From a virus, in the IMG/VR virus record IMGVR_UViG_3300042691_020656, positions 1 to 39,382 of that record: DNA of 39,382 nt; one strand, given 5' to 3'. The notes below the pieces were generated by a model. That model did not search any database. It was not told the origin of the DNA and was given only the letters and a program-made list of their open reading frames with translations. The translations under genes were made by a program, and so were the position numbers. Positions 1 through 39,382 of this stretch are shown here, piece by piece. Every line of letters starts with the position of its first letter. Within the stretch, counting starts at the first letter, position 1.

Positions 1-76
1 TGGCTGCCGCCGCCTGCAGGCGGTCGAGGCCGAAAACGATCGGCAGCTGGGCGGCGATTTCGGCGCGGCGAGGCAT
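1..76 (-). CDS. N-terminus of an excisionase-like/helix-turn-helix protein (cut by window edge)
   Basis: An ATG at 76 opens a frame that runs off the left edge after 25 codons. It reads MPRRAEIAAQLPIVFGLDRL and then Ala-rich residues. The start lies one base after the TGA of the preceding gene, so it is the last visible member of the leftward early operon. The phrase LPxVFGL followed by an acidic/Arg residue and alanines resembles the beginning of AlpA/excisionase-like DNA-binding proteins that sit just before integrases in alphaproteobacterial prophages. That is from memory of the family, and the diagnostic helix-turn-helix is beyond the window. The integrase at the opposite window end fits an xis-int order if the genome is circularly permuted. 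Confidence 0.4.
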   Translation of the reverse strand, partial: MPRRAEIAAQLPIVFGLDRLQAAAA

Positions 77-77
77 A

Positions 78-242
78 TCAGACCAACGCCCCTTGCCCCG
101 CGGCCCGCTCGGTCAAGGCTTTGTCCACCTTGCGCTCCAGCACTTTCGATGCTTCGAGATCGGCCCGCGCGCGGGCCTTGAAATAAGCCTTCTGAGCCGC
201 CCGCATCTCGCGGACGAGGGCGATGATCTCGGCGTCGGTCAC
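78..242 (-). CDS. Small hypothetical protein, early operon (54 aa)
   Basis: A short helical, charged protein beginning (V)TDAEIIALVREMRAAQKAYF with a heptad-like pattern of Leu/Ala and Lys/Arg, probably a single long helix or small coiled coil. I chose the GTG at 242 because its GTGA overlaps the TGA of the upstream wHTH gene. The longer open frame upstream to 326 lies wholly inside that gene and looks like a shadow. No known domain is recognised. Similar small proteins are common in replication or integration operons of temperate phages, but no function can be assigned. Confidence 0.6.
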   Translation of the reverse strand: MTDAEIIALVREMRAAQKAYFKARARADLEASKVLERKVDKALTERAAGQGALV

Positions 243-571
243 TGCAACGCCTCGCCCATGCGGAAGAAAGCACGCTGCGCGGCGGCCGACAGGCGCACCA
301 GCTTCTGCCGGCGGTCGCCAATGCAAATCCTGACTTTGATCCAGCCCGCCTGCTCAAGGTCGGCGAGGTATTTGTAGACCGTGGGCGGCGTGCCGACCCC
401 CGACTGCGCGACAACATTGCCGACGTTCAGCACGCGGCCCTCGACCTCGGCGATGCCGATGAACTCCAGGATGGCGCGGGCCGGGAGGTCCAGCTGGTCG
501 AGGTTGTGCTTTCTCTCGACCTTGCGGATAGCGGCGAGCGTCTCGAAATAGTGGTGGTGCAGCATGCTCAT
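239..571 (-). CDS. Winged helix-turn-helix (MarR-like) regulator
   Basis: A 110-residue protein with a MarR/PadR-like winged-helix pattern: a helical N-terminus (residues 5-35), a recognition-type segment with GNVVAQSGVGTPPTVYKYLADLEQAG (given here only as a landmark of about residues 50-75), a wing (WIKVRICIGDRRQKLVRLS), and a C-terminal helix. The start is the ATG at 571, overlapping the TGA of the glycosyltransferase gene (ATGA). A GGGAAG-type ribosome site precedes it. It is probably a DNA-binding regulator of phage or host genes. The exact family and targets are unknown. It lies near the excisionase-like gene, so a role in lysogeny/excision control is possible but unproven. Confidence 0.7.
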   Translation of the reverse strand: MSMLHHHYFETLAAIRKVERKHNLDQLDLPARAILEFIGIAEVEGRVLNVGNVVAQSGVGTPPTVYKYLADLEQAGWIKVRICIGDRRQKLVRLSAAAQRAFFRMGEALQ

Positions 572-1179
572 TGATACTTCCCTTTCGTTGAGCCCCAGTG
601 CTGCCGCGCGTAGGGCTCCTCTGGCCCGTCGTGCTTCAGCCCGCTGTAGTGCTCCGGGTTGAACATCCAGCTCGGCCAGACCCGCACGTCGGGCCAGTCC
701 TTGGCCTCGTAGACCGACTGCATCAGGAGGTTCCCGACACACCGCCACGGCTCGCCAGCCGAGGCCTCGGCCACCTTGCCGATCATCGCCTCGAGGAAGG
801 CGGCACCCGGCTGGGCGGCGTAGACGGGCGTCAGGAGGCCCGGCGCCATCTTCTCGTTCTCGGCCACCGCGTATGCCGTGATGTCGGGCTCGTCGAGCAA
901 CTCGTCCACCGGCTTCAGGCACTCGCTATCGCAGCCCGGCATGAAGCCGCCGTGCTCCGCGAGGATCTCGTAGCGCACGACATCGGCCACGCCGCGCCAC
1001 TCCTCCTGGTCGAGGTAGGCATTGACGAGGCGCTGGTTCCGCCACCGCTTCCTGAAGACGATGTCGTTGTCCCAGGTCACGTAGCGCCACGCCGGATGGT
1101 GGCGGGGCCAGGTGCTCATCCAGTGGAGGGGCGGCGCCTTGGGGCCGACCCAGACGTGGTGGAGGATCTTGGGGATCAC
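568..1179 (-). CDS. GT32/OCH1-like glycosyltransferase
   Basis: A 203-residue protein opening with IPKILHHVWVGP, the signature start of GT32 (capsular polysaccharide synthesis/mannosyltransferase OCH1-like) enzymes. Residues 65-79 (ADVVRYEILAEHGGF) match the family's conserved nucleotide-sugar region. The usual metal-binding DxD that follows is replaced by D84-S-E86 in GCDSECLKP, an acidic but atypical variant. It should transfer a sugar from a nucleotide sugar; the acceptor is unknown (host surface glycan, phage protein or DNA base). Start is GTG at 1179, overlapping the TGA of the preceding gene. Position in an early operon suggests action during infection or lysogeny rather than in assembly. 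Confidence 0.75.
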   Translation of the reverse strand: MIPKILHHVWVGPKAPPLHWMSTWPRHHPAWRYVTWDNDIVFRKRWRNQRLVNAYLDQEEWRGVADVVRYEILAEHGGFMPGCDSECLKPVDELLDEPDITAYAVAENEKMAPGLLTPVYAAQPGAAFLEAMIGKVAEASAGEPWRCVGNLLMQSVYEAKDWPDVRVWPSWMFNPEHYSGLKHDGPEEPYARQHWGSTKGKYQ

Positions 1180-1421
1180 CGCTTCTTCCTCTTCTTTTTG
1201 GATTTCTTCTTCGGATACTTGAACGCGGGCGGCTTGGTGGCCGCCGCTGGCGTGATCGTGTTGGGCTGCTGCGTTGCCTTGAACGGGTTGGCGACCGGCT
1301 CGCGGATCACCACGGCGCAGGGCACCTTCCCCACCACCGTCATCTTCAGCACGTCCGAGTTCTCGACGGGCGAGATGCAGGACGCGCCCGACAAGATGAC
1401 AATGGCGAGGATGTTGGTCAT
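1176..1421 (-). CDS. Small exported/lipoprotein-like protein with Lys-rich tail
   Basis: 81 residues starting MTNILAIVILSGASCISPVE: a short hydrophobic N-terminus followed by a Cys at residue 15. The residues before this Cys are a poor lipobox match, so lipid attachment is uncertain. The C-terminus is extremely basic (KYPKKKSKKKRKKR). The start is ATG at 1421, overlapping the TGA of the upstream gene. A longer upstream reading in the same frame is a shadow of that gene. Function unknown; secretion and binding to an anionic envelope or nucleic acid are only suggestions from composition. Confidence 0.6.
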   Translation of the reverse strand: MTNILAIVILSGASCISPVENSDVLKMTVVGKVPCAVVIREPVANPFKATQQPNTITPAAATKPPAFKYPKKKSKKKRKKR

Positions 1422-1651
1422 TGCTCGGCGGCCTCGTCCTTCGTCTCGGCCTCGGTGGCAGGCGCTTCCGGCTCCATGCCCAGCATGCCGCCCAGCGCCA
1501 TATGCCGAGGCTCCATGCTGTCCCGCACCCACGCCTTGAACAGCATCAAATCGCGGATGTGTGCGTCGATGCGCTCGATGATCTCCGCTTCCAGCGTGAT
1601 CCCGGCTTCCTTCTCGGCGCGAAGCACGTTCGCCATGTCGAAAAGGTTCAT
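1418..1651 (-). CDS. Hypothetical protein, early operon (77 aa)
   Basis: A small acidic, helical protein (MNLFDMANVLRAEKEAGITL...), with an amphipathic N-terminal two thirds and an Ala/Glu-rich disordered tail (EAPATEAETKDEAAEQ). It starts at the ATG at 1651, which overlaps the TAA of the upstream membrane protein gene (TAATG), and ends in an ATGA overlap with the next gene, so translation is coupled on both sides. No family recognised. Confidence 0.65.
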   Translation of the reverse strand: MNLFDMANVLRAEKEAGITLEAEIIERIDAHIRDLMLFKAWVRDSMEPRHMALGGMLGMEPEAPATEAETKDEAAEQ

Positions 1652-1845
1652 TACTTTATCTCCCAGTCCAGATCGTTCGAGTGAATGCGGGTGACGGCGC
1701 GCGGGCGCTCGTCGCGGAAATAGCTCTCATCCCACTCAGGGATGTCTGGCATCGGCTCGCGCCACCACGCGAAGACCGCACCGCCGACCAAGCCGGCGGC
1801 AACGCCACTGACGAAGATGATCAGTAGAAACACGAGATCAATCAT
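1651..1845 (-). CDS. Small single-pass membrane protein
   Basis: 64 residues. Residues 2-27 (IDLVFLLIIFVSGVAAGLVGGAVFAW) form one clear transmembrane helix with small-residue GxxxG-like packing, followed by a hydrophilic acidic/aromatic cytoplasmic tail. The start ATG at 1845 overlaps the stop of the DUF6378 gene (ATGA). Function unknown. Small early membrane proteins in temperate phages can act in superinfection exclusion, but nothing here proves that. Confidence 0.65.
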   Translation of the reverse strand: MIDLVFLLIIFVSGVAAGLVGGAVFAWWREPMPDIPEWDESYFRDERPRAVTRIHSNDLDWEIK

Positions 1846-2117
1846 TGGGATTTTCCTTCCAGTCGGTCAGCCACCAAGGTTGCGTAGCCCGCGATATCTC
1901 TCCAGTTATCGGGGTAATCGGGATCGCCGTTCACGATGCGCGACAGCTTCACCGCGATCATGTGGAGCGCGTCGGCCTGGTCGGGCTCGAGCATCTTCAC
2001 CTGGTCAACGAGCGGCGCGAACAGCGCCTGTCTCACCGTCTCCGCGATCTTCGCATGCGCCAAATAGTTGCCGTATCGCTGGCCGCGCTCGGCCAGCAGC
2101 TTCTCAACCTCGTCCAT
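1842..2117 (-). CDS. DUF6378-like phage protein
   Basis: 91 residues. The segment LLAERGQRYGNYLAHAKIAE and the later IAVKLSRIVNGDPDYPDNWRDIAGYATLVADRL carry the pattern I associate with DUF6378: RGxRYG, an HA pair, a DALHMIAxKxxRIxNGDP core, then DxWxDIAGYAxLV. The family is common in phages and of unknown role. I prefer the ATG at 2117 (MDEVEKLL) because GAGG lies six bases upstream; an ATG at 2129 is possible but has no visible ribosome site. It overlaps the 3' end of the upstream HTH gene by 14 bases. Confidence 0.75.
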   Translation of the reverse strand: MDEVEKLLAERGQRYGNYLAHAKIAETVRQALFAPLVDQVKMLEPDQADALHMIAVKLSRIVNGDPDYPDNWRDIAGYATLVADRLEGKSQ

Positions 2118-2400
2118 TTCGAGCCTCATCGATTGCATCGGTGAGCATCGCCCGCGCGAGATCGGCCACCGACGAGCCCATCCGCGCTGCCTCGCGCCGC
2201 AGCCACTCGTAGTCATCGCGGGCCACGGCAGAGATTTTCATTTCCCGGTACTGGCGCGTCGGGCGTCCGTGCATCCGCAGCACCTTGTAGGTGTAACAGC
2301 GGCCAACGCCGACCTGCTGCGCGATAACCGGCGGCGCCACACCCCGGTCGAACAGGTCGAGGATGTCACGGGTCTTGCCGTTGCGCTGTATCCTCACCAT
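2104..2400 (-). CDS. Helix-turn-helix DNA-binding protein
   Basis: 98 residues. Residues 10-45 (TRDILDLFDRGVAPPVIAQQ then VGVGRCYTYKVLRMHG) form a transposase/resolvase-style helix-turn-helix. The C-terminal part (MKISAVARDDYEWLRREAARMGSSVADLARAML) resembles a ribbon-helix-helix/CopG-like segment. So it looks like a small two-part DNA-binding protein. The ATG at 2400 lies inside the 3' end of the helicase gene, giving a short overlap typical of this operon. Target and role unknown; a regulator of the early operon is plausible. Confidence 0.65.
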   Translation of the reverse strand: MVRIQRNGKTRDILDLFDRGVAPPVIAQQVGVGRCYTYKVLRMHGRPTRQYREMKISAVARDDYEWLRREAARMGSSVADLARAMLTDAIDEARNGRG

Positions 2401-3761
2401 GCCTTCATCGCCTCCAGCAGGATGTCTTGCACCGACCGCTTGCTCTGCAGCCGCTCGAGGACGAGCTCGTCCACCGTCTTCTCGGCCACGATGTGGTAGA
2501 TGAAGACCGGCCGCTTGTGGCCCGCCTGCGCCTGGCGCACGGGGCCGATGCGCTCGATGATCTGTTCATGCTCCTCGAGCGACCAGTTGAAACCGAAGAA
2601 GACGAGGGTGTTGCCACCGTCCTGCAGGTTCAGCCCGTGGCCGGCACTGGCCGGGTGGGCGAGGAGCATGGGGATCTTGCCCTTGTTCCAGTCGCTGATC
2701 GTCTTCGGGTTCTTGTCGAGCACCTTCGCCTTCGGGAATGCCTTCTGCAGGCGCGCGAGGTCGCTCTTGAAATGATACGCAACGAGGATAGGGGCGCCCG
2801 CAGCCTCCTCCACGATGCTCTCCAGGGCGTCGAGCTTCTCGCGGTGCGCCTCGGTCCATGAGCCCTTCTCGTCATGGTAGACGGCGCCGTTCGCCAGCTG
2901 CAGCAGCTTCATCGTCTTCGCCGCAGCGTTGAAGGCCTCGAGGTCGTGGCCGTTCAGCTGGGCCACCATCTCGCGGTGCATCTCGTCGTAGGCCCGGCGG
3001 GCGCCGGGCGGCAGGGTGACGGGGATGCGCGTCACGATCGGCTGCTGGAGGTCGAAGTGGTCCTCGGGGCGGATCGCGAGGGCCACGTCCTGCAGGGCCG
3101 CCTCGATCTCGCGCTGCGAGTGCGGCAGGATTTCCAGCTTGGTGAAGCCTGCGCTGGTCGGGATTTGCCGGAACCAGCGGCTGGAAAAGGCCGCGAAGGA
3201 CTTGCCGAGGCGCTGGCCCCGGTCGATGAACCAGAGCTGCCCCCAGAGGTCGATCATGCCGTTGGACGCTGGCGTGCCGGTGAGCTGGATGAACCGCTTG
3301 ACGCGGGTGTGGGCGACCTTGCCGAGAGCCTGTGCCCGCTGGCCGCCCTGCCGCAGCCGGAAGGACTTGAGGCGGGTGCTCTCGTCGGCCACCACCGTGG
3401 CGAAGGGCCAGCTCTCCCCGAAATGCTCGCAGAGCCAGGGCAGGTTCTCATAGTTCATGCTGTAGACGTGGGCGGGTGCCCGCAGCGCCGCCACGCGCTC
3501 GCGCGGGCTGCCGGTGACGGGCTGCACCTTCAGGTGCTGGAGGTGATCCCACTTCTTCACCTCGTCGGGCCACGTCGAGCGGGCCACGCGCAGGGGCGCG
3601 AGGACAAGGGCGGGGCCTGTCTCGACCAGGGCGAGGATGTCGAGGGCGGTAAGGGTCGCCGCGGTCTTGCCGAGCCCCATGCCGGCCCAGATCGCCACGC
3701 GGTCCTGCGTCAGGATGCGGTCGATGATCTGCTGCTGGTAGGGGCGGGGGGTGAATTTCAC
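2394..3761 (-). CDS. SNF2-family DEAD-like helicase
   Basis: 455 residues, superfamily 2. Visible motifs: Q/N-terminal RPYQQQIIDRI (residues 5-16), Walker A GMGLGKT (27-33), motif II ADES (125-128, in place of DEGH), motif III LTGTP (160-164), and a C-terminal RecA-like domain ending with the QIIERIGPVRQAQ motif VI region. Phage SNF2-like proteins of this size accompany VRR-NUC, DUF2800, DUF2815 and family A polymerase genes, as here, and are thought to act in phage DNA replication or recombination. Start: GTG at 3761, with GGAGGT a few bases upstream and a GTGA overlap with the methyltransferase stop. The longer frame to 3794 is an extension inside that gene. Confidence 0.93.
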   Translation of the reverse strand: MKFTPRPYQQQIIDRILTQDRVAIWAGMGLGKTAATLTALDILALVETGPALVLAPLRVARSTWPDEVKKWDHLQHLKVQPVTGSPRERVAALRAPAHVYSMNYENLPWLCEHFGESWPFATVVADESTRLKSFRLRQGGQRAQALGKVAHTRVKRFIQLTGTPASNGMIDLWGQLWFIDRGQRLGKSFAAFSSRWFRQIPTSAGFTKLEILPHSQREIEAALQDVALAIRPEDHFDLQQPIVTRIPVTLPPGARRAYDEMHREMVAQLNGHDLEAFNAAAKTMKLLQLANGAVYHDEKGSWTEAHREKLDALESIVEEAAGAPILVAYHFKSDLARLQKAFPKAKVLDKNPKTISDWNKGKIPMLLAHPASAGHGLNLQDGGNTLVFFGFNWSLEEHEQIIERIGPVRQAQAGHKRPVFIYHIVAEKTVDELVLERLQSKRSVQDILLEAMKAW

Positions 3762-5374
3762 GACAGCACCTCCGCAATGCGCTTCCCGATCCACCGCATG
3801 ACGGGCACGGCCATCGAGTTGCCGAGCGCCTTGTAGCGGGGTCCGTCAGGCGCCTCGGGCTTCCCGCGCCAGGGGATGTTCGTGTAATTGTCTGGGAAGC
3901 CCTGAAGGCGCTCGCACTCGACGTGGGTCAGTCGGCGCACGGCCATGTGCTGGAGGACGGCGTTGGTGTCGGGTCGGGTATCAAGCGTTGGCGATTGTTC
4001 CTCTGCATAGCCAATGCCGCCCGCATTCCCCCCGGCAGCGCGCATGAAGCCAGCCACCGCCACGCACGGCGCGGCATCGCCCTTGCCCGTCTCGCCTGCC
4101 TCGGCTGTGAGGGCGTTGACCACATCCCCCATGTCGCCGCGCCCGTTGCGGGCGATCCTCGGCTGGAAGGCGTAGGCCGCGACACCGTGCTGCGCTCCGG
4201 CCTGCAGGGTGTACATGGGGTCGCCATCCTCTCCGACGCCGAGCCCCGCCCGCATGTCATCCGTCGATGACGGTCCGGTACGCTTGCCGACTTCCAGAAG
4301 CGGCACGGCAACCGCCATCTGGCCTCCGCCATTGGCGTGGCTCGCATCATGCGGCATGGCCCTGAGGGTGGGCGAAAGGTCTTCCGTGGCATCCGCGCCG
4401 TGATCCTTGGCGGAGAAGGCGACCGGCACCAGCGGCGTGCCGCGCCCCGTCCCGTCCTCGCTGCCGTCGAAGCCCTCGGCGCGCAGGGCGTGGGTGACGA
4501 GATGCGAGGCGGCGGATTGGACGGATTGGACGGATTGGACGGATTGGAACCCGCCCGCATGCCGCGCGTCAAGAGTTCCAGCGACATCAGGAACCAACCG
4601 CCCGGTGTAGGCGTCTTGGCCGCTGTATGCGCCGGGGTGTGTATCGGCGCACAACGTGCCTACTGTGTGCTGGAGGCCACTGCCGTCAAAGCCTGCATCA
4701 ACGCTGGTGGCAGTTCCTTTCCCCGTTTCTCTGCGCGGCGGAGTATCCCGGCGCACGCCTTCGAACTCAAGAAGAACCGCTGCGGGATCGAACCCCTTTC
4801 GAGCACTTGCGACAACGAACACACGGCGGCGTCGTTGGGCCAGTCCGAAGTATTGGGCGTCGAGGACGCGCCACGCGACTTGTCTTTGGGGTCCATCAAC
4901 CACACCCGCGTTTGTCCATTTCCCCCGTGGCGGAACGTAGGGGTCAACGTCTCCCGCCAGTCCTGCGAGGAAGCATCCGAAGGCGTTGTCCTTGACGGAG
5001 AGGACGCCGGGGACGTTTTCCCAGACGACAATACTTGGATCGCGGCCCTGAGCCTCGCGAGCGGCGTCGATGCTGTCTGCAAGTCTGATGAACTCCAAGG
5101 AGAGGTTGCCCCGGTCATCGCCCAGGGATTTGCGAAGGCCCGCGACAGAGAAGGCCTGGCAGGGTGTGCCGCCGACCAGCACGTCGGCGTCCACGATCCA
5201 CGGCTCGTCCTTCAGAACGGTGAAGTCACCGTGCAGCGGAACATCCGGATAGTGATGCTCCAGCACGGCGCGCGGGAAGGCTTCGATCTCCGAAAAGGCG
5301 AGCGGCTCCCAGCCCAGCGGGTGCCACGCAACGGACGCGGCCTCGATGCCGCTGCAGACGGACAGATACCTCAC
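3758..5374 (-). CDS. DNA cytosine-C5 methyltransferase
   Basis: 538 residues. Motif I SVCSGIEAASVAW (5-17), catalytic motif IV GGTPCQAFS with Cys72, motif VI WENVP (Glu119), motif VIII QRRRR (180-184) and motif X ALGNSMAVPV (near 516-525) are all present, so the enzyme should be active. It methylates cytosine at C5 using S-adenosylmethionine. Between motifs VIII and X lies a long target-recognition region with Gly-rich segments and SPTL phrases, including a VQS tripeptide repeat from a 9-bp DNA repeat. Recognition site cannot be read from sequence. GTG at 5374 is chosen for the GGAGGT ribosome site and GTGA overlap. The gene is bracketed by exact 16-bp repeats. Likely role: protection from host restriction or an epigenetic switch. 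Confidence 0.93.
   Translation of the reverse strand: MRYLSVCSGIEAASVAWHPLGWEPLAFSEIEAFPRAVLEHHYPDVPLHGDFTVLKDEPWIVDADVLVGGTPCQAFSVAGLRKSLGDDRGNLSLEFIRLADSIDAAREAQGRDPSIVVWENVPGVLSVKDNAFGCFLAGLAGDVDPYVPPRGKWTNAGVVDGPQRQVAWRVLDAQYFGLAQRRRRVFVVASARKGFDPAAVLLEFEGVRRDTPPRRETGKGTATSVDAGFDGSGLQHTVGTLCADTHPGAYSGQDAYTGRLVPDVAGTLDARHAGGFQSVQSVQSVQSAASHLVTHALRAEGFDGSEDGTGRGTPLVPVAFSAKDHGADATEDLSPTLRAMPHDASHANGGGQMAVAVPLLEVGKRTGPSSTDDMRAGLGVGEDGDPMYTLQAGAQHGVAAYAFQPRIARNGRGDMGDVVNALTAEAGETGKGDAAPCVAVAGFMRAAGGNAGGIGYAEEQSPTLDTRPDTNAVLQHMAVRRLTHVECERLQGFPDNYTNIPWRGKPEAPDGPRYKALGNSMAVPVMRWIGKRIAEVLS
4514..4547. repeat. 9-bp tandem repeat inside methyltransferase gene
   Basis: GGATTGGAC is repeated three full times plus seven bases (4514-4547). 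On the coding strand it encodes repeating Val-Gln-Ser in the variable target-recognition region. The unit is a multiple of three, so copy-number slippage would change the length of the loop without breaking the frame. Confidence 0.85.
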
Positions 5375-5634
5375 GACAGCACCTCCTCGATCGCGCCGAT
5401 GCTGTCGATGACCAGCACCGTCTGCCCCATCGCCCGCATGCGGGCGTGCTCGCGCAGCTGGTGGACGGTCGGCTTGCGGCCGGGCGCTTTCAGCTCGACC
5501 CACACCAGCACACCAGGCAGCATCACCAGCCGATCCGGTGCGCCGACGCGGCCCGGCCACTGCACCTTGCGGACCTCGCCACCGGCACGCTTGACGGTCT
5601 GGACGAGGGCCCTCTCGATGTCGCGCTCTCTCAC
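5371..5634 (-). CDS. VRR-NUC domain nuclease
   Basis: 87 residues, essentially one VRR-NUC (PD-(D/E)xK) domain as in stand-alone phage versions. The active-site pattern is GAPDRLV (Asp34), then VWVELKAPG (Glu47 and Lys49) and TVHQL (Gln59). Such enzymes are structure-specific, Holliday-junction or flap nucleases; the phage type probably acts with the neighbouring SNF2 helicase in replication or recombination. Start: GTG at 5634 with GAGGT seven bases upstream and a GTGA overlap with the polymerase stop. The open frame further upstream lies inside the polymerase gene. Confidence 0.92.
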   Translation of the reverse strand: MRERDIERALVQTVKRAGGEVRKVQWPGRVGAPDRLVMLPGVLVWVELKAPGRKPTVHQLREHARMRAMGQTVLVIDSIGAIEEVLS

Positions 5635-7664
5635 TTGCGATACCTCATTGCCTCGAAACCATCCGCCGCCAGCGGCAGGCCAGGTGCCCAGATCGGGTTG
5701 GTGGACATGCATGCGGCGAGTTCCTCCGCAGTGCAGTTCTCCGCGATGATTTCATCGTGGACATGCATCACCGGGCGGAAGCCGCGCTCCTCGGCCAGCA
5801 GCACCCCGTGGGCGAGAAGATCGCGCGCGACGGCCTGCGTGGCATTCTCCGACAACTTGCCGCCGTAGGTGCGGATGCGCTCGAATTTGCGGGTGTACTG
5901 GTTGGTGCCCATGTAGCTGATGCCGTCGTCAGCCTGCGCCGCCGGGTAGCAGAGGCAGCGGTCAGACGGCAGGCGCATGAGGAGCCACGCGGCGTTGCGG
6001 ATGAACGTCACCTTGCCCGCCGTGAACTCATCGCCGGGCCTCCTGATGGCGGCGTTCGCCGCGTCCTCTAGGTCGGTCCAGAACCCGGCGATGGCCGGAT
6101 GCGCCAGCCGCCACGCGCGCTTGATGGCGTCAATGCCGATCCACGTCTCCCGCGACAGGCCGAGGGTGTCGCGCTTCTCGCGCTTCATCCACTCCCACGC
6201 ATCGCCGCTCCCGCGCACCACCTCCGGGTCGAGGGTGCCGCGCGCCGTGTCGGCCAGCTTGTCGATGTCGATGTTGAATGCGGTGGCGAAGGTCACGAAG
6301 GCGCCGGGGCCGCCCCCGAAGCCCAGGGCCAGCTCGGACACCTTGCCGACCTCCTGCCGCTCCTTCTTGCTGATCTCGCTGGCGGGCTTACCGAGGATGC
6401 GGCCCGCCGTCACCTTGTAGAGATCCTCGCCGCGCGCGAAGGCGTCGAGCTTCCACTGCTCGCCCGCCAGCCACGCCAGCACCCGGCCCTCCACGTTGGA
6501 GAGGTCGGCCACGGCGAGAGGCCGCTCACCTGTTGCGATGATCGTGCCGCGGATGCAGGCGCTGGTCAGTTCCATGACGTTGCCGAAGACGAGATCGGCG
6601 CAGTCGGCCTTGAGCGCCTCGATGCCGGTGTCAATCGCCTCCTGCAGCTCATCGTCCTTGAGGTCGCCGATGGCTGGCCGGGGCAGATTGTCGGGCTGCC
6701 ACAGTCTGCCGGCCCACCGGCCCGTGCGCGATGCGCCGCAATACTGCTTCACGCCGCGCAGCCGCCCGTCACTCGACACGCACTGCAGGAGAGCCCGGTA
6801 CTTGGCCGTCGAGGTGGTCGAGGCCTGGAGGCGCACGGCCAGCAGCTCGCGCAGGTCTTCGGGCAGGTCGGCGGCCTCGAGGGCTTTCTCGACCGTCGAG
6901 CCGCGCAGATCCTCAAGGCCCAGCTCGTAGACCTCGTTGATGAATTTCAGCATGGCATCACGCTGGGTGGCGGTGCCGACGAGGCCCAGCGTCAGATCCT
7001 GCGTGCGCTCGGTGAGCCCGGCCTGCGCCTTGTCCACGGCGCGGATGGCGGCTTCCGCCAGTTCGATGTCCACGGCGATGCCGCGGTCGTTGATCGCCAT
7101 ATCTGCCGCCCAAAGGCGGCGCTCAAAAGGGGTGAGGTTCCAGGTTGGAAGCTTGCGGTAGAGCTCGCGCATCGCCGCGATGTCCGCGCGGGCGTAGGCG
7201 AGGAATTTCTGCCAGTCCTCGGGGTGGCTCTCGGGCGTGGCAAAGCCGCCCTTCTTGTTGGGCACACAGAACAGGCGGATGAGCCGCCTGCCGTCTGCGT
7301 CCTTCGGCGTCTCCAGCCGAAAAAGCGCGCTTAGTGTGGCGAGCGAGCCGGGGAGGGAATGCTGGTAAGCGATCGCGAGCGTGTCATGGACGCGCTCCGC
7401 AGGGATCTCGATGCCGAGCGTCACCTTGAGGACGGGCAGGTCGAACATGGCGCCGTTGTGCCAGACGTGGATGCAGGCGGGATCGGCCAGTGCCGTCGCC
7501 AGGTCATCCGGCATGAGCGCGCCCGTCGTCAGATCCCAGACCTTCACGGGGCCGTTGTCGATCGCGTAGGCCCACACCAGCACCTTGGCATCCTCGGCAT
7601 ACGCCCAGGTGCCAGCCTTGATGGCGCGGCGGGACTGCGTCTCGAGATCGTGGAAGGCGTGCAT
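5631..7664 (-). CDS. Family A DNA polymerase with 3'-5' exonuclease domain
   Basis: 677 residues. The N-terminal DnaQ-like exonuclease has DLE (Asp6, Glu8), HNGAMFD (Asp75) and YARAD (Tyr157, Asp161), so proofreading residues are intact. The polymerase part has the template-binding TGRWAGRLWQPDNLPRP (about 314-330), motif A ADLSNVEGR (Asp387), motif B RQEVGKVSELALGFG (Arg436, Lys441) and motif C HDE (636-638). It is a phage replicative polymerase. ATG at 7664 has AGGA six bases upstream. Downstream genes are coupled by GTGA overlaps. A GC-rich hairpin (7693-7729) lies in its leader. Confidence 0.95.
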   Translation of the reverse strand: MHAFHDLETQSRRAIKAGTWAYAEDAKVLVWAYAIDNGPVKVWDLTTGALMPDDLATALADPACIHVWHNGAMFDLPVLKVTLGIEIPAERVHDTLAIAYQHSLPGSLATLSALFRLETPKDADGRRLIRLFCVPNKKGGFATPESHPEDWQKFLAYARADIAAMRELYRKLPTWNLTPFERRLWAADMAINDRGIAVDIELAEAAIRAVDKAQAGLTERTQDLTLGLVGTATQRDAMLKFINEVYELGLEDLRGSTVEKALEAADLPEDLRELLAVRLQASTTSTAKYRALLQCVSSDGRLRGVKQYCGASRTGRWAGRLWQPDNLPRPAIGDLKDDELQEAIDTGIEALKADCADLVFGNVMELTSACIRGTIIATGERPLAVADLSNVEGRVLAWLAGEQWKLDAFARGEDLYKVTAGRILGKPASEISKKERQEVGKVSELALGFGGGPGAFVTFATAFNIDIDKLADTARGTLDPEVVRGSGDAWEWMKREKRDTLGLSRETWIGIDAIKRAWRLAHPAIAGFWTDLEDAANAAIRRPGDEFTAGKVTFIRNAAWLLMRLPSDRCLCYPAAQADDGISYMGTNQYTRKFERIRTYGGKLSENATQAVARDLLAHGVLLAEERGFRPVMHVHDEIIAENCTAEELAACMSTNPIWAPGLPLAADGFEAMRYRK

Positions 7665-7692
7665 GAAATTCCTGAATGCTGGAGGATTACAA

Positions 7693-7729
7693 GCCCCCGC
7701 CGACTGAGAGGCACCTCTGCGGCGGGGGC
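7693..7729 (-). promoter_or_regulatory. GC-rich hairpin in leader of polymerase gene
   Basis: A perfect 10-bp stem, GCCCCCGCCG (7693-7702) with CGGCGGGGGC (7720-7729), encloses 17 bases that can form a small inner stem. It sits in the 86-base gap between the DUF2815 gene and the polymerase gene, the largest gap in the early operon. There is no T tract, so it may be a Rho-independent-like attenuator, a processing or stabilising structure, rather than a full terminator. Confidence 0.6.
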
Positions 7730-7750
7730 CGTTCGCGTTGACCCGGAGAA

Positions 7751-8299
7751 CTAGGCCAGCGCGTATTCTCCATCGTCCTCGACGCTGAGATCGTCGAAGG
7801 CGTCGGCAGACGCCGGGCGGCCACCGCTGAAGGCCTCGCCATCCTTATAAAACTGGACACCCGACAGGCTGGCGGAGATGCCGTTGCCGCTGTTGTCGTA
7901 GGCGAAGAGGTCCACGATCGCGTTGACATAGGCCCCCGCATACGGGCGGCCATCATCCTCGGTGAGGGGCGAGCGGTCACGGTCGAAGACACTGGGCCGC
8001 GCCTTGTTGCCGGCGGAGAGGGCCATCATGCCCTCGTAGCCGTCGTAGGACTTGTTGTCGCCGTCCTGCCAGCAGAACTTGTTCGCGTTGCCCTTGATCG
8101 AGTTGAGCACCTTCTGCCAGTCCTTCGGCCACTTCGCCTTCGCCGTCTCGATGATCGCGGCCTCGATCTCCTTCGCCTGGGGGCTACCCTTCGGCACCAG
8201 GAACGTGGCCTTGTACTTCGGCGTGTCGCCCGGCTTGAAGGGGCGCGGCTTGAACAGGTCGGGGAACGAGAGGCGGACGTTCTTCAGTTTCACTTCCAT
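7751..8299 (-). CDS. DUF2815 ssDNA-binding-like protein
   Basis: 182 residues beginning MEVKLKNVRLSFPDLFKPRP, with YKATFLVPKGSPQ and a later AYVNAIVDLFAYDN... GVSLSGVQF-like beta region and acidic C-terminal tail (DDLSVEDDGEYALA). This matches DUF2815, an OB-fold-type protein related in layout to T7 gp2.5-like single-stranded DNA-binding proteins; the acidic tail is the usual partner-docking element. It is encoded between the RecB-like nuclease and the polymerase, the standard order of this phage replication module. ATG at 8299 has GGAAGA-like ribosome signal upstream. Confidence 0.88.
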   Translation of the reverse strand: MEVKLKNVRLSFPDLFKPRPFKPGDTPKYKATFLVPKGSPQAKEIEAAIIETAKAKWPKDWQKVLNSIKGNANKFCWQDGDNKSYDGYEGMMALSAGNKARPSVFDRDRSPLTEDDGRPYAGAYVNAIVDLFAYDNSGNGISASLSGVQFYKDGEAFSGGRPASADAFDDLSVEDDGEYALA

Positions 8300-8312
8300 T
8301 GGGGTCTTCCTT

Positions 8313-9452
8313 TCAGTTGGTCAGGTCTGCAAAATCTTCCGCCTTCGCCGTCACGGATGCGGCGGGGCGCTTGTCGGATGCGGGGGCGACGGAGAGGCCG
8401 CCCTCGCTCTGCGTGATGAGGGCCTGCAGGGCGGGCCACTGGCGGGGGCCAATCGTGCCGGCCTTCGCGAGTTTCTCGGCGGTGGTGGGGGAGATGACCT
8501 TGAAGTCGTACATCTCCTCGACCTTCAGCTTCATCTTCTTGAGCGTGGCCTCGGCCTCCTGCTCGGAGGCCCACTTGCGTGCGCCCTTACGGCCCTGCAC
8601 CAGCTTCCAGCCGTCGATGGTGTTGCCCGCCAGCAGCTCGCGCTCGACGCGGGCGCGGATGCCTTTGCACCAGTCCTCGACCAGGCTCACCGCGCTCATG
8701 CAGTGAGCAAGGTAGTTGGTGCCCATGCGCTCCGGTCCCTGCTCGATTTCCTCGGCGTCGAGGTCGTCGAACTTAGAGCCGACGACCTCCTCGACGTGGG
8801 CGGCCAGCGCCGGGCAGTGGGCCTTGGCGCGGCAGAACCGGCAACCTTTGTCTGTCGGGTTGAAGCGGGGGTTGTCGCTCATCGCCTCGGCGGCTGCCGC
8901 GCGAGCTTCGGCAGCGAAGGCGTGCAGCTCGGCCATCGTCATCTCGACCGTCTCAAGGTGGCCGAGGCGCGGCTGGTCGATCGTCATCTGCACCCGCGTG
9001 AACGGGCCGAGCATCGGGTAAGTCTCCAACAGGCCCAGCGCGTAGAGGCCCAGCTGCGGCAGCGGTGACACCTTGATCATGCCGGTCTTGAAATCCCGCA
9101 GCTTGATCGTGTCGCCCGCGATGATCGCGGCGTCGAGCGTGCCGAAGCTGCCCGACTGGCCGATGGCCTCGGAGAACTCGACACGCTGCTCGATCAGAAG
9201 GACGTGGCCTTCCGCCTCGGCCTTGGTGCGCTCGACATAGCCGACGACACATTCAAACATCTCCTCGGAGAGGCTGTCGGTGTCAGGCGTCTCGCCCAGC
9301 AGCACGCGCGAGGCGATGTCATGCGCCAGCGTGCCCTCCTCAGCGTAGGCGCTGCCCTCGTCGGGCAGACCGTCGCACAACTTCACGCTGCCGGGGCAGG
9401 CCATCCAGCGCGCGGCGGAGGAGGCCTGGAAGTATTTGGCGTGTTCCGCCAT
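8313..9452 (-). CDS. DUF2800 RecB-like PD-(D/E)xK nuclease
   Basis: 379 residues. Cas4/RecB-type nuclease signs: EEGTLAHD (residues 38-45), GTLDA (Asp107), and LRDFKTG (Asp120, Lys122). A Cys at 19 (RWMACPGS) plus Cys204, Cys207 and Cys213 (GCRFCRAKAHC) match the four-cysteine arrangement that binds an iron-sulfur cluster in AddB/Cas4 enzymes. It is therefore a likely phage exonuclease acting in recombination-dependent replication with the DUF2815 protein. The ATG at 9452 overlaps the upstream TGA (TGATG). A longer frame to 9470 is upstream extension within the neighbour. Confidence 0.88.
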   Translation of the reverse strand: MAEHAKYFQASSAARWMACPGSVKLCDGLPDEGSAYAEEGTLAHDIASRVLLGETPDTDSLSEEMFECVVGYVERTKAEAEGHVLLIEQRVEFSEAIGQSGSFGTLDAAIIAGDTIKLRDFKTGMIKVSPLPQLGLYALGLLETYPMLGPFTRVQMTIDQPRLGHLETVEMTMAELHAFAAEARAAAAEAMSDNPRFNPTDKGCRFCRAKAHCPALAAHVEEVVGSKFDDLDAEEIEQGPERMGTNYLAHCMSAVSLVEDWCKGIRARVERELLAGNTIDGWKLVQGRKGARKWASEQEAEATLKKMKLKVEEMYDFKVISPTTAEKLAKAGTIGPRQWPALQALITQSEGGLSVAPASDKRPAASVTAKAEDFADLTN

Positions 9453-9880
9453 CAGAGCACCGCCTCGCATTCCGCGATCACGTCGGCGTAGCGCGAGGCC
9501 TTCACGTCGCCCAGCGTCTTCGCCCCAAACGAGGCGAGCACGTCCACCGCAGCCTTGCGGCCCCTAGTGTTGGCGAGCTTTACGACGGCGGCCGAGGCTT
9601 CGGTGTAGGTGATCTGCTTCGCCTCAGTCGGGGCGGCAGCAGCCGCCGTCTCCGAGGCATCGCTCGCACCAGTCTCCGGTGATGGGGCAGGCTGCTCCGC
9701 TGCGGGCTCCCCCGCGGGGGCCTCGGGCTTCGCCTCCTTCCTGGCGCGCTTGGCCTTGGGGGCTTCGGCGGGCGCCTCGGCCTCTTCGGTGGCGGCAACA
9801 ACCACCTGCGGGTTGGCGAGGATCGCGATCAGCTTCTCGATCGCGGCGGTATTCTTCTCGAGCGCAAGCTCCAGGCTCAT
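9452..9880 (-). CDS. Hypothetical protein with Ala/Pro/Glu-rich linker
   Basis: 142 residues in three parts: a helical N-terminus (MSLELALEKNTAAIEKLIAI), a long low-complexity Ala/Pro/Glu/Lys linker (about 30-90), and a small C-terminal helical domain (YTEASAAVVKLANTRGRKAAVDVLASFGAKTLGDV region). The C-terminal domain resembles short C-terminal modules seen in phage replication-associated proteins, possibly SAP/HeH-like, but no family can be named with confidence. The ATG at 9880 is preferred over an upstream start. It is coupled to the nuclease gene by TGATG. Confidence 0.65.
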   Translation of the reverse strand: MSLELALEKNTAAIEKLIAILANPQVVVAATEEAEAPAEAPKAKRARKEAKPEAPAGEPAAEQPAPSPETGASDASETAAAAAPTEAKQITYTEASAAVVKLANTRGRKAAVDVLASFGAKTLGDVKASRYADVIAECEAVL

Positions 9881-9897
9881 GGTCAGTTCTCCGTTGA

Positions 9898-10128
9898 TTA
9901 TGCGAGAGGGGGAAACAGCTCGACATCCGCGAACTCGATGCACTTGTAGCCTTCGACATCCATCGGCTCGTCGAGATGCCGGTGGTTGACGAACACCCAG
10001 CCGCCGGCCTTCTCATGCCGGTCGATATGCTTCTGGAGGCGAGCCCAGCCGGGGTTGGTGAACTCCTGCCCACTGCGAAGACGAAGCAGCGTGACGGGCA
10101 TGTTGCGCGCGGTGAAGGTGACGATCAC
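9898..10128 (-). CDS. Hypothetical protein, early operon (76 aa)
   Basis: A compact protein with alternating beta and helix segments (VTLLRLRSGQEFTNPGWARL, then a VFVNHRHLDEP stretch). GTG at 10128 is chosen because its GTGA overlaps the upstream stop. The longer frame to 10266 is an extension inside the upstream gene. No family recognised. Confidence 0.55.
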   Translation of the reverse strand: MIVTFTARNMPVTLLRLRSGQEFTNPGWARLQKHIDRHEKAGGWVFVNHRHLDEPMDVEGYKCIEFADVELFPPLA

Positions 10129-10481
10129 GGGGCACCCCGCTTCGCGCGGAAAGAAAATCCCCCGCCCCTCGGTACAATGCATGGAACTCCCTTGGGGCGG
10201 GGGTCCGGTGTTACCTCGCGTGGCTGCTGAACCAGCGGACGCGAGCCGGATGGCGGAACGATCCACCGCTCGGCGGTGGCGTCATAGGAAGGGGCCCGCT
10301 CGTCGAGCGGAGCCCAGTTGCGCGCGGGGGGAGGGAGTACCGCGCGGGGAAGGAGAGCGGCTCGGCCGACACCGGGGAGGTCAGAGGGCCGAGCCGCATC
10401 CGGCGCAGCGGGACGGATACGCGCGCCAGACAGGGATGGGAAAGCCGCGTTGCGGCCGATGACGATGAGGCGGGAGATCAT
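10125..10481 (-). CDS. Hypothetical Pro/Arg-rich protein, weakly supported
   Basis: 118 residues, rich in Pro, Arg and Ala, with no clear fold. Support comes from position: its ATG overlaps the upstream stop (ATGA at 10478-10481) and its own TGA overlaps the next GTG start, the same coupling used by neighbouring genes. Nothing else explains 10129-10477. Composition is what any GC-rich frame could give, so it may be a degraded or non-coding stretch. Confidence 0.45.
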   Translation of the reverse strand: MISRLIVIGRNAAFPSLSGARIRPAAPDAARPSDLPGVGRAALLPRAVLPPPARNWAPLDERAPSYDATAERWIVPPSGSRPLVQQPREVTPDPRPKGVPCIVPRGGGFSFRAKRGAP

Positions 10482-10663
10482 GCGATCCTCCGTACACGGA
10501 CGCCCTGCTGGCCGCGCCAGATGACAGTGCGGCAGGTGTAGCGGCGGGGCCTATAGTGGTAGATCCGGCGAATGATCACGTTGACGTGCTCGCCGGGGAT
10601 GAAGACGCTTTCACCCACGGGGATGGCAAGCAGCTCAGGGTTCTTGAGGTCGTGGCGGGGCAT
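10478..10663 (-). CDS. Small basic hypothetical protein (61 aa)
   Basis: Starts MPRHDLKNPELLAIPVGESV and ends with a strongly basic stretch rich in Arg and Tyr (YHYRPRRYTCRTVIWRGQQGVRVRRIA). The architecture, a short Leu/Pro N-terminus, a central beta turn and a basic RTxxxxGVRVxRI tail, is common in tiny phage early proteins that probably bind nucleic acid. Start is ATG at 10663; the longer frame to 10981 runs through the lipoprotein gene in another frame. Function unknown. Confidence 0.6.
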   Translation of the reverse strand: MPRHDLKNPELLAIPVGESVFIPGEHVNVIIRRIYHYRPRRYTCRTVIWRGQQGVRVRRIA

Positions 10664-10671
10664 GGTGCGCC

Positions 10672-10950
10672 TCAGTTCAGCGGGCGCAGCGTGACGGGCC
10701 GCAGCGGCTGCAGCACCCCCGGCGTGACGGTCGTCACCCCGTGGGCCTCGTTCACGTAGTAGGGGGTGTTGCCCATGTTCACGATCTGCGAGCGGATCGG
10801 GTAGGGCTGAACGCCAGCCATCGGGTCCATCGCGCGCATGCCGGGGCCGTACTGGACGGGCATGGGCGCGTAGGATGCGGGCGCGGGGGCGTCGGTGCTG
10901 ACGCAGCCGACGAGGGCGATGGCGAGAAGGGGGAGAGTGTAGCGTTTCAC
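10672..10950 (-). CDS. Phage lipoprotein, first gene of PL operon
   Basis: 92 residues with a clean lipoprotein signal: MKRYTLPLLAIALVGCVSTD, positive n-region, hydrophobic core and lipobox LVGC with Cys at 16. The mature part is Pro/Met-rich and short. It should be lipid-anchored in the envelope. The start is GTG at 10950 with GGAGG seven bases upstream. It is the first gene behind the repressed PL promoter, so it would be made early on induction or at low level. Prophage lipoproteins often alter superinfection, but no direct evidence exists here. Confidence 0.75.
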   Translation of the reverse strand: MKRYTLPLLAIALVGCVSTDAPAPASYAPMPVQYGPGMRAMDPMAGVQPYPIRSQIVNMGNTPYYVNEAHGVTTVTPGVLQPLRPVTLRPLN

Positions 10951-10980
10951 GGGTGCCTCCGTTGTGTTGAACGGATGGCA

Positions 10981-11023
10981 CTAGAACACAGAACCGTTTA
11001 TCTTGTCAACACAGTTCTGTTTA
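10981..11023 (-). promoter_or_regulatory. PL promoter with two repressor operators
   Basis: Leftward promoter: -35 TTGACA (complement of 11004-11009), 17-base spacer, -10 TTCTAG (complement of 10981-10986). One operator, AACACAGAACCGTTTA (10985-11000), fills the spacer. A second, AACACAGTTCTGTTTA (11008-11023), lies just upstream and overlaps the -35 by two bases and the repressor stop codon. Its layout matches PR on the other side of the repressor gene. Confidence 0.8.
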
Positions 11024-11596
11024 TTTCGTGTTTCGGTAACGTGGCCGAACGAAAGCAATGGGATAGGCCCGCTCGACCACGGCGTCGACGATCGCGGGGC
11101 CGTTGAGGCTCTCTAGGGTGAACACGCCGGGCTGCGATCCGAGCATCAGCCGCTTGAGGTAGCGGCGCCCGTCCGCCAGTTCGACGTAGCAGATCGAGCC
11201 GATCAGGCTCTCGACCGACACAAAGACCTTCTCGATGTAGATGACCTCGCCGTCATCGTATTTCGGTTGCATGCTGTCGCCGCGTATGATCAGCGCAATG
11301 CCGTTGAGCATGCCCGGTGGTGCAGGCACTTCGTCCAGTCCATCGCCTTTCATGTGATCGTCGATTGCCAGCACTTCCGCACCCGCTCCAACATATCCAA
11401 CGACGGGGATCGTCGCCTTCGTGTCTTCCGAAAGGTGAAGATATTTGATCACGCGCGCTAGATATTTGGAGTTGCGAACTGTGCCGCTCTCAATCCGCTG
11501 TATGTCCGCCTGGCTGCAGCCGATGGCCTCGGCCAGCTGCTTTTGCTTCAGACCGCGCGCCTCCCGCGCGCGCCTGATCTCGACGCCTACGCCCAC
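11021..11596 (-). CDS. CI/LexA-like repressor (HTH plus S24 peptidase domain)
   Basis: 191 residues from the GTG at 11596, which has GGGAG and AGGA upstream; open frame continues to 11644 without a ribosome site. Residues 5-38 form an XRE-type HTH (LKQKQLAEAIGCSQADIQRIESG). The S24 domain has the Ala-Gly self-cleavage site in GYVGAGAEV (71/72), catalytic Ser108 in GDSM and Lys148 in YLKRL. So it should be a lysogeny repressor that is inactivated by RecA-stimulated self-cleavage, i.e. SOS-inducible. It sits between two matching operator-promoters, as lambda cI does. It is transcribed against PR and with PL. Confidence 0.93.
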   Translation of the reverse strand: MGVGVEIRRAREARGLKQKQLAEAIGCSQADIQRIESGTVRNSKYLARVIKYLHLSEDTKATIPVVGYVGAGAEVLAIDDHMKGDGLDEVPAPPGMLNGIALIIRGDSMQPKYDDGEVIYIEKVFVSVESLIGSICYVELADGRRYLKRLMLGSQPGVFTLESLNGPAIVDAVVERAYPIAFVRPRYRNTK

Positions 11597-11638
11597 AATC
11601 CTGATCTCCCAAACCGGGCCGTCCCAGGTAGACACATA

Positions 11639-11704
11639 ACACACTTGTGTGTGGATTAGTTCCGTTTAAAGGGCGTTGACGAAATAAACAGTTCCGTGTT
11701 CTTC
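11639..11704 (+). promoter_or_regulatory. PR promoter, operators and adjacent dyad
   Basis: Rightward promoter: -35 TTGACG (11676-11681), 17-base spacer, -10 TTCTTC (11699-11704). The spacer and start of the -10 hold the operator TAAACAGTTCCGTGTT (11685-11700), an inverted copy of the PL spacer operator. A weaker half-like site, AGTTCCGTTTA, lies at 11658-11668. A dyad ACACAC-TT-GTGTGT (11639-11652) lies in the repressor leader and could bind a second regulator. The repressor promoter should run leftward through this area but I could not pick its boxes. Confidence 0.75.
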
Positions 11705-11713
11705 TCCGCGCCC

Positions 11714-11929
11714 ATGAACAACACGGCGTTGAGCAAAGCGATCAAAATCTTCGGCAACCAGTCCCGGCTGGCGGTGGCCCTCGGCTGCAGCCAGCATGCG
11801 GTGTGGAGTGCCGTCAAGCGGGGCAGGGTGTCGGCGCAGATGGCCGTCGCCATCGAGCGGGCGACCAGGGGTGCCGTGAAGCGCGCCCAGCTGCGGCCCG
11901 ACCTGTTCTCGGGCCTGCACGACGCCTGA
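11714..11929 (+). CDS. Cro-like HTH regulator
   Basis: 71 residues, small and basic, with a YdaS/Cro-type helix-turn-helix: LSKAIKIFGNQSRLAVALGC, then SQHAVWSAVKRGRVSAQMAVAIE. The recognition helix is around residues 26-36. It is divergent from the repressor and first behind PR, the classic Cro place. I chose ATG at 11714; an upstream GTG at 11696 would lie inside the -10 region. With the PR boxes given, transcription would begin about 11711, leaving an almost leaderless mRNA. Likely role: antagonise the repressor and commit to lytic growth. Confidence 0.85.
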   Translation: MNNTALSKAIKIFGNQSRLAVALGCSQHAVWSAVKRGRVSAQMAVAIERATRGAVKRAQLRPDLFSGLHDA

Positions 11930-11962
11930 CACTGTTTCCCGCCACCGGAGGAGATGACCCCT

Positions 11963-12226
11963 ATGACCATCGGCAACAACGCGGAGCGTGAGCTGCAGTC
12001 CCTGATCGAGCGCGTCGAGCGGCTCGAGGAGGAGAAGGCGAAGATCGCCGAGGATATCAAGCAGGTCTACGCCGAAGCGAAGATCACCGGCTTCGACACG
12101 AAGGCGATGAAGCGGGTGGTGGCCGAGCGCAAGCTCGACATCGAGAAGCGCAAGGAGCGGCGCGCGATCTTCGACCTCTATGCCGAGAAGGTGAACCTGT
12201 ACGGTGACGCGGAGGGGTTGGTGTGA
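11963..12226 (+). CDS. GapR/DUF2312-like nucleoid protein
   Basis: 87 residues. LIERVERLEEEKAKIAEDIKQVYAEAKITGFD and VVAERKLDIEKRKERRAIFDLY match DUF2312, the GapR family: a long N-terminal coiled coil (residues 7-35) and basic C-terminal helices that clamp overtwisted DNA as a dimer or tetramer. Host GapR is an alphaproteobacterial chromosome protein, which supports the host guess. I prefer ATG at 11963 because GGAGGAG lies nine bases upstream; the ATG at 11954 overlaps that site. It precedes the primase-helicase, suggesting a role in phage replication topology. Confidence 0.88.
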   Translation: MTIGNNAERELQSLIERVERLEEEKAKIAEDIKQVYAEAKITGFDTKAMKRVVAERKLDIEKRKERRAIFDLYAEKVNLYGDAEGLV

Positions 12227-14226
12227 GCAGCGTGGCCCGTGTCTCGCCGCATCTCGACATCCAGTGCCCCGAGCCGCTCCGCAATCTGCCCAACTGGCTG
12301 ATTTGGCGTTTCGAGGGCGGCAACGGTGGCGGCAAGCCGCGCAAGGTGCCCTACTATGCCGGTGGGGGCCGCAGGAAGGGCGTGCAGGGCGGCCCCGATG
12401 ACCGTGCCCGTCTCGTCACCTTCGACGCGGCGCTGGCCGCTGCCAGGCGCAAGGGCTTTGACGGTGTGGGCATCGCCATCCTAGAGGACTGCGGCTTCGA
12501 CGCCATCGACTTCGACGATGTCGTCCAAAACCCGGCCCATTTCCAGCTCGTCTCCAGCCTGCTCGCCGGCACTTATGCCGAGTTCAGCCCCTCGGGCAAC
12601 GGGGTGCGCGGCTTCGTCGTCCACACCGGCGAGATCGCCAACATCAAGAGCCACGCCCGCGAGGGCCACGCCTTCACTTTTGAAACCTTCGCCAGCAAGG
12701 GCTTCGTCACCTTCACCGGCAACGTCCTGCCGGGCTCCGACCTGGTCGGGCCGATCGACACGATCACGCCGCCATCGGACCAGTTGCTAGCCCTCTACCG
12801 CGAGCGCATCGCGCTGCGCGGCAACGCCTTCGCGCCCGGCGCGTCGATCGGCACGCCCGTGGGCTACAGCATCCCTGAGCTGGCGAACATGCTGCAAAGC
12901 CTCGACCCGGCCATGTCCTATCCTGAGTGGATCAAGGTCGGCATGGCGCTGCACCATGAGTGCGAGGGCTCGGAGGAGGCCTTCCACCTTTGGGATGAGT
13001 GGTCATCGCAGGCCAGCAACTACGAAACGGAGGAGGCGTGCCTCTCGCACTGGGTGTCCTTCCGCAAGGCCGATGGCCCGGTCGTCACCATCCGCAGCGT
13101 GATGAAGATGGCGGTCGAGACGGGCAGCTCGGTGGGTGCGCCCGTGGCATCAGCCGATGACTTCGACGTGATCGAGGACAGCCCCGAGGAGATCGCGGAG
13201 CGCAAGGCGCGGGCGGATCGGTTCGGCGTCATCCTGGCCGATGATTTCTCCAACCGCCCGCCGCCCAAATATCTGATCCGCGACCTCCTGCCCGCGGCGG
13301 ATCTCGTCATCGTTTACGGCGACAGCGGCTCGGGCAAGTCCTTCGCCGTCACCGACATGGCGATGGCGATCGCGCGCGGCGAGGACTGGCGCGGCCTCAA
13401 GACCCGCAAGGGCCGGGTGGTCTACATCGTGGCCGAAGGCGGCGGCGGCTACTCGCTGCGCCTCAAGGCCTACAGCATGCACCATCAGGTGAGCCTTGCG
13501 GGCGTACCCTTCGGCGTCATCAACGCCGCTCCCAACCTCCTGCAGAAGGACGACATCCGCGACGTGATCGCGGCCATCAAGGTCTTCGGGGGCGCGGACC
13601 TGGTCGTCATCGACACGCTCGCCCAGACGACGCCTGGGGCCAACGAGAACGCGGCCGAGGACATGGGCCTCGCCATCAAGAACGCCCGCGCGATCGGCGC
13701 CGCGGCCGGCGGGACGGCCCTTCTCGTCCACCATTCGGGCAAGGACGCGACCAAGGGGGCGCGAGGCTGGTCGGGCATGCGCGCCGCAGCCGATGCCCAG
13801 CTCGAGGTGGTCAGGCTCGAGGACGGGACGCGCGTCATCCAGACCACCAAGCAGAAGGACGGCAAGGATGACGGGCGTTGGGGCTTCCGCCTCGAGACGG
13901 TGCTCGTCGCGATGGACGAGGAGGGCGAGCCGATCACCAGTTGCGTGGTTGTCGAAGCGACGGCGCCGCCTGCCAGGGCGAAGCAACCGAAGCCCGAGAA
14001 GCTCGGCGCGTGGGAGCAGCTGGTGCTGGAGACGCTGGCCGAGATGCAGCTTGGCGGCGGCGACATCAAGATGCCGGATCTGATCATCGCCACGGCCGAC
14101 AAGGTGGTCGAGAAGGGGACCGTGAAGTTCCGCCGGGCATCCGCGAGGCGTGCAATCAAGAACTTGAGCGAGGGGAAAAAGTCACTTCTGGTTGTGGATG
14201 AGGGTTGTGTCTTTGAGAGGGAATAA
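12223..14226 (+). CDS. Primase-polymerase/helicase replication protein
   Basis: 667 residues. N-terminal primase-polymerase-like domain with GFDAIDFDD (Asp93, Asp96, Asp98) and FSPSGNGVRGFV (121-132); a PriCT_2-like segment (about 215-295, with SYPEWIKVGMALH and FHLWDEWS); then a RepA/AAA_25 helicase with Walker A GDSGSGKS (366-373), Walker B LVVIDTLAQT, and a LLVHHSGKDATKGARG sensor region; C-terminal basic tail. It should prime and unwind at the phage origin. Start GTG at 12223 overlaps the GapR-like stop (GTGA). The iteron array begins two bases after its stop. Confidence 0.93.
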   Translation: MSSVARVSPHLDIQCPEPLRNLPNWLIWRFEGGNGGGKPRKVPYYAGGGRRKGVQGGPDDRARLVTFDAALAAARRKGFDGVGIAILEDCGFDAIDFDDVVQNPAHFQLVSSLLAGTYAEFSPSGNGVRGFVVHTGEIANIKSHAREGHAFTFETFASKGFVTFTGNVLPGSDLVGPIDTITPPSDQLLALYRERIALRGNAFAPGASIGTPVGYSIPELANMLQSLDPAMSYPEWIKVGMALHHECEGSEEAFHLWDEWSSQASNYETEEACLSHWVSFRKADGPVVTIRSVMKMAVETGSSVGAPVASADDFDVIEDSPEEIAERKARADRFGVILADDFSNRPPPKYLIRDLLPAADLVIVYGDSGSGKSFAVTDMAMAIARGEDWRGLKTRKGRVVYIVAEGGGGYSLRLKAYSMHHQVSLAGVPFGVINAAPNLLQKDDIRDVIAAIKVFGGADLVVIDTLAQTTPGANENAAEDMGLAIKNARAIGAAAGGTALLVHHSGKDATKGARGWSGMRAAADAQLEVVRLEDGTRVIQTTKQKDGKDDGRWGFRLETVLVAMDEEGEPITSCVVVEATAPPARAKQPKPEKLGAWEQLVLETLAEMQLGGGDIKMPDLIIATADKVVEKGTVKFRRASARRAIKNLSEGKKSLLVVDEGCVFERE

Positions 14227-14227
14227 G

Positions 14228-14358
14228 GGGATGCACGGGATGCACGAAGGGATGCACGGGGTTCATGCATCCCTTGCGCTACTCGCTCGTAGGGGATGCA
14301 CGGGGATGCACGGGTCTATAGACGTGCATCCCATGCATCCCCAGAGCGGGGATGCACG
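14228..14358 (+). repeat. Iteron array, candidate replication origin
   Basis: Nine copies of GGGATGCAYG in 131 bases. Direct: 14228, 14237, 14249, 14293, 14303 and 14349. Inverted: 14264, 14323 and 14332 (two of the inverted copies have CATG in place of CGTG ends). A TCTATAGA palindrome lies at 14314-14321. The array starts directly behind the primase-helicase gene and is followed by more A/T-rich stretches (14359-14377 and 14422-14445). The whole gap to the next gene (14227-14457) has no coding features. Iterons plus AT-rich DNA beside a replication gene suggests an origin; regulation is the alternative. Confidence 0.72.
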
Positions 14359-14457
14359 ACACAAAACGGTGAAAAACTCGCGCTGGTCGAAACTGGGCTG
14401 GCGGGTGGGGTTCTAACGCAGCGTAAAGCCGATTTATTTTAGGGGTCGAAGGAAACC

Positions 14458-14874
14458 ATGACAGGCACCAAGAAGCCACGTCACCCGAACTCGCTGGCGA
14501 ACTTGAAGCCGATCCAGCCGGGCGAAGCGCGCAATCCCAGTGGGCGGCCGTCGATCCCCGAGGACGTGAAGGCTGCGCTGAAGGCGGCGACGCCGGCCGC
14601 GGTCAAGACGCTGGTCGAGATCATGACGAGCGGCAAGTCCGAGGACACGCGCGTCAAGGCCGCCTCAATCATCCTCGACCGTGTCTACGGCAAGGCTGCG
14701 GTCCAGGTGGACGTGCGCCATACCGACGTGGGCGCCATGCACCTGCAGCTCCTCGAGGAGATCCGCACGCGACGGGCCGAGCGACTGGGCGAGCGGATGG
14801 TGGACGTGACGCCGAAGGTCGAGGGCCATACTGATAAGGCCACCGAGTATGACCCGCCGAAGTCCAACGAATAA
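14458..14874 (+). CDS. Small terminase subunit-like protein (DUF5681-like)
   Basis: 138 residues. The N-terminus is a disordered Lys/Pro segment with NLKPIQPGEARNPSGRP, the signature of DUF5681-type proteins commonly found just before large terminase. It is followed by a helical part (AALKAATPAAVKTLVEIMTS, VKAASIILDRVYGKAA) and a helical tail. It probably recognises phage DNA and regulates the motor. Two genes lie between it and terL here, which is unusual. GGAAA lies just before the ATG. Confidence 0.72.
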   Translation: MTGTKKPRHPNSLANLKPIQPGEARNPSGRPSIPEDVKAALKAATPAAVKTLVEIMTSGKSEDTRVKAASIILDRVYGKAAVQVDVRHTDVGAMHLQLLEEIRTRRAERLGERMVDVTPKVEGHTDKATEYDPPKSNE

Positions 14875-14894
14875 CGCATACTGAAAGATATCTC

Positions 14895-14923
14895 TTGACG
14901 ATACCGTAGGGAGTTGTTACAGT
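14895..14923 (+). promoter_or_regulatory. Sigma-70-type promoter for recombinase unit
   Basis: TTGACG at 14895-14900, a 17-base spacer and TACAGT at 14918-14923 give a good host-type promoter. The predicted start is about 14930, 17 bases before the next ATG, which has GAGGAGG six bases upstream. No operator like those at PL/PR is seen, so this promoter may work in the lysogen. Confidence 0.7.
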
Positions 14924-14946
14924 ATGAGCATCAAGAGGAGGACGAC

Positions 14947-15120
14947 ATGAAGAGCAACACGAAGGTCTGGGTTATGCAGGGGCAGGGGCAGCGGGAGCCC
15001 GCAACGGTTCGCCCGTGGCGCAAGATCAACGGCGCGCGCATGGCGGGCTGGGAAGTGGTCGAGTTCCTCGACGGCGGCCAGATGATCGTCCACGGCAGCG
15101 GGTTGGAGGTGCGCCAGTGA
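14947..15120 (+). CDS. Small hypothetical protein, recombinase unit (57 aa)
   Basis: Begins MKSNTKVWVMQGQGQREPAT and reads as a small beta-rich domain (GWEVVEFLDGGQMIVHGSGLEV). GAGGAGG six bases upstream of the ATG is the best ribosome site in this area. Its TGA overlaps the GTG start of the serine recombinase, so both are translated together from the promoter at 14895-14923. No family recognised; a partner or regulator of the recombinase is possible. Confidence 0.6.
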   Translation: MKSNTKVWVMQGQGQREPATVRPWRKINGARMAGWEVVEFLDGGQMIVHGSGLEVRQ

Positions 15121-15812
15121 CCGCGCGCCAGAGCCCCCCAGGGGGTGCTGGGGCCCCGCCCCCCGCCGCCGTGGACGCGCACCCTGACGCGCCACCCCCC
15201 AAAAAATATTCCAAACGCGCAGCCCTCTACCTCCGTGTCTCGACGGACGAGCAGACCACCGACAATCAGGAACGCGAATTGCGCCAGACCGCCGAGCGGG
15301 CGGGCTGGGAGATCACCCACGTCTACCGCGACGAGGGCATTTCGGGCTCCAAGGGCCGCGACCGCCGCCCCGGCCTTGACGCCATGCTGAAGGACGCCAC
15401 CCGCCGCCAGTTCGACGTTGTGGCGGCCTGGTCGGTGGATCGCCTCGGCCGCAGCCTGCAGGATCTCGTCTCGATGTTGTCGGACATTCACGCGGCGGGC
15501 ATCGACCTGTACCTGCACCAGCAGGCAATCGACACGACGACGCCTGCGGGCAAGGCGATGTTCCAGATGATGGGCGTCTTCGCCGAGTTCGAGCGCGCCA
15601 TGATCCGCGACCGCGTGAAGGCCGGCATGGCGCGTGCGAAGGCACAGGGCAAGCGTCTGGGCAAGCCCGCCGTGCCGCAAGCGAAGCTGGACGCGCTGCG
15701 GGCGGAGATCGCGCGCGGCACCGGGCTGGTGAAGGCCGCCCGCCTGCATGGCGTCGGCACTTACACCGCGCAGCGGATCAAGCGGGAGATGGCGGGCGAT
15801 GCCCAGGGGTAA
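15117..15812 (+). CDS. Serine recombinase (resolvase/invertase family)
   Basis: 231 residues. After a 30-residue Pro-rich leader, the catalytic domain reads AALYLRVSTDEQTTDNQ (nucleophile Ser in RVST), VYRDEGISGSK, RPGLDAML, VVAAWSVDRLGRS (Arg pair), and MFQMMGVFAEFERAMIRDRVKAG (E helix). A short C-terminal helix-turn-helix (AEIARGTGLVKAARLHGVGTYTAQRI) follows, so it is the small resolvase/invertase type, not a large integrase. It should cut and exchange DNA at paired sites. GTG at 15117 overlaps the preceding stop. A dense G/C-rich stretch (15133-15169) covers its early codons and may hinder translation. Placement between terS and terL is odd. Confidence 0.92.
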   Translation: MTARQSPPGGAGAPPPAAVDAHPDAPPPKKYSKRAALYLRVSTDEQTTDNQERELRQTAERAGWEITHVYRDEGISGSKGRDRRPGLDAMLKDATRRQFDVVAAWSVDRLGRSLQDLVSMLSDIHAAGIDLYLHQQAIDTTTPAGKAMFQMMGVFAEFERAMIRDRVKAGMARAKAQGKRLGKPAVPQAKLDALRAEIARGTGLVKAARLHGVGTYTAQRIKREMAGDAQG

Positions 15813-17430
15813 TTTCGGCAGGCGGCTGACGCCGAAAGGTTTCAAGTCCCAGGTGGAGGTGCCCCCCGCACCCCCGCCTGAGCCGTTCAAGCCGCCCCGT
15901 CCGAAAAAGCCGAAGCCTCCGCCACCCCCGCCCCCCACGCCGAAGGAGGAGATGATCGCCATGACGAAAAAACTGGAGGCCCGGAACGCGGCGGAGGGAC
16001 TGGAGGCGCTGGTGGAGGCACCCGCGGCGCCCAACCGCGCCGCGATTGAGGCGAGCCTGCGGTCGGTGCTGGTGGACTACGCCAATGACCCTGTGGGCTT
16101 CGTGCGCGACATCCTCAAGGCGGAGCCCGACGATTGGCAGGCGGAGCTGCTGACGGCCGCCGCGATGGGCGAGAGGCGGATCAGCGTCAGGGCTGGCCAC
16201 GGCGTGGGTAAGTCCACGGCCTCCGCCTGGCTGCTGATTTGGCACATGGTCACGCGCTTCCCGCAGAAGGCCGTCGTGACGGCGCCGACCGCGGGGCAGC
16301 TGTTTGACGCGCTGTTCGCGGAGGTGAAATTCTGGATCAACAAGCTGCCGGCCCCGATCCGCGAGCTGCTCGACATGACGAGCGAGAAGATCGTGTTGAA
16401 GGCGGCACCGGAGGCGAGCTTCATCTCCGCCAGGACATCCTCCGCCGACCGCCCCGAGGCCCTGGCCGGTGTCCACTCCGAGAACGTGCTGCTGATCTGC
16501 GACGAGGCGTCGGCCATCCCCGAGGCGGTGTTCGAGAGCGCGGCGGGCTCGATGTCGGGCGACAACGCCTGCACCGTCCTGATCGGCAACCCGACGCGCA
16601 ATTCGGGCCTGTTCTACCTGACGCACCACAAGCTGGCGAGCGAGTGGAAGACCATGCACGTCTCCTGTCTGGCGAGCAAGCGGGTGTCGGCCGACTTCGT
16701 GAAGCAGATCGCCGACACCTACGGCCCTGAGAGCAACGCCTACCGCGTCCGCGTGCTGGGGGAATTCGCCCTGCGCGACGACGACACGCTCATCCCGGCG
16801 GAACTGGTGGACAGTGCGATGATCCGCGACGTGGCGGCCGACGCGAGGGAGCCGATCGTGTATGGGCTCGACGTGGCGCGCTTCGGCGACGACCGCAGCG
16901 TGCTCTGCAAGCGGCGCGGCAATGTGGTGATGGAGTTTCGGGTGTGGCAGGGGTTGGATCTCATGCAGCTGACGGGTGCGATCGTGAACGAGGCGAAGCT
17001 CGACAAGCCCGCCGAGATCTGCGTGGACAGCATCGGCCTCGGCTCGGGCGTGGCGGATCGGCTGCGCGAGCTGGGCCACACGGTGCGCGACGTGAACGTG
17101 TCGGAGGCAAGTGCCATGAACCCGCAGGCGGCGAAACTGCGCGACGAACTCTGGCTCTCGGTCAAGGAATGGCTGAACGCGCGTGCGTGCCGGCTGCCGA
17201 AGATGGAGGAACTCCGCCAGGAGCTCGTCGCGCCGACTTACACATTTACTTCGAACGGTAAAATAAAGGTCGAGGGCAAGGCGGACCTGAAGAGGCGCGG
17301 GATGAGGTCGCCCGACTTGGCGGACTCGCTTTGCATAAGTTTCGCGAGCATCGCCTCGAGGGTAGGGGGGCGTTCGCCCCGCTGGGTGCCGGGCAAGCCG
17401 CTGAAGCGGGCCATCAAGGGCGTCGTCTGA
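15799..17430 (+). CDS. terL: Large terminase subunit
   Basis: 543 residues. ATPase: Walker A RAGHGVGKS, adenine/Q-like region upstream, Walker B VLLICDEASAI, and coupling motif GNPTRNSG. Nuclease (RNase H fold): YGLDVARFGDDRS, EICVDSIGLGSG and SPDLADSLCISFA carry the three acidic clusters. It packages DNA into proheads. The first 55 residues are unusual: a Pro/Lys-rich segment (PPAPPPEPFKPPRPKKPKPP) not found in most terminases. Start ATG at 15799 overlaps the recombinase gene by 14 bases. Confidence 0.95.
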   Translation: MPRGNFGRRLTPKGFKSQVEVPPAPPPEPFKPPRPKKPKPPPPPPPTPKEEMIAMTKKLEARNAAEGLEALVEAPAAPNRAAIEASLRSVLVDYANDPVGFVRDILKAEPDDWQAELLTAAAMGERRISVRAGHGVGKSTASAWLLIWHMVTRFPQKAVVTAPTAGQLFDALFAEVKFWINKLPAPIRELLDMTSEKIVLKAAPEASFISARTSSADRPEALAGVHSENVLLICDEASAIPEAVFESAAGSMSGDNACTVLIGNPTRNSGLFYLTHHKLASEWKTMHVSCLASKRVSADFVKQIADTYGPESNAYRVRVLGEFALRDDDTLIPAELVDSAMIRDVAADAREPIVYGLDVARFGDDRSVLCKRRGNVVMEFRVWQGLDLMQLTGAIVNEAKLDKPAEICVDSIGLGSGVADRLRELGHTVRDVNVSEASAMNPQAAKLRDELWLSVKEWLNARACRLPKMEELRQELVAPTYTFTSNGKIKVEGKADLKRRGMRSPDLADSLCISFASIASRVGGRSPRWVPGKPLKRAIKGVV

Positions 17431-17431
17431 C

Positions 17432-17483
17432 CACACAACCGTTTGTGGCTATGTTATAACATTCCGGCGCGACAGGTTGTGTG
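17432..17483. promoter_or_regulatory. Nested dyad in terL-structural gap
   Basis: CACACAACC (17432-17440) and GGTTGTGTG (17475-17483) form a 9-bp inverted pair. Between them is a perfect 12-bp palindrome, ATGTTATAACAT (17451-17462), whose centre is within one base of the centre of the outer pair. The 92-base gap (17431-17522) therefore holds a 52-base symmetric site. It could bind a regulator of the late operon or the serine recombinase, or fold in RNA. Confidence 0.6.
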
Positions 17484-17522
17484 CTATGGGCAAAATAGCA
17501 CCAATCCGTAGGAGTGAGCCTC

Positions 17523-18341
17523 ATGGGCAGCGCATCTGGGTCGTCTGGCGGCAGTGGGGGTGGCTCGGTCGGCGGCTTGGACCGCTCACTCAACAACACG
17601 CCCCCCGGCGGCGGTTTCGGCAACGGCAGCGCCCAGAGCAGCAGGCCCAGCAGCCTCGGCCTCACCACCGGCACGACCTGGCAGGGTAACACCGCCTTCG
17701 GCCCCGCAGGCGGCATGGCGACGGGCTACGCGACGCGCTCCCCCATGACTGGCCGGGTTGACACCGGCTCATCGACGTTTGCGGCGCCCAACACCCGCGG
17801 CGGCGGCGTGGGTGCTGGCACCTACAGCAATTTCCGCACCCCTGATGGCTCGGCCATGTTCGGCGGCAGCTTGCAGGGGCAGGGCGTGATGGCGGGCAAT
17901 GCCATCCAGGCCCTCGGCATGCTGCGCGCGATGCAGGCCGCCCAAGCGCGGCCGCAGCCCGCCGGCGGCCCGACGATGGTGCAGCCGGGGCTGCTGGACG
18001 AGGAGCTGCCGATCGACGCGGTGCCCGAGATTCCGTCGATCCCGCCGAACCTGTCAATTACGGGGCCCGGCTCGTTCTGGAACCCCGGATACTGGATGAA
18101 CAATCCCACCAACTGGAAGAGGGGGGAGCAGCGCCCCGCGCCGCTGAACTGGAGCGACGCCAGCGGCTGGCCGGGGCAAGGTTCCGTCCCTCGCCAGCCT
18201 TCGGGAAACCAAAACACACAATACCAGAACAATCAGGGCGGCGTCTCGTATTCAGGCGCAACCTTTAGACCCGGCGATTATCGCGGGGGAAATGGGGTGC
18301 CCGGCGGCGGCTATGGCGGCGGTGCAGGCGGAGGCTGGTAA
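17523..18341 (+). CDS. Gly/Ser/Pro-rich protein of unknown function
   Basis: 272 residues of mostly low complexity: Gly/Ser-rich N-terminus, a short helical segment (QGVMAGNAIQALGMLRAMQAAQA at about 122-144, not quoted further), Pro-rich middle, and Gly-Gly-Tyr-rich C-terminus. I prefer ATG at 17523, eight bases behind AGGAG. It opens the structural operon before the portal gene. It may be a virion or prohead component; composition does not allow more. Confidence 0.65.
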   Translation: MGSASGSSGGSGGGSVGGLDRSLNNTPPGGGFGNGSAQSSRPSSLGLTTGTTWQGNTAFGPAGGMATGYATRSPMTGRVDTGSSTFAAPNTRGGGVGAGTYSNFRTPDGSAMFGGSLQGQGVMAGNAIQALGMLRAMQAAQARPQPAGGPTMVQPGLLDEELPIDAVPEIPSIPPNLSITGPGSFWNPGYWMNNPTNWKRGEQRPAPLNWSDASGWPGQGSVPRQPSGNQNTQYQNNQGGVSYSGATFRPGDYRGGNGVPGGGYGGGAGGGW

Positions 18342-18344
18342 AAC

Positions 18345-18692
18345 ATGCCCGATAACGCCTCCCGCTTCTTCCCCTTCGGAATTGTCCGTCGCCACGCGGG
18401 CGCCCCGGAAGCCGACATCATGTACAGCCTCGGAATGCCGGGGATGAGCTCCATCTACGCCGACCAGTTCATGCGTAACCTGCGCGCGGGCCGTCCCGGC
18501 TACGCCGGGTTTCCTGACTGGTTTACCTCTCAGCTTGGCGGCGGTGGTTCTGGCACAGGCGGTAACGGTGGCGGGAGCAGCTCCGGTGGCGGCGGCTCGG
18601 CCAATTTCGGCAACATCCCGCAGTGGTGGCGTGACTGGTACAACGCGCAGGGCAAGCATGGCGGCGTGCCGCCCGTTCAGGGGCTTCTTTGA
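18345..18692 (+). CDS. Gly-rich hypothetical protein before portal
   Basis: 115 residues: a folded-looking N-terminus (SRFFPFGIVRRHAG, then Met/Tyr-rich YSLGMPGMSSIYADQF), a Gly/Ser linker (about 63-88) and a Trp-rich C-terminus (IPQWWRDWYNAQGKHGG). The TGA overlaps the portal ATG (TGATG). Its Gly-rich linker resembles that of the preceding gene, so the two may be related or act together. Function unknown. Confidence 0.62.
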   Translation: MPDNASRFFPFGIVRRHAGAPEADIMYSLGMPGMSSIYADQFMRNLRAGRPGYAGFPDWFTSQLGGGGSGTGGNGGGSSSGGGGSANFGNIPQWWRDWYNAQGKHGGVPPVQGLL

Positions 18693-20869
18693 TGGACATC
18701 CTTGAACTGGATGAAACGCTCTCGGCTATGGGTCTTGAAGAGGCGCCCCGTGCTGAAGAGGGCATGTCGGAGGAGGAGTTTCAGGGCGCGGTGAAGGCCG
18801 CGATCACGGACGCCGCCGACTACATCGACGACGATGTCGCGCCCGATCGCGAGAGGGCGCTCAAGTATTATCGCGGTGATCCCTTCGGTAACGAGGAGGA
18901 GGGCCGCTCCCAGGTCGTGATGACCGAGGTGCGGGATGTCGTCCTCGCGATGATGCCGAGCCTCCTGCGCGTCTTCACGGCCTCCGAAAAGCCCGTTGAG
19001 TTTGCGCCCCGGCGCGCGGAAGACGTGGCGATGGCCGAGCAAGCCACGGATTATGTGTCGTATGTCTTCAATGTGGACAATCCCGGCTTCTCGATCCTGC
19101 ACTCGGCGTTCAAGGACGCGCTGAAGTCGAAGATCGGCGTCTTCAAGTGGTACACGGCGACGACGACCCACGTTCGGGAGGAAAGTTATTCCGGCATAGA
19201 CCAGGCGCAACTCAACCTGCTGCAGGAAGATGGCACGATCGAGGTTTTGACGGCGGCGGTGGCTGGAGAGGGCGAGGTTGATCCGATGACCGGCCTTCCC
19301 TCTCCCCTTTTTGACGTGCAAATCCGCCGCCGCGTGGACAAGAAGCGGCAGGTGGTGCAGTGCGTGCCGCCCGAGGAGTTTCTCATCGCGCGCAACGCGC
19401 GTGACCTAGACACGGCCGAGTATGTCGGCCACCGCTCGCTGAAGACGCTCTCCGAGCTGGTCGAGATGGGTTACTCGCGCGAGGAGATCGAGGAGCACGG
19501 CAACTCGTCGTCTTCGTTTGAGTTGAACCTTGAGGCCCAGACCCGCAATCCGGCGCTGCGCGACTGGATGGGTGGCGCCTCAAGCACTAATGCCGACCCT
19601 GCCATGCGGCGCTACGAGTATGTCGAGAGCTACATCCGCATCGACAAGGATGGCGACGGCGTGGCGGAACTCCGCCGCATCTGCACGATCGGTGAGGCCT
19701 GTTACATCCTCCACGACGAGGTCGTGGACGAGGTCAAGATGGCTGTCATCTGCCCTGACCCCGAGAGCCACATGGTGATCGGCTCGAGCATGGCGGACCA
19801 GGTCATGGACCTGCAGCTGATCAAGTCCAACGTCGTCAGGAACACGCTCGACAGCCTCGCGCAGGTGATCCACCCGCGCACGGCCTACGTGGAGGGTGCG
19901 GTCAACGCCGATGACCTGATGAACGTGGAGACGGGTGGCCTGGTGCGTGTGACGCAGCCCGGCATGATACAGGAGCTCGGCGGCACCTTCGTGGGCCAGC
20001 AGGCGATGCCGATCATCGCCTATCTGGACGACGTGAAGGCCTCTCGCACGGGCATGACGAAGGCCAGCCAGGGCCTCGACGCCGACGTGCTGCAGAGCAC
20101 GACGAAGGCGGCCGTGACGGCCACGATGAGCGCCGCGCAGGAGCGCCTCGAGATGGTGGCCCGCATCTTCGCGGAGACGGGCATCAAGCGGCTCTTCCGG
20201 GGCCTGCTGAAGGAAATCATCCGCCACCAGGACCAGCCGCGGGTCGTTCGCCTGCGGAACGAGTGGGTGCCGGTGGACCCGCGCTACTGGGACGCCGACA
20301 TGGATGTCGTCGTGAACGTCGGCCTCGGCACCGGCTCGATCGAGCAGCGCGTTCAGCTGTTGACGATGGTGGTGTCTCAGCAGAAGGAAATCCTGCAGAC
20401 GCTGGGCCCGTCGAACCCGCTGGTATCGATGAAGCAGTTCCGCAACACGATGGCGCAGATCCTCGAGTTGTCGGGCCTGAAGGACGCCTCGCGTTACTTC
20501 AGCGAGATCACGCCCGAGGTTGAGCAGCAGATGGCGCAGCCCCAGCAGCCGCAGCAAGACCCCGCGCAGATCCTCGCGCAGGTCGAGGCGAAGAAAATCG
20601 AGGCCGACATCGCCATCGCGCAGATGAAGGCGCAGCTGGAGATAGAGAAGCAGAAGGCGGCCGACGACCTCGAGCGCGACCGCCTCGACGCCGACATCTG
20701 GCTGAAGGCGACCGAGATGCAGCTGAAGTACGGCACGCAGATCCAGGTCGAGCAGCTCTACGCCATGCTTCAGCGCGAGCGTGACGCGGCGAAGATCATG
20801 GCGCAGCAGCAGCAGGCGCAGATGCGGGCGCAGCAGCCGATGCAGCAAAACCCGGCAGGATACCAATGA
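18692..20869 (+). CDS. Portal protein, P22-like
   Basis: 725 residues, the size of P22-type portals. Features: acidic N-terminus, RALKYYRGDPFGNEEEGRSQ with VVMTEVRDVVLAMMPSLLRV (typical start of the clip/wing), PPEEFLIARNARDLDTAEYVGHR, MADQVMDLQLIKSNVVRNTL, and GMTKASQGLDADVLQSTTKAAVTATMSAAQERLE (stem/crown region). The C-terminus (about 600-725) is a long Gln/Lys-rich coiled coil with poly-Gln. It forms the dodecameric DNA channel at one capsid vertex and binds terminase. ATG at 18692 overlaps the preceding stop. Confidence 0.93.
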   Translation: MDILELDETLSAMGLEEAPRAEEGMSEEEFQGAVKAAITDAADYIDDDVAPDRERALKYYRGDPFGNEEEGRSQVVMTEVRDVVLAMMPSLLRVFTASEKPVEFAPRRAEDVAMAEQATDYVSYVFNVDNPGFSILHSAFKDALKSKIGVFKWYTATTTHVREESYSGIDQAQLNLLQEDGTIEVLTAAVAGEGEVDPMTGLPSPLFDVQIRRRVDKKRQVVQCVPPEEFLIARNARDLDTAEYVGHRSLKTLSELVEMGYSREEIEEHGNSSSSFELNLEAQTRNPALRDWMGGASSTNADPAMRRYEYVESYIRIDKDGDGVAELRRICTIGEACYILHDEVVDEVKMAVICPDPESHMVIGSSMADQVMDLQLIKSNVVRNTLDSLAQVIHPRTAYVEGAVNADDLMNVETGGLVRVTQPGMIQELGGTFVGQQAMPIIAYLDDVKASRTGMTKASQGLDADVLQSTTKAAVTATMSAAQERLEMVARIFAETGIKRLFRGLLKEIIRHQDQPRVVRLRNEWVPVDPRYWDADMDVVVNVGLGTGSIEQRVQLLTMVVSQQKEILQTLGPSNPLVSMKQFRNTMAQILELSGLKDASRYFSEITPEVEQQMAQPQQPQQDPAQILAQVEAKKIEADIAIAQMKAQLEIEKQKAADDLERDRLDADIWLKATEMQLKYGTQIQVEQLYAMLQRERDAAKIMAQQQQAQMRAQQPMQQNPAGYQ

Positions 20870-21114
20870 CCCCCGAAGAGAAAGCCCGCAAGGCGCAGGA
20901 TCTCATCAACGACCCGATGGTCACCGAGATATTCGCCACGCTCGAGGGCCGCTACATTCACACCTGGCGGAATACGCCGCCCGAGGACGTGCAGAAGCGC
21001 GAGGCGGCCCACGCCGCGATCCGCGCGCTCGATGATTTCCGGTCGCGACTAAAGGCGCTGGCGACGGCGCCGAAGGTTGAGGCCCACAATAACCGCAACG
21101 CCAGCAAGCGTTGA
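20866..21114 (+). CDS. Small helical protein after portal
   Basis: 82 residues (MTPEEKARKAQDLINDPMVT...), nearly all helix: a DPMVTEIFATLEGRYIHTW segment, then PPEDVQKREAAHAAIRALDDF. The ATG overlaps the portal stop. Similar short proteins commonly lie between portal and scaffold in podoviruses of this type; their function is unknown, perhaps assembly. Confidence 0.75.
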   Translation: MTPEEKARKAQDLINDPMVTEIFATLEGRYIHTWRNTPPEDVQKREAAHAAIRALDDFRSRLKALATAPKVEAHNNRNASKR

Positions 21115-21165
21115 CGAAGAAATCTCCAGCGTCGTGAGGCGCTTGAGCCAACCCAACCCCATCAA

Positions 21166-21180
21166 CCGTCGTGACGACGG
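21166..21180 (+). promoter_or_regulatory. Hairpin before scaffold gene
   Basis: CCGTCGTGACGACGG is a perfect 6-bp stem with a TGA loop, 18 bases before the scaffold ATG and just before its ribosome site. The 13-base core CGTCGTGACGACG recurs behind the capsid gene (24274-24286). Confidence 0.6.
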
Positions 21181-21197
21181 TGGAGAAAGGTGCTACA

Positions 21198-22199
21198 ATG
21201 ACCACTACCGACACGCCCTCCCAGGGCATCGGTCTATCTGAAGCGGCAAACCAGCTCGCAGCTTTTCTGGACGGCCCTGCCGACAACCAGACGCCCGAGA
21301 AGGATCCCGCAGACGAAAGCCCGGCCGACGATGATCAGGCCGAGGCGCTTGAGGCTTCCACTGAGGATGAGACGCCCGCCGATGAGGCTGGTGCCGAGGA
21401 TGAGGAAGCCGCTGCTGACGACGAGGATGCCGAAGAGGCTTCCGATCCGATGGAGCAGCTCGTCACCGTCAAGATCGACGGCAAAGAAGAGCAGATCCCT
21501 CTGAAGGAAGCGATTGCCGGTTATCAGCGACAGGCAGATTACAGCCGCAAGACTGGCGCACTGGCCGAAATGCGAAAGCAGATTGAGGCCGAGGCCCAGC
21601 AGGTGATGACGGAGCGTGCGCAGTACGCCCAACTCCTCAACGCTCTCCAGCAGCAGCTGACCGAAGCTGTGCAAGGCGAGCCAGACTGGGAGAGGCTCTA
21701 CGCCGAAGATCCGCTCGAATATGTCCGGCAAAAGGATGTCTGGCGGGAGCGCAGCGAACGTCTCCAGGCTGCGACGGCTGAACAGCAGAGGGTGATGTCC
21801 CTCATGCAGGAGCAGCAGGTGCGGCAGCTTCAGCAGACAGTCCAGCAGGGACGCCAGAAGCTCAAGGAACTTGTCCCCGCGTGGAAAGATACCGCGCGGT
21901 GGGAGCAGGACCGGGTGAAGGTGCGCGAGTATGCACAGAAGCTCGGCTATGCCCCCGAGGAGGTTTCCCAGGTCTATGACCCGCGTGCGGTCGTCGCCGT
22001 GTACAAGGCGATGAAGTACGATGAGCTTATGGCGAAACGCCCGGCGCCCAATCCGCAGAACGGCCCCCGGCCGTTGCGGGCGGGATCGCCGCAGGCAGCC
22101 CCGCAGCGTCGGCATTCCGAGATCACCAAGGCAAAGCAGCGTCTCGCTCAAACCGGCAGCATCAAGGATGCGGCCAAACTCTTTGAAGGCCTGATCTAG
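21198..22199 (+). CDS. Scaffolding protein
   Basis: 333 residues. The N-terminal third is very acidic and disordered (repeated Asp/Glu/Ala), followed by a short beta motif (QLVTVKIDGKEEQIPLKEAI), YQRQADYSRKTGAL, a long Gln-rich coiled coil (about 120-225), and a basic C-terminus (APQRRHSEITKAKQRLAQTG). This plan plus its place directly before the capsid gene identifies a scaffold that directs prohead assembly; the basic tail should bind capsid. ATG at 21198 has GAAAGG upstream. Confidence 0.85.
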   Translation: MTTTDTPSQGIGLSEAANQLAAFLDGPADNQTPEKDPADESPADDDQAEALEASTEDETPADEAGAEDEEAAADDEDAEEASDPMEQLVTVKIDGKEEQIPLKEAIAGYQRQADYSRKTGALAEMRKQIEAEAQQVMTERAQYAQLLNALQQQLTEAVQGEPDWERLYAEDPLEYVRQKDVWRERSERLQAATAEQQRVMSLMQEQQVRQLQQTVQQGRQKLKELVPAWKDTARWEQDRVKVREYAQKLGYAPEEVSQVYDPRAVVAVYKAMKYDELMAKRPAPNPQNGPRPLRAGSPQAAPQRRHSEITKAKQRLAQTGSIKDAAKLFEGLI

Positions 22200-22213
22200 A
22201 AAGGATCACCCAA

Positions 22214-22282
22214 ATGGCGCAGCCAACCAATCTCTTCGACCGTTACGACGGTACGAAGGCAGTGCGTGAAGACCTCGCGAAT
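22214..22282 (+). CDS. Major capsid protein, exon 1 (codons 1-23)
   Basis: ATG at 22214 begins MAQPTNLFDRYDG and 23 codons end REDLAN, the exact N-terminus expected of SU10/DUF5309-type capsid proteins, whose members read MAQPTNxFDxYDAxGxREDLxxIIYNISP. A TGA then follows at 22283. Spliced to exon 2 (23307-24221) it gives REDLAN-IIYNISPEDTPFM with no gap and in frame. Its last six bases, GCGAAT, pair with intron GTTCGC (22314-22319) as P1, with the required U.G at the splice site. GAAAGGATCACC gives the ribosome site. Confidence 0.93.
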
Positions 22283-23306
22283 TGACTTGATAAGTCTTCT
22301 GACTTAGATGATAGTTCGCTTGATGCTATCGTCCAGAAAGTCAGAGCATGAACGAAGAATGGAAGAAGCTAGATAGGACCGCGATGTACGCTCTGTATGA
22401 ACAGATGACCGGAAAGGAGATCGCCGAGAAATTCGGTGTGACCTACGGCGCTGTTTATCATCGTCTTCGCACGATGGGGCTCCAGTCTCGTCGGCACCGT
22501 CCTGGCCCTAACCGGGTCGCCCGCACTTTCAACCCAAGGCGAGATATTCTCGCCAATCTCATCAAAAAGATGAGCATGGCTGAAATTGCGAAATACTATG
22601 GGGTTGGTGAAACTGTCGTTTTCAACCGCCTCAAGGAGTACGGCATTGAGGGACCGTCAAGGTCTGAGCGGTTGACAGGGAAGACCAAATCCCTAGGGCA
22701 CCGCATTGCGATGTCGAAGGCGCAGTCCGGTCGTATCAAGGGTGAAAAGCACCACAACTGGAAAGGTGGCATCTCCAAGTCGGCCTACAATCGTGAAGGC
22801 CGCCTTGAGTATCGCCTCTGGAAACAGATGGTGCATGAACAGTCTGGCTTTAAGTGTGTCCGCTGTGGCGTTGAGCAGGGTACTTTCTGCCAGTGCTGCG
22901 GGCAGCGCATAACGCTGCACGCTCACCACGTCAAACCGTATGCGGATCATCCTGAACTTCGTTATGATGTCAAAAACGGCATCTCTCTTTGCTCTGTCTG
23001 CCACTGGAAGGAGCACCATGGAAAACCGGGTGAATTGCTGGAAACCCCTGAGAGCCGTACAGCCACAACGAAGCCGGTAACGGCAAGCGGAAAGGCTTGA
23101 AAATGTACGGATTGGGCAATCAGCAGCCAAGCATCCAATGTAAGGCGCCTCTCGGCGCCCCAGGGTGGATGAAGGTTCAACGACTAGGCGGTGAGGAAAC
23201 GATAATCCGCCCACGAGCGCCCGGCCCGATCAAAAGGGATGATGTAGTCTGGACTTCTCCGAAAAGGGAAGATGGTCGTCGTAAACTGGCGGCCGGTAAC
23301 AAATCG
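22283..23306 (+). ncRNA. Group I self-splicing intron in the capsid gene
   Basis: 1024 bases. P1: exon 22277-22282 with 22314-22319 (U22282.G22314). P10: GATGAT (22307-22312) with the first six exon-2 bases ATCATC. Candidate P3: 22327-22332 with 23199-23204. Core: P5 hairpin 23110-23121, CAGCAGCCAAGC (23121-23132), P6 CATCC/GGATG (23132-23136/23167-23171) with P6a GGCGCC-TCTC-GGCGCC, the signature GGTTCAACGACTA (23174-23186), P7 GACTA/TAGTC (23182-23186/23245-23249), a P9-like hairpin (23254-23271) and terminal G23306. The HNH ORF fills the P1-P4 interval. These match group I consensus elements; subgroup not assigned. Confidence 0.95.
22348..23100 (+). CDS. Intron-encoded HNH homing endonuclease
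   Basis: 250 residues. Two N-terminal helix-turn-helix repeats (MTGKEIAEKFGVTYGAVYHR at 20-39; MSMAEIAKYYGVGETVVFNR at 75-94) should bind the homing site. A NUMOD-like GEKHHNWKGGISK (132-144) follows. The HNH domain has zinc ligands Cys170/Cys173 and Cys215/Cys218, a second Cys group (181-184), catalytic HAHH (191-194), Asn210 and His223/224. It would cut intronless capsid genes near the exon junction and spread the intron. Sequence is more A/T-rich than the phage genes, supporting a separate origin. No strong ribosome site is seen. Its last 50 bases lie in paired intron sequence. Confidence 0.95.
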   Translation: MNEEWKKLDRTAMYALYEQMTGKEIAEKFGVTYGAVYHRLRTMGLQSRRHRPGPNRVARTFNPRRDILANLIKKMSMAEIAKYYGVGETVVFNRLKEYGIEGPSRSERLTGKTKSLGHRIAMSKAQSGRIKGEKHHNWKGGISKSAYNREGRLEYRLWKQMVHEQSGFKCVRCGVEQGTFCQCCGQRITLHAHHVKPYADHPELRYDVKNGISLCSVCHWKEHHGKPGELLETPESRTATTKPVTASGKA

Positions 23307-24221
23307 ATCATCTACAACATCTCCCCGGAAGACACGCCCTTCATGTCGTCTATCGGCCGCGAGAACGTCTCCAACACCTACTTCGAGTGGCAGACCGACG
23401 CCCTGGCGGCGGCCTCGACCTCGAATGCCGTGATCGAAGGCGACGAGGCGACCCTCGGCGCGCGCGCCGCGACCAACCGCGTCGGCAACTACACGCAGAT
23501 CAGCCGCAAGGTTGTCGGCGTCTCGGGCACCGTGGAGGCCGTGGACAAGGCCGGCATGAAGTCCTACCTCGCCTACGAGATGGCGAAGGCTTCCTCCGAG
23601 CTGAAGCGCGACATGGAGGCGATCGTCCTCTACAACGGCGTCGCGGCCACCGGCTCCTCGACCGTGGCCCGCACGACCGCGGGCCTCCCGACGTGGCTGA
23701 AGTACAACTACAACCGCGCGGGCGCCGGCACCTCCCTGCCGGACTACAGCTCGACGGACGACGGCTACCCGGACACGGCCTGGGGCTCCTCGACCGCTCG
23801 CACCTTCTCGGAGACGATCCTCAAGGACGTGATCCAGCAGGTGTGGGCCGCCGGCGGCGACCCGAAGCTCTGCATGATGGGCCCCCACAACAAGGGTGTC
23901 GCCTCGACCTTCACCGGCATCGCGCAGCACCGCATCAACCAGACGAACTCGGGCGCGGGCCCGCTCACCGTGATCTCCACGGTGGACGTGTACCAGTCCG
24001 ACTTCGGCAAGGTGTCCTTCGTGGCGAACCGCTTCCAGCCCGAGCAGTACGCCTTCGTCGTGGACCCGCAGTACGCCTCGATGGGCTACCTGCGGAACTT
24101 CCGCACGGAGGAGCTCGCGAAGAGCGGCGACAGCACGAAGAAGATGATCATCGTGGAGTACGGCCTCAAGGTGAAGAGCCCGCGCGCCCACGGTATCGCG
24201 ACCGACCTCGAAACGTCGTAA
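23307..24221 (+). CDS. Major capsid protein, exon 2
   Basis: 304 codons plus stop, beginning IIYNISPEDTPFMSSIGREN and continuing with QISRKVVGVSGTVEAVDKAG, DMEAIVLYNGVAA, LCMMGPHNKG and FVANRFQPEQYAFVVDPQYAS, a DUF5309/SU10-type HK97-fold capsid protein. With exon 1 the product has 327 residues, normal for the family. The frame is also open through intron 23097-23306, so a naive call would start at 23097 or 23103 with about 70 residues of intron-derived sequence. That extension has no family match and no ribosome site. Codon bias is strongly GC and typical of a highly expressed gene. Confidence 0.95.
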   Translation: MIYNISPEDTPFMSSIGRENVSNTYFEWQTDALAAASTSNAVIEGDEATLGARAATNRVGNYTQISRKVVGVSGTVEAVDKAGMKSYLAYEMAKASSELKRDMEAIVLYNGVAATGSSTVARTTAGLPTWLKYNYNRAGAGTSLPDYSSTDDGYPDTAWGSSTARTFSETILKDVIQQVWAAGGDPKLCMMGPHNKGVASTFTGIAQHRINQTNSGAGPLTVISTVDVYQSDFGKVSFVANRFQPEQYAFVVDPQYASMGYLRNFRTEELAKSGDSTKKMIIVEYGLKVKSPRAHGIATDLETS

Positions 24222-24229
24222 CGACAACA

Positions 24230-24253
24230 GGGTGGGGGAGCGATCCCCCACCC
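24230..24253 (+). terminator. Strong hairpin after capsid gene
   Basis: A perfect 10-bp stem, GGGTGGGGGA (24230-24239) with TCCCCCACCC (24244-24253), closed by a GCGA (GNRA-type) loop, eight bases after the capsid TAA. No T tract follows, so it may stabilise capsid mRNA or partly attenuate downstream transcription rather than end it. Confidence 0.65.
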
Positions 24254-24271
24254 GCCTACCGTGCCTCTAAC

Positions 24272-24288
24272 AGCGTCGTGACGACGCT
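24272..24288 (+). promoter_or_regulatory. Hairpin after capsid, twin of 21166 hairpin
   Basis: AGCGTCGTGACGACGCT: 7-bp stem, TGA loop. The core CGTCGTGACGACG (24274-24286) is identical to that at 21167-21179, and a shorter relative (GTCGTAACGAC, 24215-24225) covers the capsid stop codon. It lies 20 bases before the next ATG. Confidence 0.6.
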
Positions 24289-24307
24289 CTAGTCCGCAAG
24301 GAAAAGC

Positions 24308-24610
24308 ATGAAGAAGGTTCTCTCGCACGATCCCGTCACTGGCATCACCCGGTTCTTCCACTGGGATGACAGCCGGGACGAGTTCCTGATCCAGACGCGG
24401 CAGGAGACGACGCCGATCGTCGAGGCGAACAAGCTCGCCTACAACGACGCCCCTGATCGCTGGGGCGACATGACCCGCATCGCCTCGATCCCGACCTCGG
24501 TCTATTTCGACCTCAAGAAGAAGGGCATCGTGGACGACCCGAAGGCCTTCAAGAGGTGGCTCGCCGATCCCGACAACCGCTTCTTCCGCACGCGGGGAGG
24601 GAACCTCTGA
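24308..24610 (+). CDS. Conserved-type podovirus protein after capsid
   Basis: 100 residues starting MKKVLSHDPVTGITRFFHWD, with an ANKLAYNDAPDRWGDMTRIASIPTSVYFDL middle and a PKAFKRWLADPDNRFFRTR end. This kind of protein (start, then Phe/His/Trp-rich motif, ending in LxDPDNxxFRT) commonly follows capsid genes of DUF5309-type podoviruses. Its function is unknown; decoration or head completion is possible. The AAGGAAA ribosome site lies before the ATG and its stop overlaps the next start (TGATG). Confidence 0.75.
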   Translation: MKKVLSHDPVTGITRFFHWDDSRDEFLIQTRQETTPIVEANKLAYNDAPDRWGDMTRIASIPTSVYFDLKKKGIVDDPKAFKRWLADPDNRFFRTRGGNL

Positions 24611-25272
24611 TGCGCCTCGCGATCTGCCTCCCCTGCCGCGATCACGTCAACACCGGCTTCGCCTACGACCTCGCCCGGCTGACCGCCTACTGGTCGGCGC
24701 GGCATGTCCCGAACGGCGGCGCGCTGCACCTCTTCACCTCCGCCGGGACGCTCATTGCGGACCAGCGCGAGAACCTCGTCAAGGAGGCCCTGCAGGTCAA
24801 GGCCGACTGGATCCTCTTCCTCGACACCGACATGCGCTTCCCGAAAGACGTGTTCGACCGCCTCGCGGCGCACGACAAGCCGATTGTGGCGGCCAACTAC
24901 TCGACGCGCGGCCTGCCCGCGAAGCCCGTCGCCTTCAAGAACGCGCTCTGCAACGAGTATGTCTACACCGTCGCCGACAGTCACGGCCTCGAAGAGGTCT
25001 ACGCGGTCGGCATGGGCGTGATGCTGATCAAGGCGGAGGTCTTCCTCAAGACGCCGATGCCCTGGTTCCAGATCGGTTACGCGAGCGGCACCGGCAATTT
25101 CTTCGGCGAGGACATCCACTTCTGCCACAAGGCGGCGAAGCACGGTTACAAGACGCTGATTGATCACGACCTCTCGAGGATCGTGAAGCACATCGGCACG
25201 TTCGAATACACGCTCGACCATGCGGAGGCGTGCCGCGAGGACGTTGAGGCGGAGAAGCGAAATGCCGCTTAG
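24610..25272 (+). CDS. GT2-like glycosyltransferase in head gene cluster
   Basis: 220 residues. GT-A-like features: LAICLPCRDHVNTGFA at the start, RENLVKEALQVKADWILFLDTDMRFP with the DxD (Asp-Thr-Asp), MGVMLIKAEVF, and GEDIHFCHKAAKHGYKTLID, the typical acceptor-side ED motif. It should transfer a sugar, using a divalent metal. Its place between capsid and adaptor genes, with ATG overlapping the upstream stop and its own end overlapping the next gene by 11 bases, indicates late expression, so the acceptor may be a virion protein. I start at ATG 24610; the frame to 24556 extends into the neighbour. Confidence 0.82.
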   Translation: MRLAICLPCRDHVNTGFAYDLARLTAYWSARHVPNGGALHLFTSAGTLIADQRENLVKEALQVKADWILFLDTDMRFPKDVFDRLAAHDKPIVAANYSTRGLPAKPVAFKNALCNEYVYTVADSHGLEEVYAVGMGVMLIKAEVFLKTPMPWFQIGYASGTGNFFGEDIHFCHKAAKHGYKTLIDHDLSRIVKHIGTFEYTLDHAEACREDVEAEKRNAA

Positions 25273-25885
25273 CACTTACGCAGAGCTCCAAACCTCAATT
25301 GCCAACTGGCTGAACCGGGAAGACCTGACCAGCCAGATCCCCGATTTCATCACGCTGGCCGAAGCGCGCTTCAACCGCGAGCTTCGCGTCAACGCGATGG
25401 TGCAGCGCGACACGACCATCGCCACCACCGCCTATGTGGAGTTGCCCGACGACTGGCTGCAGCACATCTCGGTAATGATCACCGATCCGACGAACAGCTA
25501 CAGCGCGCTGACCTACATCCCGGTCGAGGAATACTACGACCTGCGGAATGACGGCATGACCGGGCAGACCCGCTACTACACCATCATCGACGACAACATC
25601 GCGCTGCTGCCCGAGCCCTCGGGCAACATCACGCTGGAGATCGTCTACTACGGGAAGGTGCCCGCGCTGTCGGAGAGCAACACGTCGAACTGGCTGCTGA
25701 CCCGCTCGCCCGACCTTTACCTTCACGCCTCGCTGATCCAGGCCGAGGCCTACCTCCAGAACGACGAGCGCATCCCGCTGTGGGCGGCCTCGGTCGAGAA
25801 GACCATCGCAGACATGACCCTCGAGAGCGAGCGCGCGAAGCGGCCCTCGGGGGCTCTTGCCGCCCGCAAACGCACATTCGGATGA
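25262..25885 (+). CDS. Head-tail adaptor-like protein
   Basis: 207 residues starting MPLSTYAELQTSIANWLNRE, with DFITLAEARFNRELRVNAM and YVELPDDWLQHISVMI, then beta-rich YYTIIDDNIALLPEPSGNITLEIVYYG and a helical C-terminus. This is the plan of phage adaptor (gp4/gp6-like) proteins that bind beneath the portal and join it to the nozzle in podoviruses. Start ATG at 25262 lies inside the glycosyltransferase end. Confidence 0.75.
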   Translation: MPLSTYAELQTSIANWLNREDLTSQIPDFITLAEARFNRELRVNAMVQRDTTIATTAYVELPDDWLQHISVMITDPTNSYSALTYIPVEEYYDLRNDGMTGQTRYYTIIDDNIALLPEPSGNITLEIVYYGKVPALSESNTSNWLLTRSPDLYLHASLIQAEAYLQNDERIPLWAASVEKTIADMTLESERAKRPSGALAARKRTFG

Positions 25886-25894
25886 GGTGACACT

Positions 25895-26302
25895 ATGGCC
25901 GTGCAGCTTTCAACGACAGTCCGCAACGCCCGGCTCGACGCCATCGAGACGGCGATCGGCACCTCCGCGGTGCTCAAGATCCGCACCGGGGCGGCTCCCG
26001 CCAACTGCGCCACGGCCGACAGCGGCACGGTGCTGGCGACGCTCAGCCTGCCCTCCGACTGGATGGCGGCGGCCTCGTCTGGCTCCAAGGCGAAGAGCGG
26101 CACCTGGGAAGACCTCACGGCCGACAACACCGGCACGGCGGCCCACTGGCGGCTCTACGCCTCGGACGGCACGACCTGCCACGCGCAGGGCACGGTGACG
26201 GCGACCGGCAACGGTGGCGACATGACCCTCGACAATACCTCGATCTCGGCGGGGCAGGCGGTCACGGTGACCGGCTTCACGCTGACGGACGGCAACGCCT
26301 GA
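25895..26302 (+). CDS. Phage structural-type protein, beta-rich
   Basis: 135 residues: MAVQLSTTVRNARLDAIETA, then a Cys-containing beta-sandwich (LKIRTGAAPANCA, TVLATLSLP, WRLYASDGTTCHAQGTV, ISAGQAVTVTGFTLTDGNA). This sequence type is widespread in phages of alpha- and betaproteobacteria in the tail/fibre region; function not established. Its two cysteines could form a disulfide. Thr/Ala-rich composition fits a virion protein. Confidence 0.72.
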   Translation: MAVQLSTTVRNARLDAIETAIGTSAVLKIRTGAAPANCATADSGTVLATLSLPSDWMAAASSGSKAKSGTWEDLTADNTGTAAHWRLYASDGTTCHAQGTVTATGNGGDMTLDNTSISAGQAVTVTGFTLTDGNA

Positions 26303-26303
26303 C

Positions 26304-26987
26304 ATGCCCAGCGGCAGCCTCGCCATAACCCTCGACAACCTGACGACCCTCAAGGGGTTCGGCAGCGGGGCCTATGGCGCGGGTGTCTACGGCTACGGGG
26401 CGGCGGAAGCCACGGGGCGGGTAGATACACGCGCCGCCGTCACGGTCACACTGGACAGCCTCACGGCCTCAGCTGCGGGCACAGTGTTGGTGAGCGGACA
26501 GCTGTCCAGCACGCTGGCTGCCTTGGCGCTCGCGGCACCCGGCACCGTGCTGGTGGCTGGCGATCTCGCCGCCACGCTGGCGTCCCTTGGTGTGTCAGCC
26601 AGCGGCAAGGTCGCGGTCGCGGGGGAGCTCGCCGCGACGCTAGACAATGCCACGCTTGTGGCTGACGGCATCGTCTCGACCAGCGCGCAGCTTGCGGTCA
26701 CGCTGGACGATGCCACGCTTGCCGCAGACGGCATCGTCTCCACCAAGGGCGAGGTCGCGGTGCTGCTGGGTGATGCGCTGCTCGCAGCTGACGGCACGGT
26801 CCTGATCAGCGGCAGCCTCGCCGCCAGCCTCGCGGATCTGGGCCTCGCCTCGGGCGGCATCGTGCGCGGCTGGGTGCCTTCCAATTTTCCTGAAAGTGAT
26901 GTATGGTCGCCTCTGGCAGCCGGAACCCCATCGTGGGCTCCCGCCGGGGCAACCGCATCAACCTGGACCCCACTTGTCCCTCAATGA
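26304..26987 (+). CDS. Repeat protein of seven 21-residue units
   Basis: 227 residues. Residues 38-184 are seven consecutive units of exactly 21 residues, each starting Gly-x-Val and following the pattern Gly-x-Val-3x-Gly/Ala-x-Leu/Val-Ala-x-Thr/Leu-Leu, then Ala-rich. A Gly/Tyr-rich N-terminus precedes and a Trp/Pro-rich tail (WTPLVPQ) follows. Equal-length units with alternating hydrophobics suggest a beta-solenoid or stacked beta fold. ATG lies one base after the preceding stop. It lies among tail genes and may extend a fibre, but no family is recognised. Confidence 0.7.
   Translation: MPSGSLAITLDNLTTLKGFGSGAYGAGVYGYGAAEATGRVDTRAAVTVTLDSLTASAAGTVLVSGQLSSTLAALALAAPGTVLVAGDLAATLASLGVSASGKVAVAGELAATLDNATLVADGIVSTSAQLAVTLDDATLAADGIVSTKGEVAVLLGDALLAADGTVLISGSLAASLADLGLASGGIVRGWVPSNFPESDVWSPLAAGTPSWAPAGATASTWTPLVPQ
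26415..26855 (+). repeat. Seven 63-bp coding repeats
   Basis: Seven in-frame units of 63 bp (21 codons) with diverged sequence. Units 4 and 5 are the most alike (both begin GGCATCGTCTC and contain GATGCCACGCTTG-like or GATGCGCTGCT). The divergence shows an old expansion under selection for length. Confidence 0.75.
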
Positions 26988-27002
26988 TGATGCGGTGAAG
27001 AA

Positions 27003-28043
27003 ATGCCCGATACCAATACGACAAATCTGAGCCTGGTGAAGCCCGAGGTCGGCGCGTCCAACGACACCTGGGGCACCAAGATCAACGAGAACCTCGACGA
27101 CATCGACGCCCTCTTCGACACCGGCCCCTACCTCAAGGTGGCGAAGGGCGGCACGGGTGCGGGCACGGCTGGCGATGCCCGCACGGCTCTCAGTGCGGCC
27201 GCATCGGGCGCGAACACCGACATCACCTCGGTCTACCTGAACAACACCGGCCTGAAGGTGAAGGACACCAACGCGAGCCACGGGCTGATCATCGCGCCCG
27301 GCTCCGATCTGTCCGCCGACCGCACGCTGACCGTCACGACGGGTGACGCGGCGCGGACGTTGACGATCAGCGGCAATGCCACCGTCTCGCAGGACTATTC
27401 GACGAGCGGCAATCCGCAGTTCGCCACCATCGAGGTTGGCGCGGCGACGGACACCACCGTGTCGCGCGCTTCAGCCGGGCGTATTGCAGTCGAGGGCGCG
27501 ACCGTTGCCCACCAGTCTGATTTCATCGGCCAGCAGACGATCTGGGTTCCGGCGGGCGCGATGGTTGCCCGCACGACCAACGGCTCGGCATCCGGCAGCG
27601 TTGAGACATCCACCAACAAGGTGATGCTGAAGACGCTGGACTTCGACACCACGACGCAAGAGTTCGCCCAGTTCGCCATCCAGATGCCCAAGGGCTGGAA
27701 CGAGAGCACGCTGATCTGCCAGTTCGTGTGGAGCCACCCCGCCACCACCACCAACTTCGGCGTCGTGTGGGCCATCGAGGCGGTGGCATTCGCCAACGAC
27801 GATGCGGCGGACACCGCATTCGGCACGGCGGTTCAGGTGGCAGACACGGGCGGCACGACCAACGACATCTACATCAGCGACGAGACTGGGGCACTGACCG
27901 TGGCGGGCTCTCCCGGCGCGGAGGAGTGGGTGGTGTTCCAGGTGAAGCGCGTGCCCTCAGACGGCTCTGACACGATGGCTGTGGATGCGCGCCTGCATGG
28001 CGTCAAGATCCACTACACCATCGACGCGGCGAAGGACGACTGA
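27003..28043 (+). CDS. Tail fibre-like protein
   Basis: 346 residues. The N-terminus, [20 protein letters not shown] then [13 protein letters not shown], is the virion-attachment motif common at the start of tail fibres and spikes. [17 protein letters not shown] is a fibre repeat motif, and Ser/Thr/Gly-rich beta segments follow. The C-terminal 160 residues ([15 protein letters not shown]..., [21 protein letters not shown]) form a compact beta domain found in other phage tail proteins. It is the likely receptor-binding or structural fibre. Confidence 0.8.
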
Positions 28044-28046
28044 TCC

Positions 28047-28793
28047 ATGCTGCATGTAAATCAGTTGATCGGTTTCGGAGCATCAGGGCGGGCCAGAAGG
28101 CCACTGGAGTTTGTTGGCGGCGCGATCAGCGCAAAAGCTGGAGCAACTTCCGGCAATTCGACAGTGGCGCTTGATAGTGGTCTCACCGGGGGTGTTTCTT
28201 CTGCGGCGGAGGCCGAAGATCTGGTGATTGCGGTTTTTTCATCCGGTTCGACCGCCGACAGGACACTGTCCATCACGGATGGAACAGATGATTACACGCT
28301 GATCGGGAGCGAACTTTACGCGAATGATAGCGTGGACGTGAACCTGCGAGTTGCTTACAAGTTTGTCTCCGGGGATACAGCAGTCACCTTCGGCCCGACA
28401 GGCAATGCGGACGACGGAGGTGTCACTGCGGTATATGTTTTCAGGGGGGTTGATCAAGGCACCCCGCTGGATGTTACACCCACAACGGCGACCGGGACAG
28501 ACACCGTCCTTGCGAACCCTCCAGCCATCACTCCAGTGACGCCGGGTGCGTTTATCGTGTGCGTCGGGGCTGGTGCGTCACTCGCAACCGGCTCGACGAC
28601 TTTTGCATCAAGTGATCTGACAGGCTTCCGAACGATCTACTCCAGTGACTTGAATGATAACTACCTCGGTATCGGGCACAAGAACAACTGGGTGAGCGGT
28701 GCATTCAATGCCGCCGCTTTCACGTTGGCTACAGGGTCTGATAGCTCTGGAGGATCTTGGGCGGCTCTGACGTTTTCACTCAGGCCGGAATAG
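28047..28793 (+). CDS. Beta-sandwich tail-associated protein
   Basis: 248 residues, Ser/Thr/Gly/Val-rich with short alternating strands (LVIAVFSSGSTADRTLSITD, YTLIGSELYAND, VYVFRGVDQGTPLD, AFIVCVGAGA, AALTFSLRPE), as in carbohydrate-binding or tail-tip domains. Base composition is visibly more A/T-rich than its neighbours, which suggests recent acquisition, common for host-range genes. Four bases after the fibre gene stop. Exact function unknown; receptor binding is plausible. Confidence 0.68.
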   Translation: MLHVNQLIGFGASGRARRPLEFVGGAISAKAGATSGNSTVALDSGLTGGVSSAAEAEDLVIAVFSSGSTADRTLSITDGTDDYTLIGSELYANDSVDVNLRVAYKFVSGDTAVTFGPTGNADDGGVTAVYVFRGVDQGTPLDVTPTTATGTDTVLANPPAITPVTPGAFIVCVGAGASLATGSTTFASSDLTGFRTIYSSDLNDNYLGIGHKNNWVSGAFNAAAFTLATGSDSSGGSWAALTFSLRPE

Positions 28794-28802
28794 GAGTTTC
28801 AA

Positions 28803-29276
28803 ATGACCGAGTTCGCGCTTCTCATAAGTGGCACCTTTAAAGAGTTCCGGCGCTATGATCAGCAGCCGGAAGACATTCCGCACAAGGGTGTGACGTGGCA
28901 CACAGTCCTTCGGGAATATGGCGTGCCGTTCGAGGGCCTCGAGAACAACATCTGGGTGGTCCGCACCGTTGACCCCGCGACACTTCCACCCCCAGTGCCT
29001 TCTTCCATCACCCGCCGCCAATGCGCCTTGCAGCTTCTCGTTATGCAGATGATTACATCAGACGAAGCCCTCGCCATGACCAAGGACGGCACGCCGCCCG
29101 CCGCCGTGTCGGCGGTCTTCGCGCAGATGCCAGCCGATCAGGCCCTTCTGGCGCAGATCGACTTTGCGGCTATCGCCTATTACCGCGACAACCCGCTCAT
29201 CACAACGATGATGCAGGCTAGCGGCATGACAGCCGAGCAGATCGACCAGTTCTTCATCGCCGCAGCCCAGCTCTAG
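28803..29276 (+). CDS. Tail fibre-region hypothetical protein
   Basis: 157 residues. The N-terminus reads FALLISGTFKEFRRYDQQPE then IPHKGVTWHTVLREYG, the C-terminus is helical (SSITRRQCALQLLVMQMITS, MTAEQIDQFFIAAAQL). Short proteins with a folded N-domain, a VDPATL hinge and helical end behind fibre genes often act as fibre assembly or attachment factors, a position-based inference. AGGAG lies before the ATG. Confidence 0.65.
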   Translation: MTEFALLISGTFKEFRRYDQQPEDIPHKGVTWHTVLREYGVPFEGLENNIWVVRTVDPATLPPPVPSSITRRQCALQLLVMQMITSDEALAMTKDGTPPAAVSAVFAQMPADQALLAQIDFAAIAYYRDNPLITTMMQASGMTAEQIDQFFIAAAQL

Positions 29277-29285
29277 AGGACGCGC

Positions 29286-31013
29286 ATGACCTATCTTCCC
29301 ATCCAACTGCCGCCGGGCATCGTCAGAGGGGCCAACCCCGACGACGCGCCCGGCCGTTGGTATGACGGCAGCCTGGTGCGCTGGCGGGAAGGCGTCATGG
29401 AGCCGGTGGGCGGCTGGTCGCGGATCACACAAGACCCGCTTGCCTCGACGCCGCGCCGTATTCACCAGTGGCGGCGGAACAACGTGCCGAACGTGACGAC
29501 ACTGGTCGGTACGGACGACGAACTCTACTCCGAGCAGAACGGCACTTGGACGGACGTGGCGCCCTCGGATCTTGTCCCGTTGAGTGATGCGGGTGGCGTG
29601 GGCGGCTACGGCACGGGCCCCTACAGCGACAGCACCTACGGCACCGCCCGCAGCGGTGAGACGACACTCACGCCCAGCCGCCCGATCTGGTCCTTCGACA
29701 ACTGGGGCGAGGACGTGCTCGCGGTTTGCTCGACCGATGGCCGGCTGCTCTATTTCGACAGCTCCAGCCCCACTGCGGACTGCGTGCCGGTGGGCGTCTA
29801 CGCGATCTCCTCGATCAGCCGCACGTCCAACGTGACGACGGTCGTCACCTCGACGGCGCACAACCTGTCAAACAACGACACAATTCAGATTTCCGGCGTC
29901 ACCGATAACACCTTCGACGCCTCCTCCGCCACGGTGACCGTCACCAACACGACCACCTTCACCTACCCGAACACCGGCGCGGACGGCACCTCGACGGGCG
30001 GCACGATCCGCGATCGCAGTGTGCCCACCGCCAACCGCGCCATCCTCGTCACGCCCGAACGCCACGCCCTCCTCCTGCAGGCGGGCGGAGAAATGCGCCG
30101 CGTGGCCTGGTCGAGCCGGGAGGACTACACCGACTGGAATTTCCCCTCGACCACCAACACGGCGGGCTTCCTCGACCTGCAATCCGAGACACCGCTCATC
30201 CAGGGGTGCGCCGTGCGCGAGGGCACGCTGATCTGGTCGGTCAACCGCGCCTTCCTCCTGCGCTACGTGGGCCTGCCCTTCATCTATGGGTCCGACGAAC
30301 TGGGCACGACCCGGCTCTACTCGCCCAATGCCTTCGCGGAGTTCGACGGGCGCTGCGTGTGGATGGATAACAGCGGCTTCATGCTCTACGAGGGTGGCTC
30401 AATGAAGCCGATTGAGTGCCCCCTCTCGGACTTCATTTTCTCCGACATAGACCCGGAATATGGCCCCCGCGTCTCCCACGCTGCGGTCAACGGCAAGTTC
30501 GACGAGGTGTGGTTCTTCTACCCGAGCGAAGGCTCCTCCGAGTGCGACCGCTATGTGATCTGGAACTGGTCGGAAAACTGGTGGAGCATGGGCGCGCTGG
30601 CGCGCTCCGCCGCCTTCCCGGCGGGCGTGGGCTCCTACCCCATCATGGCGGGCACGGACGGCCATATCTACCAGCATGAGGACGGCTGGACCTACGACGG
30701 CTTCAATTGCGCCAACAACGTCTTCATTGCCTCGGGCACGATCAACCTGCCGGATGCGGAGCGCAGCCTCAACATCACGCAGCTGGTGCCGTCCAACGGC
30801 GGCAACTACGACCTCACCAAGTTCACGCTCTACACCCGCATGACACCCAATGGCGCCGAGCGGACGTTCGGCCCCTACTACTCGCGCAGCGACGGCTACG
30901 TGGACACGCGCGCCACGGGGCGCGATGTCAGGATCCGCATCTGCGCCAACGACGCGGGCGACTGGTCGATCGGGCGCATTCGCATGAAGATTGCAGCGGG
31001 AGGCAGGCGATGA
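29286..31013 (+). CDS. Nozzle/packaged-DNA stabilisation protein
   Basis: 575 residues. The start (PIQLPPGIVRGANPDDAPGR then WYDGSLVRWREGVMEPVGGW) is characteristic of P22 gp10/T7 gp12-like nozzle proteins. The body is beta-propeller-like with Trp/Gly/Asp-rich blades (IWSFDNWGEDVLAVCSTDGRLLYFD, AVREGTLIWSVNRAFLLRYVG, CVWMDNSGFMLYEGG, YVIWNWSENWWSMG) and an inserted Ig-like Thr-rich segment (about 175-245). It should form the hexameric tail nozzle that closes the filled head. Ends in ATGA with the next gene. Confidence 0.87.
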   Translation: MTYLPIQLPPGIVRGANPDDAPGRWYDGSLVRWREGVMEPVGGWSRITQDPLASTPRRIHQWRRNNVPNVTTLVGTDDELYSEQNGTWTDVAPSDLVPLSDAGGVGGYGTGPYSDSTYGTARSGETTLTPSRPIWSFDNWGEDVLAVCSTDGRLLYFDSSSPTADCVPVGVYAISSISRTSNVTTVVTSTAHNLSNNDTIQISGVTDNTFDASSATVTVTNTTTFTYPNTGADGTSTGGTIRDRSVPTANRAILVTPERHALLLQAGGEMRRVAWSSREDYTDWNFPSTTNTAGFLDLQSETPLIQGCAVREGTLIWSVNRAFLLRYVGLPFIYGSDELGTTRLYSPNAFAEFDGRCVWMDNSGFMLYEGGSMKPIECPLSDFIFSDIDPEYGPRVSHAAVNGKFDEVWFFYPSEGSSECDRYVIWNWSENWWSMGALARSAAFPAGVGSYPIMAGTDGHIYQHEDGWTYDGFNCANNVFIASGTINLPDAERSLNITQLVPSNGGNYDLTKFTLYTRMTPNGAERTFGPYYSRSDGYVDTRATGRDVRIRICANDAGDWSIGRIRMKIAAGGRR

Positions 31014-31213
31014 ACGTCAACCTTCCCAATCCAGGCTCCCCGATGGGAGTGATATTGGACACGATCCGCAGGGCACTGATCCCGGCCATCAGCCAAGACG
31101 AGGCTGCGGCCCGAGTGCTCCTCCGATCACCCAATGGAACAGTTTACTCAGTGACGGTGGATGACGCCGGCACGCTGTCCACGGCGGTGATCGATGGCAA
31201 AACTCGGCCCTGA
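31010..31213 (+). CDS. Small hypothetical protein (67 aa)
   Basis: Begins MNVNLPNPGSPMGVILDTIR and has a small beta part (VLLRSPNGTVYSVTVDDAGTL). The ATG at 31010 overlaps the nozzle stop; the longer frame from 30707 is a shadow. The look, residues for a helix followed by a hairpin, fits a tiny tail-tip or assembly protein. No family recognised. Confidence 0.65.
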   Translation: MNVNLPNPGSPMGVILDTIRRALIPAISQDEAAARVLLRSPNGTVYSVTVDDAGTLSTAVIDGKTRP

Positions 31214-31562
31214 AGAACTCCAGCGCAGGCTGCGGAAGGCGCTCTCGGTAGGCGGCAATACACACACGCCCGCCGACATCGCGGCGTCGATAGAACGCGG
31301 CGAGATGCAGGCGTGGGTGAACGGCGACAGCCTCGTCGTTACCGAAATCGTGAACTTCCCGCAGATTTCCGCCGTCAACATCGTGATCGCGGTGGGCAGC
31401 CTCTCCGAGGTGATGTCGCTGCAGCCGCTCATTGAGGAGTTCGGCCGCGAGCACGGCTGCTCCGTCATGCGGATGCAGGGCCGCAAGGGCTGGGAGCGCG
31501 TGCTTCCGCATCACGGCTGGAAGGCCGACCAGAAAGTCATTTTCGAGAGGACGCTTCACTAA
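31194..31562 (+). CDS. Phage protein near ejection genes (122 aa)
   Basis: A small alpha/beta protein: helix (GPEELQRRLRKALS), strands (MQAWVNGDSLVVTEIVNFPQ, AVNIVIAVGSLSEV), helix, then a conserved-looking HGCSVMRMQGRKGWERVLPHHGW. The RKGWERxLP motif recurs in many phage proteins beside internal virion protein genes; its role is not known, and some resemble acetyltransferase fragments. Overlaps the previous gene by 20 bases; its TAA overlaps the next ATG. Confidence 0.68.
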   Translation: MAKLGPEELQRRLRKALSVGGNTHTPADIAASIERGEMQAWVNGDSLVVTEIVNFPQISAVNIVIAVGSLSEVMSLQPLIEEFGREHGCSVMRMQGRKGWERVLPHHGWKADQKVIFERTLH

Positions 31563-32728
31563 TGGGCAAGACCAGCGGTTCCCAGCGCAGCACGGTGACC
31601 AACGTCACTCAGCTCCCCGAGTGGTACGAAAGCGCCGCGCAGAGCGCCATCGGCGAGGCCAACACGGCGGCCAACAACATCGCGCAGCCCTATATGGCGA
31701 ACACCGTGGCGGGCCTCGACCCTCTGCAGCAGCAGATGATCGGCCTCACGGGCCAGAACGTCGGCTCCACCAACCCGGCCTTCACGCAGGCGGGGCAGAC
31801 GGCGGGGCAGGTGGCGGGCTACACGCCGGGCAGCTTCCTGACAGGCGACATGAGCGCCTACATGAACCCCTACCTCCAGAACGTCGAGCAGGCGGCGCTG
31901 GGTAACCTTGATCAGGCATACAAGCAGACGCTGAACACCATTGGCGACCGGGCCATCAACGCGGGCGCCTTCGGCGGTTCCCGGCAGGGCGTGGCGGAGG
32001 GCGTGGCGGCTTCTGAGACGGCCCGCCAGATGGGCGACCTCTCCGCGCAGCTGCGGGCCCAAGGGTTCCAGCAGGCCAGCGGCATGATGCAGTCCGACAT
32101 GGACCGCGCGCTGCAGGGGCAGGGGCTGAACCTGCAGGCGGCGGGCATGCAGGGCGACCTCGCGAACGCCGGGCAGAACGCCTACCTCCAGAGCATTCAG
32201 TCCGCGCTGTCGGCGGGCGCCCTCAACCAGGCGCAGGCGCAGGCCCTCCTCGACCAGGCCGAGAACCAGTACAACGCCATGCGGAACGTGCCGCTCGAGC
32301 AGCTCAACATCCGGCTCGCGGCGCTGGGTGGCACGCAGGTGCCGACCTCGTCCACGCAGACCAGCCGCACGCCGACGAGCGGCAACCCGTTCATTGGTGG
32401 CCTCGGTGGGGCGATGTCGGGCGCGCAGCTGGGCAGCATGTTCGGCCCGATCGGCACCGGCATCGGCGCCATCGGCGGCGGCCTCCTTGGCTTCCTCTCC
32501 GACGAGCGGTCCAAGACCAACATCCAGCCCCTCGGCGTGGACGGCATGACCGGCCTGCCGATGTACGCCTACGACTACGCCGACGACGTGGAGCGCGCGC
32601 AGATGAGCGGCCAGCCCATGCCGCCCAAGCGCGTCGGCCCGATGGCGCAGGACATGCCCGACGACATGGTCGACGAGATCGGCGGCATGAAGGTCGTCCG
32701 CAGCAATTTCGGCTTCGGGGGCTACTGA
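31562..32728 (+). CDS. Ejection protein with short S74-like C-terminus
   Basis: 388 residues. Gln/Ala-rich helical body (about 20-260), typical of internal/ejection proteins, with Gly-rich membrane-active-like segments (FIGGLGGAMSGAQLGSMFG then IGTGIGAIGGGLLGFL, 277-312). Then SDERSKTNI (313-321), GLPMYAYDYADD and RVGPMAQDM resemble the intramolecular chaperone (peptidase S74) signature, including the Ser-Asp cleavage pair and Lys318. It is only about 75 residues and may be a cut-down form. Probably ejected with DNA. Confidence 0.75.
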   Translation: MGKTSGSQRSTVTNVTQLPEWYESAAQSAIGEANTAANNIAQPYMANTVAGLDPLQQQMIGLTGQNVGSTNPAFTQAGQTAGQVAGYTPGSFLTGDMSAYMNPYLQNVEQAALGNLDQAYKQTLNTIGDRAINAGAFGGSRQGVAEGVAASETARQMGDLSAQLRAQGFQQASGMMQSDMDRALQGQGLNLQAAGMQGDLANAGQNAYLQSIQSALSAGALNQAQAQALLDQAENQYNAMRNVPLEQLNIRLAALGGTQVPTSSTQTSRTPTSGNPFIGGLGGAMSGAQLGSMFGPIGTGIGAIGGGLLGFLSDERSKTNIQPLGVDGMTGLPMYAYDYADDVERAQMSGQPMPPKRVGPMAQDMPDDMVDEIGGMKVVRSNFGFGGY

Positions 32729-32729
32729 G

Positions 32730-33398
32730 ATGGAGCTCACGCCGCAGCAGCGCGACCTCCTGATCCGCACCATCGTCGGCGAGGCGGCCTCGGAGCCCTT
32801 CGTCGGCCAGCAGGCCGTCGCCAACGTCGTGCTGAACCGGCTGCGCTCGGGCCGCTACGGGGACAGCCTCGAGGACGTGCTCTTCGCCCCCAAGCAATTC
32901 GAGCCGTGGAGCACCCGCAAGGCGGAGTTGCTCGCCATCCCGCAGACAGCCAACACCTACCGCACGGCCGACATGGCGGTGGAGGCGGCCCTGCAGGATG
33001 ACCCCACGGGCGGCGCGCTGAATTTCTACGCCCCCGACGTGATGGCGGAGCGTGGCGGCGAGCCTTCCTGGGCGGCCAACATGCGCGCCAACGGCACGGC
33101 GCGTGAGATCGGTAACCACGTCTTCGGCCAGGCCGACGGCCCCGGCACGATGCGCGAGGATCGCGGCACGGCCTACAATTCCGGCTACGGGGAAGCCGCA
33201 CCCGCAGGCCTCCTCGACGCCGAGCCCTTCGGCGGCGACGCTGGCTTCGAGCCCGACTGGGAGGCGCTCAAGGCGATGGGCGGCGACATGCTCAAGAAGG
33301 CGATGGCGGATGAGGAGGAGACGCGGTTCCCGCCGCCCCTCCAGCACCAGGTGCTGCAGCCGCTGAACCGCATGACACTGAAAGGACTGCTTGGATGA
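32730..33398 (+). CDS. Virion-associated SleB-type cell wall hydrolase
   Basis: 222 residues. Residues 8-135 match the Hydrolase_2/SleB fold: LLIRTIVGEAASEPFVGQQA (catalytic Glu18), VANVVLNRLRSGRYGDSLEDVL, FAPKQFEPW, and a late GGALNFYAP. It should cut peptidoglycan glycan strands. Its place among ejection proteins, not in the lysis cassette, implies it opens the wall during DNA entry. The C-terminal 85 residues are disordered/helical and probably join the ejection complex. Confidence 0.85.
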   Translation: MELTPQQRDLLIRTIVGEAASEPFVGQQAVANVVLNRLRSGRYGDSLEDVLFAPKQFEPWSTRKAELLAIPQTANTYRTADMAVEAALQDDPTGGALNFYAPDVMAERGGEPSWAANMRANGTAREIGNHVFGQADGPGTMREDRGTAYNSGYGEAAPAGLLDAEPFGGDAGFEPDWEALKAMGGDMLKKAMADEEETRFPPPLQHQVLQPLNRMTLKGLLG

Positions 33399-34486
33399 GC
33401 TTCCTCGACACTCTCAAGAACCTCGGCCTCTGGCAGGGTGGACAGCCCCAGGCGGAGCAGCCGAACCCTTACGGCCTCGACCCGGCGATCATGCAGCAGG
33501 CGCGCATGTCGGCTCTCGGCAACGTGGGCGGGCAGCTGCTCGCCATGTCGCAGCAGATGACCCCCGACCAGCGCGCGAGGCTGATGGCGAACGCGGACTG
33601 GAGCGGCGGCTACCAGGGCAACCTGATGAACGCGGCGCAGATGCAGCTGATGGGGGATAGTCGCCGCCGCAAGACGGAAGAGGATGACCGTGGCCGCGCG
33701 GCGCGCGAGTGGCTGACACAGAAAATCGCGGGCCTTCCCGATGGCAAGCAGAAACAAAATGCCATGATCTATTTGCAAATGGGCGACCTGCAGAACGCGG
33801 CCGCGCAGCTGACAGCGGAGCCACGGGCGATGGAAGCCCCGACCACCAGAACTGTAAGGGTCGGCGACCAGGACATCACCTATCAATGGTTGGACGGGCA
33901 GTGGCAGAAGATGGGCGAGGGGCCCGCCTTTAAGCCTGAGACCGCCCAAGCACCCTCCAGTGTGCGGGAGTACGAGTACGCCGTCTCGCAGGGATACGAA
34001 GGCACCTACGAGGATTTCCTCAAGATGGCGACCGCTGCCAAGGCGGGTGTCGCGCTCCCGGCTGAGATGGGCGCGCGCATCGGTTTGGGTGATGAGTTCC
34101 TTACTGAGGATCTTCCGGGCATCAAGAAGGACGTGGCCGAAGGTGTCGCCACGGGGCCGCTTGACTATCTGACAGGCTGGGCGGGCCGTGGGCGGCAAGG
34201 CGAAATCCGCCGCCGCCTGCTGACGGGTGTCGACGCGCTCCGCCGCAACCTGACGGGCGCGGGCATGAGCGCAACCGAAACCGAAGAGTATGTGGGCCGC
34301 TATCTGCCGTCCATGACTGACGACGCCAAGACGCTCGCCAGCAAGATCGACGGACTGGAGCGCGACCTGCGCGCGGTCAAGGGCGGCGCGGTGGCCGGCA
34401 AGACGGGCAGCATGGTGCGCGACCAAGGCGCGCCGCAGCCCAAGACGCGCCTCAAGTACAACCCGGAAACCGGAGAACTCGAATGA
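33395..34486 (+). CDS. Internal virion/ejection protein
   Basis: 363 residues, mostly helical and Gln/Ala-rich with a Met/Gln start (MSFLDTLKNLGLWQGGQP), a DKQRARLMANADWSGG-like part, a small beta insert (TVRVGDQDITYQWLDGQWQ) and YEYAVSQGYEGTYEDFLKMA, a motif often seen in phage internal proteins. Ends in a coiled coil and disordered tail. The ATGA overlap couples it to its neighbours. No enzyme motif is visible. Confidence 0.7.
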   Translation: MSFLDTLKNLGLWQGGQPQAEQPNPYGLDPAIMQQARMSALGNVGGQLLAMSQQMTPDQRARLMANADWSGGYQGNLMNAAQMQLMGDSRRRKTEEDDRGRAAREWLTQKIAGLPDGKQKQNAMIYLQMGDLQNAAAQLTAEPRAMEAPTTRTVRVGDQDITYQWLDGQWQKMGEGPAFKPETAQAPSSVREYEYAVSQGYEGTYEDFLKMATAAKAGVALPAEMGARIGLGDEFLTEDLPGIKKDVAEGVATGPLDYLTGWAGRGRQGEIRRRLLTGVDALRRNLTGAGMSATETEEYVGRYLPSMTDDAKTLASKIDGLERDLRAVKGGAVAGKTGSMVRDQGAPQPKTRLKYNPETGELE

Positions 34487-36180
34487 TCGAGGTCGAACTG
34501 CCAGACGGCACCATTGCCGAGTTCCCGGAAGGTACACCACGGGAAACGATCCAGAACGCCCTCCGCCAGCGGTTCGCACCACAGCAGCCTGCTGCCCCGG
34601 TGGTTGACCAGGGCAACCAGTTGCAGGCGGAGTTTGACGCTTTGCCGACGTGGCAGAAGCCGTTCAAGGCGGCGGATGATCTGGTGCGCCTCGCGGCCAA
34701 CGGCATGACCTTCGGTTTCGCCGACAAAATCGCGGGCTACATGGGCGGCACCGGCACTGAGGCGGAACGCGCCAGGACTGAAGACGCGCGCACGCGGGCG
34801 GGCGTGGCGGGCACCGTGGCCGAGATCGGCGGCAGTGTCGCCACCCCCGTCGGCCTCGCCAAGGCGGGCCTCACAGCCACGCGGCTTCCCGGCGCGGTGG
34901 GCCGCTTGGGCGGCCTTACGGCAGACGGCGCAGCCATTGGCGCGGCCGATGCGCTGGGCAATGACCGGGATGTCGCCACGGGTGCGCTGCTGGGCGCGGG
35001 CCTCGGCGCGGCCGGGCAGGGCATCGTCGCGGGCGCGACGAAGCTCATGTCGCCGCTGTCGATCTCTGCGGAGCGCGCTGCTGCGGCCAAGGTGCTGGAG
35101 CGGGAAGGCGTGCCGCTGTCTGCCGGTCAGCGGACGGGCAATCGCGCGGTGCGCTACGCCGAAAGCGAGATTGGCGGCGACGCTGCCGAGGAACTCTTCG
35201 ACGCGCAGGCCGAGGCTTTCACCAAGGCCGCCATGTCGCGCGCAGGCGAGAACGCCAGCCGCGCCACGCCGGACGTGATGGACAAGGCCTTTACGCGCAT
35301 CGGGCAGGAGTTCGACACGCTGTCCGCCCGCAACGCGCTCATCCCTGACCAGAAGGTCGCGGCGGACCTGACCAACATCGCGGTCGATTACGCCAGCACC
35401 GTCGCGCCGGGGATGCGGGCGCCGATCATCGAGAAGACCGTCAACGACGTGATGCAGCTCCTCCAGGGCGGGCGCATGGACGGCACGGTCTACAAAACCC
35501 TGCGGTCAAGCCTCGACCGTTTCGCGCGGGGCACGACGCAGCCGGAAGCGAAGATGGCGGCGCGTGACCTGATCGCTGCGCTCGACACCGGCATGGAACG
35601 GTCGATCCTCCGTTTCAACCCATCAGACGCTGGCCGGTGGTCGAAAGTCCGCCGTGAGTATCGGAACATCCTCGTCCTTGAACAGTCCTTGGCAGGCTCC
35701 GGCCAAGCCGCCGACGCGGGCATCATCACGCCTGCGAGGCTCAGACAGGCGACCGTCTCGAAGCAAGGTAAACGCAACTACGTTCGCGGCGACGGCGATT
35801 TCGCGGAACTCGCACGGGCTGGCGGCACGATGTTGCGCGACATGCCCGACAGCGGCACGGCTTCACGAAACGCCGCACGCGCGATCCCCAACCTGCTGAT
35901 GGGCGCGATTGGTGGCGGCACTGGCTACGCTTACGGCGGCCCGGATGCAGCTCTTGGAGCGGCACTGGGCGGCATCGTCGCCCCCCATGTCGCGCTTTAC
36001 GGCTTGAGCCGCGGGCTGATGTCGAGGCCCGTGCAGCGGTATCTCAGCAACCAAGTGGCTGCGGGCCTCACGCCCGCCGCTCGGGAGACGGCGGCGCGAG
36101 GCGTCTCCGGGCTCCTGGGGGGCTTCATGGAAGACGCCAAAGGCAACCGCTACGACGCGAACGGCAATCTTGTGAGGTAA
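34483..36180 (+). CDS. Large internal virion/ejection protein
   Basis: 565 residues. The N-terminal 30 (MIEVELPDGTIAEFPEGTPR, then TIQNALRQRF) form a small GxP-type domain repeated in many phage ejection proteins. Gly/Ala-rich hydrophobic segments at about 105-190 and 470-515 could insert into membrane. The middle is helical (AADLTNIAVDYASTVAPGM region). Together with the two preceding genes it probably forms the trans-envelope channel for DNA. No muralytic motif found. Confidence 0.75.
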   Translation: MIEVELPDGTIAEFPEGTPRETIQNALRQRFAPQQPAAPVVDQGNQLQAEFDALPTWQKPFKAADDLVRLAANGMTFGFADKIAGYMGGTGTEAERARTEDARTRAGVAGTVAEIGGSVATPVGLAKAGLTATRLPGAVGRLGGLTADGAAIGAADALGNDRDVATGALLGAGLGAAGQGIVAGATKLMSPLSISAERAAAAKVLEREGVPLSAGQRTGNRAVRYAESEIGGDAAEELFDAQAEAFTKAAMSRAGENASRATPDVMDKAFTRIGQEFDTLSARNALIPDQKVAADLTNIAVDYASTVAPGMRAPIIEKTVNDVMQLLQGGRMDGTVYKTLRSSLDRFARGTTQPEAKMAARDLIAALDTGMERSILRFNPSDAGRWSKVRREYRNILVLEQSLAGSGQAADAGIITPARLRQATVSKQGKRNYVRGDGDFAELARAGGTMLRDMPDSGTASRNAARAIPNLLMGAIGGGTGYAYGGPDAALGAALGGIVAPHVALYGLSRGLMSRPVQRYLSNQVAAGLTPAARETAARGVSGLLGGFMEDAKGNRYDANGNLVR

Positions 36181-36187
36181 ACACGCG

Positions 36188-36436
36188 ATGACGCCCATCG
36201 ACCAGATCGAACTCGCGGAGCGCATCGTGCGGCTCGAGACGAAGCTCGATTTTCTCATCGCGCAGCTGGATAAGCTGCCGCCCAGCCCGACCTGCGTCGC
36301 CAAGCACACCGATTTCGAGCAACGCATCACCAGCCTCGAGCGGTGGCGGAGCCAGGCCATCGGCGCGCTGCTCATCCTCAACATCGTCTTCATCGTCGCC
36401 CTCGACAAGATCAGGAGTTGGCTATGGCCGAGCTGA
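36188..36436 (+). CDS. XhlA-like membrane protein of lysis cassette
   Basis: 82 residues: coiled coil (IELAERIVRLETKLDFLIAQ), a second short helix (TDFEQRITSLERWRS) and one transmembrane helix (AIGALLILNIVFIVALDKI, 57-75) with a short basic/Trp end. This is the plan of haemolysin XhlA-type proteins that assist lysis. It overlaps the endolysin start by 13 bases. Alternative: a holin regulator. Confidence 0.68.
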   Translation: MTPIDQIELAERIVRLETKLDFLIAQLDKLPPSPTCVAKHTDFEQRITSLERWRSQAIGALLILNIVFIVALDKIRSWLWPS

Positions 36437-37155
36437 AACCCTTCTTCGACAGCCTGCGCGCCTCCTTCGGGCCGCTCTCCCAGAACCAGGTGGACGGCAT
36501 CGAGCTGCTCCTGCAGGCCACGGTGGGCCTGCCGCTCCGCCATCAGGCCTACATCCTCGCCACGGCGTGGCATGAGACTGGCCCCGCCGCCTCAAATCTC
36601 CACATGACGCCCCGCCGGGAAATCTGGGGGCCGACCCCGGCGCAGCGTCGTTACGAGGGCCGCGTCGATCTGGGCAACACCCAGCCCGGCGACGGCAAGC
36701 GGTTCATGGGGCGCGGCTACGTGCAGATCACCGGGCGGCACAACTACCACCGGGCCAGCAACATCGTCGGCCGCGACCTGGTGAAGGAGCCCGATCTCGC
36801 CCTCGACCCGGCCATCGCCGCGCGCATCATCGTTCACGGGATGGTGCATGGCTGGTTCACGGGCAAGAAGATGGCCGACTTCGACAGCTACGTGAACATG
36901 CGGCGGGTGGTGAACGGCACCGACCGGGCCGACCTGATCGCGGGCTACGCCGAGAAATTCGAGGCGGCTCTCAAGCTGCTGCCCGACAAGCCCGCAGGGA
37001 AGCCTGTTCCGCCCGCCCCGGCACCAATCCCGCCGCCCGAGCCGGAAACGCCGCCAGCGCCTCTCCCTGACGCGGGACGGGGCATCGCCGCCATCGTGCT
37101 GGGGGCGGCGGGTGCGCTGATCGCGGCGCTGGCCGCGTGGATGATGAAAGGATAA
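36424..37155 (+). CDS. GH19-like endolysin with C-terminal membrane anchor
   Basis: 243 residues. Catalytic WHETG (Glu51) and the family signature FMGRGYVQITGRHNY (94-108), with RRVVNGTDRADLI later, identify a glycoside hydrolase 19-type muramidase/chitinase fold used by phage lysins. After a Pro-rich linker (about 187-215) the last 26 residues are GRGIAAIVLGAAGALIAALA plus AWMMKG, a transmembrane helix. Anchoring a lysin at its C-terminus is uncommon and would hold it at the inner membrane. ATG at 36424 follows AGGAG by seven bases. Confidence 0.88.
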   Translation: MAELKPFFDSLRASFGPLSQNQVDGIELLLQATVGLPLRHQAYILATAWHETGPAASNLHMTPRREIWGPTPAQRRYEGRVDLGNTQPGDGKRFMGRGYVQITGRHNYHRASNIVGRDLVKEPDLALDPAIAARIIVHGMVHGWFTGKKMADFDSYVNMRRVVNGTDRADLIAGYAEKFEAALKLLPDKPAGKPVPPAPAPIPPPEPETPPAPLPDAGRGIAAIVLGAAGALIAALAAWMMKG

Positions 37156-37158
37156 CCC

Positions 37159-37368
37159 ATGAAGCTCGTCGAAGACTGGAAACAGGCTTGGCGCTGGTTC
37201 TCGGTGCAGGCCCTCGCGGCACTGGTGATCCTGCCCACCGTGTGGGCGGCGCTGCCTGCCGATGCCAAGGCCTTCCTGCCGGATGGCGCGGAGCCGTGGA
37301 TATTGGCGGCGCTGGCGCTGGCCGGGGTGGTAGGCCGCCTCATTGATCAGAACAGGGCGGCGGCGTGA
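37159..37368 (+). CDS. Holin-like protein (DUF7940-type)
   Basis: 69 residues: MKLVEDWKQAWRWFSVQALA with first transmembrane segment at 15-31, a loop (PADAKAFLPDGAEP) and second segment at 47-61, then a basic/polar end. This KLVxDWxxAWRWFSVQ opening is typical of small two-helix phage holins. It should form membrane lesions that trigger lysis. ATG three bases after the endolysin stop. Confidence 0.82.
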   Translation: MKLVEDWKQAWRWFSVQALAALVILPTVWAALPADAKAFLPDGAEPWILAALALAGVVGRLIDQNRAAA

Positions 37369-37772
37369 TCGCCGCCAGCCTCCTCAAGCTGCTGACCGGC
37401 GGGCTGGTGGACCGGGTCTTTGATTTGGGGCAGGCCTACCTCAAAAAGGAAATATCCGAAGCCGAGTTCCGGTCCCGCGTCGAGATCGCGGCGCAGGAGA
37501 CGGCGGCCAAGATCGAACAGGGCTGGGCGCAGGCAGCGTCCGAGACGGCCAAGGCCACGCATGCCAGCCTGGCGGTGTCGCCCATCCTCCAGCGGGCGTG
37601 GGCGGCGGTGCTGTTCCTGCAGGTGACGGTCTTGTGCTGGTATCAGTTGGGGGCCCCGGCCTATCAGGTGATGACCGGGGTGGCGTGGCCCGATCCGGGG
37701 GTCAGTCTGGAGTGGGCCTATCTACTCGTCGCCGCGATGATCGGGGCTGGCCCGCTCGTCGTGCGGAGGTAA
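37365..37772 (+). CDS. Lysis-associated membrane protein
   Basis: 135 residues, GTG start overlapping the holin stop. An N-terminal amphipathic half (LLTGGLVDRVFDLGQAYLKK, then EAEFRSRVEIAAQETAAKIE) is followed by two transmembrane helices (about 77-97 and 115-132). Its layout resembles 3TM-type holins/antiholins or spanin-like partners in alphaphage lysis cassettes; it may control holin timing. Its last 51 bases overlap a gene on the opposite strand. Confidence 0.68.
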   Translation: MIAASLLKLLTGGLVDRVFDLGQAYLKKEISEAEFRSRVEIAAQETAAKIEQGWAQAASETAKATHASLAVSPILQRAWAAVLFLQVTVLCWYQLGAPAYQVMTGVAWPDPGVSLEWAYLLVAAMIGAGPLVVRR

Positions 37773-37982
37773 AGCCTGGATCACTTTCGTCTCCTGTAGG
37801 GGGAGGATGAGGGCGGGGCCGCTGCGGCCTCCGCACAGTTCCGTTTGTTCTGCCGCCTTCCATGCTGCGAGAGCGGCAGCGAGGGTGTCCCGGATGTTCC
37901 ACGGTTCGCCGCTATCGCAAGCCTTGCGGATAACCTGAACCACTTCTTCCGGTATGCACTTCGCGATCTCGTCAGGCGTCAT
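37722..37982 (-). CDS. Hypothetical protein, leftward, convergent with lysis genes
   Basis: 86 residues starting MTPDEIAKCIPEEVVQVIRK with helical N-terminal half (DTLAAALAAWKAAEQ) and a disordered His/Pro/Asp tail. It overlaps the lysis gene on the other strand by 51 bases, so transcription here is convergent and antisense. ATG at 37982 is favoured over a longer frame to 38123. No family; likely a small accessory gene. Confidence 0.6.
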   Translation of the reverse strand: MTPDEIAKCIPEEVVQVIRKACDSGEPWNIRDTLAAALAAWKAAEQTELCGGRSGPALILPLQETKVIQALPPHDERASPDHRGDE

Positions 37983-38280
37983 TCGTCTTCTCCTGTGCTG
38001 GGATGAGTGATGAGATGGCGTCGGCGTACATCTCTCCGATCTTGGTCGCGACGTGCGCTTCGTAGGCGATGCCGATATGGCCGTTGCCGCTTGAACGGTT
38101 CCAATCAATCGTCTTCTGGGCAACGTCAGCGTTCTCCGTTGCCACCTCCACCGCCGCTTTCAGCGCCACGGTGACGGCGGCTTCCAGAGCCGGGATGTAT
38201 GGGTTTGCTGCACCCTTGACCAGGGCCGCCTCATAAGCCTCCGCCGCTGCATCGATAAGCCTCTGCTGGTCGGGGGTCAT
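37972..38280 (-). CDS. Ala-rich hypothetical protein
   Basis: 102 residues: MTPDQQRLIDAAAEAYEAAL, then AAVTVALKAAVEVATENADV and IGEMYADAISSLIPAQEK; almost all helix, repeating AA/VA pairs. Its first residues (MTPD) echo the next gene. It overlaps the neighbours on both sides in the same operon. No function known. Confidence 0.6.
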   Translation of the reverse strand: MTPDQQRLIDAAAEAYEAALVKGAANPYIPALEAAVTVALKAAVEVATENADVAQKTIDWNRSSGNGHIGIAYEAHVATKIGEMYADAISSLIPAQEKTNDA

Positions 38281-38480
38281 GACACAATCCACGCAATGGC
38301 CACGGCGCAACCGCCCGTGAACGCCCCGAGCATCCATGCGCCGATGGAAGACCACATTGATACTTGGCGTAAACAATGGGCAAGTTGATCCGGATAAATC
38401 TCGCCATACTCGTCGGTGCAGTCGCGGGCGATGCGTTGCGCGAGGTTTTCTAGTGTCATGTACGGGCCTACCTTAATCAT
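38277..38480 (-). CDS. Small membrane protein
   Basis: 67 residues; MIKVGPYMTLENLAQRIARD then a DEYGEIYPDQLAHCLR part and one C-terminal transmembrane helix (WSSIGAWMLGAFTGGCAVAI). I chose ATG at 38480, overlapping the upstream stop (ATGA); ATG at 38459 is an alternative. Function unknown. Confidence 0.58.
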   Translation of the reverse strand: MIKVGPYMTLENLAQRIARDCTDEYGEIYPDQLAHCLRQVSMWSSIGAWMLGAFTGGCAVAIAWIVS

Positions 38481-38818
38481 GTACGGGGCTCCTGAGAGGG
38501 GGTGAGAGCGGCGCGGGCTTTCTGAAGCCACTCGGCGCTTATTCTCGCCCAATGGCTGCCGTCGAGTTCTTCCGGGCTCAGGTGGGTAACTTCATAGACA
38601 GCCTCTTTAATAATCTCTCTCTTCCGCTCCACCTCCGCCTTGAGGCGGGCGATCTCGGCGTCCTGCAAGCGGATCGTCTCATCCCGGCAGTAGATGCCGT
38701 CATAGGGGTGACGCGTGTCGATCTCCAGCCGCTCGCGGAGGCGGGTGATCTCGGCTTGCATCTCTGTGTACTCCTTGCCGGTGATGATCATGCTGGTCTG
38801 GATGTGCGGGTCAGTCAT
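38477..38818 (-). CDS. Coiled-coil hypothetical protein
   Basis: 113 residues. MTDPHIQTSMIITGKEYTEM, then a long coiled coil (QAEITRLRERLEID; LQDAEIARLKAEVERKREI) and a WxRISAEWLQKARAALTP end. First gene of the four-gene leftward group; AGGA lies nine bases before the ATG. The promoter should lie in 38819-38995, which also has the 12-bp repeats, but no confident boxes are seen. Function unknown. Confidence 0.65.
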   Translation of the reverse strand: MTDPHIQTSMIITGKEYTEMQAEITRLRERLEIDTRHPYDGIYCRDETIRLQDAEIARLKAEVERKREIIKEAVYEVTHLSPEELDGSHWARISAEWLQKARAALTPSQEPRT

Positions 38819-38839
38819 CGGGGGTGTCCTGTTGTCTCA

Positions 38840-39027
38840 AGGTTTGACAATTGGTCACGCAAGCTATTGAATTTATATGTGCGAACGGATGCGATACAGA
38901 TTGTCAAACCTCTTGGAAATCGTTGACTGATGCCTATCCGTCGTCTTTCCGCAGATGGCGCTTTTGGCGTTGTTTTCATTCGATAATCTGCCAAGATTGT
39001 CAAACCTTGCGGGGGAGGTTTGACAAT
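38840..39027. repeat. Four exact 12-bp repeats, putative attP arm sites
   Basis: AGGTTTGACAAT occurs at 38840-38851 (+) and 39016-39027 (+), and inverted at 38900-38911 and 38996-39007. The last two form a perfect 12-bp hairpin pair around eight bases, covering the integrase stop codon. The first two face inward across 48 bases. A cluster of identical short sites beside an integrase gene is the layout of integrase or excisionase arm-type sites; the crossover core may lie at 38912-38995. Apart from these sites the gap 38819-38999 has no gene. Confidence 0.7.
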
Positions 39028-39382
39028 GGAAGCCGCGAAATAGCCTCCCGTGCCATCGGTTCCTGCCGCGCCTGGTCGGCATACCGCTGCACCTCGGCCA
39101 GCGTCCGGTGCCCCGTCACGGCCATGATCTGAAGCGCCGAACACCCCGCCTCCGCCAGCCGCCGCACCGCCGCCTTTCTGAGGCCATGCAGGACGCAGCG
39201 GGCGGGAAGACCGGCCTTGGAGATCGCCTCCGCCATGAAGCCGCCGAAACCGTGGATCGACGTGCCGTGCCCCTTGGCATTGGCGAGGATGGCGATGTGC
39301 TGGCGCGGCCACGCCTCCAGCGCCTGCTTCAGCGCCGGATGCACCGGCACCAGCAGCTCCACGCCCGTCTTCATCTGCTTCA
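39000..39382 (-). CDS. int: Tyrosine recombinase/integrase, C-terminal part (cut by window edge)
   Basis: About 126 C-terminal residues. The frame enters from the right edge as KQMKTGVELLVPVHPALKQA, the strand/lysine region of the catalytic domain. HGLRKAAVRRLAEAG carries the HxLR box, VTGHRTLAEVQRYADQA the GH box and the nucleophile Tyr. So R-H-H/Y are intact, and this is the phage integrase for site-specific integration and excision. The N-terminal arm-binding domain and first Arg lie beyond the window. The stop codon lies in the 12-bp repeat cluster. Confidence 0.93.
   Translation of the reverse strand, partial: KQMKTGVELLVPVHPALKQALEAWPRQHIAILANAKGHGTSIHGFGGFMAEAISKAGLPARCVLHGLRKAAVRRLAEAGCSALQIMAVTGHRTLAEVQRYADQARQEPMAREAISRLPLSNLPRKV

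Follow-up and report, generated by a model that had tools for sequence, protein, structure and literature searches.

The window, by which we mean the whole 39,382-nucleotide stretch of viral DNA analyzed here (IMG/VR record IMGVR_UViG_3300042691_020656), carries its major capsid gene in two parts, both on the plus strand. Exon 1 (22214–22282; 23 codons, ending in REDLAN) lies just downstream of an AAAGGA Shine-Dalgarno-like sequence and encodes MAQPTNLFDRYDGTKAVREDLAN, which matches the N-terminus of intron-free homologs and of the solved capsid structure PDB 9ny2. An in-frame TGA (22283) stands directly after it. Exon 2 (23307–24221) starts with IIYNISPEDTPF and holds the full capsid frame without interruption, matching SU10_MCP (PF17236, 4.1e-93) and phrog_1328 (1e-99). 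Portal and scaffold genes precede the capsid gene, an order that is the same in relatives, and the capsid is 62% identical to that of Sinorhizobium phage phiM5.

When the 1,024 nt from 22283 to 23306 are removed, the 23-residue N-terminus comes into frame with the remainder of an SU10-type capsid. The SU10_MCP domain then lies over the spliced product, together with an N-terminal arm like that of the homologs, and the joined protein and 9ny2 align from one end to the other (residues 1–323). Across the predicted splice junction, the residues read REDLAN-IIYNIS, and the spanning peptide would be EDLANIIYNISPEDTPFMSSIGR. A first-pass annotation of the window had proposed that excision restores the family sequence. 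This has held up: the uninterrupted relatives and the 9ny2 alignment fit the joined protein, so the family requires excision at precisely these two positions.

The uninterrupted state is well represented. The capsid frame is unbroken at this codon junction in 121 loci (97 distinct junctions), of which viral contigs and named phages supply 84 and contigs of bacterial and archaeal genomes the other 37. A typical empty junction reads REDL(S/A)(N/D)|(V/I)IYNISP, and the closest relatives, L002 and L003, are intron-free and 88–89% identical. The last base of exon 1 is T in each of the seven distinct alleles that carry an intron, compared with 24 of the 97 intron-free ones (p 1e-4, a value that ignores kinship); a terminal T in the intron-bearing alleles is what a U.G pair at the splice site would demand.

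The intervening 1,024 nt (22283–23306, plus strand) have the anatomy of a group I intron with splice sites U|U and G|A. The Rfam covariance search that had been proposed as a check matched RF00028 at 22949–23271 (57.6 bits, E 2.5e-13, against a curated cut-off of 50), and this is the sole group I intron that Rfam finds in the whole record. The P1, P10 and P7 strands, the core motifs, the 1,024-nt gap and the terminal G noted in the first-pass annotation are each present where it had placed them. In P1, the exon strand GCGAAU (22277–22282) forms 6 bp with the internal guide sequence GUUCGC (22314–22319), leaving a U.G wobble at the 5′ splice site; elsewhere, L093 pairs GUUCGAG with exon CUCGAAU (7 bp), and introns of the L090 type have GUCC with exon GGAU. 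The P10 strand UAGAUGAU (22305–22312) can form 8 bp with exon 2 AUCAUCUA (23307–23314), including GAUGAU/AUCAUC. P2 is a weaker helix than all the others: UGAUGCU (22321–22327) pairs with AGCACCA (23012–23018) with one A.C mismatch, and its 3′ strand overlaps the codons Glu-His-His of an HNH endonuclease. It was placed by hand, in register with L090 (UGAUGUUUGG/CCAGGCAUCA) and L208 (12 bp).

The catalytic core follows. P3 joins CCGGGUG (23026–23032) to CGCCCGG (23218–23224), with two-sided changes at four of its seven pairs, and P4 joins UUGCUG (23035–23040) to 23121–23126 and is invariant. P5 and P5a occupy 23045–23116, with CCGUACA (23055–23061) opposite UGUACGG (23104–23110); P5a varies throughout among the same-site introns (CCUUGAG/CUCAAGG, CUACCG/CGGUAG). 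The core segment from CAGCAGCCAAGC (at 23121) to GGUUCAACGACUA spans 23121–23186, with GGTTCAACGACTA at 23174–23186, and includes P6 (23133–23136 with 23167–23170), all four pairs of which covary. P7 is formed by GACUA (23182–23186) and the invariant UAGUC (23245–23249). The hairpins are P7.1 (23187–23211; GGCGG/CCGCC), P8 (23225–23238; CCC/GGG, three of three pairs covarying), P9 (23254–23271; four of six pairs covarying, with a terminal mismatch) and P9.1 (23274–23294; GGUCGUC/GGCGGCC, replaced in other introns by GCAAGG/CCUUGC). The intron ends in a G (23306) that is kept in all same-site introns. A P7.1 hairpin between P7 and the P3 3′ strand is a feature of subgroup IA, and by this hairpin the intron is a candidate IA-type (IA2-like) intron; a P7.2 was not identified.

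Support for this structure comes from comparison of the seven distinct same-site introns, in which 99.3% of cells in the eight helices counted are paired. Of the 39 pairs, 17 show two-sided changes (0 of 500 shuffles); pairing falls to 27–40% when the partner strands are slid. P4 and P7 are uninformative either way on covariation because they are invariant; P5a and P9.1 lie outside the count, the alignment being one column off register there. The P3-P4-P5-P6-P7-P8-P9 fold with its P3/P7 pseudoknot is supported by covariation. An unconstrained fold recovers P3, P4, P5, P6, P8 and P9.1, and the folding energy (z −1.27) is uninformative. A P1 and a P10 of at least 6 bp each occur together in 0.12% of random 65-mers from the window and 0.02% of shuffles.

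Homologous introns are found at the same codon junction in at least 18 other uncultured-phage contigs, with exon 1 visible in 16. Scanning viral contigs for the core motif, blind to capsid genes, led to contigs in which a capsid gene starts directly behind the intron, and a second scan, with the intron–exon 2 junction, turned up 17 contigs. Fifteen of these show the 5′ exon, in each case ending at the same codon, and the remaining two are truncated by the end of the contig; L093 is an additional same-junction case with a different 3′ end. Where measured, the capsids of these contigs are 39–49% identical to the window capsid. With the window intron included, lengths range from 292 to 1024 nt. 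Five are 948 nt long (L090 and L121, in which an HNH ORF was read in L2, and L211, L212 and L215 of the same length). Two more, L131 and L216 (380 and 392 nt), have lost the HNH ORF by internal deletions with different breakpoints while keeping the core and splice sites, and those of L093, L117, L207–L210, L213, L214 and L218 are ORF-less (292–321 nt). All share the capsid family, the codon junction and a homologous core with the window intron, and L090 and L121 also a homologous HNH gene in L2. They differ in that the core has diverged and the HNH is only 37–41% identical, deleted (L131, L216) or absent (L117, L208, L209, L093). These same-junction homologs are the strongest evidence for the intron reading. 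Both they and the HNH ORF of the window intron had been missed by the first-pass annotation.

That ORF (22348–23100, plus strand; 250 aa) lies in L2 and is predicted to encode an HNH endonuclease (PF01844 9e-7, above the cut-off; phrog_8446 5.5e-23). It is intact, with an HTH region, Cys pairs and the catalytic residues of the HxHH...N...H motif. Identity to the HNH proteins of L090 and L121 is 39–41%, with HxHH, N, H and the Cys residues invariant, and no relative closer than those at 37–41% was found in the phages, viral contigs or genomes scanned. The 3′ end of the ORF overlaps P3 and P4 and runs into L5/P5, whereas the L090 ORF ends just before P3; translation would therefore compete with folding. 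Third-codon GC is 0.61 in the HNH ORF versus 0.97 in exon 2. Because of this low value, and because the nearest relatives are intron-free, we think that the HNH-bearing intron may have arrived recently by transfer, as both observations suggest.

We consider it very probable that the SU10-type capsid gene of the window is interrupted, after codon 23 and before codon 24, by a mobile group I intron. The Rfam match, the empty sites, the same-junction introns, the covariation and the 9ny2 alignment all bear out the first-pass proposal that the major capsid gene holds a group I intron. The A.C mismatch in P2, the terminal mismatch in P9, the passage of the HNH ORF through P3, P4 and P5 and the failure of the scans to find a closer HNH relative speak against a splicing-competent mobile intron. 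The two mismatches would also fit a degenerate intron that no longer splices and has killed the capsid gene of a defective or prophage copy, as would the origin of the window from an uncultured IMG/VR record and the truncated integrase at the end of the contig, which fits a provirus. Such decay is improbable, however, given that the core helices, P1, P10 and terminal G are all intact, that exon 2 is a full unbroken capsid frame and that the HNH ORF is open with its residues intact.

Translation without splicing would be another way to make a capsid here, from an internal start (TTG 23097 or ATG 23103), giving it an N-terminal extension of intron sequence. No stop interrupts the frame in the 85 codons 5′ of exon 2, and a Shine-Dalgarno-like GGAAAGG precedes the start. 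No capsid homolog matches the extension, however; in every other same-site intron examined, the frame is closed by a stop 18–21 codons before exon 2, and the conserved N-terminus present in 121 loci would be lost. We rejected this possibility on frame and homologs, and regard it as very improbable indeed. An intein or other in-frame protein insertion might come to mind, since inteins with HNH domains also occur in phage genes, but every same-site intron examined opens with a stop codon when read on from exon 1, and several of them, this one (1024) included, have lengths not divisible by three. Frame, length and homologs refute it, and its chance of being right is negligible.

For the mobile group I intron, we infer splicing, endonuclease activity, a cleavage site and homing from the sequence along the following lines. 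On the late mRNA, a ribosome would halt at the TGA (22283) directly behind exon 1 and so stay off the ribozyme. In the folded RNA, an external guanosine would attack the U|U bond, which P1 holds in place; the released exon 1, aligned by P10, would then attack behind G23306, to give a capsid mRNA shorter by 1,024 nt. In a mixed infection, the HNH protein encoded in L2 could nick or cut intron-free capsid genes at or near the conserved site coding for REDL(S/A)N|(V/I)IYNISP, and repair of the cut gene would copy the intron in. The alleles at this one junction, whether empty, occupied, HNH-bearing or HNH-deleted, form a natural series for testing such a homing cycle. A capsid intron must be excised very efficiently, because phages make few proteins in greater quantity than the capsid.

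The first-pass annotation had described capsid-gene introns as rare or undescribed. They are in fact known from LittleE and Tuc2009 (PMC3706429), and are common within the same capsid family in IMG/VR. For mycobacteriophage LittleE, RT-PCR and N-terminal sequencing demonstrated that a group I-like intron splits the major capsid gene (PMC3706429). Like the window intron, this insertion of ∼820 bp has a U before it and a G at its end, an internal homing endonuclease ORF and intron-free relatives; LittleE differs in being an actinobacterial siphovirus with another capsid and another insertion site, and its LAGLIDADG-like ORF lies on the opposite strand (PMC3706429). Lactococcal phage Tuc2009 is cited in the same source as having a group I intron in its capsid gene (PMC3706429); it is likewise a temperate phage but a Firmicute siphovirus. 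The window intron thus joins a known kind, the capsid group I introns. In OM43 phages, the gene in question is that of a polymerase and not of the capsid, and a blastn comparison of the intron with named phages matched core fragments only, in unrelated phages. The IA2-type introns of phages SPO1, Bastille and Twort share with the window intron a P7.1-bearing core and an intron-carried HNH endonuclease, there of the nicking type, but their host genes are DNA polymerase, nrd, terminase or lysis genes. IA2 introns make up over half of viral group I introns (PMC11835236).

We also looked at the ORFs behind the core motif in viral contigs. Among the matches listed for 77 such ORFs, 12 are to the model for SU10-type capsids and 9 to models for capsids in other Pfam families, where one protein may count under two families. 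Capsid genes are the commonest identified host gene among the matches listed, and most of the other identified ORFs there are homing endonucleases; the capsid share is not a frequency, as viral contigs are partly recognized by their capsid genes. On balance, we lean slightly toward the view that major capsid genes, above all those of SU10 type, are a preferred and repeatedly colonized home of IA-type introns, with codons 23|24 kept across 39–49%-identical capsids, at least half a dozen further sites and up to four introns per gene. No description of recurrent capsid introns was found in the open-access papers searched. In intron-bearing phages, gene callers will split capsid genes or place their starts wrongly.

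Several individual contigs deserve mention. In the matches listed for L086–L165, the capsid families behind the core motif are SU10, Phage_capsid_4, P22 coat, cap_E, Gp10A-like and Mu gpT. L100 (IMGVR_UViG_3300031689_000283; 2318–4084, minus strand) has an SU10-type capsid gene apparently in five exons, with four group I introns of 82.8–91.4 bits each, all above the Rfam cut-off. Two group I introns occur in one capsid-like gene in L149 (652–881 and 1023–1255, minus strand). Introns split capsid genes of the same family as that of the window at other sites, about residues 25/26, 41–52, 114–121 and 252–258, in L097, L112, L113, L116, L120, L136, L157 and L110.

As for the phage itself, the first-pass annotation had called it a temperate alphaproteobacterial podovirus. 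A temperate life style is supported by its predicted genes: an HTH and Peptidase_S24 repressor (11024–11644, minus strand) and a tyrosine integrase fragment (39003–39380) cut by the contig end. The other two parts of the description are plausible, a podovirus from the SU10-type portal and capsid and an alphaproteobacterial host from the similarity to the phiM5 capsid. Just upstream of the terminase gene lies a serine recombinase gene (Resolvase, PF00239; 15015–15809, plus strand). A long ORF on the minus strand (3758–5560) is C5 DNA methyltransferase-like (GTPCQAFSVAG, ENVPGVLS) and contains a short in-frame tandem repeat, QSVQSVQSV, in its middle.
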